NCBI GenBank assembly: GCA_016183175.1
Contig: JACPFC010000063.1
Location: 1-41,102, forward strand
Source of the DNA: Deltaproteobacteria bacterium
Lineage (GTDB): Bacteria; UBA10199; SBBF01
Reading direction: 5' to 3'
DNA length: 41,102 nt
Part shown: positions 1 through 41,102 of the stretch, piece by piece
How positions within the stretch are numbered: the stretch's first letter is position 1
Layout of the letters: each line of letters opens with the position of its first letter
The notes under the pieces: model-generated
What the model saw: only the letters and a program-made list of their open reading frames with translations
Told to the model about the DNA's origin: nothing
The model's database searches: none
Made by a program: the position numbers and the translations under genes

Positions 1-23
1 CCCGCAAGGAGGGTTATTTATCT

Positions 24-257
24 ATGGCAAACAAGGAAGAGAAGGTCAAAGACAACGTGACCGGAAGCTGGTTTGTCGACAGCCAGTGTATCGACTGCGA
101 CCTCTGCCGGACCACCGCCCCCGCCAATTTCAAGCAAAATCCCGACGAGGGTTTTTCGTATGTCTATAAACAACCGGAAAATGAGGAAGAGAAAAAGCTC
201 TGCCATCAAGCCTTGGAAGAATGCCCGGTGGAGGCCATCGGCGCCGATGCGGCCTGA
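24..257 (+). CDS. 4Fe-4S ferredoxin, single cluster
   Basis: A 77-residue soluble electron carrier. The sequence shows C22-x2-C25-x2-C28 near the N-terminus and C67-P68 near the C-terminus (ECPVEAIG), the usual four ligands of one [4Fe-4S] cluster. An extra C60 lies seven residues before C67; in the single-cluster ferredoxin family (Fer4 type, as in Desulfovibrio or Thermotoga) a cysteine near here can form a disulfide. The segment between the motifs is acidic and lacks a second CxxCxxC, so there is only one cluster. The start is the ATG at 24, with an AAGGAGG ribosome-binding site eleven bases upstream. The gene stands alone before nrdJ, so its redox partner is unknown; a role as reductant for the reductase is possible but unsupported beyond adjacency. 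Confidence 0.9.
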   Translation: MANKEEKVKDNVTGSWFVDSQCIDCDLCRTTAPANFKQNPDEGFSYVYKQPENEEEKKLCHQALEECPVEAIGADAA

Positions 258-258
258 A

Positions 259-273
259 TCCGCCGGAGGCGGA
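259..273. repeat. Short TCCGCC/GGCGGA hairpin after the ferredoxin gene
   Basis: Six-base arms (TCCGCC 259-264, GGCGGA 268-273) separated by GGA begin two bases after the ferredoxin stop codon. No T-run follows directly; the nearest one (317-323) is 43 bases away, so this is not a canonical intrinsic terminator. The same arms recur at 4318-4323 and 4334-4339, ahead of the SWIB-like gene, with a 10-base loop. The rest of the 345-base gap (258-602) holds an AT-rich stretch and the NrdR boxes; no B12 box and no other gene were seen in it. Confidence 0.5.
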
Positions 274-422
274 CCAAATGGAGAGTTTGCATTTTAATCC
301 GTTGAAATTACTCTATAATTTTTTTGACACTGTGCATCATGCCGATTTTATTACCCTTTTTTGAATTTTTTTTCTTTTACTTTTCAAGAAGTTAATCCAC
401 GACCGAAAAAATTCCTTGCTGA

Positions 423-438
423 CCCCAAAGGGTTGTGG
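423..438 (+). promoter_or_regulatory. Degenerate NrdR box (upstream copy)
   Basis: CCCCAAAGGGTTGTGG matches the NrdR consensus ACACWATATATWGTGT at 9 of 16 positions and is itself an imperfect palindrome. It starts exactly 32 bp before the perfect box at 455, which is the three-helical-turn spacing known for paired NrdR sites. Spacing and partial match together support it as the weaker half of a tandem operator; alone it would not be called. Confidence 0.6.
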
Positions 439-454
439 TTCAATGCAACAAGAT

Positions 455-470
455 ACACAATATATTGTGT
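455..470 (+). promoter_or_regulatory. NrdR box (perfect 16-bp palindrome)
   Basis: ACACAATATATTGTGT is a perfect palindrome that matches the NrdR consensus at every position. NrdR is the ATP/dATP-sensing zinc-finger/ATP-cone repressor of ribonucleotide reductase genes. The box lies about 130 bp upstream of nrdJ and probably overlaps its promoter (possible -35 TTGTGG at 433 and -10 CACAAT at 456). The nrdR gene itself is not in this window. Confidence 0.92.
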
Positions 471-602
471 TTTTTAGCTCAATCGGACTCCATTTTCCAG
501 ACATTTTAGCGGTTTTTGTCTCTTAAAAAAAGAGGGAGGGATAACCCCTCCCGGCCTCTCCTTAATCCTAAGGGGAGGAGAAAAAGGAAAAGGTCTGTTT
601 AT

Positions 603-3600
603 ATGAAAATTCATCGTTTTTTCACAAAAAAGGAAGCTTCACCTTACGAGGGGATAAAGTTTGTCACCCGCCGGTCGGAGGTCAAAAACCCGGACGGGTC
701 GGTGGTTTTTCACATGGACAATGTTGTCGTTCCCGAAAGCTGGTCACAGGTGGCCACCGATGTCCTCGCCCAAAAATATTTCCGCAAGACCGGTGTGCCG
801 CAGGAATCAGGGGCAACCGGTGCTACCAGTGGCACCGGCCCTGCCGGTTCGGAAAATGACGCCCGGCAGGTATTTCACCGGATGAGCGGTTGCTGGCGCG
901 ACTGGGGGGAGAGGCACGGTTATTTCGATTCCAAAGAAGACGCCCGGGCCTTCTACGACGAAACCTGTTGCATGCTGGCCCGCCAGATGGCGGCCCCCAA
1001 CTCGCCGCAGTGGTTTAACACCGGCCTCTATTTTGCTTACGGTTTAAAGGGCCCCAGTCAGGGGCACTATTACGTCGATCCCAAAACCGGAACGGTTGAA
1101 AAATCCAAAAGCGCCTATGAACGCCCACAGCCACACGCCTGTTTCATCCAGTCGGTCACGGACGATCTCGTCAACGAGGGGGGGATCATGGACCTCTGGA
1201 CGAAGGAGGCGCGGCTCTTTAAATATGGCTCCGGCACCGGCTCCAACTTTTCGGCTCTCCGGGGCCGGGGAGAAAGGCTCTCCGGCGGCGGCCGCTCCTC
1301 GGGGCTCATGAGTTTCCTCCAAATAGGCGATCGCGCCGCGGGGGCCATCAAGTCGGGCGGCACCACCCGGCGCGCCGCCAAGATGGTGGTGGTTGACATC
1401 GACCATCCCGACATCGAGGAGTACATCAACTGGAAGATGGTTGAAGAGCAGAAGGTTGCCTCGCTGGTAGCCGGCTCGCGGCTTTTGCAGAAGGACCTGA
1501 ATTGCATTATTCGGGCGTGTCATTCTGAACATATGGCCGGCGACCCTGTCGCCCGGTTTGATATCAGGAAAAATGCCGTTTTGAAAGAGGCGGTCCACCA
1601 GGCGCTTCTCCACGAGGTGCCGCGCAACTACATCGACCGGGTCATCCACTACGCCCGGCAGGGGTACACCGCCATCGACTTCCGCGAATACAACACCGAC
1701 TGGGTCTCGGAGGCCTATCAGACCGTTTCGGGGCAAAATTCCAACAATTCGGTCCGCGTCGCCAACCAATTTATGGAAGCGGTGCAAAACGACCTCGACT
1801 GGAATCTTGTCAACCGGACCGACCGGAGTACCGCCAAAACGGTCAAGGCGCGCAAACTCTGGGAGGACATCGCGTATGCCGCCTGGACCTCGGCCGACCC
1901 CGGCATCCAGTACGACACGACGATCAACGAATGGCACACCTGCCCCAACGGGGGGCGGATCACCGCGAGTAATCCCTGTTCGGAATACATGTTCCTGGAC
2001 GACACCGCCTGCAACCTCGCCTCGCTCAACCTGATGACCTTCTACAACAAGGAGAAGGAACAGTTCGACCTTTCAGCCTACCGGCATGCCATCCGTCTCT
2101 GGACAATCATTCTGGAAATTTCGGTTCTGATGGCGCAATTCCCCAGCCGGGAAATTGCCCGGATGACCGACGAATACCGAACCCTCGGCCTCGGTTATGC
2201 CAATCTCGGGGCGCTTCTCATGATTCAGGGAATTCCCTACGACAGCCCCAAGGGGCGGGCCATTTGCGGGGCCTTGACCGCCATCTTGAGCGGCGAGGCG
2301 TACGCGACCTCCTCCGAGATGGCGCGGGAGATGGGGCCCTTTCCCAAATTCAGGGAAAACCGCGAGGCGATGCTCAAGGTGATTTGCAACCATCGGCGCG
2401 CCGCCAATAATGCCCCCCCCGAAGAATATGAGGGGCTGACCATTATTCCGGTGGGAATCGATCCGCGGGAATGCCCGGCCGATTTTTTGTCTGCCGCGCG
2501 CGGGGCCTGGGATCGCGCGCTGACCGGCGGCGAAAAACACGGCTATCGCAACGCACAGGTCACCGTGATCGCCCCCACCGGCACCATCGGTCTGGTGATG
2601 GATTGCGACACCACCGGCATCGAGCCCGACTTCGCGCTGGTGAAATTCAAAAAACTGGCGGGAGGGGGTTATTTCAAGATTATCAACGAAAGTGTCCCTC
2701 CGGCGCTCAAGCGTCTCGGTTACACCGCCGCCCGGATCGAGGAAATCGTCCAATACTGCCGCGGCACCGGGACGCTTCGGGGCGCCCCTTTTGTCAATCA
2801 CGAAACCCTGAAGGCCAAGGGATTCACCGACGAGATTCTCCTTGCGCTCGAGAACCAGCTCTTTTGCGCCTTTGATATCACCTTTGCCTTCAACCAGTGG
2901 ACGCTCGGGGAGGAATTTTTGAAGGAGACGTTGAAAATTTCCGCGGAAGTCTACAATTCTCCCTCCTTCAATCTCTTGAAGGAAATCGGTTTTTCCGACG
3001 CGGAAATTGGAAAAGCGAACGATTATTGTTGCGGCACGATGACCATCGAGGGGGCGCGGCATTTAAGGCCCGAACATTATCCGGTCTTCGACTGCGCCAA
3101 CAGGTGCGGCCGGTACGGCGCCCGCTTTATCAAAACCGGCGCCCATATCGAAATGATGGCGGCGGCCCAGCCGTTCATCTCCGGCGCCATCTCCAAGACC
3201 ATCAACATGCCGCACGAGGCCACAATCGACGATGTGAAGGAGGCCTACCTGAAATCGTGGCGGATGTGCCTCAAGGCCAACGCCCTCTACCGCGACGGCT
3301 CCAAACTTTCGCAACCGTTGAACAGCGTGGCACAGGAGTTGTACAAAGACCTGGATCAGGCAACGAAGGAAAGGGATGGAGCGCCGGCGCCAATGGCGCC
3401 GACAGCGCCGGTGGCCGTCGTGGAAAAGATGGTCTATCGCTATCTTGCCAAACGGCGCACCCTTCCCAACCGCAGGGACGGCTACACGCAAAAGGCGGAA
3501 ATCGGCGGACACAAAATATATCTTCGCACCGGCGAATTCGATGACGGATCGCTGGGGGAAATCTTCCTCGACATGCACAAGGAGGGGGCCGCCTTCCGGA

Positions 3601-4253
3601 GCCTGATGAACTGCTTTGCCATCGCCATTTCGGTGGGCCTGCAATACGGCGTTCCGCTCGAAGAATTCGTCGATGCCTTCACCTTTACCCGGTTCGAGCC
3701 CAACGGGATCGTGAAGGGGCATGACAATATCAAGATGGCCACGTCGGTGATCGACTACATCTTTCGCGAACTGGCGATGAACTATCTGGGGCGCTACGAT
3801 CTGGTGCACATCCATCCGGAGGATCTGCGAAACACTTCCGTGCGAAAGCATGAGACCGAGGAGGAATACAAGGAAGAAGAGGTGGTTTCGGTGCGAAAGG
3901 TGTCAACTGCAGAGGCATCTGCCGATGGTCTGCAAACGATTTCGGCGGAGGTTTATGCCCCCGTCCCGGAGGTTGGGCCGGAGATTCACAAAGTCCCCGA
4001 GGAGGCTCCTAAATCCAATGGAAACGGCAACGGGAACGGCAACGGTCATTCGCATGCCGATGAAGCCTCTCCCATGACGGTCCCTTATCAAACGGCCATC
4101 AGGGCCTTCGATACGGCGGCCGATCGTCTTCGTGTCGCGCGCCTGAAAGGGTACGAGGGGGACCCTTGTCCCGAATGCGGGCAACTCACGCTTCTTCGGA
4201 ACGGGAGCTGTCTCAAATGCGACAGTTGCGGGGCGACAACGGGGTGCTCGTGA
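603..4253 (+). CDS. nrdJ: Adenosylcobalamin-dependent (class II) ribonucleotide reductase
   Basis: Reduces ribonucleotides to deoxyribonucleotides using a thiyl radical made from adenosylcobalamin, so it works with or without oxygen. From the ATG at 603 the protein has 1216 residues, the size of the long NrdJ type. Visible elements: C180 (PHACFIQS) and C470 (CNLASLNL), the likely reducing pair; C459 in NPCSE, the likely thiyl-radical cysteine; the GSGTGSNFS nucleotide-site segment near 209-217; a Gly-Asn repeat linker near 1138-1150; and a C-terminal cysteine-rich tail (CPEC...CLKCDSC...GC) that probably carries reducing equivalents. An in-frame ATG at 516 would add 29 basic, low-complexity residues and has a poor ribosome-binding site, whereas 603 follows GGGGAGGAG/AAGG-rich sequence. 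Two linkers contain palindromes (817-838 and 3385-3401). Two NrdR boxes upstream indicate dATP-responsive repression. Confidence 0.96.
817..838. repeat. Intragenic palindrome in an nrdJ linker
   Basis: CCGGTGC (817-823) and GCACCGG (832-838) form a 7-bp stem around an 8-base loop. It encodes part of a Gly/Ala/Thr/Ser linker (residues about 72-79), a segment that is variable between class II reductases. Confidence 0.5.
3385..3401. repeat. Second intragenic palindrome in nrdJ
   Basis: CGGCGCC (3385-3391) and GGCGCCG (3395-3401) are perfect 7-bp arms around AAT. They encode part of an Ala/Pro linker (residues about 928-933) just before the segment [14 protein letters not shown]. Confidence 0.5.
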
Positions 4254-4370
4254 AAAAACTTGAAAAAAATGTTTGTAATTCGATCGCGCCCCGCTTACAA
4301 TTTGCCCCTATAGGGCATCCGCCGCGTTGTATTGGCGGACCCCTTCCCATTCCAACAAAAGGAGAAATCA

Positions 4371-4538
4371 ATGGCTAAGAAAGCAAGCAAAAGGAAGGCC
4401 TTTGGGGGTTACACCATCACTTTCAGGGGTTGCAAGGATAGCGTCGAGAAAGTCTTCGGCTCATCCCCCCTGGCGCCCAGCGCAATGACCAAAAAAATCT
4501 GGGCCTATGTGAAGAAAAAACGGCTGTCGCGGAGATAA
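4371..4538 (+). CDS. Small basic protein with SWIB-like motif
   Basis: Encodes 55 residues, strongly basic (many Lys/Arg), with no signal peptide or membrane segment. Residues about 29-50 (GSSPLAPSAMTKKIWAYVKK) resemble the core of the SWIB/MDM2 fold, in which a G-x-x-PL-x-R stretch is followed by a helix with KKLWxYIKK. The usual continuation after that helix is missing, so it is a truncated or minimal version at most. In bacteria SWIB domains occur alone or fused to topoisomerase I and are thought to act on chromosome structure, but the function here is unknown. The ATG at 4371 has a good AAAGGAG site; an upstream in-frame start at 4332 would translate a hairpin region. It lies 117 bases after nrdJ and might be co-transcribed with it. 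Confidence 0.7.
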   Translation: MAKKASKRKAFGGYTITFRGCKDSVEKVFGSSPLAPSAMTKKIWAYVKKKRLSRR

Positions 4539-4568
4539 AAAGCAACAATTCGGTCTCGAGCGGCTGTC

Positions 4569-4727
4569 TTGAGGCTCCATCGGCTGTTTGAGCGCACCGA
4601 AATGAACATCGCCAATCGGAACATTATTAAACCCAATGGTCAAATAGAGTGGCGATTAGATAGACCGCGAGTTCCGATGGAACCGAAAGCAGACGCCGAG
4701 AGTGAATTGTTGCGACAAGGGATTTAA
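4569..4727 (+). CDS. Possible small ORF or gene remnant
   Basis: An open frame of 52 codons from TTG 4569 (41 from ATG 4602) lies in the same frame as the SWIB-like gene and begins after its stop. Its translation is hydrophilic and protein-like (for example IIKPNGQIEWRLDRP), but no ribosome-binding site precedes either start and no family was recognised. The last bases overlap the stop of the convergent acyltransferase gene. It may be the decayed 3' end of a longer gene or chance. Confidence 0.2.
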   Translation: MRLHRLFERTEMNIANRNIIKPNGQIEWRLDRPRVPMEPKADAESELLRQGI

Positions 4728-5890
4728 AGCGCGAACCGCCGATATTCATTGCGGCAGGGGTTCCCAACGCAAATTTCCATTTTCCTTTTTTCCGGATAAA
4801 TCAGCGCCGAGGCCACGGTATCGGCTGTTTCCGGCTGATGCCTGCAGATCGTCAGGCGCCCCGGCCTGTTTTCCGCGCCGTGGTCGGAGAGGATTTTGAT
4901 GATCCCGTCCCGGGACCATTTTTTCCCTTTTTTAACCAACGCCTCGTATCGCTCTTTTCTTGCCCGGTTGAATTGGTGAAATTTCTTTCCGCGAAGGAGA
5001 ACGGGGTAAAACCACCAGGGAAAGACCGCGTTTTGTGGAATTTCCACCGACTGCATTTTGTGCATCTGATACTGGTTAAACGAAAAGAGCGGCTCATCCG
5101 TCATCTCGCGCAGGGCGCGGCGCGAAGGAGCCAGTTCCATCGCCGCGCAATCGCCAAAGGCATCGACAAAGGTCATGATCCCGCCGCAGGGGACCGGAAT
5201 TTTTTTGATCAGCGCCACCGCCTCTGCCGTAGAGGCGCACCGGTCGAGACAGGTCTGGACCAGAAAGGCCAGCGGAACGCCGGGCCGGATTTCGTCGGTT
5301 GTGTAGCCGTGATTCAAACTGACCGCCAGCCCTTTTTCGTTCACGCCGGCAATCGCCCCGACGGCGGGCTGATAGGTGAGAGAGAGCGAGGCGTAAAGAT
5401 TTTCCAGTGCCGGTGGCGCTGCCACCCGGTTTCGCCGGACGATCAAAAAAGGGGCAAAGATGGAGATGTAGTCGTGGTTGTAGGCGAGAATCGGCGTTTT
5501 CTCTTCGGTCATGCCTGCGGAAAAGGCCAGCGAAGTGCATCCCTCTTCCACGGGCGTTTTGGCTGTCAGAATCTCCACCGAATTGAAGCCGTAGGCCTCG
5601 TATAAGCTCATACCGAAGCCTTGCGCCATTCCCTCAAGCCGCGATTCCCAGTCTCCGGAAAAAGAGCGCGAAAGAACCGGAAGGATAAGATTTTTCACCC
5701 CCTTTCCCCGATGTCGAAGCCACAAGCGCACAAGGCCCGGCAACACCAGCGGCCGAATCCACGGCGGGAGATTCGGGTAGTTCTTCATGGCGGCGAAATA
5801 TTTTTCTTTTTGTGAGGCAAAGGCCTCTCCTTGGGACAGACCTCGCTGGAGGGGAGAACCGATAACTTCAAGAATCGAGTTTGAGGGCAT
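4724..5890 (-). CDS. C45-type Ntn hydrolase / acyltransferase
   Basis: A 388-residue protein of the acyl-CoA:6-aminopenicillanate acyltransferase (peptidase C45) group. The conserved core begins at C118 in EEGCTSLAFS: in this family autocatalytic cleavage before the cysteine frees it as the N-terminal nucleophile. A further family feature is the N137-H138-D139 stretch (YNHDYISIF), and the GAIAGVNEKGLAVSLNH segment is typical of the family's GxNexGlavs motif. The N-terminal ~117 residues would be the helical pro-segment. Family members cleave or transfer acyl groups on amides, but substrates are mostly unknown, and nothing nearby points to one. No signal peptide is evident, so it is probably cytoplasmic. 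The gene stands alone between nrdJ and an HExxH protein gene and is read towards nrdJ. Confidence 0.8.
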   Translation of the reverse strand: MPSNSILEVIGSPLQRGLSQGEAFASQKEKYFAAMKNYPNLPPWIRPLVLPGLVRLWLRHRGKGVKNLILPVLSRSFSGDWESRLEGMAQGFGMSLYEAYGFNSVEILTAKTPVEEGCTSLAFSAGMTEEKTPILAYNHDYISIFAPFLIVRRNRVAAPPALENLYASLSLTYQPAVGAIAGVNEKGLAVSLNHGYTTDEIRPGVPLAFLVQTCLDRCASTAEAVALIKKIPVPCGGIMTFVDAFGDCAAMELAPSRRALREMTDEPLFSFNQYQMHKMQSVEIPQNAVFPWWFYPVLLRGKKFHQFNRARKERYEALVKKGKKWSRDGIIKILSDHGAENRPGRLTICRHQPETADTVASALIYPEKRKMEICVGNPCRNEYRRFAL

Positions 5891-6086
5891 ACGGCGGAAT
5901 CTTACTCATGGCCCAGAGGAATGGGAAGCAGTTTGATCACCGTCGGTTACTAACAAAAATTTAATAATCACTCGAAAGGACGCAACTTTATTGTCAGAGT
6001 GACGATAAATGAACCAGGAGCAGGCAACGTAACCATCCGCAAAAGGGTGAGATAGGACCGGCCGTCAATTGAAGGGGAAGATTTGT

Positions 6087-7526
6087 ATGGGAACCTCGGT
6101 TTCGACGGATAAAATCGATTTAGGCCGCCTCGAATACCTGGATCCGGCAAGCGATCTCATCCCTCAAAATATCTCCAGTGATGACATATTCATGTGCGGC
6201 CTCCGCGAATTAGCCTCCCATTCGGATGAACAGATCGTTGATTTGATGGCTTCGACTTTCAAAGAAATTGACAGCGCCGTCTCATCGGAAAAAGCCCGGT
6301 TGATGTGTCGCGAAGTCGCAAAAAATTTTCAGCCCATCCGAAGCCCGATGGCCGGTGATCTTGAAATGCTTTGTGGACAAATTGCTTCCGGTTCCACCGA
6401 TAAGAGACCGGTTTTTCCACTTCAATCGTGGCTAGCGCTAGAAGAAAACTTCAAGAAACTGGTTGCCCTTGACAGCCAAAATAAATTTTTTGCGGGCAAT
6501 TGGCGCGAATTTTATGACCCGCTGGCGGCGCTGTTGAAGGAAAATAATCTGAATCCGGAAGAGGCGAGCTCTTTTATTCGTGTTTATGTGGAAGGAAAGA
6601 AGGTCACGGATCCCTCGGTTATTTTCCAGTCTCTTTTGCTGGGCGTTTATCTCACGATTGCACATGGGGAATTGAGCAATCTCGCCAAACTCAATAAGCC
6701 CTTTCTTCAGGAACTTGACGAGTTTACCCGACTGACGCTCAATGACCTGAAAGAGGGGAAAGTCATCTTTGGCGCCGCAGACGGCTCTTTACTTAAGTCT
6801 GTTGAGAGAAGTAACGCGGAGGGGATTTATGATCCGAAGAGTGACCGTATCATGCTTTATAGTCAGCAAAATGCGGCGGGTTACTATTCCCCTTCCGCTG
6901 TGGACACTCTTTTACACGAAGCCTTCCATCGATGGCAGGATTTTAAAAAAACGCGAATGACCGAATTGGACGCGCAGTTTCAGGCATTTGCCGCCGGAGC
7001 GGTTTTAAGCAAACTGCTTTTCCCACAGGATGACCCGGAAATTTTTATGATGAATAAGGCGGATCCCCACGATCCATTCTACTCCCCAAATATTGACTGG
7101 CACCTCACCTTGGACAAACTGGCAAAGCTCCTTATTGGGATAAATAATGACAATGAAGAGACAGCTTCTCTATGGGAAAAATGCCGCGAAAAAACCCGGC
7201 AGGGCCTGATGAGGGCGGAATTTAATGAGGCCATTTCGTATGAATTGAAACTGCGCCCAAAAAGACAAAAGCGCCTGAAAAACAGACTCATCAAGGAGGA
7301 AACGGAATTGTTGGACCCGAACCGGTCTTCCACCGGTAAACGGAAAAAAGATTTGAGGCATAATTACCGCTCTCTGTATTATCTGGCCGCATTGAGCATC
7401 GATTACGGCCGCACTCATTCACGCACCGAATTCAATGAATTTGTGAAGACAACGGTTATACCAAAGCTGGACACCCTCAATCTTCCGGAGCTTGTAGACT
7501 TTAAAGCTAATGGGTTTAAGAAATAA
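6087..7526 (+). CDS. Putative zinc metallopeptidase-like protein (HExxH), family unknown
   Basis: A 479-residue protein that I do not recognise as a named family. Its key feature is H277-E278-x2-H281 (LLHEAFHRWQ), the zinc-binding HExxH motif, followed by E293 in a helix (ELDAQFQAFAAG), a spacing that suits a gluzincin third ligand. Upstream, residues 220-275 look like a substrate-cleft strand region; the C-terminal third is Lys/Arg-rich and helical. There is no signal peptide, so it is probably cytoplasmic or exported by another route. The ATG at 6087 follows AAGGGGAAG with good spacing; a TTG at 6069 would add six residues. It is monocistronic, with about 195 bases of AT-rich leader and an unrelated convergent pump gene downstream. 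Proteolytic activity is inferred from the motif only. Confidence 0.65.
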   Translation: MGTSVSTDKIDLGRLEYLDPASDLIPQNISSDDIFMCGLRELASHSDEQIVDLMASTFKEIDSAVSSEKARLMCREVAKNFQPIRSPMAGDLEMLCGQIASGSTDKRPVFPLQSWLALEENFKKLVALDSQNKFFAGNWREFYDPLAALLKENNLNPEEASSFIRVYVEGKKVTDPSVIFQSLLLGVYLTIAHGELSNLAKLNKPFLQELDEFTRLTLNDLKEGKVIFGAADGSLLKSVERSNAEGIYDPKSDRIMLYSQQNAAGYYSPSAVDTLLHEAFHRWQDFKKTRMTELDAQFQAFAAGAVLSKLLFPQDDPEIFMMNKADPHDPFYSPNIDWHLTLDKLAKLLIGINNDNEETASLWEKCREKTRQGLMRAEFNEAISYELKLRPKRQKRLKNRLIKEETELLDPNRSSTGKRKKDLRHNYRSLYYLAALSIDYGRTHSRTEFNEFVKTTVIPKLDTLNLPELVDFKANGFKK

Positions 7527-7615
7527 CCGTCCATAGCCACCTGCCCCCTTTACGCCGCGGAGGCCCTCCCCGAAATTTTTGCAAGAACGCAATAAAAAAG
7601 CTTGCGCGGCGATTG

Positions 7616-10600
7616 TCACACGTCGATATGCCGCCGTTCAAACCTTGCCAAAAGGCTGTAGGCGCAGGGGACGACAAACAGCGTCAGCAGAGTCGAGACA
7701 AAAATCCCGCCGATCACCACCACCGCCATTGGGACCCGCGTCTCCGAGCCGGGGCCCAAGGCCAGCGCGGGAGGGACGGAGGCGGCCAGCGTGGCGAGGC
7801 TTGTCATCAAAATAGGCCGCAGTCTCTGGGGCGAGGCGGTCAAGATCGCCTCTTTCAGCTTCATCCCCTCGGCCCGGCGCTTGTTGGTAAAATCGACCAG
7901 CATGATGGAATTTTTCTTTGCGATGCCCATCAGCAAAATCAACCCGATGAAGCTGAAGATGCTCAACGATTTTCCGGTGAAAAAGAGGGCGACCCACGCC
8001 CCGGAGATGGAAAAAGGGAGCGCGAGCAGGACGGTGATGGGGTGAAGAAAACTGTTGTACTGCGTCCCCAACACCATGTAGGCGACAATCACGCCGAGGT
8101 AAAGGGCAAAAAAGAGGCTGGAGAACGATTCCTTGAAGGTCTCGGCCGAACCGGAGAGGACGATCCGGTATCCTTCAGGGAGCGTCTCTTTGGCCAGCTT
8201 TTCCGCCTCGGCCAGCGCCCGGCTCTGCGATGAATCGGGCGCCACGTTGGCAAAGATGCCGATCGCCCGTTCGCGATCCTTCCGGGTGATGCTCTTCAAC
8301 GTCTCATGCTCCTTGATCTGCACCACATCCGAAAGGCGGATCAGCTCGCCGTTTTCGTTTCGCACCATCAGACGCGAAATGTCTTCCGCGGTCTGCCGCG
8401 CGGACTCGTCAAGCCGGACGCGGATGTCGCTCCGGTGGCCGCCTTCGGTGAATTTCCCCAGGCGGACGCCGCCGACCAGGGCATTCACGGTTTGCCCGAT
8501 CACCTCCATGCTCACCTTCCGGTCGGCCGCCAGCGAGCGGAGGGGCGTGATCTGAATCTCCGGCTGGCCGTAGAGGTAATCGGTGTCGGCGTCGACAAAA
8601 GCGGGGTTCTTTTCCATTTTGTGAAGGAGTTCCTGCGAGACCCCGGTTAGCTTTTCCCAGTCGGGGCCGCGAACGGTGAACTCGATGGGGAATCCCCGTT
8701 GAGCCGTAAAGCCGCGCGTCGAAAGGTCCTGGAGCACCGGCTTGAGATCCGGTATTTTTGAAATCTCCCCGCGAAGAATCCCCATCAGCTCGGACTGCGA
8801 GAGGCGATGGTGGAGTTTCGGATCGACCGGCCTCTCTTTTTTGGGGAGCATGCTGACAAAGGACATGGCGGTGTTCACCTCGCCGCCGCCGAATCCGCCG
8901 ATGGCGACGTAATAGCGCCGGATCTCCGGGCGTTTGGCCAAAAGGACCTCGACCTGTTTTAATTTTTCGTCGGTAAAATTGATGGAGGAGCCGAGCGGCG
9001 TCTGCAGTCTGATTAAAAAGGCGCTCTGGTCCTGGGCCGGGACAAACTCCTTTTTCAAAAATGGGAGAAGGGCAAACGAAAGGGCAAAGAGGGCCGTGGC
9101 GCCAAGGATCACCTTCCAGCGGTGATCGAGGCATTTTTCAAGCCAACGTTTGTAGGCGACACTCATTTTTCCGAAGGCCCGGTTGACCCATTCGACTCGC
9201 TTCGCTCGCTCAGGGTGAACGGCCAGAAAAAGGGAGGCGCGCATCGGGGTGAGTGTCAGCGCCTCGATGAGCGAAAGCCCCACCGCCACCGACATGGTGA
9301 TGCCGAACTGGAAAAAGAATTTTCCGATGATCCCTTTCATGAAAATCACCGGGATGAAAATGGCGATCACCGCCAGTGTGGTGGCCACGGCGGCCGAGGT
9401 GATCTCGCGGGCGCCGTCGATGGCCGCCTGACGGGGGCTTTTTCCCATCTCCTGATGCCGGACGATGTTTTCCAAAACCATGATGGCGTCATCCACCACA
9501 ATGCCGATGGCGAGAATCAATCCGAGGAGGGTGAAAGTGTTCAGCGTAAATCCGAAAAAATAGAGGAAGAGAAACGAGCCGATGATCGATGTGGGAATGG
9601 CGAGCCAGACGTTGAAGGTGGCCCCCCACGAGGCGAGAAAGAGAAGGCAGACAACGCCGGTCAACAGCGCCGAGAGAACGAGGCTGAACTTCATCTCGTT
9701 GGTGGTGTCCCTGATAAACCGGGTGGTGTCGAAATTTACGGCGAGCGAATAACCGGGGGGGAGATTTTTTTTCAGCTCCTCCAGCCTTTCCTTTACCCCT
9801 TCGGCCACGCGGACGGCGTTGGCCCCGCGCTGTTTTTTGATGCCGAGCCCGATGGCCGGAATGCCGTTGGAACGGCTGATCCGGCGGATTTCGTCCAGCC
9901 CCAAAACCACGACAGCCACATCCTTGATATAAATGGGCCGGTAGATCGGGGTGCCCCCCCGTTTGTCGATCCGGATGTTACCGAACGCCTCCGGCGTCAT
10001 CGTTTCTCCCATCGAGCGGACGTTGATTTCGCGGGTCGGCGTCTCGATCCGCCCGGCCGGAACCTCGATGTGCTCGGCTTCGATGGCGTCCAATACATCC
10101 TTCACCGTCAACTCGTGGGACGCAAGTTTATCGGGATCGATCCAGACCCTTAAGTTCGGCTCCACGTAGCCGCCGAACATCACTTCGCCGACGCCGCTGA
10201 CGGTTTGAATCCGATCTTTCAAATGATCGCGGGCATATTCCATCAGTTCGCGAAGGCCCTTGTCCGAGGAGAGGGCAACCCACATGATCGGCTGGTCCTC
10301 CGGGTTGATCTTGACTACGGTTGGCGGGTCGATGTCTTGCGGGAGGCGCCTTTGAACCTGGGCGATTTTTGTCTGGACCTCCTGCAGAGCGGCGTCGATG
10401 TCGCGCCCCAGTTCAAACTCGATGCTGACGGTTGCGCTTTCCTGGCTGGAAGTGGATGAGACTGAACGGATCCCCTGAACGCTCATCACGGCGTCCTCGA
10501 TGATGTCCACCACGTCGGTCTCCATGATCTCCGGGGCGGCCCCCTCGTAAGTGATGTGGACGGTCACCACCGGAAAATCGACGTCGGGCATTTCGCTGAT

Positions 10601-10702
10601 CCCCATGCCGGCAAAGCCGATCCACCCGAAAAGAATCAGCCCCGCCATGAGCATCCAGGCGAAGACGGAGTTTTTTATCGAAATGTCGGAAAGTGTTGTC
10701 AT
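7616..10702 (-). CDS. RND (HAE1-type) multidrug efflux permease
   Basis: A 1028-residue inner-membrane proton/drug antiporter of the AcrB/MdtB type. It has the duplicated layout of the family: a first membrane helix (residues 10-32), a large periplasmic porter loop, helices 2-6, helix 7, a second periplasmic loop, and helices 8-12. The proton-relay residues are present: an Asp-Asp pair in helix 4 (GIVVDDAIMVLENI) and Lys in helix 10 (IAKKNSIMLVDF). It lies downstream of tolC on the same strand, but no membrane-fusion (HlyD/AcrA) gene lies between or beside them, although the tripartite pump needs one. An in-frame insertion encoding HPERAKRVEW near residues 495-505, in the cytoplasmic linker after helix 6, derives from a short repeat. 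Its ATG follows AAGAAGAA beside a palindromic element. Confidence 0.94.
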   Translation of the reverse strand: MTTLSDISIKNSVFAWMLMAGLILFGWIGFAGMGISEMPDVDFPVVTVHITYEGAAPEIMETDVVDIIEDAVMSVQGIRSVSSTSSQESATVSIEFELGRDIDAALQEVQTKIAQVQRRLPQDIDPPTVVKINPEDQPIMWVALSSDKGLRELMEYARDHLKDRIQTVSGVGEVMFGGYVEPNLRVWIDPDKLASHELTVKDVLDAIEAEHIEVPAGRIETPTREINVRSMGETMTPEAFGNIRIDKRGGTPIYRPIYIKDVAVVVLGLDEIRRISRSNGIPAIGLGIKKQRGANAVRVAEGVKERLEELKKNLPPGYSLAVNFDTTRFIRDTTNEMKFSLVLSALLTGVVCLLFLASWGATFNVWLAIPTSIIGSFLFLYFFGFTLNTFTLLGLILAIGIVVDDAIMVLENIVRHQEMGKSPRQAAIDGAREITSAAVATTLAVIAIFIPVIFMKGIIGKFFFQFGITMSVAVGLSLIEALTLTPMRASLFLAVHPERAKRVEWVNRAFGKMSVAYKRWLEKCLDHRWKVILGATALFALSFALLPFLKKEFVPAQDQSAFLIRLQTPLGSSINFTDEKLKQVEVLLAKRPEIRRYYVAIGGFGGGEVNTAMSFVSMLPKKERPVDPKLHHRLSQSELMGILRGEISKIPDLKPVLQDLSTRGFTAQRGFPIEFTVRGPDWEKLTGVSQELLHKMEKNPAFVDADTDYLYGQPEIQITPLRSLAADRKVSMEVIGQTVNALVGGVRLGKFTEGGHRSDIRVRLDESARQTAEDISRLMVRNENGELIRLSDVVQIKEHETLKSITRKDRERAIGIFANVAPDSSQSRALAEAEKLAKETLPEGYRIVLSGSAETFKESFSSLFFALYLGVIVAYMVLGTQYNSFLHPITVLLALPFSISGAWVALFFTGKSLSIFSFIGLILLMGIAKKNSIMLVDFTNKRRAEGMKLKEAILTASPQRLRPILMTSLATLAASVPPALALGPGSETRVPMAVVVIGGIFVSTLLTLFVVPCAYSLLARFERRHIDV
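9189..9220. repeat. Short interspersed repeat inside the RND gene
   Basis: A GC-rich segment built from CTCGCTTCGCTCGCTCAGG-type sequence is translated in frame (minus strand) as VHPERAKRVEW. From memory, sequences of the TTCGAC...CTCAGGGTGA type recur as interspersed repeats in many environmental bacterial genomes. It falls in a cytoplasmic loop where insertion is likely to be tolerated. No second copy was seen in this window. Confidence 0.55.
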
Positions 10703-10711
10703 TTCTTCTTG

Positions 10712-10836
10712 TAATGAGAAGGGAGTTCTTTTGGTTCCGCAATTTTTACAAGCCGTACTTGCCGGCTTGGACCATCTGCGGCCCGCGCGCGGCGGGGAGC
10801 AAAAATTGCTCCACTAAAAGAACTCCCTTCTCATTA
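10712..10836. repeat. Palindromic element A between tolC and the RND gene
   Basis: Perfect 21-bp inverted arms (10712-10732 and 10816-10836) enclose 83 bp. A second perfect 9-bp stem is nested inside (GCAATTTTT 10739-10747 with AAAAATTGC 10801-10809), then a 7-bp hairpin CAAGCCG/CGGCTTG (10749-10755, 10763-10769) and a CCGCGCGCGG palindrome (10783-10792). The outer right arm contains the tolC stop codon; the left arm ends ten bases from the RND start. It fits a miniature inverted-repeat element or an mRNA-stabilising/processing hairpin. A 22-codon GTG-started frame with an AAGGGAG site 8 bases upstream lies inside (10746-10814, minus). Confidence 0.85.
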
Positions 10837-12105
10837 TGGCGCCACTCCTGCCGTAATTTGAAGGGTCGTCCAGTCGATCCGCGACTGGATTTCGGCGGAG
10901 TCGTGCTCTCTTAGGGCAGTCAGCCAGATCTTTTGCGACTGAATCACGTCCAGATTGTTCACCAGCCCAAGGCGGAAATCATCCAGTTGGGCCAGATAAC
11001 TTTCCCTTGCCTTCTTTGCCGCCAGTGAAAATTGGACAAACCGGTTTTTGGACGATTGATAGGCGGCGTAGGCCTTTTTCACGTCGCTTACAGCCTGACG
11101 CCCGGCGCGCCCCGCCTCCAGTTCCGCCTCTTTGGCCTCTGCCTTCGCCTCGCGAAGTGCGCCATAGGTTTCCCAGTTGAAGATCGGGAGGTTTAAAGTG
11201 AAGAGGGCGTCCCATTTGATCTCTTTCTGAAAGCCGACGCGGTAGGGATAATAATTCGCTTCGGCGTCGATCTGCGGGTAGAGGTCGCTTTTTTTAAGCC
11301 CCACATTTCCGCGGGCGATATCCGCGTTTTTTTGGATAGCAAGGATGTCGTCCCGTTTGGAGACGGCAGACACATAGTCGTCCAGCGACTTCAGATTTCC
11401 GGTGGGATAATTTTTGATCTCTATGGGCGGCTGTGGATCGAGGCCGGTCAGAAAAGACATCATCTCATAGGCGATCCGTTTTTTCCCCTTTTTTATCTCC
11501 AGTTCCCCTTCCAGAAGGGAGAGGTCGGTTTCCTGCGCCAGAAGTTCGCTTGTCCGCGACTTGCCGAGATCGACCCGCTTGCGCACCTCGGAAAGGCGCG
11601 ACCGTTCAGCCTGAAGAATCCGGTTCGTGGTTGCAATATCCCGCTCGATCTTTGCGAGGACGTAAAAGGCGGCTGAAACATCCTGAAAGAGGAGGCGTTC
11701 GGCGTCCTTTCGCAAAAAATTCTGCCGGGCCCGGTCGGCGCTTGCCATTTTCAGGGCGGAAACCGCGCGCACCCCCTGAAAGATCGGTTGATTGAGCGTA
11801 ATCGCCACCTCCGGACGGCTAAAGCGGGTAAAGGTGGAGCCGATGGTGGAGTCGGCCGAAGAATTGCCGCTGGTGTCCTGCAAAAACTCGCTGGCGTTGA
11901 TGGAGAGTTGCGGCAGGATACTCCCCAGCGCCTGCGCGTAGCGCCCGCGCGCGGCGGTGATTTCGGCATCGGAGATGGGAATCGTCTCGCTTTTTTTGAG
12001 CGCTGACTGAAAGCAGTCGAGAAGGGTCATTTTCGGTCCGGCCGCCGGGACTTTGGTGCCGATAAGGATCATGCCCATAGTGATGATGGAGAAAACTTTT
12101 TTCAC
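10834..12105 (-). CDS. TolC-family outer-membrane efflux protein
   Basis: A 423-residue outer-membrane channel component, exporting substrates of the neighbouring RND pump. The GTG at 12105 gives a clean signal peptide (MKKVFSIITMGMILIGTKVPAAG) and has AAGGAA nine bases upstream; an earlier TTG at 12135 would add ten residues before it and spoil the n-region. Two outer-membrane-efflux repeats follow: the first around residues 25-210 (with the ITLNQPIFQG beta-strand signature), the second about 215-420 (FTLNLPIFNWE). Long amphipathic helices match the alpha-barrel. It precedes the RND gene, with palindromic element A covering the 131-base gap, so the two are probably one transcript. It diverges from hppA; the shared 68-base control region contains TTGAC (12119-12123) and GTCAA (12131-12135) arms. 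Confidence 0.92.
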   Translation of the reverse strand: MKKVFSIITMGMILIGTKVPAAGPKMTLLDCFQSALKKSETIPISDAEITAARGRYAQALGSILPQLSINASEFLQDTSGNSSADSTIGSTFTRFSRPEVAITLNQPIFQGVRAVSALKMASADRARQNFLRKDAERLLFQDVSAAFYVLAKIERDIATTNRILQAERSRLSEVRKRVDLGKSRTSELLAQETDLSLLEGELEIKKGKKRIAYEMMSFLTGLDPQPPIEIKNYPTGNLKSLDDYVSAVSKRDDILAIQKNADIARGNVGLKKSDLYPQIDAEANYYPYRVGFQKEIKWDALFTLNLPIFNWETYGALREAKAEAKEAELEAGRAGRQAVSDVKKAYAAYQSSKNRFVQFSLAAKKARESYLAQLDDFRLGLVNNLDVIQSQKIWLTALREHDSAEIQSRIDWTTLQITAGVAP

Positions 12106-12173
12106 TTTGAATGTTTCCTTGACTTCAAGCGTCAATTTTAATACCAGAAATCACTTTTTTAGTGGAGGAACTC

Positions 12174-14603
<2,430 letters not shown>

Positions 14604-14616
14604 AGGGGCCTTTGTA

Positions 14617-15291
14617 TTAAAAAATCGACCTGAAGAAATTGGAGACCTTGCCGCGCCCCTTCTTTTTCTTTTCCTTCTCTTCACCCGTAGGCAGGCCGGG
14701 GGAAGAGGGGCGGGAGGAGGAGGCAACCATGGTTGGCGAAAGGACAATCTTCCACTCCGGACCTTCCTTGACCAGGTCGAGGGCGAGCGTGTCTTGTCCA
14801 TAAAGAAGAAACGGGCTTGAGACCTCGGCAACCGCCTTGTTCGTGTCGAAGCCGTTGATCGTCACCTTGTCGATCCGATAATCCTGGACATTGATGCCGA
14901 CCCGCCGGTGATCGGAGACAAACTTTGCCTCCGAATAGTTTTTTTTCGAGATGGCGGAAAGGAGGCCGTAGGCCGCCTTGTACTCATCGGGTTTCAGATG
15001 ATCCAGATAGACGCCCACCTGCTTTACAATCACGGCGGAATCCCGGTTCGACCGGGTCAGAAGACTTAAGACGCCTGCCACCGCCAGAAAAAAAACGGCA
15101 TAGCCGACAACCGCAAACGATACCTTTTTCCGAAAGATTTTTTCGAAGGCCCAGCGCCGTTCGATCCAGAGAATGGTGAGCAGGAAGATAAAGATCAAAA
15201 CGCCGATCATCAGGTTCCCCTTCAAAAGCAGACTGACAAGAACCCCGATCAGCGCGTTGAAGAAAGAAACATAAAGAGTTTTCTTGTCCAT
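14617..15291 (-). CDS. Small membrane protein with soluble C-terminal domain
   Basis: A 224-residue protein of unknown function. Three hydrophobic helices (about 6-23, 27-43 and 58-79) anchor it in the inner membrane. Residues about 84-185 form a soluble alpha+beta domain (EYKAAYGLLSAISKKNY ... VTINGF ... AVAEVSSPFLLYGQDTLALDLVKEGPEWKIVLSP) whose layout resembles NTF2-like/DUF4878 domains that follow lipoprotein or membrane anchors; this is a fold-level guess. The last 30 residues are Ser/Pro then Lys-rich. It is convergent with hppA, 13 bases apart, and divergent from the sigma-54-controlled gene. It is probably transcribed alone. Confidence 0.6.
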   Translation of the reverse strand: MDKKTLYVSFFNALIGVLVSLLLKGNLMIGVLIFIFLLTILWIERRWAFEKIFRKKVSFAVVGYAVFFLAVAGVLSLLTRSNRDSAVIVKQVGVYLDHLKPDEYKAAYGLLSAISKKNYSEAKFVSDHRRVGINVQDYRIDKVTINGFDTNKAVAEVSSPFLLYGQDTLALDLVKEGPEWKIVLSPTMVASSSRPSSPGLPTGEEKEKKKKGRGKVSNFFRSIF

Positions 15292-15373
15292 CGTTACGCT
15301 GTGTATTGAAGCGAAGGGGGAAATGCAAGACCTTTGTTATCGTGTTCTATTGGGTGCGGAAACCGCTATTTCA

Positions 15374-15401
15374 AAGTGGAGAGGGACTTCTCTCCCCACT
15401 T
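15374..15401. repeat. Imperfect inverted repeat upstream of the sigma-54 promoter
   Basis: AAGTGG (15374-15379) and CCACTT (15396-15401) with inner AGAG/CTCT form a 10-bp stem interrupted by a small bulge. It lies about 60-90 bp upstream of the sigma-54 core promoter, within the distance at which bacterial enhancer-binding proteins bind. It is in a divergent intergenic space, so it is unlikely to be a terminator. Confidence 0.5.
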
Positions 15402-15461
15402 ATTAATTCAGACTGAAAAATTACTGTATTGAAATTCAACGGGCTGACATGCTTTGTTTTC

Positions 15462-15477
15462 TGGCACGCAATTTGCT
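15462..15477 (+). promoter_or_regulatory. Sigma-54 (RpoN) promoter
   Basis: TGGCACG-CAAT-TTGCT matches the -24/-12 consensus TGGCACG-N4-TTGCW at every defined position, preceded by the preferred C. Transcription should start near 15487-15490, leaving a leader of about 25 bases with an AAAGGAG ribosome-binding site before the ATG at 15513. Such promoters need an AAA+ activator bound upstream; the inverted repeat at 15374-15401 is a candidate site. Confidence 0.93.
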
Positions 15478-15512
15478 TCCAATAAAAAGTGAAACAGAAA
15501 GGAGAAAAATCA

Positions 15513-16079
15513 ATGACCCTAAACCTCCATTCCTTCCCATCTTTTGAAACCGACTTGGGCGGCAATTTCATTTTTGCCACCACGGCAAAAAATTCCGCGG
15601 GACAGGATGAAACAATCAGTTTCATCGACACGGACCACAACGGGCCCGATGCGGGCGACATTTATATTGGTGAAAACGGGGAGCGTTGTGAACTGATGAA
15701 TGACGACGGATCGGTTGTCCTGCATACCTACCGGTATGGGGGAGAGGAAATAAATCATGTCATCGACGCGGATGACAAAGACTACGGCTCCTGCGAACTG
15801 GCCCCCGTTGCCGTCAAAGAGTACCGGGATTTTCTGGCGCCGGCCGATCCGGCTTCAATATGGGAAAGAGGGGGAGATATTTATTACGACGTAAACGGAG
15901 ACGGGAAAGTGGATGGCGGCGATCAACTGCTGACCTCCGGCCTCTATTTCAACATCGAAGACACGGGCATCGACGGCGATATCGCCCTTGTCCTCGACCT
16001 TCAACGAACACCGGGTTATGATGAGCCGGTCAGATTGAATCACGTCCCGGCCCAAAATTTGTACCGGCATTTTCACTGA
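15513..16079 (+). CDS. Acidic protein with dockerin/EF-hand-like calcium loop, sigma-54 controlled
   Basis: A 188-residue acidic protein of no recognised family. D126-V-N128-G-D130-G-K-V-D134-G-G-D137 is a good dockerin/EF-hand-type calcium loop. Two further Asp-rich stretches, at 39-49 (DTDHNGPDAGD) and 85-95, resemble shortened loops. There is no signal peptide, transmembrane helix or lipobox, so export would need a non-classical route such as type I secretion, for which Asp/Gly-rich calcium-binding proteins are common clients. The ATG at 15513 has AAAGGAG upstream; an earlier in-frame GTG lies inside the likely leader. The stop overlaps the end of convergent bioD by seven bases. A textbook sigma-54 promoter upstream implies induction by a specific signal (nitrogen, surface, development or stress) through an activator not in this window. 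Confidence 0.75.
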   Translation: MTLNLHSFPSFETDLGGNFIFATTAKNSAGQDETISFIDTDHNGPDAGDIYIGENGERCELMNDDGSVVLHTYRYGGEEINHVIDADDKDYGSCELAPVAVKEYRDFLAPADPASIWERGGDIYYDVNGDGKVDGGDQLLTSGLYFNIEDTGIDGDIALVLDLQRTPGYDEPVRLNHVPAQNLYRHFH

Positions 16080-16717
16080 CGCGCCGGACTGACATACGGA
16101 AAGACTCCCAAAAGAGGCGCTCCGTATCGTTTCAATACATCGGGATTTGTTTTATCCGCAATCGTCCTTCCCTTCGAGGTCTGATTCAAAATCGCTCCCA
16201 AAACCCGGACCCGGTTTCTTTTCAAATGCTCAAGCGTAAGAAGGGTGTGATTGATCGTTCCCAGCCCAAGCCGCGCCACGACCAGAACGGGGATTTTCAG
16301 ATAACGGATCAGATCAAGGTTTGTCTTCTTCCCCGCCACCGGCACCAAAAGCCCACCGGCCCCCTCGATGAAAATCACATCGTATTTTTTCTGGAGGCCC
16401 CGAAGATTTTTCCTGATTCGGACAAATGAAACCCTGACTCCTTGACGGGCCGCCGCCACCCCCGGGGCCAGAGGTTCTTTGAAATAATAGGGATTGATGA
16501 CATCCAGCGGCTCGGGCATACGGGCCGTTTTTTTGAGGAACTCCGAATCGGCCCGCCTGATGTGGCGGCCCCTTGCCGCACATCCTGACTCCAACGGCTT
16601 GAACGCCCCGGCGCGGATTCCCTTACTGTTCAGGAAAGCACACAGCGCCCCGGTGACATAAGTTTTGCCCACGCCGGTATCGGCGCCGCAAACAAAGATT
16701 GTTTTTTGAGCAAACAA
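16073..16717 (-). CDS. bioD: Dethiobiotin synthetase
   Basis: Makes dethiobiotin from 7,8-diaminopelargonic acid, CO2 and ATP, the next-to-last step of biotin synthesis. The P-loop is at residues 11-19 (GADTGVGKT), close to the N-terminus as in the family, followed by the conserved FKPLESG (substrate Lys), GAGGLLVP and the base-recognition segment LNQTS. From TTG 16717 the protein has 214 residues, near the usual length. The start is uncertain: no ribosome-binding site precedes it and a 22-bp tandem duplication covers the region, so upstream in-frame TTG codons are possible. The gene lies 28 bases after the ribbon-helix-helix gene and may be co-transcribed. No other bio gene is in the window. 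Confidence 0.9.
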   Translation of the reverse strand: MFAQKTIFVCGADTGVGKTYVTGALCAFLNSKGIRAGAFKPLESGCAARGRHIRRADSEFLKKTARMPEPLDVINPYYFKEPLAPGVAAARQGVRVSFVRIRKNLRGLQKKYDVIFIEGAGGLLVPVAGKKTNLDLIRYLKIPVLVVARLGLGTINHTLLTLEHLKRNRVRVLGAILNQTSKGRTIADKTNPDVLKRYGAPLLGVFPYVSPARQ

Positions 16718-16747
16718 AGAGAGTCTTTTGAGCAAACAAAGAGAGTC
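16704..16747. repeat. Exact 22-bp tandem duplication at the bioD start
   Basis: Two identical 22-bp units (16704-16725 and 16726-16747, core TTTTGAGCAAACAAAGAG) lie head to tail across the end of the ribbon-helix-helix gene and the start of bioD. The length is not a multiple of three, so the duplication changes which upstream start codons are in frame with bioD. Perfect identity suggests a recent event. Confidence 0.9.
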
Positions 16748-16976
16748 AAAAGTCCTTGCCCAACAATTTTTCAATTCCTGCCAGAGGATCGCGATCGGCG
16801 GCGGGCCGATAGACCGGGGTCTGTTGAGACTGAATCAGAGACTTTCCTGCATATTGAGCGAGAATCCGCTCAAGAAGACTTAAGATGAACCCCCCCTTTT
16901 TATAACCCCGCTTGCGACAAAATTCCGTGAACTGTTCGTCCAGATTGTCAGGAATCCGTACCGTGAGCGCCTTCAT
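16746..16976 (-). CDS. Ribbon-helix-helix (CopG/Arc-type) DNA-binding protein
   Basis: A 76-residue protein whose first 40 residues fit a ribbon-helix-helix domain: strand KALTVRIPDNL (2-12), helix A DEQFTEFCRKRG (13-24), turn YKKGG, and helix B FILSLLERILAQYA (30-43). The C-terminal tail is polar and probably flexible. Such proteins bind DNA as dimers and are often autoregulatory; many are antitoxins, but no toxin gene is adjacent. The ATG has AGGGAGG nine bases upstream. Three small palindromes at 17009-17049, 33-73 bases upstream of the start, are candidate operator sites. The stop lies in the 22-bp duplication that precedes bioD; regulation of bioD is possible through shared transcription. 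Confidence 0.8.
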   Translation of the reverse strand: MKALTVRIPDNLDEQFTEFCRKRGYKKGGFILSLLERILAQYAGKSLIQSQQTPVYRPAADRDPLAGIEKLLGKDF

Positions 16977-17008
16977 GGTGTCCTCCCTAAAAAGCGATTA
17001 AAATAAAC

Positions 17009-17049
17009 AGGTTGGAGCAACCTATGTCATATGACGCCAAATTACGTCA
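17009..17049. promoter_or_regulatory. Cluster of three small palindromes upstream of the ribbon-helix-helix gene
   Basis: In 41 bases there are AGGTTG-GAG-CAACCT (17009-17023), the perfect palindrome GTCATATGAC (17026-17035), and TGACG...CGTCA (17032-17036 with 17045-17049). The first, read on the minus strand, is followed by GTTTATTTT and could also terminate trmJ. The other two share TGACG/TCA half-sites and fit a ribbon-helix-helix operator. Confidence 0.55.
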
Positions 17050-17055
17050 AATGAA

Positions 17056-17781
17056 TTATTTGGTTTTGTTCAGAATTTGCCGGCAGAGCCCCCGTAAAAT
17101 GTTCACCTCGCGGGCATCCAATTCGGCGCGGGCAAAGATATTGCGGATTTCCTGCATGGCAATATGGGGACTGTTGGGATTTAAAAAACCGACGGACAGG
17201 AGCGCCTCCTGCAAATGGTCATAAAAGGCCTCCCGTTTTTCGGAGGGTGCCGGTTTTCGTTCAGGGATAAAATCGGCCTTTATCGACTTCCTCGCAAAAA
17301 ACAGCTCATACAAAAGAACCGTAACAGCGTGGGACAAATTGAGCGATGGAAATTTGCAGGCCATGGGAATGGTCACGACCCCATCACAGAGGAGAAGATC
17401 GGCGTTGCTTAAGCCTCGTTCTTCGGGACCGAAAACAAGCGCCGTTTTTTGATTATTTTTTTGGGTCCCCCATTCCCTTGTCGTCAGCCAATTTAATCTC
17501 AACCTCCGCCGCCGCGCCGACGTTCCGATAACCTGGCGGCAATCGGCAACCGCCTCTTTTGTGGAATCGAATATTTCGGCCCGTTGAATAATCGGCGCCG
17601 CCGTCATCGCCCGTTCCAGACATTCGCGGCTTTCCGGATCGGCAAGCGGATTCACCAAACGGAGCTCCGAAAACCCGAAATTCATCATCGCCCGCGCGCA
17701 GGCCCCCACGTTTCCCGCCTGCTTGGGTTCCACGAGAACCACCGTTATTTGCTTGTCCGAAAAAGGTTTCCTCTTCGACAT
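17056..17781 (-). CDS. trmJ: TrmJ-type tRNA 2'-O-methyltransferase (SPOUT)
   Basis: A 241-residue SPOUT-class methyltransferase that methylates the ribose 2'-OH of a nucleotide in tRNA, usually position 32. The family motifs are clear: motif 1 VEPKQAGNVGACARAMMNFGF (first residues near 17), motif 2 ALVFGPEERGLSNADLLLCD and motif 3 IPMACKFPSLNLSHAVTVLLYE, the last two forming the trefoil-knot SAM site. The Arg in ARAMMNFG is the usual catalytic residue. The C-terminal ~75 residues are the short helical extension of TrmJ. The start follows a weak site and lies 23 bases from the divergent nucleotidyltransferase gene, so the two share a very short promoter region. Confidence 0.9.
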   Translation of the reverse strand: MSKRKPFSDKQITVVLVEPKQAGNVGACARAMMNFGFSELRLVNPLADPESRECLERAMTAAPIIQRAEIFDSTKEAVADCRQVIGTSARRRRLRLNWLTTREWGTQKNNQKTALVFGPEERGLSNADLLLCDGVVTIPMACKFPSLNLSHAVTVLLYELFFARKSIKADFIPERKPAPSEKREAFYDHLQEALLSVGFLNPNSPHIAMQEIRNIFARAELDAREVNILRGLCRQILNKTK

Positions 17782-17804
17782 AATTTGCTTATGATGGGTT
17801 TCCT

Positions 17805-18296
17805 ATGCTTTTCGAAAGAATTTTCAAAGCGCTGAATCAGCAACGGGTTAAATATGTCGTCATCGGCGGCGTGGCGGTGAACCTCCATGGTTTCTCGAGA
17901 TTTACAGGCGATCTCGACATTGCGTTATCGTTAACGGATGTCGAAATAGCCAAGTTTGTCAAAGTCACGAAAAAGCTCGGCCTGGTTCCGAGGTTGCCTG
18001 TCAAAATTGAGGATTTTGCCGATCCCGCCAAGAGAACAGACTGGATCGAGCACAAAAACATGAAGGTTTTTAGCGTTTACAACCCCCGGAACCCGATGGA
18101 ACATATCGATGTGATGATTCATCATGTGATTGATTTTGATAAAATGCACAAGAACCGTGTCACGATGAAAGAGGGGACGCTCCGAATACCGGTTGTGGGC
18201 ATTCCCGATTTGATTCGACTCAAAGAAACGGCCGGCAGAGACAGGGATGCCATCGATATCAATGTGTTGAGAAAAATCCAGAGGGCTAAATTATGA
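17805..18296 (+). CDS. Nucleotidyltransferase-fold protein (AbiEii/DUF6036-like)
   Basis: A 163-residue protein with a minimal nucleotidyltransferase fold: G21-G22-VAVNLHG (phosphate-binding turn) and D36-L-D38 (metal-binding aspartates) in the pattern GGxAVNxHGxxRxTxDLDI. A third acidic residue probably lies in HIDVMIHH. This pattern is shared by AbiEii toxins and by stand-alone proteins of unknown role. The gene overlaps the next small gene by four bases (ATGA), a tight two-gene unit typical of toxin-antitoxin or regulatory pairs, but the usual AbiEi antitoxin (winged-helix) is not present. The start ATG at 17805 has no strong ribosome-binding site. It could nucleotidylate tRNA or protein, and activity is inferred only from the motif. 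Confidence 0.75.
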   Translation: MLFERIFKALNQQRVKYVVIGGVAVNLHGFSRFTGDLDIALSLTDVEIAKFVKVTKKLGLVPRLPVKIEDFADPAKRTDWIEHKNMKVFSVYNPRNPMEHIDVMIHHVIDFDKMHKNRVTMKEGTLRIPVVGIPDLIRLKETAGRDRDAIDINVLRKIQRAKL

Positions 18297-18478
18297 AACA
18301 CGGGAATCTAAAAATCAGGGTCAATGATGACATCGACATGGAACGCATCAAATATTTCAAGGGACTTTCGGTAAGGAAAAAACTCGATTACCTCGAACAA
18401 CTCAATCTTTTTTTTAACCGTATCACGCCGGCCAAGAGCAAAAAAATCTGGGAAAAATTGAAACAGCAGGGGTTCTAA
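18293..18478 (+). CDS. Small partner protein of the nucleotidyltransferase
   Basis: A 61-residue basic protein starting at an ATG that overlaps the stop of the nucleotidyltransferase gene, so translation is probably coupled. Predicted as a short strand followed by two helices; the C-terminus PAKSKKIWEKLKQQGF is strongly basic and aromatic. No known DNA-binding domain or catalytic motif is visible. Its position suggests an antitoxin or substrate-presenting partner, but this is guilt by association. It ends four bases inside the convergent thioesterase gene. Confidence 0.65.
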   Translation: MKHGNLKIRVNDDIDMERIKYFKGLSVRKKLDYLEQLNLFFNRITPAKSKKIWEKLKQQGF

Positions 18479-18900
18479 GAATCTTTCTTCTTCAAAATCG
18501 CAAACGTCCCCAGCGCCTTGCAGAGAATCTCCCCCTTGGGCGAAAGGATCTCCCCTTCGGAGACCGCCAGACGGCGCGTGCGGGAGACGAGGTTGGCGAC
18601 ACACTTGAGCTTCTTCATCTCCATCGTTGCCGCCTTGAGGTAGCTGATCTTCAAGTCGATGGCGAGGATGTTTTCCGACGCCTCAAGGTGGGGATAAACG
18701 CAAAAGCCCATCGCGGTGTCGAGCAGAAACGAAAGAATCCCGCCGTGACAGCAGTTTTCAAAATTCATGTGCCACGGTTTTAATTCCAGTTCGCAAATCC
18801 CCTTTTCCTTGCTGATGTGCGTCGCCTTCAGGCCAACGGTTTGATGGCAGAGGTCGTCGTTACAGATGGAGAGGTACTTTTTTGACTGGGCGCCCTGCAT
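18475..18900 (-). CDS. PaaI-type hotdog-fold thioesterase
   Basis: A 141-residue acyl-CoA thioesterase-like protein. The hallmark is N-x3-CHGGILSFLLDTAMG near residues 47-62, where the HGG turn and the Asp on the central hotdog helix form the active site, followed by LAIDLKISYLKAA, the second conserved strand. The ATG at 18900 gives the normal family length. The frame stays open to 19002 but that part runs through two GC-rich hairpins and carries no family similarity, so it was left out. It is the last gene of the minus-strand run that begins with prfA, 98 bases after hisD, and may be co-transcribed with it. The substrate is unknown. Confidence 0.85.
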   Translation of the reverse strand: MQGAQSKKYLSICNDDLCHQTVGLKATHISKEKGICELELKPWHMNFENCCHGGILSFLLDTAMGFCVYPHLEASENILAIDLKISYLKAATMEMKKLKCVANLVSRTRRLAVSEGEILSPKGEILCKALGTFAILKKKDS

Positions 18901-18908
18901 TTGACTTG

Positions 18909-18976
18909 GGGCCCTTTCGGCCCGGTTGTTGCTACTCGCGTTGATGTATTTCGCCCGCCAATACTTTGTGGCGGGC
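18909..18976. repeat. Two hairpins in the hisD-thioesterase gap
   Basis: GGGCC/GGCCC (18909-18913, 18919-18923) and GCCCGCCA/TGGCGGGC (18953-18960, 18969-18976) form 5-bp and 8-bp stems with 5- and 8-base loops. Neither is followed by a T-run in the direction of transcription. Together they fill most of the 98-base gap. Confidence 0.6.
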
Positions 18977-18998
18977 CAAACCCCGCGCTCACCACGGG

Positions 18999-20300
18999 TC
19001 AAGCCCGATGGTTCGCTTTTTTCAACCTTACCTCGACGGCATGGGCGTGAGCGGACAATCCCTCAAGCCGGGCGAGGCGGGCGGCGGGGGGCCCCAGTTT
19101 TCCCAGCGCCTTTCGGCCAAACGAGATGACGCTGGTCGCCTTGATAAAATCGCTTGCGGTCAGCACCGAATAATACCGCGCCGTCCCGATGGTCGGGAGA
19201 ACATGGCTGGGTCCGGCAATATAGTCGCCGATCGTTTCCGGAGTATTTTCCCCCACAAAAATCGCCCCGGCATGGCGGATTTTCGGCACGTAAGATCTTG
19301 CCTCCTTGAGCGCCAGCTCCAGATGCTCGGGCGCCACCTCGTTGACCAGATCCACCCCCTCCTGCAGATTTCTCACAAGAACAATGAGCGCCCGCTTCTG
19401 GATCGACTCGGAGGCGATCGCCTTCCGTTCAATGCGGATCAGCTGGCGCCGCACCTCCCCTTCCACCCGGCTGGCATAGTTTGAATTGTCGGTGATGAGC
19501 AGGGGACAGGCCATTTCGTCATGCTCCGCCTGTGCCAGAAGATCGGCGGCCATGAACTCCGCCGGAACGCTTCCATCCGCTAAAATACAAATCTCGGTCG
19601 GCCCGGCGATCATGTCGATATCCACCTGGCCAAAGACCATCTTTTTGGCCCAGGTGACATAGATGTTTCCGGGCCCGACAATTTTATCCACCCTCGGAAT
19701 CGTCTTGGTGCCGTAGGCCATGGCGCCGATCGCCTGCGCACCACCAACCTTGAAAATCCGGCCCACCCCCGCAATCTTGGCCGCCGCCAACACCGCATCG
19801 TTCACCTCGCCGCCAGGGCGCGGCGAGCACATGATGATCTCCTTCACCCCGGCCACCCGGGCCGGGATGGCGGTCATCAAAACGGTGGAAGGATACGCGG
19901 CCTTTCCGCCGGGGACATAGATGCCGATCCGTTCGAGCGGGGAAAAATGAAGCCCCAGCGAGACGTCATCCTTCGCATACTCCCACGATTTTTCCAGATG
20001 ATGGCCGGCGAATTCCTCAATCCGTTTGGCGGCTGTTTTAAGCGCCTGCAAATCCTTTGCATCAAGTTTTCTGGCGGCCAAAGACATTTCTTTGGAAGGG
20101 ACCTCGACGGTTTTAATGTTGACCGAATAGTGGTCGAATTTTTCGGTGTGTTTGAACAGGGCCTCGTCGCCGATCCGCTTTAAATCATCCAAAATCGCGG
20201 CGACACTCTTTTGCACCGATTCCGGAACCTCGACGTTTCGGTGATAAACCTTCCCAAAATCGTACCGAAAATTGCGGTCGGTGGTGCGGAGGATTTTCAT
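18999..20300 (-). CDS. hisD: Histidinol dehydrogenase
   Basis: Catalyses the last two oxidations of histidine synthesis, histidinol to histidine, with NAD+ and zinc. The 433-residue length is normal. Visible signatures: YVPGGKAAYPSTVLM (NAD region, near 128-142), VGPGNIYVTWAKK (near 208-220), IAGPTEICILAD (near 231-242), the zinc ligands Q257 and H260 in LAQAEHDE, the catalytic APEHLEL and the GPSHVLPT and SAHAHAVEVR segments near the C-terminus. No other his gene is in the window; hisD follows murA by 46 bases, an order seen in deltaproteobacteria-like genomes where hisG often sits between the two and is missing here. The ATG has no ribosome-binding site and is preceded by an AT-rich inverted repeat. 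Confidence 0.97.
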   Translation of the reverse strand: MKILRTTDRNFRYDFGKVYHRNVEVPESVQKSVAAILDDLKRIGDEALFKHTEKFDHYSVNIKTVEVPSKEMSLAARKLDAKDLQALKTAAKRIEEFAGHHLEKSWEYAKDDVSLGLHFSPLERIGIYVPGGKAAYPSTVLMTAIPARVAGVKEIIMCSPRPGGEVNDAVLAAAKIAGVGRIFKVGGAQAIGAMAYGTKTIPRVDKIVGPGNIYVTWAKKMVFGQVDIDMIAGPTEICILADGSVPAEFMAADLLAQAEHDEMACPLLITDNSNYASRVEGEVRRQLIRIERKAIASESIQKRALIVLVRNLQEGVDLVNEVAPEHLELALKEARSYVPKIRHAGAIFVGENTPETIGDYIAGPSHVLPTIGTARYYSVLTASDFIKATSVISFGRKALGKLGPPAARLARLEGLSAHAHAVEVRLKKANHRA

Positions 20301-20302
20301 AT

Positions 20303-20320
20303 AAAATTAGACAATTTTAG
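20303..20320. repeat. AT-rich inverted repeat at the hisD start
   Basis: TAAAATT (20303-20309) and AATTTTA (20314-20320) flank AGAC and end two bases before the hisD start codon. No ribosome-binding site lies between. It may be a promoter-like or translation-related element; the stem is weak. Confidence 0.4.
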
Positions 20321-20346
20321 GACTTTAATTCAAATACAGGTGGGAT

Positions 20347-21606
20347 TCAATACTTAACTTTGCCCCTTTTGACCCGGGCGCCCAATTTACGGAACTTCCG
20401 TTCGATATGCTCGTAACCCCGGTCGAGGTGATAGACACGGTGGATTTCGGTGATCCCCCTGGCCATAAGGCCGGCCAGAATGAGGCAGGCGGAGGCCCGG
20501 AGGTCGGTGGCCATGACCGGGGCGCCGATCAACTGTTCGACGCCGGTCACCACCGCCGAATTGCCATCCAGTTTGATGTTGGCCCCCATCCGGTTGAGCT
20601 CCGCCACATGCATGAACCGGTTTTCGAAGATATTCTCCGAGACAAGGCTTGTGCCGCGGGCCAGACACATCATGGAAGTGAACTGCGCCTGAAAATCGGT
20701 GGCAAAGCCTGGGTAAGGCTGGGTGGAAACATCCACATTTTTGACCTCGCGGGGACCGATGACATGAATGGAATGATCCTCCTCCGTAATCACCCCCCCC
20801 GCCTCGCGAAGTTTGGCGATCAGGGAAGAGATATGCTCCGGCGCCACCCCTTGCACCAGCACATCCCCCCCTGTCATGGCGGAGGCAATGGCAAAGGTGC
20901 CCGCCTCAATCCGGTCGGGCATTATTTTGTAGTCTGCCCCGTTGAGTTCATCGACCCCCTCGATGGTAATCGTATCAGTCCCGGCGCCGGTAATCCGCGC
21001 CCCCATCCGGTTCAAGTAATTAGCCAGCTCCGGCACCTCCGGTTCGCGCGCAGAGTTTTCGATAACCGTGGCGCCTTTGGCTAAAACCGCCGCCATCATC
21101 ACATTTTCGGTTCCGGTAACGGTGATGTCATCAAAGACAATCCGCGCCCCCGTCAGTTTGGGGCAGGCGGCCTCCACATAACCCCCTTCGAGGCGGATCT
21201 TCGCCCCCATTTCTTCGAAGGCCTTAAGGTGCCGGTTGATCGGCCGCGCCCCGATGGCGCACCCGCCGGGGAGCGAGACGCGCGCATGGCCAAGCCGGCC
21301 AAGAAGGGGGCCAAGAACGAGAACCGAGGCGCGCATGGTGCGCACCAGATCGTAAGGGGCTTCGGCTTTTTTGATTTTGTCGGCGCGGATTTTGAGCACG
21401 CCCCGTTTTTCCTTGACCTCCACGCCGAATCCGTGAAGGAGTCGGGCCATGGTGTGAATGTCCATCAGGTCGGGGACATTTTCGAAGACATTGAGGCCGC
21501 GCGAAAGGATGGAGGCGGCCATCAGCGGCAGGGCCGCGTTTTTGGAGCCGGAAATTTTTACCTTGCCGTGAAGGCGGCGTCCGCCGTCGATGATTATTTT
21601 GTCCAT
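20347..21606 (-). CDS. murA: UDP-N-acetylglucosamine 1-carboxyvinyltransferase
   Basis: First committed step of peptidoglycan synthesis: transfers enolpyruvate from PEP to UDP-GlcNAc in the cytoplasm. The 419-residue protein shows [13 protein letters not shown] (20-32), with the conserved Lys22-Asn23 pair, and the active-site loop [11 protein letters not shown] with C116, the cysteine attacked by fosfomycin; many naturally resistant bacteria have Asp there, so this enzyme is predicted to be sensitive. The C-terminal domain ends [18 protein letters not shown], as usual. The start overlaps the end of prmC by 13 bases, so the two are translationally coupled. Confidence 0.97.
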
Positions 21607-22526
21607 GCAATCACCACCCTTGGCAATCCCGCATAATCCTTAACCACTTCGATGTCCGACAACCCTGCCCTTTCAAAAATCTCTTTCACCGCCCGCGGTT
21701 GATCCTCGCCAATCTCCACCGCAAGCCAACCGCCCGGTTTTAGGAGACGCGGCGCAGTTTCCCCGATCTTTTGGTAAAAATCAAGGCCGTCGGCCCCGCC
21801 GTCCAGGGCGATTCGCGGTTCGTAATCGCGGACCCCGGCCGGCAGGGTCTCGATCGTCTTGGTGGGAATGTAGGGGGGGTTGGAGACAAGAAGATTGAAG
21901 ATGGAAGGTCGAAGATCGTGGATCGTAAAAAAATCATTTTTGATAAATTCAATCCGGGACTGAACGCCGTTGGCGACAGCATTTTCTTTCGCGTACTTCA
22001 AGGCATCCTCCGACACATCAATAGCCGTAACTTTTGCATTGGGAAATACTTTGGCCAGGGTAATTGCAAGATTCCCGCTCCCGGTACCAACATCTAATAT
22101 CTCGATCTTCGACCTTCCATCTTCGATCTTCGACCTTCGACCCTCAACCGTCTCAACCAGAATTTCCGTCTCCGGCCTCGGCACCATCACCCCGGGGCCA
22201 ACCGCAAACGACAGCGACCAGAATTCCTTGAATCCGCGGATGTAGGAAACAGGCTCCCCCTTCACCCGTCGCTGGACCAGCGCCTTGAAGTCGGACAATT
22301 CTTTTTCGGACATCGGACGTTCGAACTGGAGATAGAGTTGGATCCTTTCAATATTGAGCAGATGGGCCAAAAGCACCTCGGCATCCAGCCGCGGCGTGGG
22401 GATTTGGCGCCGGGTGAAATAGTCGGTGGTCCAGTTTAGCAGAGAGATGAGGGTCCAAGATGACACAAGATCAACGTGGATCGTGGATTGTGAATCGTGG
22501 ATCGAAAAAAACCATCCACCATCCAC
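21594..22526 (-). CDS. prmC: Peptide chain release factor N5-glutamine methyltransferase
   Basis: Methylates the GGQ glutamine of release factors RF1 and RF2. Motifs: PRPETEILVE, ILDVGTGSGNLAI (SAM motif I) and LLVSNPPYIP, where NPPY binds the target glutamine. The core begins TLISLLNWTTDYFTRR and matches the family; the first ~20 residues from ATG 22526 are encoded by a 7-bp repeat array and have no homology, so the GTG at 22466 is an equally good start. Two further 7-bp arrays lie inside the gene: one adds about 14 residues between LVETV and ILDVG, the other replaces residues just before NPPY. The gene begins seven bases after prfA, its substrate's gene, and overlaps murA. Confidence 0.94.
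   Translation of the reverse strand: MDGGWFFSIHDSQSTIHVDLVSSWTLISLLNWTTDYFTRRQIPTPRLDAEVLLAHLLNIERIQLYLQFERPMSEKELSDFKALVQRRVKGEPVSYIRGFKEFWSLSFAVGPGVMVPRPETEILVETVEGRRSKIEDGRSKIEILDVGTGSGNLAITLAKVFPNAKVTAIDVSEDALKYAKENAVANGVQSRIEFIKNDFFTIHDLRPSIFNLLVSNPPYIPTKTIETLPAGVRDYEPRIALDGGADGLDFYQKIGETAPRLLKPGGWLAVEIGEDQPRAVKEIFERAGLSDIEVVKDYAGLPRVVIAWTK
21890..21924. repeat. 7-bp-period tandem array inside prmC, copy 1
   Basis: Five units of a degenerate heptamer (GAAGATT, GAAGATG, GAAGGTC, GAAGATC, GTGGATC) follow one another without gaps. Read on the minus strand they encode HDLRPSIFNL just before the NPPY motif. Confidence 0.85.
22104..22145. repeat. 7-bp-period tandem array inside prmC, copy 2
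   Basis: Six heptamers (GATCTTC, GACCTTC, CATCTTC, GATCTTC, GACCTTC, GACCCTC), 42 bp, encode EGRRSKIEDGRSKI in frame. They sit between the substrate-binding helix domain and the methyltransferase core, where homologues have a short variable linker. Confidence 0.88.
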
Positions 22527-22541
22527 TATCCACTATCCACC
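22476..22541. repeat. Inverted pair of 7-bp tandem arrays at the prfA-prmC junction
   Basis: Four heptamers GTGGATC, GTGGATT, GTGAATC, GTGGATC (22476-22503) face four heptamers CCATCCA, CCATCCA, CTATCCA, CTATCCA (22512-22539) across an A-rich centre. The arrays are reverse complements of one another to within a few bases and can form a stem of about 28 bp. The right array covers the last codons and stop of prfA and the putative prmC start. Confidence 0.88.
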
Positions 22542-23600
22542 GCTTTTAAGCGCCTCCGCCTGATAGTGCGCCTGAAGGGGCCCCAGAATCAGGTCGAGCC
22601 GGCCATCCAAAACCGTCTCGAGTTGATAAACGGTCAACCCGATCCGGTGATCGGTCACCCGGCTTTGCGGAAAATTGTAGGTCCGGATTTTTTCGCTCCG
22701 GTCGCCGCTCCCGACCTGTTCTTTTCTCTGCCTGGCTTCGGCATCCTGCTGAGTCGTCAGCATTTGATCGTACAACCGGGCCTTGAGGACTTTTAACGCC
22801 TTTGCCTTGTTTTTGTGCTGTGATTTTTCGTCCTGGCAAACCACCACCAGACCGGAGGGAATATGCGTGATGCGTACGGCGGAGTCGGTCGTATTGACAC
22901 TCTGCCCGCCATGGCCCCCGGAGCGGAAGACATCGATCCGCAGATCCTTGTCCTCCACATTCACCTCCACATCCTCCACCTCGGGCATCACCGCCACCGT
23001 CACCGCCGAGGTGTGAATCCTTCCTTGAGCCTCGGTTTTGGGAACCCGTTGAACACGATGGGCACCGCTTTCATGCTTGAGATGCGAATAAACATGGTCT
23101 CCCGAAATGAGGACGATCATTTCCTTGAAGCCGCCGAGCCCTGTCGGGTTTGAGGAGACAATCTCCACTTTCCACCTCCTGCGTTCCGCGTACCGGCTGT
23201 ACATGCGGAACAGATCGGAGACAAAAAGACCCGCCTCTTCCCCTCCCGTACCGGCGCGAATTTCCAAAAAGATGTTTTTTTCGTCGTTGGGGTCCTTCGG
23301 AAGAAGCTGAATTTTAAGCGCGGTAGCCATTTGGGCCAGTTCCGGTTCCAACCTTTCAATTTCTTCCCGGGCCATCTCTTTTAATCCCGCATCTTTTTCT
23401 TCGGCCAGCATTTTTTTGTTGTCCTCGAGATCCCGCTTTTTCCTTTTATAGACGCGGTAGGTTTCAACCACCGGGCGCAAGGCGGCCTCTTCCCGCGCCA
23501 GTTTTTGAAGCTCCGCCGGGTTGGCGTGGAGGGACGGGTCGGCCATCCGCTCGTGCAACGCCTTGTATTTTTTTTCGACTTGGTCGAGTCGTGTGAACAT
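22533..23600 (-). CDS. prfA: Peptide chain release factor 1
   Basis: Recognises UAA and UAG stop codons and triggers peptide release. The 355-residue protein has G230-G231-Q233-region motif [11 protein letters not shown] (GGQ at 231-233), and the stop-recognition tripeptide P187-K-T189 in [17 protein letters not shown], whose PxT pattern marks RF1 rather than RF2 (SPF). The start ATG at 23600 lies three bases after the U-run of a strong hairpin, with no normal ribosome-binding site; an in-frame ATG at 23621 is inside the hairpin stem and would add seven residues (MDGIFFT). The gene is followed by its modifying enzyme prmC. Its end is built from a 7-bp repeat array. Translation may depend on melting of the hairpin. 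Confidence 0.96.
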
Positions 23601-23603
23601 AGT

Positions 23604-23650
23604 AAAAAAAATCCCGTCCATCCGCCTTGAAGAGCGGACGAGACGGGATT
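23604..23650 (-). terminator. Intrinsic terminator / possible attenuator between rpmE and prfA
   Basis: Read on the minus strand, arms AATCCCGTC and GACGGGATT (9 bp, 23642-23650 and 23610-23618) with an inner TCCGC/GCGGA stem are followed by eight T residues (23611-23604). This is a textbook rho-independent terminator for rpmE. It ends three bases before the prfA ATG, so it sits where an attenuator or a translation-blocking hairpin would be. Confidence 0.92.
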
Positions 23651-23669
23651 ATTGTTGACAATAAAACAG

Positions 23670-23924
23670 CTAATTAATCGTGATCGTGCGCGGCCCCTTT
23701 TGTTTGGCCTTCTTCAAAATTTCCTCGCGTTGCGCATACTTTTTCTGGAAACGCTCAACCCGGCCGGCGGTGTCCATCAATTTCTGCTTGCCGGTGAAAA
23801 AGGGGTGGCAGGCGGAGCAGATTTCCACATGGATCTGTTTGGAAGTCGAGGCGGTTTCGATGACGTTGCCGCAGGAACAGACAATTTTAATGTCGTGATA
23901 TTCGGGATGAATTTTTTCTCTCAT
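23670..23924 (-). CDS. rpmE: Large ribosomal subunit protein bL31 (zinc-binding form)
   Basis: An 84-residue bL31. Zinc-ligand cysteines are present: C16 and C18 (VCSCGN) and C37 and C40 ([14 protein letters not shown]), so this is the C+ form that is replaced by a C- paralogue under zinc starvation in some bacteria. The 5' start has GAGAGGGA seven bases upstream. A Lys/Arg-rich C-terminal tail extends slightly beyond the E. coli protein. An intrinsic terminator follows directly. Confidence 0.97.
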
Positions 23925-24000
23925 AAAATCCCTCTCTCAAATTGAACGGCGTTACTACCACACCCTTCCTTTAGGCCTCAAGAAAAAAACCTGTCAGAGA

Positions 24001-25365
24001 CTAAAACAACGCCTCCAGCGCCTGTTCCGGGGATTGTACGTAGATCATTTCCATGTGGGAAGGGACACCTGAAATCTTCTTTGTTTTCGGAAGGATACAC
24101 CTTTTGAACCCCATTTTTTCAGCCTCTTTCAGGCGGATTTCCGTGCCATGCACCCCCCGCACCTCGCCGCAGAGCCCCACCTCGCCGATAACTAAGGTCT
24201 CTTTGGGAAAGGGGCGGTTTTTAAAGCTCGATACCAGCGCCGCCAAGATGGCCAGGTCGGCCGCCGGTTCCACCACCTTAAAACCGCCGGCCGCGCTCAC
24301 ATAGATATCCTGTCCGTAGAGGTTCAAGCCGACCACTTTTTCGAGAACAGCAACAAGAATCGCCACCCGTCCCGGGTCGACCCCCAAAGTGGTCCGGCGC
24401 GGATTGGGGAGAACCGATCCGGAAACGAGCGCCTGAATTTCGACCAACAGCGGGCGTAGACCTTCGAGCGATGCGGTAACGGCGGAACCGGCAACTTTTT
24501 CCGCCGTATTGGAGAGAAAAAGACTGGAGGGATTTTCCACCTCTTGAAGTCCCGCTTGCGTCATCTCAAAAACACCGATCTCGTTGGTGGAACCATACCG
24601 ATTTTTAATGGTGCGCAGAACCCGGTAGTGCTGATTGGCATCCCCTTCAAAATAGAGGACGCAGTCGACCATATGCTCCAGAATCCGCGGCCCCGCCAGC
24701 GCTCCTTCCTTGGTCACGTGACCGACAAGTATCGTTGAAAGACCGGTTGATTTGGACAAAAAAAGGAGTTTCCCGGCCGACTCGCGCACCTGCGAGACCG
24801 AACCGGGGGCCGATTCGAGATCGGAAAGATAGACGGTTTGGATGGAATCGACGACCAGCATCTGGGGTTTCAGCGTCTTGACCTGCTCGATAATCCGGTC
24901 CAGTGAGTTTTCGGCAATGACCATGACGCGCGAAGAAATACCGAGCCTGTCGGCGCGGATTTTGATCTGCTCTTTTGACTCTTCGCCGGTGGCGTAGAGG
25001 ACACTGACGCCGTTTTGCACCAGACGATCAAGCGCCTGGAGAACCAGCGTCGATTTGCCGATACCAGGATCGCCGCCGATCAGGACAAGCGAACCGGGAA
25101 CAACGCCGCCCCCCAGAACCCGGTCGAGTTCACCGATGGTTGAGAGAAGCCTCTTCTTGTTTTCGAAGGAAATCTCGGACAGTGCCACCGGTGTTTCGGT
25201 CGTGAGGGTGAAAAAATCGCCCCGTTCCGTGCCGGCCGGTTTGCTGAAGATCTCCTCGACAAAAGAATTCCACTGGTTGCAGTCGGGGCATTTACCCAGC
25301 CACTTGGGGGATTGGTGACCGCAGGACTGGCAGGCATAGACGGTTTTGGCCTTAAGCTTGGACAT
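24001..25365 (-). CDS. radA: DNA repair/recombination protein RadA (Sms)
   Basis: A RecA-like helicase that promotes branch migration in recombinational repair. The ATG at 25365 gives 454 residues, the usual length; an earlier start at 25401 adds 12 hydrophobic residues without homology. Domains in order: an N-terminal zinc finger (C12, C15, C26, C29), a RecA core with Walker A GGDPGIGKST (97-106) and Walker B MLVVDSIQ (169-176), the RadA-specific motif KNRYG (254-258; KNRFG in most homologues), and a C-terminal Lon-protease-like domain (about 275-454) without the catalytic Ser. It follows the 2Fe-2S ferredoxin gene by 68 bases and may share its transcript. Confidence 0.97.
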   Translation of the reverse strand: MSKLKAKTVYACQSCGHQSPKWLGKCPDCNQWNSFVEEIFSKPAGTERGDFFTLTTETPVALSEISFENKKRLLSTIGELDRVLGGGVVPGSLVLIGGDPGIGKSTLVLQALDRLVQNGVSVLYATGEESKEQIKIRADRLGISSRVMVIAENSLDRIIEQVKTLKPQMLVVDSIQTVYLSDLESAPGSVSQVRESAGKLLFLSKSTGLSTILVGHVTKEGALAGPRILEHMVDCVLYFEGDANQHYRVLRTIKNRYGSTNEIGVFEMTQAGLQEVENPSSLFLSNTAEKVAGSAVTASLEGLRPLLVEIQALVSGSVLPNPRRTTLGVDPGRVAILVAVLEKVVGLNLYGQDIYVSAAGGFKVVEPAADLAILAALVSSFKNRPFPKETLVIGEVGLCGEVRGVHGTEIRLKEAEKMGFKRCILPKTKKISGVPSHMEMIYVQSPEQALEALF

Positions 25366-25433
25366 GAGGCCGAGGTAGCACGAATACCAAAAAAATGTCA
25401 CCCATTTTGTAAATCATTTTCGTTCCCCGGCCT

Positions 25434-25730
25434 TCAACTCCTAATCTTCACATCCCCCCGGACAACCAATTGGCATCCGAGGCGCTCGGCGGCGCCGACG
25501 GAGGTCAATGTCTCGAACAATTCTTCTTCCTCCTCCGTCCTTGGATTCAAGTTCTCCATCCCTTCGACAATAATGCACCGGCAGGTCCCGCAACTCCCCA
25601 TCCGGCACCCGAAGGGGAGACTCGCCCCAGAGGCATCCACCACATCGGGAATTTTGGCCCCCTTGGGGACTTCGACCACCAGATTATCGGTCACGAAATG
25701 GACTTTGGGCATAGAGAAATTTTTGTTCAC
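25434..25730 (-). CDS. 2Fe-2S ferredoxin, plant/adrenodoxin type
   Basis: A 98-residue ferredoxin. Cluster ligands: C42-x4-C47-x2-C50 ([12 protein letters not shown]) and C86 (GCQLVV), the plant-type spacing; C52 is an extra cysteine. The acidic stretch TEEEEELFE is a likely partner-binding surface. The start is uncertain: a GTG at 25730 overlaps the stop of the HIT gene (GTGA), and an in-frame ATG at 25712 lacks a ribosome-binding site. Translational coupling to the HIT gene therefore seems likely. Possible jobs include feeding Fe-S assembly or an oxygenase; nothing nearby decides this. Confidence 0.9.
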
Positions 25731-26137
25731 TCCAAAATAATCGTCCCTGTCATATTTTCTCTGATCACCTTTGCCACTGCTTCCCCTTTTAAGTTCCGGT
25801 TTTTGGTGTGCCTCTGTGGAACCAGCCAGATGTGGGCATGAGGCACCTCGTCGCCGATGATATGGCTGACAATCATCTCCGTGCCGAAGGCTTTTCTCTG
25901 CGCATGGGCCACCTTTTGCGCCGCCTCCATGTAGGCGCCGATGTTGGGGGACACCTGCCTGCCGGCAGGCAGGTCCCAGACCCAGACATGGTGTTCCTTC
26001 GGAATAAGCTGACAGTGGCCGGTTGCCTGCGGGCGGATGTCCAGAAAGGCGACAAAGCGGTCATCTTCAAAAACTTTCTGCGCGGGAATTTCTCCCCTGG
26101 CGATCTTGCAAAAAATACAGTTCGGGTCGGTTTTCAT
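25727..26137 (-). CDS. HIT-family nucleotide hydrolase with altered HIT motif
   Basis: A 136-residue HIT protein, a family that removes AMP or other groups from nucleotide conjugates. C7-x2-C10 near the start and the fold signatures [22 protein letters not shown] are typical. The catalytic stretch reads H100-A-H102-I-W104: the middle, nucleophilic histidine is present but the third is replaced by Trp. An in-frame 22-bp perfect palindrome (25953-25974) adds L56-P-A-G-R-Q-V62 in the loop after WVW, where homologues are shorter. The ATG has AAGGAG eight bases upstream and is divergent from the L,D-transpeptidase gene. It leads a likely HIT-ferredoxin-radA transcript. Confidence 0.9.
25953..25974. 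repeat. 22-bp perfect palindrome inside the HIT gene
   Basis: The left half ACCTGCCTGCC (25953-25963) is mirrored exactly by GGCAGGCAGGT (25964-25974). It encodes LPAGRQV in frame within a surface loop. From memory, the same CCTGCC/GGCAGG palindrome recurs in many environmental genomes as a short mobile or selfish unit. Confidence 0.9.
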
Positions 26138-26190
26138 GGTGATTTCTCCTTGTTTTTGGGGGATGAATTATACTTGCACTCAACCCGCAG

Positions 26191-27408
26191 GTGAAGGATA
26201 TTCTACGCGGCCTTATGCGGCGTATCCGGCATGTCACTTTTTTATTTTACTTTTTCGCATCCTGTCCGCTCTGGGCGGCCCAGTTTGATCCCCCTTCCAA
26301 CATCCAGCGGCTGAATAAAGCCGTTCAAGTATACGAGGGACTGTCCAAAAAAGGCCCCTGGCCGGAAATCCCCAAGGGCGAAAAAATTGAACCCTTGGCG
26401 GAGGATGAACGGATTCCTCTCATCCGCAAGCGCCTCGAGGCGGAAGGATACATCAAAAAAAGCTCCGACGAAAAAATCTACGACGATAAACTGCTGGAAG
26501 TCGTCAAGCTTTATCAAATTCGCAACGGGATGGAACCCGACGGGGTGATCGGCAAGGGGACGGTGGCCACCATGAATGTGCCGGTTGAAAAAAGGGTCTG
26601 CCAGCTCAAGATCAACCGGTTGCGCTTTACGTCCCTTGCCGCCACGACCCAGGCAGGTGCGGAAGGAACGGCATCTTCCGCAGTTCCCACCCGGTATATC
26701 CGGGTCAATGTTCCCGACTTTCATCTGCATGTCGTGAAGGATGATGAACCGGTCCTTGCCTCCAGGGTCATTGCGGGGCGGCGCGACCGCAAGACCCCCA
26801 TCTTTAACGATGAGATCACCCATCTGGTGGTCAATCCCGCCTGGTATGTCCCCCGGAGCATCGCGGTGAAAGACAAACTCCCCACCCTTCAGAAAGACCC
26901 CGATTATCTTGAAAGAATGGGGATGAGGCTTTATGGAAAATCGCCCGAAGGGGAAACCATCGAGGTCGATCCGGGAACGGTCGACTGGACCACCGTGACG
27001 CCAAACGATTTTGACTACCGGATCGTCCAAAAACCGGGCGCAGGAAACGCCCTGGGGACCGTCAAGTTTCTTTTTCCCAACAAGTACGATGTCTATCTGC
27101 ACGACACCTCCGACCGCCATTTGTTCCGGAGGGACAGCCGCTCTTTCAGCTCCGGATGCGTCCGGGTGGAAAATTATATGGAACTCGCCGAATATGTCTT
27201 AAAGGACACGCCCGACTGGGACCGCGAAAAAATCGAGTCTGCGATCGACAGCGGCATCCAGCGAAGGATCGATCTCACGGTACCCTTTCCCATTCACATT
27301 GTTTACGTGACCGCATGGGTGGATGAAGACGGGACGGTGCAGTTTCGGAATGATGTCTATGGGTATGATTCCCCACTGGCTAAAACGGCCTGTTCCGAAT
27401 TGCCGTAA
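26191..27408 (+). CDS. L,D-transpeptidase (YkuD/YcbB type) with peptidoglycan-binding domain
   Basis: A periplasmic enzyme that forms 3-3 crosslinks in peptidoglycan or attaches proteins to it. A signal peptide is visible (basic n-region then VTFLFYFFASCPLWAAQ, cleavage near residue 30). A PG_binding_1 domain spans about 70-130 (IRKRLEAEGYI ... VVKLYQIRNGMEPDGVIGKGTVATMNV). The YkuD domain spans about 168-345 with the catalytic H304 (YLHDTS), H310 and C323 in SSGCVRVEN, the motif of the YcbB subclass. The start is uncertain between GTG 26191 and ATG 26215; neither has a good ribosome-binding site. The linker between domains (about 148-166) is Ala/Thr-rich and encoded by a palindrome. It diverges from the HIT gene. 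Confidence 0.93.
   Translation: MKDILRGLMRRIRHVTFLFYFFASCPLWAAQFDPPSNIQRLNKAVQVYEGLSKKGPWPEIPKGEKIEPLAEDERIPLIRKRLEAEGYIKKSSDEKIYDDKLLEVVKLYQIRNGMEPDGVIGKGTVATMNVPVEKRVCQLKINRLRFTSLAATTQAGAEGTASSAVPTRYIRVNVPDFHLHVVKDDEPVLASRVIAGRRDRKTPIFNDEITHLVVNPAWYVPRSIAVKDKLPTLQKDPDYLERMGMRLYGKSPEGETIEVDPGTVDWTTVTPNDFDYRIVQKPGAGNALGTVKFLFPNKYDVYLHDTSDRHLFRRDSRSFSSGCVRVENYMELAEYVLKDTPDWDREKIESAIDSGIQRRIDLTVPFPIHIVYVTAWVDEDGTVQFRNDVYGYDSPLAKTACSELP
26658..26682. repeat. Intragenic palindrome at the L,D-transpeptidase domain linker
   Basis: TGCGGAAG (26658-26665) and CTTCCGCA (26675-26682) form a perfect 8-bp stem around a 9-base loop. It encodes part of AGAEGTASSAV, between the peptidoglycan-binding and YkuD domains; homologues have about 12 fewer residues here. 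Confidence 0.6.
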
Positions 27409-27447
27409 TGGTTGATTTTTTTGGGCCAATCTGTGACATTGGATGAA

Positions 27448-27762
27448 ATGACTCTTCAAGAAAAAATCGAGGCAAAGATAATCGAGCGGCTTAAGCCCCA
27501 CCACCTCGAGGTTATCAACGAAAGCCCCATGCACTCCGTTCCGTTTGGCGCGGAGTTGCATTTTAAGGTGGTGGCGGTATCAACGGCCTTCGAGGGCAAA
27601 ACGCCCGTCCAGAGGCACCGGATGATCAACGATCTGCTGGCTGACGAACTCAAAGAACAAATTCACGCCCTGACCATGCGGACATTCACCCCCGACGAAT
27701 GGGCGAAAAAAGAAGGGAACAGGGAATCCCCTCCCTGTCTTGGAGGCTCAAAGGCGGATTAA
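27448..27762 (+). CDS. bolA: BolA-family protein
   Basis: A 104-residue BolA/IbaG-type protein, partner of monothiol glutaredoxins in Fe-S cluster handling and, in some species, a transcription factor. Family signature: S-x-MHSVPFGAELHFKVVAVSTAFEGKTPVQRHRMINDLL ... IHALTMRTFTPDEW. The conserved histidine in RHR and the HAL motif are present. The last 18 residues, after DEWAKKEG, are not part of the family. The ATG at 27448 matches homologues; an upstream TTG would add 12 residues. The stop lies two bases before the acyl-CoA dehydrogenase start, indicating one transcript with it. Confidence 0.92.
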   Translation: MTLQEKIEAKIIERLKPHHLEVINESPMHSVPFGAELHFKVVAVSTAFEGKTPVQRHRMINDLLADELKEQIHALTMRTFTPDEWAKKEGNRESPPCLGGSKAD

Positions 27763-27764
27763 AA

Positions 27765-28931
27765 ATGGACATTCAACTTCTGCGGCAGGAATTGAACAAA
27801 CTGCTCCGCGAAAAGCTGGAGCCGGTGGTGGAATTGTCCGATCTGAATTCGGAATTTCCGCTGGAGGTCTACAAAGAAGTCGCGCGCGCCGGATTTGGCG
27901 GGGTCTACCTGCCGGAAGAATACGGCGGCGGGGGGAGCCTTGAGGGTCTGATGGCCGTGATGGAAGAGATGAGCAAATTCTCCCCCGGCTTTGCCCTCTC
28001 CGCCATGGCCAGCTTTCAGCTCTTCGGCTACAACATCGCCCGGCTGGGGACAAAGGACCAGAAGGAAAAGTATCTGCGGGGGCTGATGAATGAGGCCAAA
28101 GTCGGCTGTTGGGCGCTCACCGAGCCGGATGTGGGAAGCGACGCCATTCACATCAAAACAACGGCCAAAAAAGAGGGGAATAATTACGTCTTGAACGGCT
28201 CCAAAACCTTCATCACCAACGCCCCGATCGCCGACTACTTCATCATCATTGCCAACTCCGGTGGCGGCGCCACTGGCGGCGGCACGGGGTTCAATTCCGG
28301 CTCCGCCTTCGTTCTGGAAAAAGGGATGAAGGGGCTCTCGGTCGGCAAACCGTTTCTCAAACATGGCCACCGGTGCTCGCCGACCGGACAGATATTTCTC
28401 GACCAGGTAAAAGTCTCCAAAGATTGTTTCCTCGGCAGTGAGGGATCGGCCTTTGCCGACATGAAGCACTCGCTGGAACTGGAGCGGTTTCTGGTCGGTC
28501 CCATGGTCTGCGGGATGCTGGAGACGCTCATCGAAAAAAGCGTCGCCTATGCCTACGGCCGACAGCAGTTCGGCCAGCCGATCCTTTCGTTTCAGCTGAT
28601 TCAGGAAAAAATCGCCCGGATGCGAATGCACCTGGAAATGATCCGCTCTGCCGTCGAGCGCGGTGTGGCGCTGATGGAGGCGGGCAAATCCGCAACCAAC
28701 CTGGCCACGGCGCTCAAGCTCTACGCCGGCCGGGCGGCGGTGGAGATGGCCAGCGAATCGATGCAGATCCATGGCGGGAACGGCTATATGCACGAATACC
28801 GGGTGGAGATGTTCATGCGTGACGCCAAACTTCTGGAGATCGGCGGCGGGACCAACGAGATGATGATCCAGATTCTGGCAAAAAACACGGCAAAGGAAAT
28901 AGGCAAAAAATCCGGACTGGGAACTCTGTGA
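27765..28931 (+). CDS. Acyl-CoA dehydrogenase
   Basis: An FAD-dependent alpha,beta-dehydrogenase of acyl-CoA esters, 388 residues. Signatures: CWALTEPDVGSDA (115-127), the FAD/substrate strand NGSKTFITNAPIADYF, GRQQFGQPILSFQLIQ, and the end QIHGGNGY ... EIGGGTNEM. In many family members the catalytic base is the Glu of an EGT motif near the C-terminus; here that motif is GGT, and E240 in SLELERF aligns with the alternative base used by isovaleryl-CoA dehydrogenase, so a branched-chain or similar substrate is likely. Residues 166-181 are an unusual Gly-rich insertion. The start has AAGGCGG eight bases upstream. One arm of palindromic element B overlaps the stop codon. Confidence 0.94.
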   Translation: MDIQLLRQELNKLLREKLEPVVELSDLNSEFPLEVYKEVARAGFGGVYLPEEYGGGGSLEGLMAVMEEMSKFSPGFALSAMASFQLFGYNIARLGTKDQKEKYLRGLMNEAKVGCWALTEPDVGSDAIHIKTTAKKEGNNYVLNGSKTFITNAPIADYFIIIANSGGGATGGGTGFNSGSAFVLEKGMKGLSVGKPFLKHGHRCSPTGQIFLDQVKVSKDCFLGSEGSAFADMKHSLELERFLVGPMVCGMLETLIEKSVAYAYGRQQFGQPILSFQLIQEKIARMRMHLEMIRSAVERGVALMEAGKSATNLATALKLYAGRAAVEMASESMQIHGGNGYMHEYRVEMFMRDAKLLEIGGGTNEMMIQILAKNTAKEIGKKSGLGTL

Positions 28932-29065
28932 CAACCGGCAGTCAGCGGTAACGAAGGTGAAATGACCAGGCAGTCTGTCGTTGTCCACAAAACAATCCAA
29001 GCCGAACTTGCAAAAGGTTGTCGGTCGGAGTAGCTGACGCCGGTGGAACAGAGTTCCCAGTCCGG
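28912..29065. repeat. Palindromic element B between the acyl-CoA dehydrogenase and methyltransferase genes
   Basis: Perfect 18-bp arms (28912-28929 and 29048-29065) are continued inward by a 12-bp stem with one bulge (ACCGGC and GTCAGC at 28934-28946 with GCTGAC and GCCGGT at 29033-29044). An alternative 7-bp pairing GACAACC/GGTTGTC (28930-28936 with 29016-29022) would compete with it. The left arm contains the last codons of the upstream gene; the right arm ends eight bases before the next ATG. A 23-codon ATG frame with AAGGTG upstream lies inside (28962-29033). The core has GCAAGTTCGGCTTG on the minus strand, which matches GCAAGTACGGCTTG in element A. Confidence 0.85.
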
Positions 29066-29073
29066 CAACTGTC

Positions 29074-29652
29074 ATGAAGCGTTATTTGACTTTCTGGAAG
29101 GCCGCGCTCACAAAACCGCTCATCACCGGCGCGGTGGTCCCCAGCTCAAAAAAACTCTGCATCAAAATGCTGGAGCATGCCCATTTGGGCGAGGCCGATT
29201 GCGTGGTGGAGTTGGGGCCGGGGACAGGGGCCTTGACCCGCCGGATCGTTCCGCAACTCAAGCAAAACGCCGTTTTTCTCTGCATCGACAGCAATCCGGT
29301 GATGGTGAAGTTCTTGAAAAAAGAGATCGACCGTGGAAAAATCATCCACGACGGGGCGGAGCAGTTAAAAAAATATATTGACGAGGCGGGGATCCCCGCC
29401 GACGTGATTTTTTCCAGCCTTCCTTTTTCCACTCTTCCCAGGGCAAAATCCGAAAAAATCCTGGAGGCGATCCAGCGCTCACTCGGACCAAAAGGGAAGC
29501 TGATCCTCTACCAGTACATGCACGCCGCCTGGCACACCAAAGCCCGTCTCCTGGTGGCGGCGCTTAAGGCGCATTTTCGGGAGGTAAAAATGAAAAAGGT
29601 CTTCGGCAACATCCCGCCGGCGTTTGTGTTCACCTGTTTGAAGTCAACGTAA
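29074..29652 (+). CDS. PmtA-like class I methyltransferase
   Basis: A 192-residue SAM-dependent methyltransferase. The N-terminus (FWKAALTKPLITGAVVPSSKKL) matches phospholipid N-methyltransferases of the Rhodobacter PmtA type, where NP..TGA..PSS is typical; here LTKP replaces the Asn-Pro. SAM motif I is VELGPGTGAL (45-54), motif II ends LCIDSNP, and motif IV is IFSSLPFSTL. It may methylate phosphatidylethanolamine at the inner membrane; a related family methylates 23S rRNA adenine, which is the main alternative. No ribosome-binding site precedes the ATG, and the right arm of element B lies directly upstream. It overlaps the end of the convergent DAHP synthase gene by nine bases. Confidence 0.8.
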   Translation: MKRYLTFWKAALTKPLITGAVVPSSKKLCIKMLEHAHLGEADCVVELGPGTGALTRRIVPQLKQNAVFLCIDSNPVMVKFLKKEIDRGKIIHDGAEQLKKYIDEAGIPADVIFSSLPFSTLPRAKSEKILEAIQRSLGPKGKLILYQYMHAAWHTKARLLVAALKAHFREVKMKKVFGNIPPAFVFTCLKST

Positions 29653-30696
29653 TTTCTCATATGCCTCCAGGATCACTTTTTCGGTGGTTGCCCAGGAAAG
29701 GCATTGATCCGTAACGGATACACCGTATTTCAACTGCTTCAAGTCGTTGGGAATCGGCTGATTCCCCTCGAAGAGGTTGGACTCCATCATGAAGCCGCAG
29801 ATCGATTTGTTCCCCTCGCGGATCTGATCCACGCAATCGGCGAGCACTTTGGGCTGAAGGCGGTGGTCTTTGTTGGAGTTGTCGTGCGAGTAATCGACGA
29901 CTATTTTTTTGCGCAAGCCGTTTTTATCCAGCGCCGCCTCGCAAGCCGAAATACTGGGCCTGTCGTAATTGGGTCTTCCGCCGCCGCCGCGAAGAACGAT
30001 GTGGCAGTATTTGTTGCCGCGGGTGGAAAACTTGCAGATTTTTCCCTCCGCGTCGATTCCCAAAAAATGGTGTGAGGTGGTCGCCGCCTTAAGGGCATTG
30101 ACGGCGGTCTGAATGCTCCCGTCGGTCCCGTTTTTGAAACCGACCGGCATCGAGAGACCGCTGGCCAATTCGCGGTGGGTCTGTGATTCCGCGGTGCGCG
30201 CCCCAATGGCCGCCCAGGTGATGAATTCCGCCAGATACTGCGGGGTGATGGGATCGAGCGCCTCGGTGCCGGCGGCCAGCCCCAGTTCGGTAAATTGCAA
30301 AAGGAGCCTCCGCGCCAGTTTTAACCCCTCCTCGATGTGGAACGAATCGTCGAGGTTGGGATCGTTGATCAGGCCCTTCCATCCGGTGGTGGTGCGCGGT
30401 TTTTCAAAATAGACCCGCATGATCATGAAAAACCGGTCGGCCACGCGGTCGGAGAGTTTTTTCAACTTTTCGGCATATTCCAGCGCCGCCTTCGGGTCGT
30501 GGATGGAGCAGGGGCCGATGACGAAAAAGAGGCGGGGGTCTTTTTCGTCGAGGATATTTTCAATGACCTGCCGGCTCTTGAGCACGTTGGCAAGCGCCGT
30601 CTTCGATGCAGGCACGAGTTCCGTGATCGCCTTGGGGGTAATGAGCCGCCGGCTACCGGTGATGTTGACGTTAATGAGTTTTTTCAGTTCGATCAT
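29644..30696 (-). CDS. aroG: 3-deoxy-7-phosphoheptulonate (DAHP) synthase, type I
   Basis: First step of the shikimate pathway: phosphoenolpyruvate plus erythrose 4-phosphate to DAHP. From ATG 30696 the protein has 350 residues, the same length as E. coli AroG. Motifs: VIGPCSIHD, KPRTTTGWKGLINDP, AIGARTAESQTHRELASG, VGFKNGTDGS, HIVLRGG and DYSHDNS, together holding the PEP and metal-binding residues (Cys, His, Glu, Asp). The frame stays open upstream to 30933 but that 79-residue extension runs through palindromic element C and the helicase end, so it was rejected. Feedback inhibition (Tyr, Phe or Trp) cannot be assigned from sequence. It may be co-transcribed with the upstream helicase gene. 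Confidence 0.95.
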   Translation of the reverse strand: MIELKKLINVNITGSRRLITPKAITELVPASKTALANVLKSRQVIENILDEKDPRLFFVIGPCSIHDPKAALEYAEKLKKLSDRVADRFFMIMRVYFEKPRTTTGWKGLINDPNLDDSFHIEEGLKLARRLLLQFTELGLAAGTEALDPITPQYLAEFITWAAIGARTAESQTHRELASGLSMPVGFKNGTDGSIQTAVNALKAATTSHHFLGIDAEGKICKFSTRGNKYCHIVLRGGGGRPNYDRPSISACEAALDKNGLRKKIVVDYSHDNSNKDHRLQPKVLADCVDQIREGNKSICGFMMESNLFEGNQPIPNDLKQLKYGVSVTDQCLSWATTEKVILEAYEKLR

Positions 30697-30705
30697 AAAA
30701 CTATC

Positions 30706-30801
30706 GCGGGTCCTGCCGCCTGTGGGTCCCCCCTCTCTCGTCCTCGTCGTGAAGGAGCACGACTGCGGCTCGTTCGGGGGCCTCCCACAGGCGTCACCCG
30801 C
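30706..30801. repeat. Palindromic element C between the helicase and DAHP synthase genes
   Basis: Nested stems: GCGGGT/ACCCGC (30706-30711, 30796-30801), CGCCTGTGGG/CCCACAGGCG (10 bp, 30717-30726 with 30784-30793), CCCCC/GGGGG, and a tip hairpin GTCGTG/CACGAC (30746-30751, 30758-30763) around AAGGAG. It fills most of the 112-base gap. Its outer end lies seven bases after the helicase stop codon. Confidence 0.8.
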
Positions 30802-30808
30802 TACTTCA

Positions 30809-32050
30809 TTACCGCCTCCGCCGCGGCCTAAAACCGGGACGAGAGACAAACGCGGACTTCGGGGCCGCCTCCATGAATGGAGGGACGCCGACCGCCACGC
30901 ACCGCGGAATCGCCTGCCCCAGTTCAGCTTCAATATCCCTCACCATCGGCAAATCCTGCCATGTCGCGATGGTGGAGACAAGGCCAAGCGCCTCCATGCG
31001 GGCCGTCCTCCCCGCGCGGTGGATATAATCCTCCACCGTTTCCGGAATGTCAAAATTGATGATGTGCTGAATGCCGGGGACATCGATCCCCCGCGAGGCG
31101 ATATCGGTGGCAACGAGGATCCGGTGTTCCCCCTCCCGAAACCCTTTAAGCGCCGCCGTCCGCTCGCTCTGCGAGAGGTCCGAATGGATCCGTTCCACCG
31201 GATGCCCCTCCGCCTCAAGCAGATGGGAGAGCCATTCGGCATCCACCTTTCGCCGCGCGAAAACGAGGGTGCTTCCCAGCTCCTGATGCAAAAGGGCGAT
31301 CAGGCACTTTCTCTTGTTTTCGCCCTCCACCAGATAAAGACGATGCGTGATCCCTTCCGCCGCCTTTCCCTCCGGCAGGATATCGATCCGGACAGGGTTG
31401 GTCAGAAAACGTTGGGTCAGCCGTTCGATCGGCGCCGGCATGGTGGCCGAAAACATCATCGTGTGGCGTTGCCGGGGAACCGACCGGAGAATCTCCTCCA
31501 CCTGCGGCAGAAATCCGAGATCGAGCATGTGATCGGCCTCGTCCAAAACCAGCTCCTGAATCTGACCCAAGCCGATGATTCTTCGTTCCAGATGATCGAT
31601 GAGCCGCCCCGGTGTTGCGACAACGATATCCGGTTTTCTTCTCAAGTCGGAAATTTGCGGCCCCATTCTGACACCACCGATCAGGCAGGCCGTTTTCAAA
31701 TGATGATTTTTGCCGAAGAGATCGAGAAAGGCCTTTGTCTGAAGGGCGATTTCACGCGTGGGGCAGACGATCAACCCGCGCAGGCCGTGGCCGTGGGTGA
31801 GGCGTTCGGCAATCGGGAGGACAAACGCCGCCGTCTTTCCCGAACCGGTCTGGGCGAGACCGATGATATCTTTGCCTGTCAGCGCCACCGGGATGACCTC
31901 GCACTGGATGGGGGTCGGGTGTTCAAAGCCGATGGCGCGCACCGACTTTAAAACCGCCTCCGACAATCCCAGCGATTCGAAAGTCACAGCAGTCGTGGCG
32001 ACAGGGTGCTGGCCGACAAACGGGGCCTTTCTTTCAGTTGACTTGTGCAT
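30809..32050 (-). CDS. DEAD-box RNA helicase (RhlE-like)
   Basis: ATP-dependent RNA unwinding, probably in ribosome assembly or mRNA decay. The ATG at 32050 gives 413 residues. Motifs in order: Q motif FESLGLSE ... PTPIQ (24-49), I AQTGSGKT (66-73), Ia PTREIALQ, Ib ATPGRL, II DEAD (170-173), III SAT (201-203), and in the second domain VFARRKVDAEW, ATDIASRGIDVPGIQHIINFD and HRAGRTAR. The C-terminus is short and ends in RRRR, as in RhlE-type enzymes. An in-frame start at 32158 would add 36 residues from a non-coding region that holds one copy of a direct repeat. Confidence 0.94.
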   Translation of the reverse strand: MHKSTERKAPFVGQHPVATTAVTFESLGLSEAVLKSVRAIGFEHPTPIQCEVIPVALTGKDIIGLAQTGSGKTAAFVLPIAERLTHGHGLRGLIVCPTREIALQTKAFLDLFGKNHHLKTACLIGGVRMGPQISDLRRKPDIVVATPGRLIDHLERRIIGLGQIQELVLDEADHMLDLGFLPQVEEILRSVPRQRHTMMFSATMPAPIERLTQRFLTNPVRIDILPEGKAAEGITHRLYLVEGENKRKCLIALLHQELGSTLVFARRKVDAEWLSHLLEAEGHPVERIHSDLSQSERTAALKGFREGEHRILVATDIASRGIDVPGIQHIINFDIPETVEDYIHRAGRTARMEALGLVSTIATWQDLPMVRDIEAELGQAIPRCVAVGVPPFMEAAPKSAFVSRPGFRPRRRR

Positions 32051-32089
32051 GGCGGGGTCTTTTAGAGGATTTTGGGAGAGAACACAACC

Positions 32090-32129
32090 AAAAGACGAGG
32101 TTATGACAGGGACTTGGCGCGGGATGATC
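32090..32129. repeat. Direct repeat, left copy, flanking the ATPase gene
   Basis: Starts AAAAGACGAGGTTATGACAG and ends TTGGCGCGGGATGATC. It matches 33450-33490 at roughly 33 of 40 positions with a few one-base gaps, in the same orientation. The pair brackets the ATPase gene and about 116 bp of upstream sequence. Confidence 0.75.
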
Positions 32130-32245
32130 GGATCAGGGGAGGATATCGCGCATGACAATCAGGCCCGAATCTCTCATTGACAAGAACGGTCCTTTTCCTG
32201 TTTAATTCACTTTACTTAAAAATCGGCGTACAATTTTTAGCTGTC

Positions 32246-33463
32246 ATGAAAAGAATAATTAACCTGCCGAAATCACACTCTTTTTTTCTTTTTGGAGCCC
32301 GGGCAACAGGAAAAACATGGCTGATGCGGGAGCACTTTGCAAAGGGGACAACCATGTTCCTGGATTTGCTTACACCAAAAGATTATGACCGGTTCTCTCA
32401 AAATCCTTCCTCATTATCCGAAATTGTCGCGGCCCTCCCGAGTCAGGGCGATTGTTGGGTCATTATTGATGAAGTACAAAAAGTTCCCCAACTTTTGGAT
32501 ATGGTCCATCTTGAAATTGAAGCCCACAGTCGGTCCCAGATGGGAGTCACGACAGAGCGTCCCTCCAGGCGGCGGCTCTTTTTTGCCTTGACCGGCTCAA
32601 GCGCCCGCAAATTAAAACGGGGGAGGGCGAATATGTTGGCCGGTCGCGCCTTTCTTCGGCACCTTTATCCGCTTGTATCATCCGAATTTGGCGATGCATT
32701 TAATCTTGGTTTTGTTCTTCAGTGGGGAAGTCTGCCGGGGATTGTTACCGCTTCTTCCGATGAAGAACGGAATGAATTGCTCATGGCTTATATTCATACC
32801 TACCTCAAAGAAGAAATCCTTGCCGAGCAATTGGCGCGGGAAGCTCCCCCTTTTCGTCGTTTTTTGGAATGCGCGGCCCAGACCAATGGGGAAATTGTGA
32901 ATTTTTCCTCTATTGCACGGGATGTCGGCTTGAGTTCCAACACGGTCTTGAGCTATTTCCAGATACTCGAAGACACCCTCCTTGCTTATCGGTTGCAACC
33001 TTACCATCAATCCATCCGAAAAAGAGAACGAAGGGGGCCAAAATTTTATTTGTTTGATTGTGGCGTTGCCCGGGCTTTACTGGGGCTTCAAAATCAGCCC
33101 CTTCTATCCAATAACTACGGATATGGCCGCACCTTTGAACATTTTATTTTTCTTGAGATATACCGTTTGGCATCTTACGCAGGTTCCGATTTTCAGTTGA
33201 GTTATCTTCAAACCAAGGATGGCCTCGAAATTGACTTGCTCATTGAACGTCCCGGAATGCCGCTGGCATTAATCGAGATTAAATCAACCGGCACCGTTCA
33301 AGATGTTCATTTGCGAGGGCTTCGATCGGTCAAAAAAGATTTTCCCGATGCCCAACAAATGATTCTTTCCCAAGAGCCCAGACCCCGCCTTGTTGATGGC
33401 ATTCACATTATGCCTTGGCAGATGGGGATTCGTGAACTCGGTTTCGATAAAAAGACGAGGTGA
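32246..33463 (+). CDS. AAA+ ATPase with DUF4143-type C-terminus
   Basis: A 405-residue ATPase of the widely mobile family with a PD-(D/E)xK-like C-terminal DUF4143 region. Walker A is GARATGKT (17-24), Walker B VIIDEVQ (72-78), and TGSSARKLKR is the sensor segment; GRAFLRHLYPL follows, as in the family. The C-terminal part has LFDCGVARALLG and EIDLLIERPGMPLALIEIKST, the last with the E-x-D-x(n)-E-I-K pattern of nuclease-like folds. The ATG at 32246 fits the Walker A spacing. The gene is visibly AT-richer than its neighbours and is flanked by direct repeats, so it was probably acquired. Biological role in this family is unknown; defence or DNA metabolism is suspected. Confidence 0.85.
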   Translation: MKRIINLPKSHSFFLFGARATGKTWLMREHFAKGTTMFLDLLTPKDYDRFSQNPSSLSEIVAALPSQGDCWVIIDEVQKVPQLLDMVHLEIEAHSRSQMGVTTERPSRRRLFFALTGSSARKLKRGRANMLAGRAFLRHLYPLVSSEFGDAFNLGFVLQWGSLPGIVTASSDEERNELLMAYIHTYLKEEILAEQLAREAPPFRRFLECAAQTNGEIVNFSSIARDVGLSSNTVLSYFQILEDTLLAYRLQPYHQSIRKRERRGPKFYLFDCGVARALLGLQNQPLLSNNYGYGRTFEHFIFLEIYRLASYAGSDFQLSYLQTKDGLEIDLLIERPGMPLALIEIKSTGTVQDVHLRGLRSVKKDFPDAQQMILSQEPRPRLVDGIHIMPWQMGIRELGFDKKTR

Positions 33464-33490
33464 TGAAAGAGGCTTTGGCGCGAGATGGTC
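33450..33490. repeat. Direct repeat, right copy, flanking the ATPase gene
   Basis: Starts AAAAGACGAGGTGATGAAAG and ends TTTGGCGCGAGATGGTC. It covers the last codons of the ATPase gene and reaches the stop codon of the convergent large unknown gene. The match to the left copy suggests insertion or recombination. Confidence 0.75.
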
Positions 33491-35177
33491 ATGCCAAAAC
33501 CGGCAAAGGCACCGCTATAACGCATAAATTAACAGGTGCTGTCGTTGCGCCGAAATAGGCCGACATGCCGGCCAGCGCTAACGGATTGAGGTTATAGACA
33601 GGTGACGGCGCTATGGTTTGAATGCCGCCAACCGTCATTTCGGCCCCCCATGCGTTCGTATTCCAGAACCCCAATCCCGCATTTTCCGCTTTCGTTACCG
33701 TCACAGGACCCAGCCGGGCCGAGGCGATGCCGGTTTCGGATTGAGGAATAAAATATTGATTGGCCTCTATCCGATTATCATCGTGAAACGCGACGGGCTG
33801 ATGGTTCTCAACCGGCCCGGATAATCCGGCCATGAGAGGAAGAAACGCTTTCAGACCCCCCTTCCCGCCTGCACGACCAGTTTTCTTTTCCTTCCTGAAT
33901 TTTTCCATCTCCTGGTTTATGGACCATATGCTGTCTACAAGATCGTCGTAGCCGTCCGGCGTGGTTGACAATTTTTTTAGTAAATAATTTCCAACAGATA
34001 CCTTTCTATCCCAAACCGATGCCCCAAATCGAATTTCGGCAAGGTGAAAAAGTGTCCACCCCGAATTCCAATATGCGCTATGTCTTAAGATTCGTTCCCA
34101 CACTTGTTGCAGTTCGAATAAAAGGATGTCGTATTTGCCCGAAGTGTCCCGTGCCAGACGCTCCATCATGATCATCGGAAGATCCGGCCGGGTGACAGGG
34201 TCGGCCAGGTCAAGCGATGCCAAAAACTGGTAAAATGCCATTTCACCGTCGGCCCTCTTTTTAAAAGTTTTTGCCGATTTTGGATCGACTTTCTCAACTT
34301 GTCGGGCCGCTTCATTAAAAATGGATTGCCTTGCCAGATAGTCATTATATTCAACGTCTGCTTCTTCAAGACGGGATGCGAGTTCCTTGCCGGATAAGCT
34401 CTGGATTAATGTTTCGACAATCAAACGGGCGCCCTCTTCACGGTTTTTGGGGCCGATCCTGATAAGCGCCTCTCCCTGACTTATCTTGAGATAAGCATTG
34501 ATGTCGGCCGTATCCGCTGTTTCCGAGCCCAAGAGATATTGCCAGTACTTGAGGTCATAACGGCCCTGGCGCCCGAGTTCCAGCAAAGTTGTATATATCT
34601 CATATTCTAATTGATGTTGCTTGAGCTCCCTTGCCAACTGTACAAGGTATATTGCCGCTTTTTGCGCTCGGCCATAATCTCCCATTGTTACATAATGTGC
34701 GAACGCTCTTTGAAGACAAGAAATCGGTTGCGGTGGTGCATCTCCCTTGCTGTCCTCCATGATAGCGGCATATACCTTCTCTCTATCCTGGGCAGGCATA
34801 AGGATGTCCAGAAAGAATGGCAGATGACGTTCCCTCGTGGAAAAAGGCCTGCTGTAATAATCTGCCAATCTTTTTCTATCTCCGGCATTTTTCATTGCCT
34901 CTGGGAGTTCGTCTGGACGAAGAAGGCGTAGGGGACCATGCGTTTGTAGCCATCCTCGTACTTGGGCCAGATGTCTTTTAGATAATTTACCGGCCTCAAT
35001 TCCGGCAACCAACTGGGCGGCTTCGCGAAGTTTTTCTGCGGGAATTTCTTGCGGCTCCATGATGATGAAGGTTTCCATGAGGGTTTCCCGGTCGGGGCCC
35101 CATTGAGGTCGGAGGGCCTCCAGATCGAGCACAACATAGTCACGCATCAATCTCAGTTGGATATCACTAAACGGCAC
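33489..35177 (-). CDS. Large hypothetical protein, helical repeats
   Basis: A 562-residue protein with no recognised family. From the GTG at 35177 (AGAGG nine bases upstream) it is almost wholly helical over residues 1-430; stretches such as CLQRAFAHYVTMGDYGRAQKAAIYLVQLARELKQHQLEYEIYTTLLELGRQ resemble tetratricopeptide-like helix pairs. A Lys/Gly-rich linker (EKKTGRAGGKGG, near 435-447) leads to a Gly/Ala-rich, more beta-like C-terminus (about 455-562) that ends hydrophobic. No signal peptide or clear membrane helix is present. It is convergent with the ATPase gene and alone on its strand, in a block of toxin-antitoxin genes, so an accessory role is suspected. Adaptor or scaffold function is a guess from the helical repeats. 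Confidence 0.55.
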   Translation of the reverse strand: MPFSDIQLRLMRDYVVLDLEALRPQWGPDRETLMETFIIMEPQEIPAEKLREAAQLVAGIEAGKLSKRHLAQVRGWLQTHGPLRLLRPDELPEAMKNAGDRKRLADYYSRPFSTRERHLPFFLDILMPAQDREKVYAAIMEDSKGDAPPQPISCLQRAFAHYVTMGDYGRAQKAAIYLVQLARELKQHQLEYEIYTTLLELGRQGRYDLKYWQYLLGSETADTADINAYLKISQGEALIRIGPKNREEGARLIVETLIQSLSGKELASRLEEADVEYNDYLARQSIFNEAARQVEKVDPKSAKTFKKRADGEMAFYQFLASLDLADPVTRPDLPMIMMERLARDTSGKYDILLFELQQVWERILRHSAYWNSGWTLFHLAEIRFGASVWDRKVSVGNYLLKKLSTTPDGYDDLVDSIWSINQEMEKFRKEKKTGRAGGKGGLKAFLPLMAGLSGPVENHQPVAFHDDNRIEANQYFIPQSETGIASARLGPVTVTKAENAGLGFWNTNAWGAEMTVGGIQTIAPSPVYNLNPLALAGMSAYFGATTAPVNLCVIAVPLPVLA

Positions 35178-35406
35178 AAATATTGTCCTCTCGCTTCTAA
35201 AGATTTGACTGGCACGTTTTTATCGGAAGATAAATATAAAAGTTGCTAAAATTTTCACCAAGAATTAAAAATAATATTTTACGGATTATCAACTTACTGG
35301 GTGGAAACTCGTCAAAATGGCAGGTTCAAACAAGCGATTTTAAAGAAAACAACTCTTCTATCGGGTCTGGGGACGCTTTCTGGAAATTTGGGTTTCTGCA
35401 TCCCCT

Positions 35407-35730
35407 TCAGGCGGCATATAAGGTTCTCCCCTCTTGAAGGGCCGGCTTTATGACCAAACCGGAGTTGTTTTTGTAACGCTCAATATCGCTTTCGGTGACA
35501 ACAACTATATCGGCTCCCATGCCGACACCAATCAGATTGCGGTAAATTTTTTGTGCCGTCATCCGACGGTGAACCGTGGGAGGCACAACAATAAGGAGAT
35601 CGAAATCACTGTGACGCCCCATTTCACCGCGAGCGGCCGATCCAAACAGGATGATTCGGCTGGGATGCGCCGTATTGACAATCCTTTTGACAATTTCGCC
35701 GAGTGCCTTCTCGATTTCGGATTTATTCAT
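35407..35730 (-). CDS. MNT-type minimal nucleotidyltransferase, orphan
   Basis: A 107-residue protein with the minimal nucleotidyltransferase signature G30-S31-AARGEMGRHSD42-F-D44-LLIVV, the GSxxRGxxxxxSDxDLLV pattern of MNT domains. In most genomes such genes pair with a HEPN-domain toxin gene, which the MNT protein inactivates by adding AMP to it (type VII system). No HEPN frame lies on either side here: 176 bases upstream and 229 bases downstream hold no gene. It is therefore an orphan or a remnant. The ATG at 35730 has only a weak upstream site. Confidence 0.8.
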   Translation of the reverse strand: MNKSEIEKALGEIVKRIVNTAHPSRIILFGSAARGEMGRHSDFDLLIVVPPTVHRRMTAQKIYRNLIGVGMGADIVVVTESDIERYKNNSGLVIKPALQEGRTLYAA

Positions 35731-35906
35731 AAAAAACCCCGAACAGCCTCGCCTGCCTTATTTCAGGATGCCAGAATATTATACTTGGTGACCGATTGGA
35801 AATAAAGAATTTTAGCTGATTGACTGTCTACCGAGCCACCACCCGGGCCAAAGGACTTCTCGCAAAGCCGGTTGCGGGAAAGACGGGAGGCCCGATGCCC
35901 CATACT

Positions 35907-36167
35907 TCACAACAACCGTTCGTAGTCATTGTGGTTGCCTATCCAAAACCAGACAACGGTATCATCTTGCATGAGTCCAAGGGCCCGGTAATGCAAAGTA
36001 ATGCGGATAGACCACATTCCTTTCTCTTGATCGACACACTTGAAATGAAGCGATGGATGAAAAGGACGATCCCGCCAGAGTTGGTAGGCTTTTCGTGCCG
36101 ATTTTTTGACCGAATCTGGAAGCGGCCGGTAACATTCCCAAAAGCTGGGAAGGGTTTTGGACTTCAT
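35907..36167 (-). CDS. RelE/ParE-superfamily toxin, pair 1
   Basis: An 86-residue toxin-like protein. The pattern LPxxVKKSARKAYQLWRxxPFHPSLHFKCV ... WSIRITLHYRALGLMQDDTVVWFWIGNHNDYERLL is shared with a common RelE/ParE-fold group whose members are mRNA interferases or gyrase poisons. The conserved Arg in IRITLHYRALG and the C-terminal H-x2-YE are likely active-site or surface residues. The start overlaps the stop of the upstream antitoxin gene by four bases (ATGA), the usual translational coupling. Which target it hits cannot be told from sequence. Confidence 0.82.
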   Translation of the reverse strand: MKSKTLPSFWECYRPLPDSVKKSARKAYQLWRDRPFHPSLHFKCVDQEKGMWSIRITLHYRALGLMQDDTVVWFWIGNHNDYERLL

Positions 36168-36388
36168 AACTTCTCATAATCCATATCAACCGCCTTCCCC
36201 TCACGAATTTCCTTTTGAGCCTTGTTGATTAGACCGGCAAATTTGCCCTTGCGTTTAAAAGCCCTGTCCCATTTAACCTCATCACGCTCTTCTTCGACGT
36301 ATTCGCGTAATCTGTCCGCCACCCGTTCTTGAATCATCTCCGGCAGGGATTCCAACATTTTTATGGCTGTCACAGCTGTTTTTGTCAT
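36164..36388 (-). CDS. Antitoxin of pair 1
   Basis: A 74-residue protein whose stop overlaps the toxin start. The N-terminal half (MTKTAVTAIKMLESLPEMIQERVADRLREYVEEERDE) is a long helical DNA-binding or dimer region; the C-terminal part (VKWDRAFKRKGKFAGLINKAQKEIREGKAVDMDYEKL) is the type that wraps around RelE-like toxins. The ATG at 36388 was chosen because homologues start with a short polar segment before LESLPE; an upstream start would add 22 unrelated residues. Autoregulation is expected from the family; no clear operator was seen. The 222-base gap upstream, to 36610, shows no other gene. Confidence 0.78.
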   Translation of the reverse strand: MTKTAVTAIKMLESLPEMIQERVADRLREYVEEERDEVKWDRAFKRKGKFAGLINKAQKEIREGKAVDMDYEKL

Positions 36389-36610
36389 ATAAATTCCCAA
36401 GGTTTCACAACCAGTTACCTTACTATTGTACCCCATCCTCAGAAAACTTGGCAACTAATTTTTGTTCTTGGAAATACAATAATCCCGTAGAAACGGCTGA
36501 TTTCAGGCATGGCTGTGATGGAGGATATTCACATTGGAAAAAATTTCTTCCACACTTTTTCCAGTATGGACCGATTTTACGAGAACTGAAAACCGGACGT
36601 TTGGCTTCAC

Positions 36611-36907
36611 TTAAGGGTGTGGAACAATGGCCGTAATGGAAATCCGATTCTTTTCCGGACCATAATACCAGAAAATACGATAAGCGCCGGGGGTTTGATT
36701 TTGGGCATAAGTCTCAAATACCTCTTCGCCCCGGGGACCTTTGATCGACTGATACTTGTGAGTGCAAAGACCAGGATGTTTGAGATTGGTTTCCATCAAG
36801 CCGAGTGTTTTTCTCACCGCCTTAAGAACCGCTTTTTTCGAAGAATCATCTTCCAGCTTTTTCAAGTTGGCCCGGGCCTCATCGGTAAAAACGAGCTCAA
36901 AAGTCAC
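36611..36907 (-). CDS. RelE/ParE-superfamily toxin, pair 2
   Basis: A 98-residue toxin-like protein with the pattern MTFELVFTDEARANLKKLEDD ... HPGLCTHKYQSIKGPRGEEVFETYAQNQTPGAYRIFWYYGPEKNRISITAIVPHP. The family has a RelE/ParE fold; the HKYQS, YRIFW and ITAIVPHP segments form its core. The start overlaps the upstream antitoxin gene by four bases (ATGA). It differs from pair 1 in sequence, so the two modules are not a recent duplication. Confidence 0.83.
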   Translation of the reverse strand: MTFELVFTDEARANLKKLEDDSSKKAVLKAVRKTLGLMETNLKHPGLCTHKYQSIKGPRGEEVFETYAQNQTPGAYRIFWYYGPEKNRISITAIVPHP

Positions 36908-37164
36908 TTCTCCTCCGCATACCTGGCGAACGAACCCAACTTATGCCTGGGCGTTTGCGAAAGGCCTCGTGCCAGGCTCTTTTTAACGACAGGATTCTGG
37001 AAAATCCAGACCTCATCCGCCGGTATCGAAACCTTGGGTTTCAGAAAGTAACCCCCTTCCGTTTCATAAACCTCAAAAGAAGAAACCTGTTTGCCCTTGA
37101 TCACTTTTCCCAGGGCCAACCGGCGCTTTTTATCGAGTGTAATTTCGCCGACAAGTTGTTCCAT
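36904..37164 (-). CDS. Antitoxin of pair 2
   Basis: An 86-residue protein with an AbrB-like beginning: GEITLDKKRRLALGKVI (near 6-22), followed by FEVYETEGGYFLKPKV, two short strand pairs typical of a swapped-hairpin DNA-binding domain. The C-terminal half (VWIFQNPVVKKSLARGLSQTPRHKLGSFARYAEE) is helical and likely binds the toxin. AGGAAGA-type sequence lies just before the ATG. Overlap with the toxin and order (antitoxin first) match known modules. Probably represses its own promoter. Confidence 0.78.
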   Translation of the reverse strand: MEQLVGEITLDKKRRLALGKVIKGKQVSSFEVYETEGGYFLKPKVSIPADEVWIFQNPVVKKSLARGLSQTPRHKLGSFARYAEEK

Positions 37165-37249
37165 TCTTTCTTCCTCCCGGGTTACAGACTAACAAAAAGT
37201 GGAAAAGGTGACAAGGGGTAAAATAGAAGAATGGCCATATGACAGCAAC

Positions 37250-37271
37250 AATGAATGAATGGTCATTCATT
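37250..37271. promoter_or_regulatory. TetR/FadR-type operator upstream of fadE
   Basis: AATGAATGA (37250-37258) and TCATTCATT (37263-37271) are perfect 9-bp inverted arms around ATGG. The core TGAATGA-N4-TCATTCA matches the binding site of Bacillus FadR and related TetR-family repressors of fatty-acid degradation, which release DNA on binding acyl-CoA. It lies 73 bp before the fadE start, fitting an operator that overlaps or flanks the promoter. No tetR gene is in the window. Confidence 0.88.
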
Positions 37272-37344
37272 TTTTTCTTGCGGTTTCCCCCAAAAAATAG
37301 ATAAGCTTGTCATGTAATCACCAACCCCTTTTGAGGAGGTTCGC

Positions 37345-39801
37345 ATGGAACTTTTCAACACCCTAAACGGTTTTTTCTTAAACGCCCATTTCCCCTGGTA
37401 TCTGGGAGGTTCTATCGTTGTTGTTTTAGCTCTCGGCTATCTCGGCGCCCCGCTCATCCTCTGGACTCTCGCGTTGGCAGTGGCGCTGGTCGGCTTTAAG
37501 GCCCCCATACCGGTTTTGTGCGCCTTTATCGCCTTTGCCCTTGTCTTTAATATTCCCCTTATCCGGCGGACCCTCCTCACCTCCTTTGTCATGAAGGTGA
37601 TGAAAAACTTTCTCCCAAAAGTTTCGGAAACCGAAAGGGTGGCCTTGGAGGCGGGCGTCGTGTGGGTCGAAAAGGATTTGTTCTCCGGAAAACCCGATCT
37701 TAAAAAGCTGCTGAAAGAGACTTATCCGAAATTGACAAGGGAAGAGCAGGCCTTTCTCGACGGCCCGGTGGAGCGCCTCTGCGCCGTCCTGGACGACTGG
37801 AAGATCTGGCAGGACAAAGAAATCCCGAAGGAGGCCTGGGATATCATGAAGAGGGAAAAATTTTTCGGAATGATCATCCCGAAGGAATATGGCGGCCTCG
37901 GTTTTTCGGCCATGGTCAACAGCGCGGTCGTGATGAAGGTGGCCACCCGCTCATGCGCCGGCTGTGTGACGGTGATGGTGCCCAACTCGCTGGGCCCCGC
38001 GGAACTTCTCACCCACTACGGCACTCCGGAGCAGAAAAAAAATCTCCTCCCCAAGCTCGCCTCGGGCGAGCATATCCCCTGCTTCGGCCTCACCGAACCG
38101 ACGGCGGGGAGCGACGCCGGCGGCATGAAGGCCACGGGCGTTCTGTTTAAAGGGAGCGACGGCAAACTTTATGTCCGGCTGAACTGGGAAAAGCGGTGGA
38201 TCACGCTGGCCTCCATCGCCACCCTGTTGGGCATCGCCTTCAAATTGACCGACCCCGACAATCTTTTGGGGAAGGGGCCCAACGTGGGAATCACCTGCGC
38301 CCTGGTTCCTTCAACAACAAAAGGGGTCACGCTGGGGCGAAGGCACGATCCGCTTGGTGTCCCCTTTCACAACTGTCCCCTCTGGGGAAAGGATGTGGTG
38401 ATCTCCGCCGAAGAGTGCATTGTCGGCGGAATCAAGGGGGCCGGCCTTGGATGGAAGATGCTGATGGAAAGTCTGGGGGCCGGGCGCGGCATCTCGCTCC
38501 CCGCCCAGAGCGTCGGCGGCGCCAAGTTTGTGACGCGGGTGTGCAGTAATCATGCCACAATCCGAAAACAGTTCGGCATGTCCATCGGGAGGTTTGAAGG
38601 AGTTGAAGAGCCTCTCGCCCGGATTGCCGGCTGGAACTACCTGATGGAGGCGAACCGCCTGTTTACCCTCGGCGCCCTGGACAAGGGGATCAAGCCTCCC
38701 GTAATCACGGCGATGGCGAAATACTACCAGACGGAGCTGGCGCGAAAGATCGTCAATGACGGGATGGATATTATGGGGGGTTCCGGCATCTCGCGCGGGC
38801 CGCGCAATCTTTTGGCGCACATGTATATCGGCACTCCCATCGGCATCACGGTGGAAGGGGCGAATATCCTTACCCGCACCCTGATGATCTTCGGGCAGGG
38901 AGCGCTTCGGGCGCATCCCTATGCCTATCAGGAGGTCAAAACGGCGGGGGAAAACAACCTGAAGGGCTTTGATTCTGCCTTCTGGGGGCATGTAGGGCAT
39001 GTTGTCAGAAATCTCACTCGTTCCTGTCTGTTGAGTCTCACCCGCGGCAGACTCGCTATCTCTCCCGTCGGCGGACCGGTCGCCAAATATTACCGGAGGC
39101 TCGCCTGGGCCTCGGCCTCCTTTGCCATCATGGCCGATCTCGCCATGGCGACTCTCGGCGGTTCCCTGAAGGTCAAGCAAAAAATCACCGGACGGTTCGC
39201 GGACATCCTGGCCTGGATGTATTTCGGCTTTGCCACATTAAGGCGTTTTGAGGCGGAGGGGCGTCGAAGGGAAGACCTGCCGTTTGTCCACTTTGGAATG
39301 GCCTATGCCTTTTCCGAAATCCAAAAGGCCTTCGACGGCATTTTTGCCAACATGGGAGGGATTTTTAAGGGGCCGATCCGTTTGTGGTCCCGTTTGAATA
39401 GCATCGGCGAACCCCCTTCGGACAAAATCACGCATCAGATTGCCCAACTGATTCAGGTGGACGGCGAACAGCGCGACCGGTTGACGAAGGGGATCTACAT
39501 CCCCACCCGCGAAGGGGAGGCGCTGGCCCGGCAGGAAGCCGCCTTCAAGACCATCAAAAAGGCGGAAGGTGTAGAAAAGAAAATCATGAAAGCGGTCAAG
39601 GAAAAGAAGATTGCCAAGCAGAAAAAAGTTTCCGCCATGGTCGAAGAGGCGGCGAAGATCGGCGTCATCAGCGAGGCCGAGACGGCCCTTTTAAAGAAGG
39701 CCGAGGAGCGAAGACTGGACGCCGTCACCGTGGACGATTTTTCCGAGGAGGAATATCTGGGCCGGGCGGCCGTAGCCGCCCGGGCCCGGATGACGGCTTA
39801 A
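37345..39801 (+). CDS. fadE: Membrane-associated acyl-CoA dehydrogenase, FadE type
   Basis: First oxidation step of beta-oxidation. The 818-residue protein matches the E. coli FadE layout: N-terminal hydrophobic helices (about 17-40 and 45-75), an acyl-CoA dehydrogenase core (about 130-520) with FGLTEPTAGSDAGGM and NDGMDIMGGSGISRGPRN, and a C-terminal DUF1974 region (about 525-790, including HFGMAYAFSEIQKAFDGIFANM) with a Lys-rich helical tail. The ATG has GAGGAGG seven bases upstream. A FadR-like operator precedes it, so expression should rise with long-chain acyl-CoA. Its end overlaps the convergent secreted-protein gene by four bases. It is a second, very different acyl-CoA dehydrogenase in the window. 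Confidence 0.96.
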   Translation: MELFNTLNGFFLNAHFPWYLGGSIVVVLALGYLGAPLILWTLALAVALVGFKAPIPVLCAFIAFALVFNIPLIRRTLLTSFVMKVMKNFLPKVSETERVALEAGVVWVEKDLFSGKPDLKKLLKETYPKLTREEQAFLDGPVERLCAVLDDWKIWQDKEIPKEAWDIMKREKFFGMIIPKEYGGLGFSAMVNSAVVMKVATRSCAGCVTVMVPNSLGPAELLTHYGTPEQKKNLLPKLASGEHIPCFGLTEPTAGSDAGGMKATGVLFKGSDGKLYVRLNWEKRWITLASIATLLGIAFKLTDPDNLLGKGPNVGITCALVPSTTKGVTLGRRHDPLGVPFHNCPLWGKDVVISAEECIVGGIKGAGLGWKMLMESLGAGRGISLPAQSVGGAKFVTRVCSNHATIRKQFGMSIGRFEGVEEPLARIAGWNYLMEANRLFTLGALDKGIKPPVITAMAKYYQTELARKIVNDGMDIMGGSGISRGPRNLLAHMYIGTPIGITVEGANILTRTLMIFGQGALRAHPYAYQEVKTAGENNLKGFDSAFWGHVGHVVRNLTRSCLLSLTRGRLAISPVGGPVAKYYRRLAWASASFAIMADLAMATLGGSLKVKQKITGRFADILAWMYFGFATLRRFEAEGRRREDLPFVHFGMAYAFSEIQKAFDGIFANMGGIFKGPIRLWSRLNSIGEPPSDKITHQIAQLIQVDGEQRDRLTKGIYIPTREGEALARQEAAFKTIKKAEGVEKKIMKAVKEKKIAKQKKVSAMVEEAAKIGVISEAETALLKKAEERRLDAVTVDDFSEEEYLGRAAVAARARMTA

Positions 39802-40325
39802 CGCGTCTCGCTCACAATCTTCACCGATTCAATCGCCTTCATGCAATGCCACTCATACTTGCCGAAATTATCGGTTGAGGCGCTACATTCGAGGTTAAAC
39901 CCTTTGGCCTGATTGCGCCAGACCCCCACCATGTATTTGAGGTTGGTGTCGGATTTCACGCCGGTGATGATCGACACGTTTCTGCCGTTCAACACCTTGT
40001 TTTTAACCGACTGAATCACAACCCCGCGCGATTCGAGGTCTTGCCTCACGAATTTGGCGTAGTCGTGGGCGGTCTTTCCGGCGGCGTCATCGTACCGAAG
40101 CCAGATAATCGGGTTGGCCCCCACCTCGTGATAGACCCACTTGATGGGACGGTTTTCCTGCTTGGTCTTTTGGGTATCCCACTTGTGGTCGGGCTTGCAG
40201 ACATGGAAGGTCGAATCGATGGTGAGGCAGTCGCTCCCCTGCCAGTCGATTTGGACGGCATGTGCGGCGGAAACGGCCGTAAAAAGCACGGCCCCAACCG
40301 CCAAGATGAAACGAATGGTCTTCAT
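39798..40325 (-). CDS. Secreted hypothetical protein
   Basis: A 175-residue protein with a clear Sec signal peptide (MKTIRFILAVGAVLFTAVSAAHA, cleavage after residue 23). The mature part is alpha+beta, with four cysteines (DCLTIDSTFHVC, NLEC, WHC) that could form two disulfides in the periplasm. Stretches such as VVIQSVKNKVLNGRNVSIITGVKSDTNLKYMVGVWRNQAKGFNLECSAS are strand-rich, and the C-terminus AIESVKIV is the kind that ends domains measuring or binding a ligand (PsbP- or DUF1795-like at best). Family not recognised. AAGGAG lies upstream of the ATG. It is convergent with fadE. Confidence 0.7.
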   Translation of the reverse strand: MKTIRFILAVGAVLFTAVSAAHAVQIDWQGSDCLTIDSTFHVCKPDHKWDTQKTKQENRPIKWVYHEVGANPIIWLRYDDAAGKTAHDYAKFVRQDLESRGVVIQSVKNKVLNGRNVSIITGVKSDTNLKYMVGVWRNQAKGFNLECSASTDNFGKYEWHCMKAIESVKIVSETR

Positions 40326-40354
40326 AGTTCTTCTTTCTCCTTATTGTTAAAGAC

Positions 40355-40366
40355 AGTTGATCAACT
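40355..40366. repeat. 12-bp palindrome upstream of the secreted-protein gene
   Basis: AGTTGATCAACT is a perfect palindrome 30-41 bases upstream of the start of the secreted-protein gene, placed where an operator would overlap the promoter. A further imperfect stem, TCCCGCC/GGCGGGA (40393-40399, 40431-40437), and TTAATTAATTAA (40457-40468) lie in the same 212-base gap. No gene was seen in it. Confidence 0.5.
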
Positions 40367-40537
40367 ACTTTATTCCCCTTAATCGGCTCCGCTCCCGCCT
40401 CGCTTCATCCTCCCTATTCGGTCGGCGCTCGGCGGGAACCCTCCTTTTTTGGGGTTAATTAATTAATGACAAACAGGCGTCCATTTACCCAAACGGGGCC
40501 AAAAAGACAAGCGGGGAATTGGGCAAAAATTACTTTG

Positions 40538-41102
40538 TCAAAAGGTTCCCTTTGCCGGCAGTGTCACATGATTGAGATAGGTTTTTAGCTCGGCAATCGC
40601 CTCGCGCACATCCTCCAGCGCGCGGTGGTTTTCGCTTTTTTTGACCTCGATGCCGTATTTTTCACGAAAGACCTCCTTGTAGGAGCTGACGTCGATCATC
40701 CGGTAATGGAGGCGTTTGGCGATTTTGGGGAGGTATTTTTCGATAAACCGCCGGTCGTTATAAATGGAATTGCCCGAAAGGACCACCTCTTCATCCTTGC
40801 GAAAGTGGCGGTTGATTATTTGAAGAACATCCTCTTCCACCTGCGAGAGCGGCAGGCCGGTTGCGACCGCCTTTGTCAGCCCGCTGGCGCCGTGCGTTTT
40901 TTTGCACCATTTGTTCATCCGTTCAAGCGCCTCGGGAGGCTGGAAAACCACCTTGTTGTACTCTTCAAGAATATTGAGGTCGAGGTCGGTCACCGCTACG
41001 GCCACCTCGAGGATGGAGTCGGTCTTTTCATCCAGGCCGGTCATCTCCATGTCGTGCCAGAAGAATTTCTTTGTTCGCGGTTTTTCTTCCTTTTTTTCAG
41101 CC
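40538..41102 (-). CDS. orn: Oligoribonuclease (partial, start beyond window)
   Basis: A 3'-5' exoribonuclease that destroys 2-5-nt RNAs and linear pGpG. The DEDDh catalytic residues are visible: D and E in WHDMEMTGLDEKTDSILEVA (exonuclease motif I), D in SGNSIYNDRRFIEKYLP (motif II), and H and D in ENHRALEDVREAI (motif III). The frame remains open to the window edge: the residues before MEMTG read AEKKEEKPRTKKFFWHD, which include the first catalytic Asp, so the annotated start must lie outside the window. That N-terminal part is Lys/Glu-rich and longer than in E. coli Orn, where the motif comes about ten residues from the start. Confidence 0.92.
   Translation of the reverse strand, partial: AEKKEEKPRTKKFFWHDMEMTGLDEKTDSILEVAVAVTDLDLNILEEYNKVVFQPPEALERMNKWCKKTHGASGLTKAVATGLPLSQVEEDVLQIINRHFRKDEEVVLSGNSIYNDRRFIEKYLPKIAKRLHYRMIDVSSYKEVFREKYGIEVKKSENHRALEDVREAIAELKTYLNHVTLPAKGTF

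What the first reader, a model, noticed from the sequence alone, without database searches (positions are those of the whole stretch)
10712..10836. Element A: a 125-bp nested palindrome fills the tolC-RND junction and contains the tolC stop codon
The arms are 21 bp and perfectly complementary, with a second 9-bp stem and a 7-bp hairpin nested inside. Random occurrence of a perfect 21-bp inverted repeat at this distance is very unlikely. The right arm covers the tolC stop, and the left ends ten bases from the RND start, so either a mobile element landed exactly between two genes or the structure is maintained because it sets the tolC:RND expression ratio. A 22-codon GTG frame with an AAGGGAG site 8 bases upstream (10746-10814, minus) lies inside.
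Basis: partly seen in the sequence, partly recalled or inferred. Interest (0 to 1): 0.75.

Follow-up and report, generated by a model that had tools for sequence, protein, structure and literature searches.

The report
Mobile palindrome with co-evolving hairpin arms
The 125-bp palindrome between the tolC and RND pump genes is one of about 30 copies per genome of a small, apparently mobile hairpin element found in two related uncultured groundwater bacteria; it separated two genes that once overlapped, and it is interesting mainly because each copy's two arms change together and copies at shared sites are often flipped.

Summary
The palindrome is real: 21-bp perfect arms, RNA-fold z about -9, roughly 2e-6 such repeats expected by chance per window. 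It is not a one-off. A covariance model finds 26 strong and 6 divergent copies in this genome, 27 plus 2 in a second genus of the same family (a groundwater 'Deltaproteobacteria' MAG), and none in the other 44 genomes held from this phylum. Copies share a core; their outer arms differ from copy to copy yet stay complementary (134 double changes against 21 in shuffles). At nine sites shared by the two genera the core is inverted at five. At seven of these sites, 14 arm positions changed on both sides in step; 20,000 shuffles gave at most 6. Relatives' tolC and RND genes overlap by ATGA with no element, so this copy is a lineage-specific insertion whose arm supplies the tolC stop. Another copy lies in frame inside MutY. 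Best reading: a non-autonomous palindromic mobile element, resembling Rickettsia palindromic elements and ERIC, whose arms are kept matched, and core flipped, by replication template switching. No mobilising enzyme or target-site duplication was found. A dedicated tolC:RND ratio control and the 22-codon frame are not supported.

The parts
10712..10836 (-). Whole palindromic element (model orientation is the minus strand)
   Evidence: Covariance model hit, 103.4 bits, E 4.5e-22 in the window
10816..10836 (-). Outer arm, 5' in model orientation; contains the tolC stop TAA (10834-10836)
   Evidence: Perfect 21-bp complement of the other arm
10712..10732 (-). Outer arm, 3' in model orientation
10801..10809 (-). 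Inner stem, 5' side (GCAATTTTT); nearly invariant in the family
10739..10747 (-). Inner stem, 3' side (AAAAATTGC)
10796..10812 (-). Local hairpin GGAGCAA/TTGCTCC that competes with the inner stem in this copy
10749..10769 (-). Apical hairpin CAAGCCG/CGGCTTG; includes the family's conserved CGGCTT motif
10703..10711 (-). Nine bases (CAAGAAGAA) between element and RND start, with no counterpart in relatives; possibly the new ribosome-binding region (inference)
   Evidence: Comparison with element-free junctions
10834..12135 (-). tolC-like outer membrane efflux gene, now ending in the element
   Evidence: PF02321, E 4e-42
7616..10702 (-). RND transporter gene
   Evidence: PF00873, E 9e-283
16688..16747 (.). 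2.7 tandem 22-bp units resembling a solo outer arm (GCAAACAAAGAGAGTC-TTTTGA) at the 5' end of a BioD-like gene; probably a relic of the same family
   Evidence: Tandem repeat finder, sequence, translation and PF13500

Best explanation
It is one copy of a lineage-specific, non-autonomous, interspersed palindromic element of about 124 bp (MITE-like; closest in behaviour to Rickettsia palindromic elements and ERIC). Shown: about 30 copies in each of two genera, a conserved core with copy-specific but complementary arms, orthologous sites without the element, and an in-frame copy inside MutY. For this copy: four relatives have tolC and RND overlapping by ATGA, so that was very probably the ancestral junction; the element plus nine bases now separates the genes, gives tolC a new stop and leaves the RND ATG intact. 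Inferred: it moved by a trans-acting enzyme not identified here. Inferred: its arms stay complementary, and its core flips, because the polymerase switches template between the arms during replication (arm homogenisation plus spacer inversion), not because the hairpin is selected for a function at this locus. Inferred: here it abolishes tolC-RND translational coupling and puts a stable hairpin in the mRNA.
For: Copies. Absent at the same junction in G002, G004, G006, G007. In-frame MutY insert absent from seven relatives. Covariation: 22 pairs changed on both sides, 134 double-changed cells against 20.7 (sd 3.8) shuffled, 0/500. Shared sites: core inverted at 5 of 9; 14 compensated against 7 one-sided arm changes, with 20,000 permutations giving at most 6 compensated. 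G-U only 1.4% of outer-arm cells. Core-deleted remnant in G002 opposite L033. Template switching is reported to homogenise inverted-repeat arms and invert the spacer (PMC8604942; PMC8794818).
Against: No target-site duplication and no autonomous partner found. Cores of orthologous copies are no more alike than those of random copies except at one site, so inversion in place is not separated from re-insertion or conversion between copies; at two inverted sites the genera carry different core subtypes. The template-switching step is inferred from pattern only. Both genomes are draft assemblies (96% and 84% complete).
Confidence: 0.62

Rival explanations
1. Structure-recognised mobile hairpin: the element moves as folded single-stranded DNA and its enzyme reads the shape plus the conserved unpaired motifs, so any arm sequence is allowed as long as it pairs. 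Arm complementarity is then kept by selection on mobility.
For: Core and junction motifs conserved while arms vary; divergent copies L074-L078 keep the layout with unrelated arms; few G-U pairs in the outer arm.
Against: Y1 transposase is only a 70-aa fragment in G000 and absent in G002. Arms appear to go on co-evolving at fixed sites, which selection on transposition would not by itself require.
Confidence: 0.2
2. The hairpin is kept as a functional RNA (mRNA processing, stability or termination) and at this locus sets the tolC:RND ratio.
For: Very stable fold; covariation; many copies lie close to gene ends by crude ORF calls; ERIC can affect mRNA stability (PMC2229807).
Against: Element absent at this junction in relatives that keep the gene pair. 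Contexts are unrelated: co-directional, convergent and divergent genes, and inside MutY. Orientation is not conserved at shared sites. The near-absence of G-U intermediates in the outer arm is unlike usual RNA helix evolution (inference).
Confidence: 0.12
3. The sites shared by the two genera are independent insertions into a strongly preferred target, so orientation differences and arm differences reflect different insertions rather than inversion and homogenisation.
For: Cores at shared sites are not more alike than random; at L076/L070 both arms and core differ; a GTAACNG motif is enriched near copies.
Against: Base-exact sharing at 9 of about 30 sites with no obvious common target; L025/L050 share core and orientation; inner flank-to-arm sequence is continuous between genera at several sites.
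Confidence: 0.15
4. One-off local rearrangement that happened to make a palindrome.
For: The palindrome alone could arise that way.
Against: 52 further strong homologous copies with the same core.
Confidence: 0.01

Closest known systems
Rickettsia palindromic elements (RPE; Ogata et al. 2000 and 2002, as described in PMC2229807 and PMC10969869)
   Same: About 105-150 bp palindromes, dispersed, non-coding by themselves, found both between genes and fused in frame into conserved proteins.
   Different: Sequence homology not shown; different, unrelated host lineage; here arms vary between copies with compensation. Only one clear internal in-frame protein insertion (MutY) plus N-terminal cases, against many in Rickettsia.
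ERIC / IRU (127 bp, enterobacteria; PMC2229807)
   Same: Length, imperfect palindrome, dispersed mostly between genes.
   Different: Unrelated sequence; ERIC has a short TIR and TA duplication, neither seen here.
MITEs in general (PMC10969869)
   Same: Short, non-autonomous, inverted-repeat ends, tens of copies.
   Different: No parent insertion sequence, no target-site duplication found; arms are not a fixed TIR sequence.
REP / REPIN elements with RAYT transposase (PMC3116915, PMC2817692)
   Same: Hairpin-forming, non-autonomous, dispersed.
   Different: REPs are 20-40 bp (PMC3733652 abstract); no full-length Y1 transposase in either host.
Template-switch mutation at inverted repeats (PMC8604942, PMC8794818)
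   Same: Arms homogenised, spacer or loop inverted.
   Different: Published events found here concern yeast coding repeats, microRNA and rRNA hairpins with short spacers; here the spacer is about 80 bp and the hairpin is a multicopy bacterial repeat.

Membership tests
MITE | Short non-coding multicopy element with inverted-repeat ends | tested here: met
   53 strong copies of 123-126 bp in two genomes
MITE | Orthologous sites without the element | tested here: met
   tolC-RND junction, MutY, L032, L034 and L036 sites
MITE | Target-site duplication | tested here: inconclusive
   None recognisable; flanks diverged 15-28% between the genera compared
MITE | Parent transposase with the same ends | tested here: inconclusive
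   All model hits are complete elements; no targeted search beyond Y1
Rickettsia palindromic elements | Palindromic element fused in frame into conserved proteins | tested here: met
   MutY, 41 residues, absent from seven relatives; N-terminal cases L024/L048 and L030/L046
Rickettsia palindromic elements | Sequence homology to an RPE family | not tested
   No RPE sequence was fetched; an exact core pattern hit no other genome. Not filed as a member
ERIC | Homology to the ERIC consensus | not tested
   No ERIC sequence was compared; only length and form are alike. Not filed as a member
REP / RAYT | Full-length Y1 (RAYT) transposase in the host | tested here: not met
   Only a 70-aa fragment in G000, none in G002 (draft genomes)
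Rfam structured RNA | Match to a curated family at gathering score | tested here: not met
   No match in the window
Template-switch homogenised inverted repeat | Compensated arm changes in step and spacer inversion at the same site | tested here: met
   14 compensated against 7 one-sided changes; core inverted at 5 of 9 shared sites. The pattern is met; the mechanism itself is not observed

The most novel reading that the evidence does not exclude
A family of mobile DNA hairpins recognised by shape rather than by sequence: only the core and the unpaired junction motifs are fixed, the arms may take any sequence that pairs, and the core inverts so often at a fixed site that its orientation is random between sister genera.
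Probability: 0.2. Interest if true: 0.7.

Novelty: new variant of a known kind. Interest (0 to 1): 0.5.

Why it matters
It adds a palindromic-element family in an uncultured lineage that, like Rickettsia palindromic elements, can enter a conserved protein in frame. More usefully, dozens of copies and shared sites in two genera give a natural record of how long hairpin arms are kept matched. The scarcity of one-sided changes, together with inverted cores, lets one ask directly whether bacterial hairpins are maintained by mutation (template switching) rather than by selection for structure. That is a caution for reading covariation alone as proof of a functional RNA.

Tried and rejected
Rfam scan of the window: nothing. 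Exact-pattern scans: only one groundwater MAG in genome contigs and nothing in viral contigs, so no phage link was seen. The G019 hit to the 21-nt arm is a lone arm without a second arm nearby, taken as chance. The 22-codon GTG frame is not conserved. An attC-like recombination site was considered because of the GTAACNG/CNGTTAC motif beside some copies (about 20-fold over background); set aside because copies are not in arrays and most copies lack the motif. REP/RAYT: no full-length Y1 transposase. A longer flanking repeat (GTAACRGCTCRGGTGGTTC) is rare. Comparing cores of orthologous with non-orthologous copies did not settle descent against re-insertion. Paper searches for fungal double-hairpin elements gave nothing usable.

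Full report
Observation. Arms 10712-10732 and 10816-10836 are 21 nt and perfectly complementary; about 2e-6 such repeats are expected per window by chance. Both strands fold strongly as RNA (z -8.9 and -9.3; DNA parameters z -7.4). The nested 9-bp stem and 7-bp hairpin exist, but in this copy they are mutually exclusive. The flanking genes are an OEP/TolC gene and an RND gene.

It is a repeat family. A nucleotide search of the own genome found diverged copies, nearly all of them palindromes with the same core. An alignment of 11 copies gave a covariance model. The model finds 26 strong and 6 divergent copies in the own genome (2.35 Mb, 137 contigs), and 27 strong and 2 divergent copies in G002, another genus of the same family. 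It finds none in G001, the third genus of the family, nor in the rest of the 46 genomes held for this class and phylum. No viral contig carries it.

Anatomy. Outer stem of about 22 bp; an asymmetric junction (GACGGAG on one side, GCGAAGAC on the other); inner stem GCAATTTTyG / CRAAAATTGC; and an apical part that begins TTCCCGCC and ends CGGCTT. The core is conserved while the outer arms differ between copies. On 53 distinct copies 95.1% of cells are paired; 22 pairs have changes on both sides; 134 cells are double-changed against 20.7 (sd 3.8) in shuffles; and sliding the partner by 1-3 columns drops pairing to 40-50%. In outer columns 2-11 double-changed cells outnumber one-sided ones 83 to 5. 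G-U pairs are 1.4% of cells in outer columns 1-11 and 10.4% in the inner part of the outer stem. The divergent copies L074-L078 keep the layout with unrelated outer arms, and two of them also change the inner stem. Cells count sequences, not events, so these numbers overstate independent changes.

Evolution at shared sites. Blasting flanks shows nine sites occupied in both genera. The core lies in the same orientation relative to the flanks at four and is inverted at five. At seven of these sites (one left out for an indel, one because the arms do not align), among the outermost 14 arm positions, 14 changed on both sides and stayed complementary, one changed on both sides without pairing, and 7 changed on one side. 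Independence predicts about 3.5 both-sided and 30 one-sided; no permutation of 20,000 exceeded 6 compensated changes. If the copies descend from one insertion per site, the arms go on co-evolving after insertion. Cores of orthologous copies are no more alike than those of random copies, except L025/L050, so re-insertion or conversion between copies cannot be excluded for the inverted cases; at L024/L048 and L030/L046 the genera carry different core subtypes.

Insertion history. In G002, G004, G006 and G007 the tolC-like stop and the RND start overlap as ATGA and there is no element; in G001 the RND gene is not preceded by tolC. Here 125 bp plus nine bases (CAAGAAGAA) separate the genes, and the first codon of the element is the tolC stop. 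This is a lineage-specific insertion, very probably into a gene overlap. G002 also has sites without an element opposite copies L032, L034 and L036, and a core-deleted remnant opposite L033. No target-site duplication could be recognised.

Copies in coding sequence. Copy L031 lies in frame inside MutY: 41 residues interrupt the C-terminal NUDIX_4 domain at a loop of variable length, the HhH-GPD domain is intact, and seven relatives lack the insert. L024/L048 sit between the start codon and the signal peptide of a predicted secreted protein, open in frame in both genera despite opposite core orientation, and the G001 orthologue lacks the insert. L030/L046 lie in an open frame upstream of the GspD signal peptide. 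In the N-terminal cases translation might instead start inside the element; this was not tested.

How it most likely works. Dispersion, element-free sites and insertion into genes say that it is, or was, mobile. No transposase partner was found; Y1 transposase is only a fragment in G000 and absent in G002. Compensated arm changes with few intermediates plus core inversions are the two outcomes reported for polymerase template switching between inverted-repeat arms (PMC8604942, PMC8794818). Selection on hairpin shape for mobility is the main rival. Selection for a regulatory RNA is unlikely given the contexts. At tolC-RND the expected side effects (loss of translational coupling, a stable hairpin between the genes) are inference.

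Comparison. It works like Rickettsia palindromic elements (palindromes in frame in proteins) and resembles ERIC in length and form. Homology to either was not tested, and the constant terminal repeats, target-site duplications and parent insertion sequence typical of MITEs were not demonstrated. I file it as a new variant of the palindromic mini-element kind.

Noticed in passing
window 16688-16747: Tandem array of about 2.7 units of 22 bp resembling a solo outer arm of the element, at the 5' end of a BioD-like gene (AAA_26, PF13500); it appears to lengthen the N-terminus of the open frame.
   Followed up: partly
window 28912-29065: A second palindrome (18-bp perfect arms, 118-nt spacer) that the model does not match; a 72% identical 142-bp relative lies at G000:C106 (L032:410-550), so it may be another palindromic repeat family.
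   Followed up: partly
window 21889-22153: 22-bp perfect inverted repeat of low-complexity GAAGATCGAAGATGGAAGG-type sequence; one arm is a 7-bp tandem array. No relatives in the loci held.
   Followed up: partly
L029:1385-1467 (G000:C103): A separate repeat of about 55-80 bp (ATCGGGGGCTTTGCCGCTGGCGCCCCCGTACCCCCC...) occurs many times in all three genera of the family, also in G001, which lacks the palindromic element.
   Followed up: no
flanks of L019, L022, L033, L037, L039, L040, L047, L054, L068 and others: GTAACNG pointing at the element within 25 nt in 17 of 122 flanks, about 20 times background; at some sites this is part of a coding sequence or stop codon. Meaning unknown.
   Followed up: partly
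L126 (G002) opposite L033 (G000:C43:9924): The orthologous G002 site keeps GCAAACAAAGAGAGTCC joined to CTTTGTTTAC: arms with the core deleted, consistent with slippage at a hairpin.
   Followed up: yes
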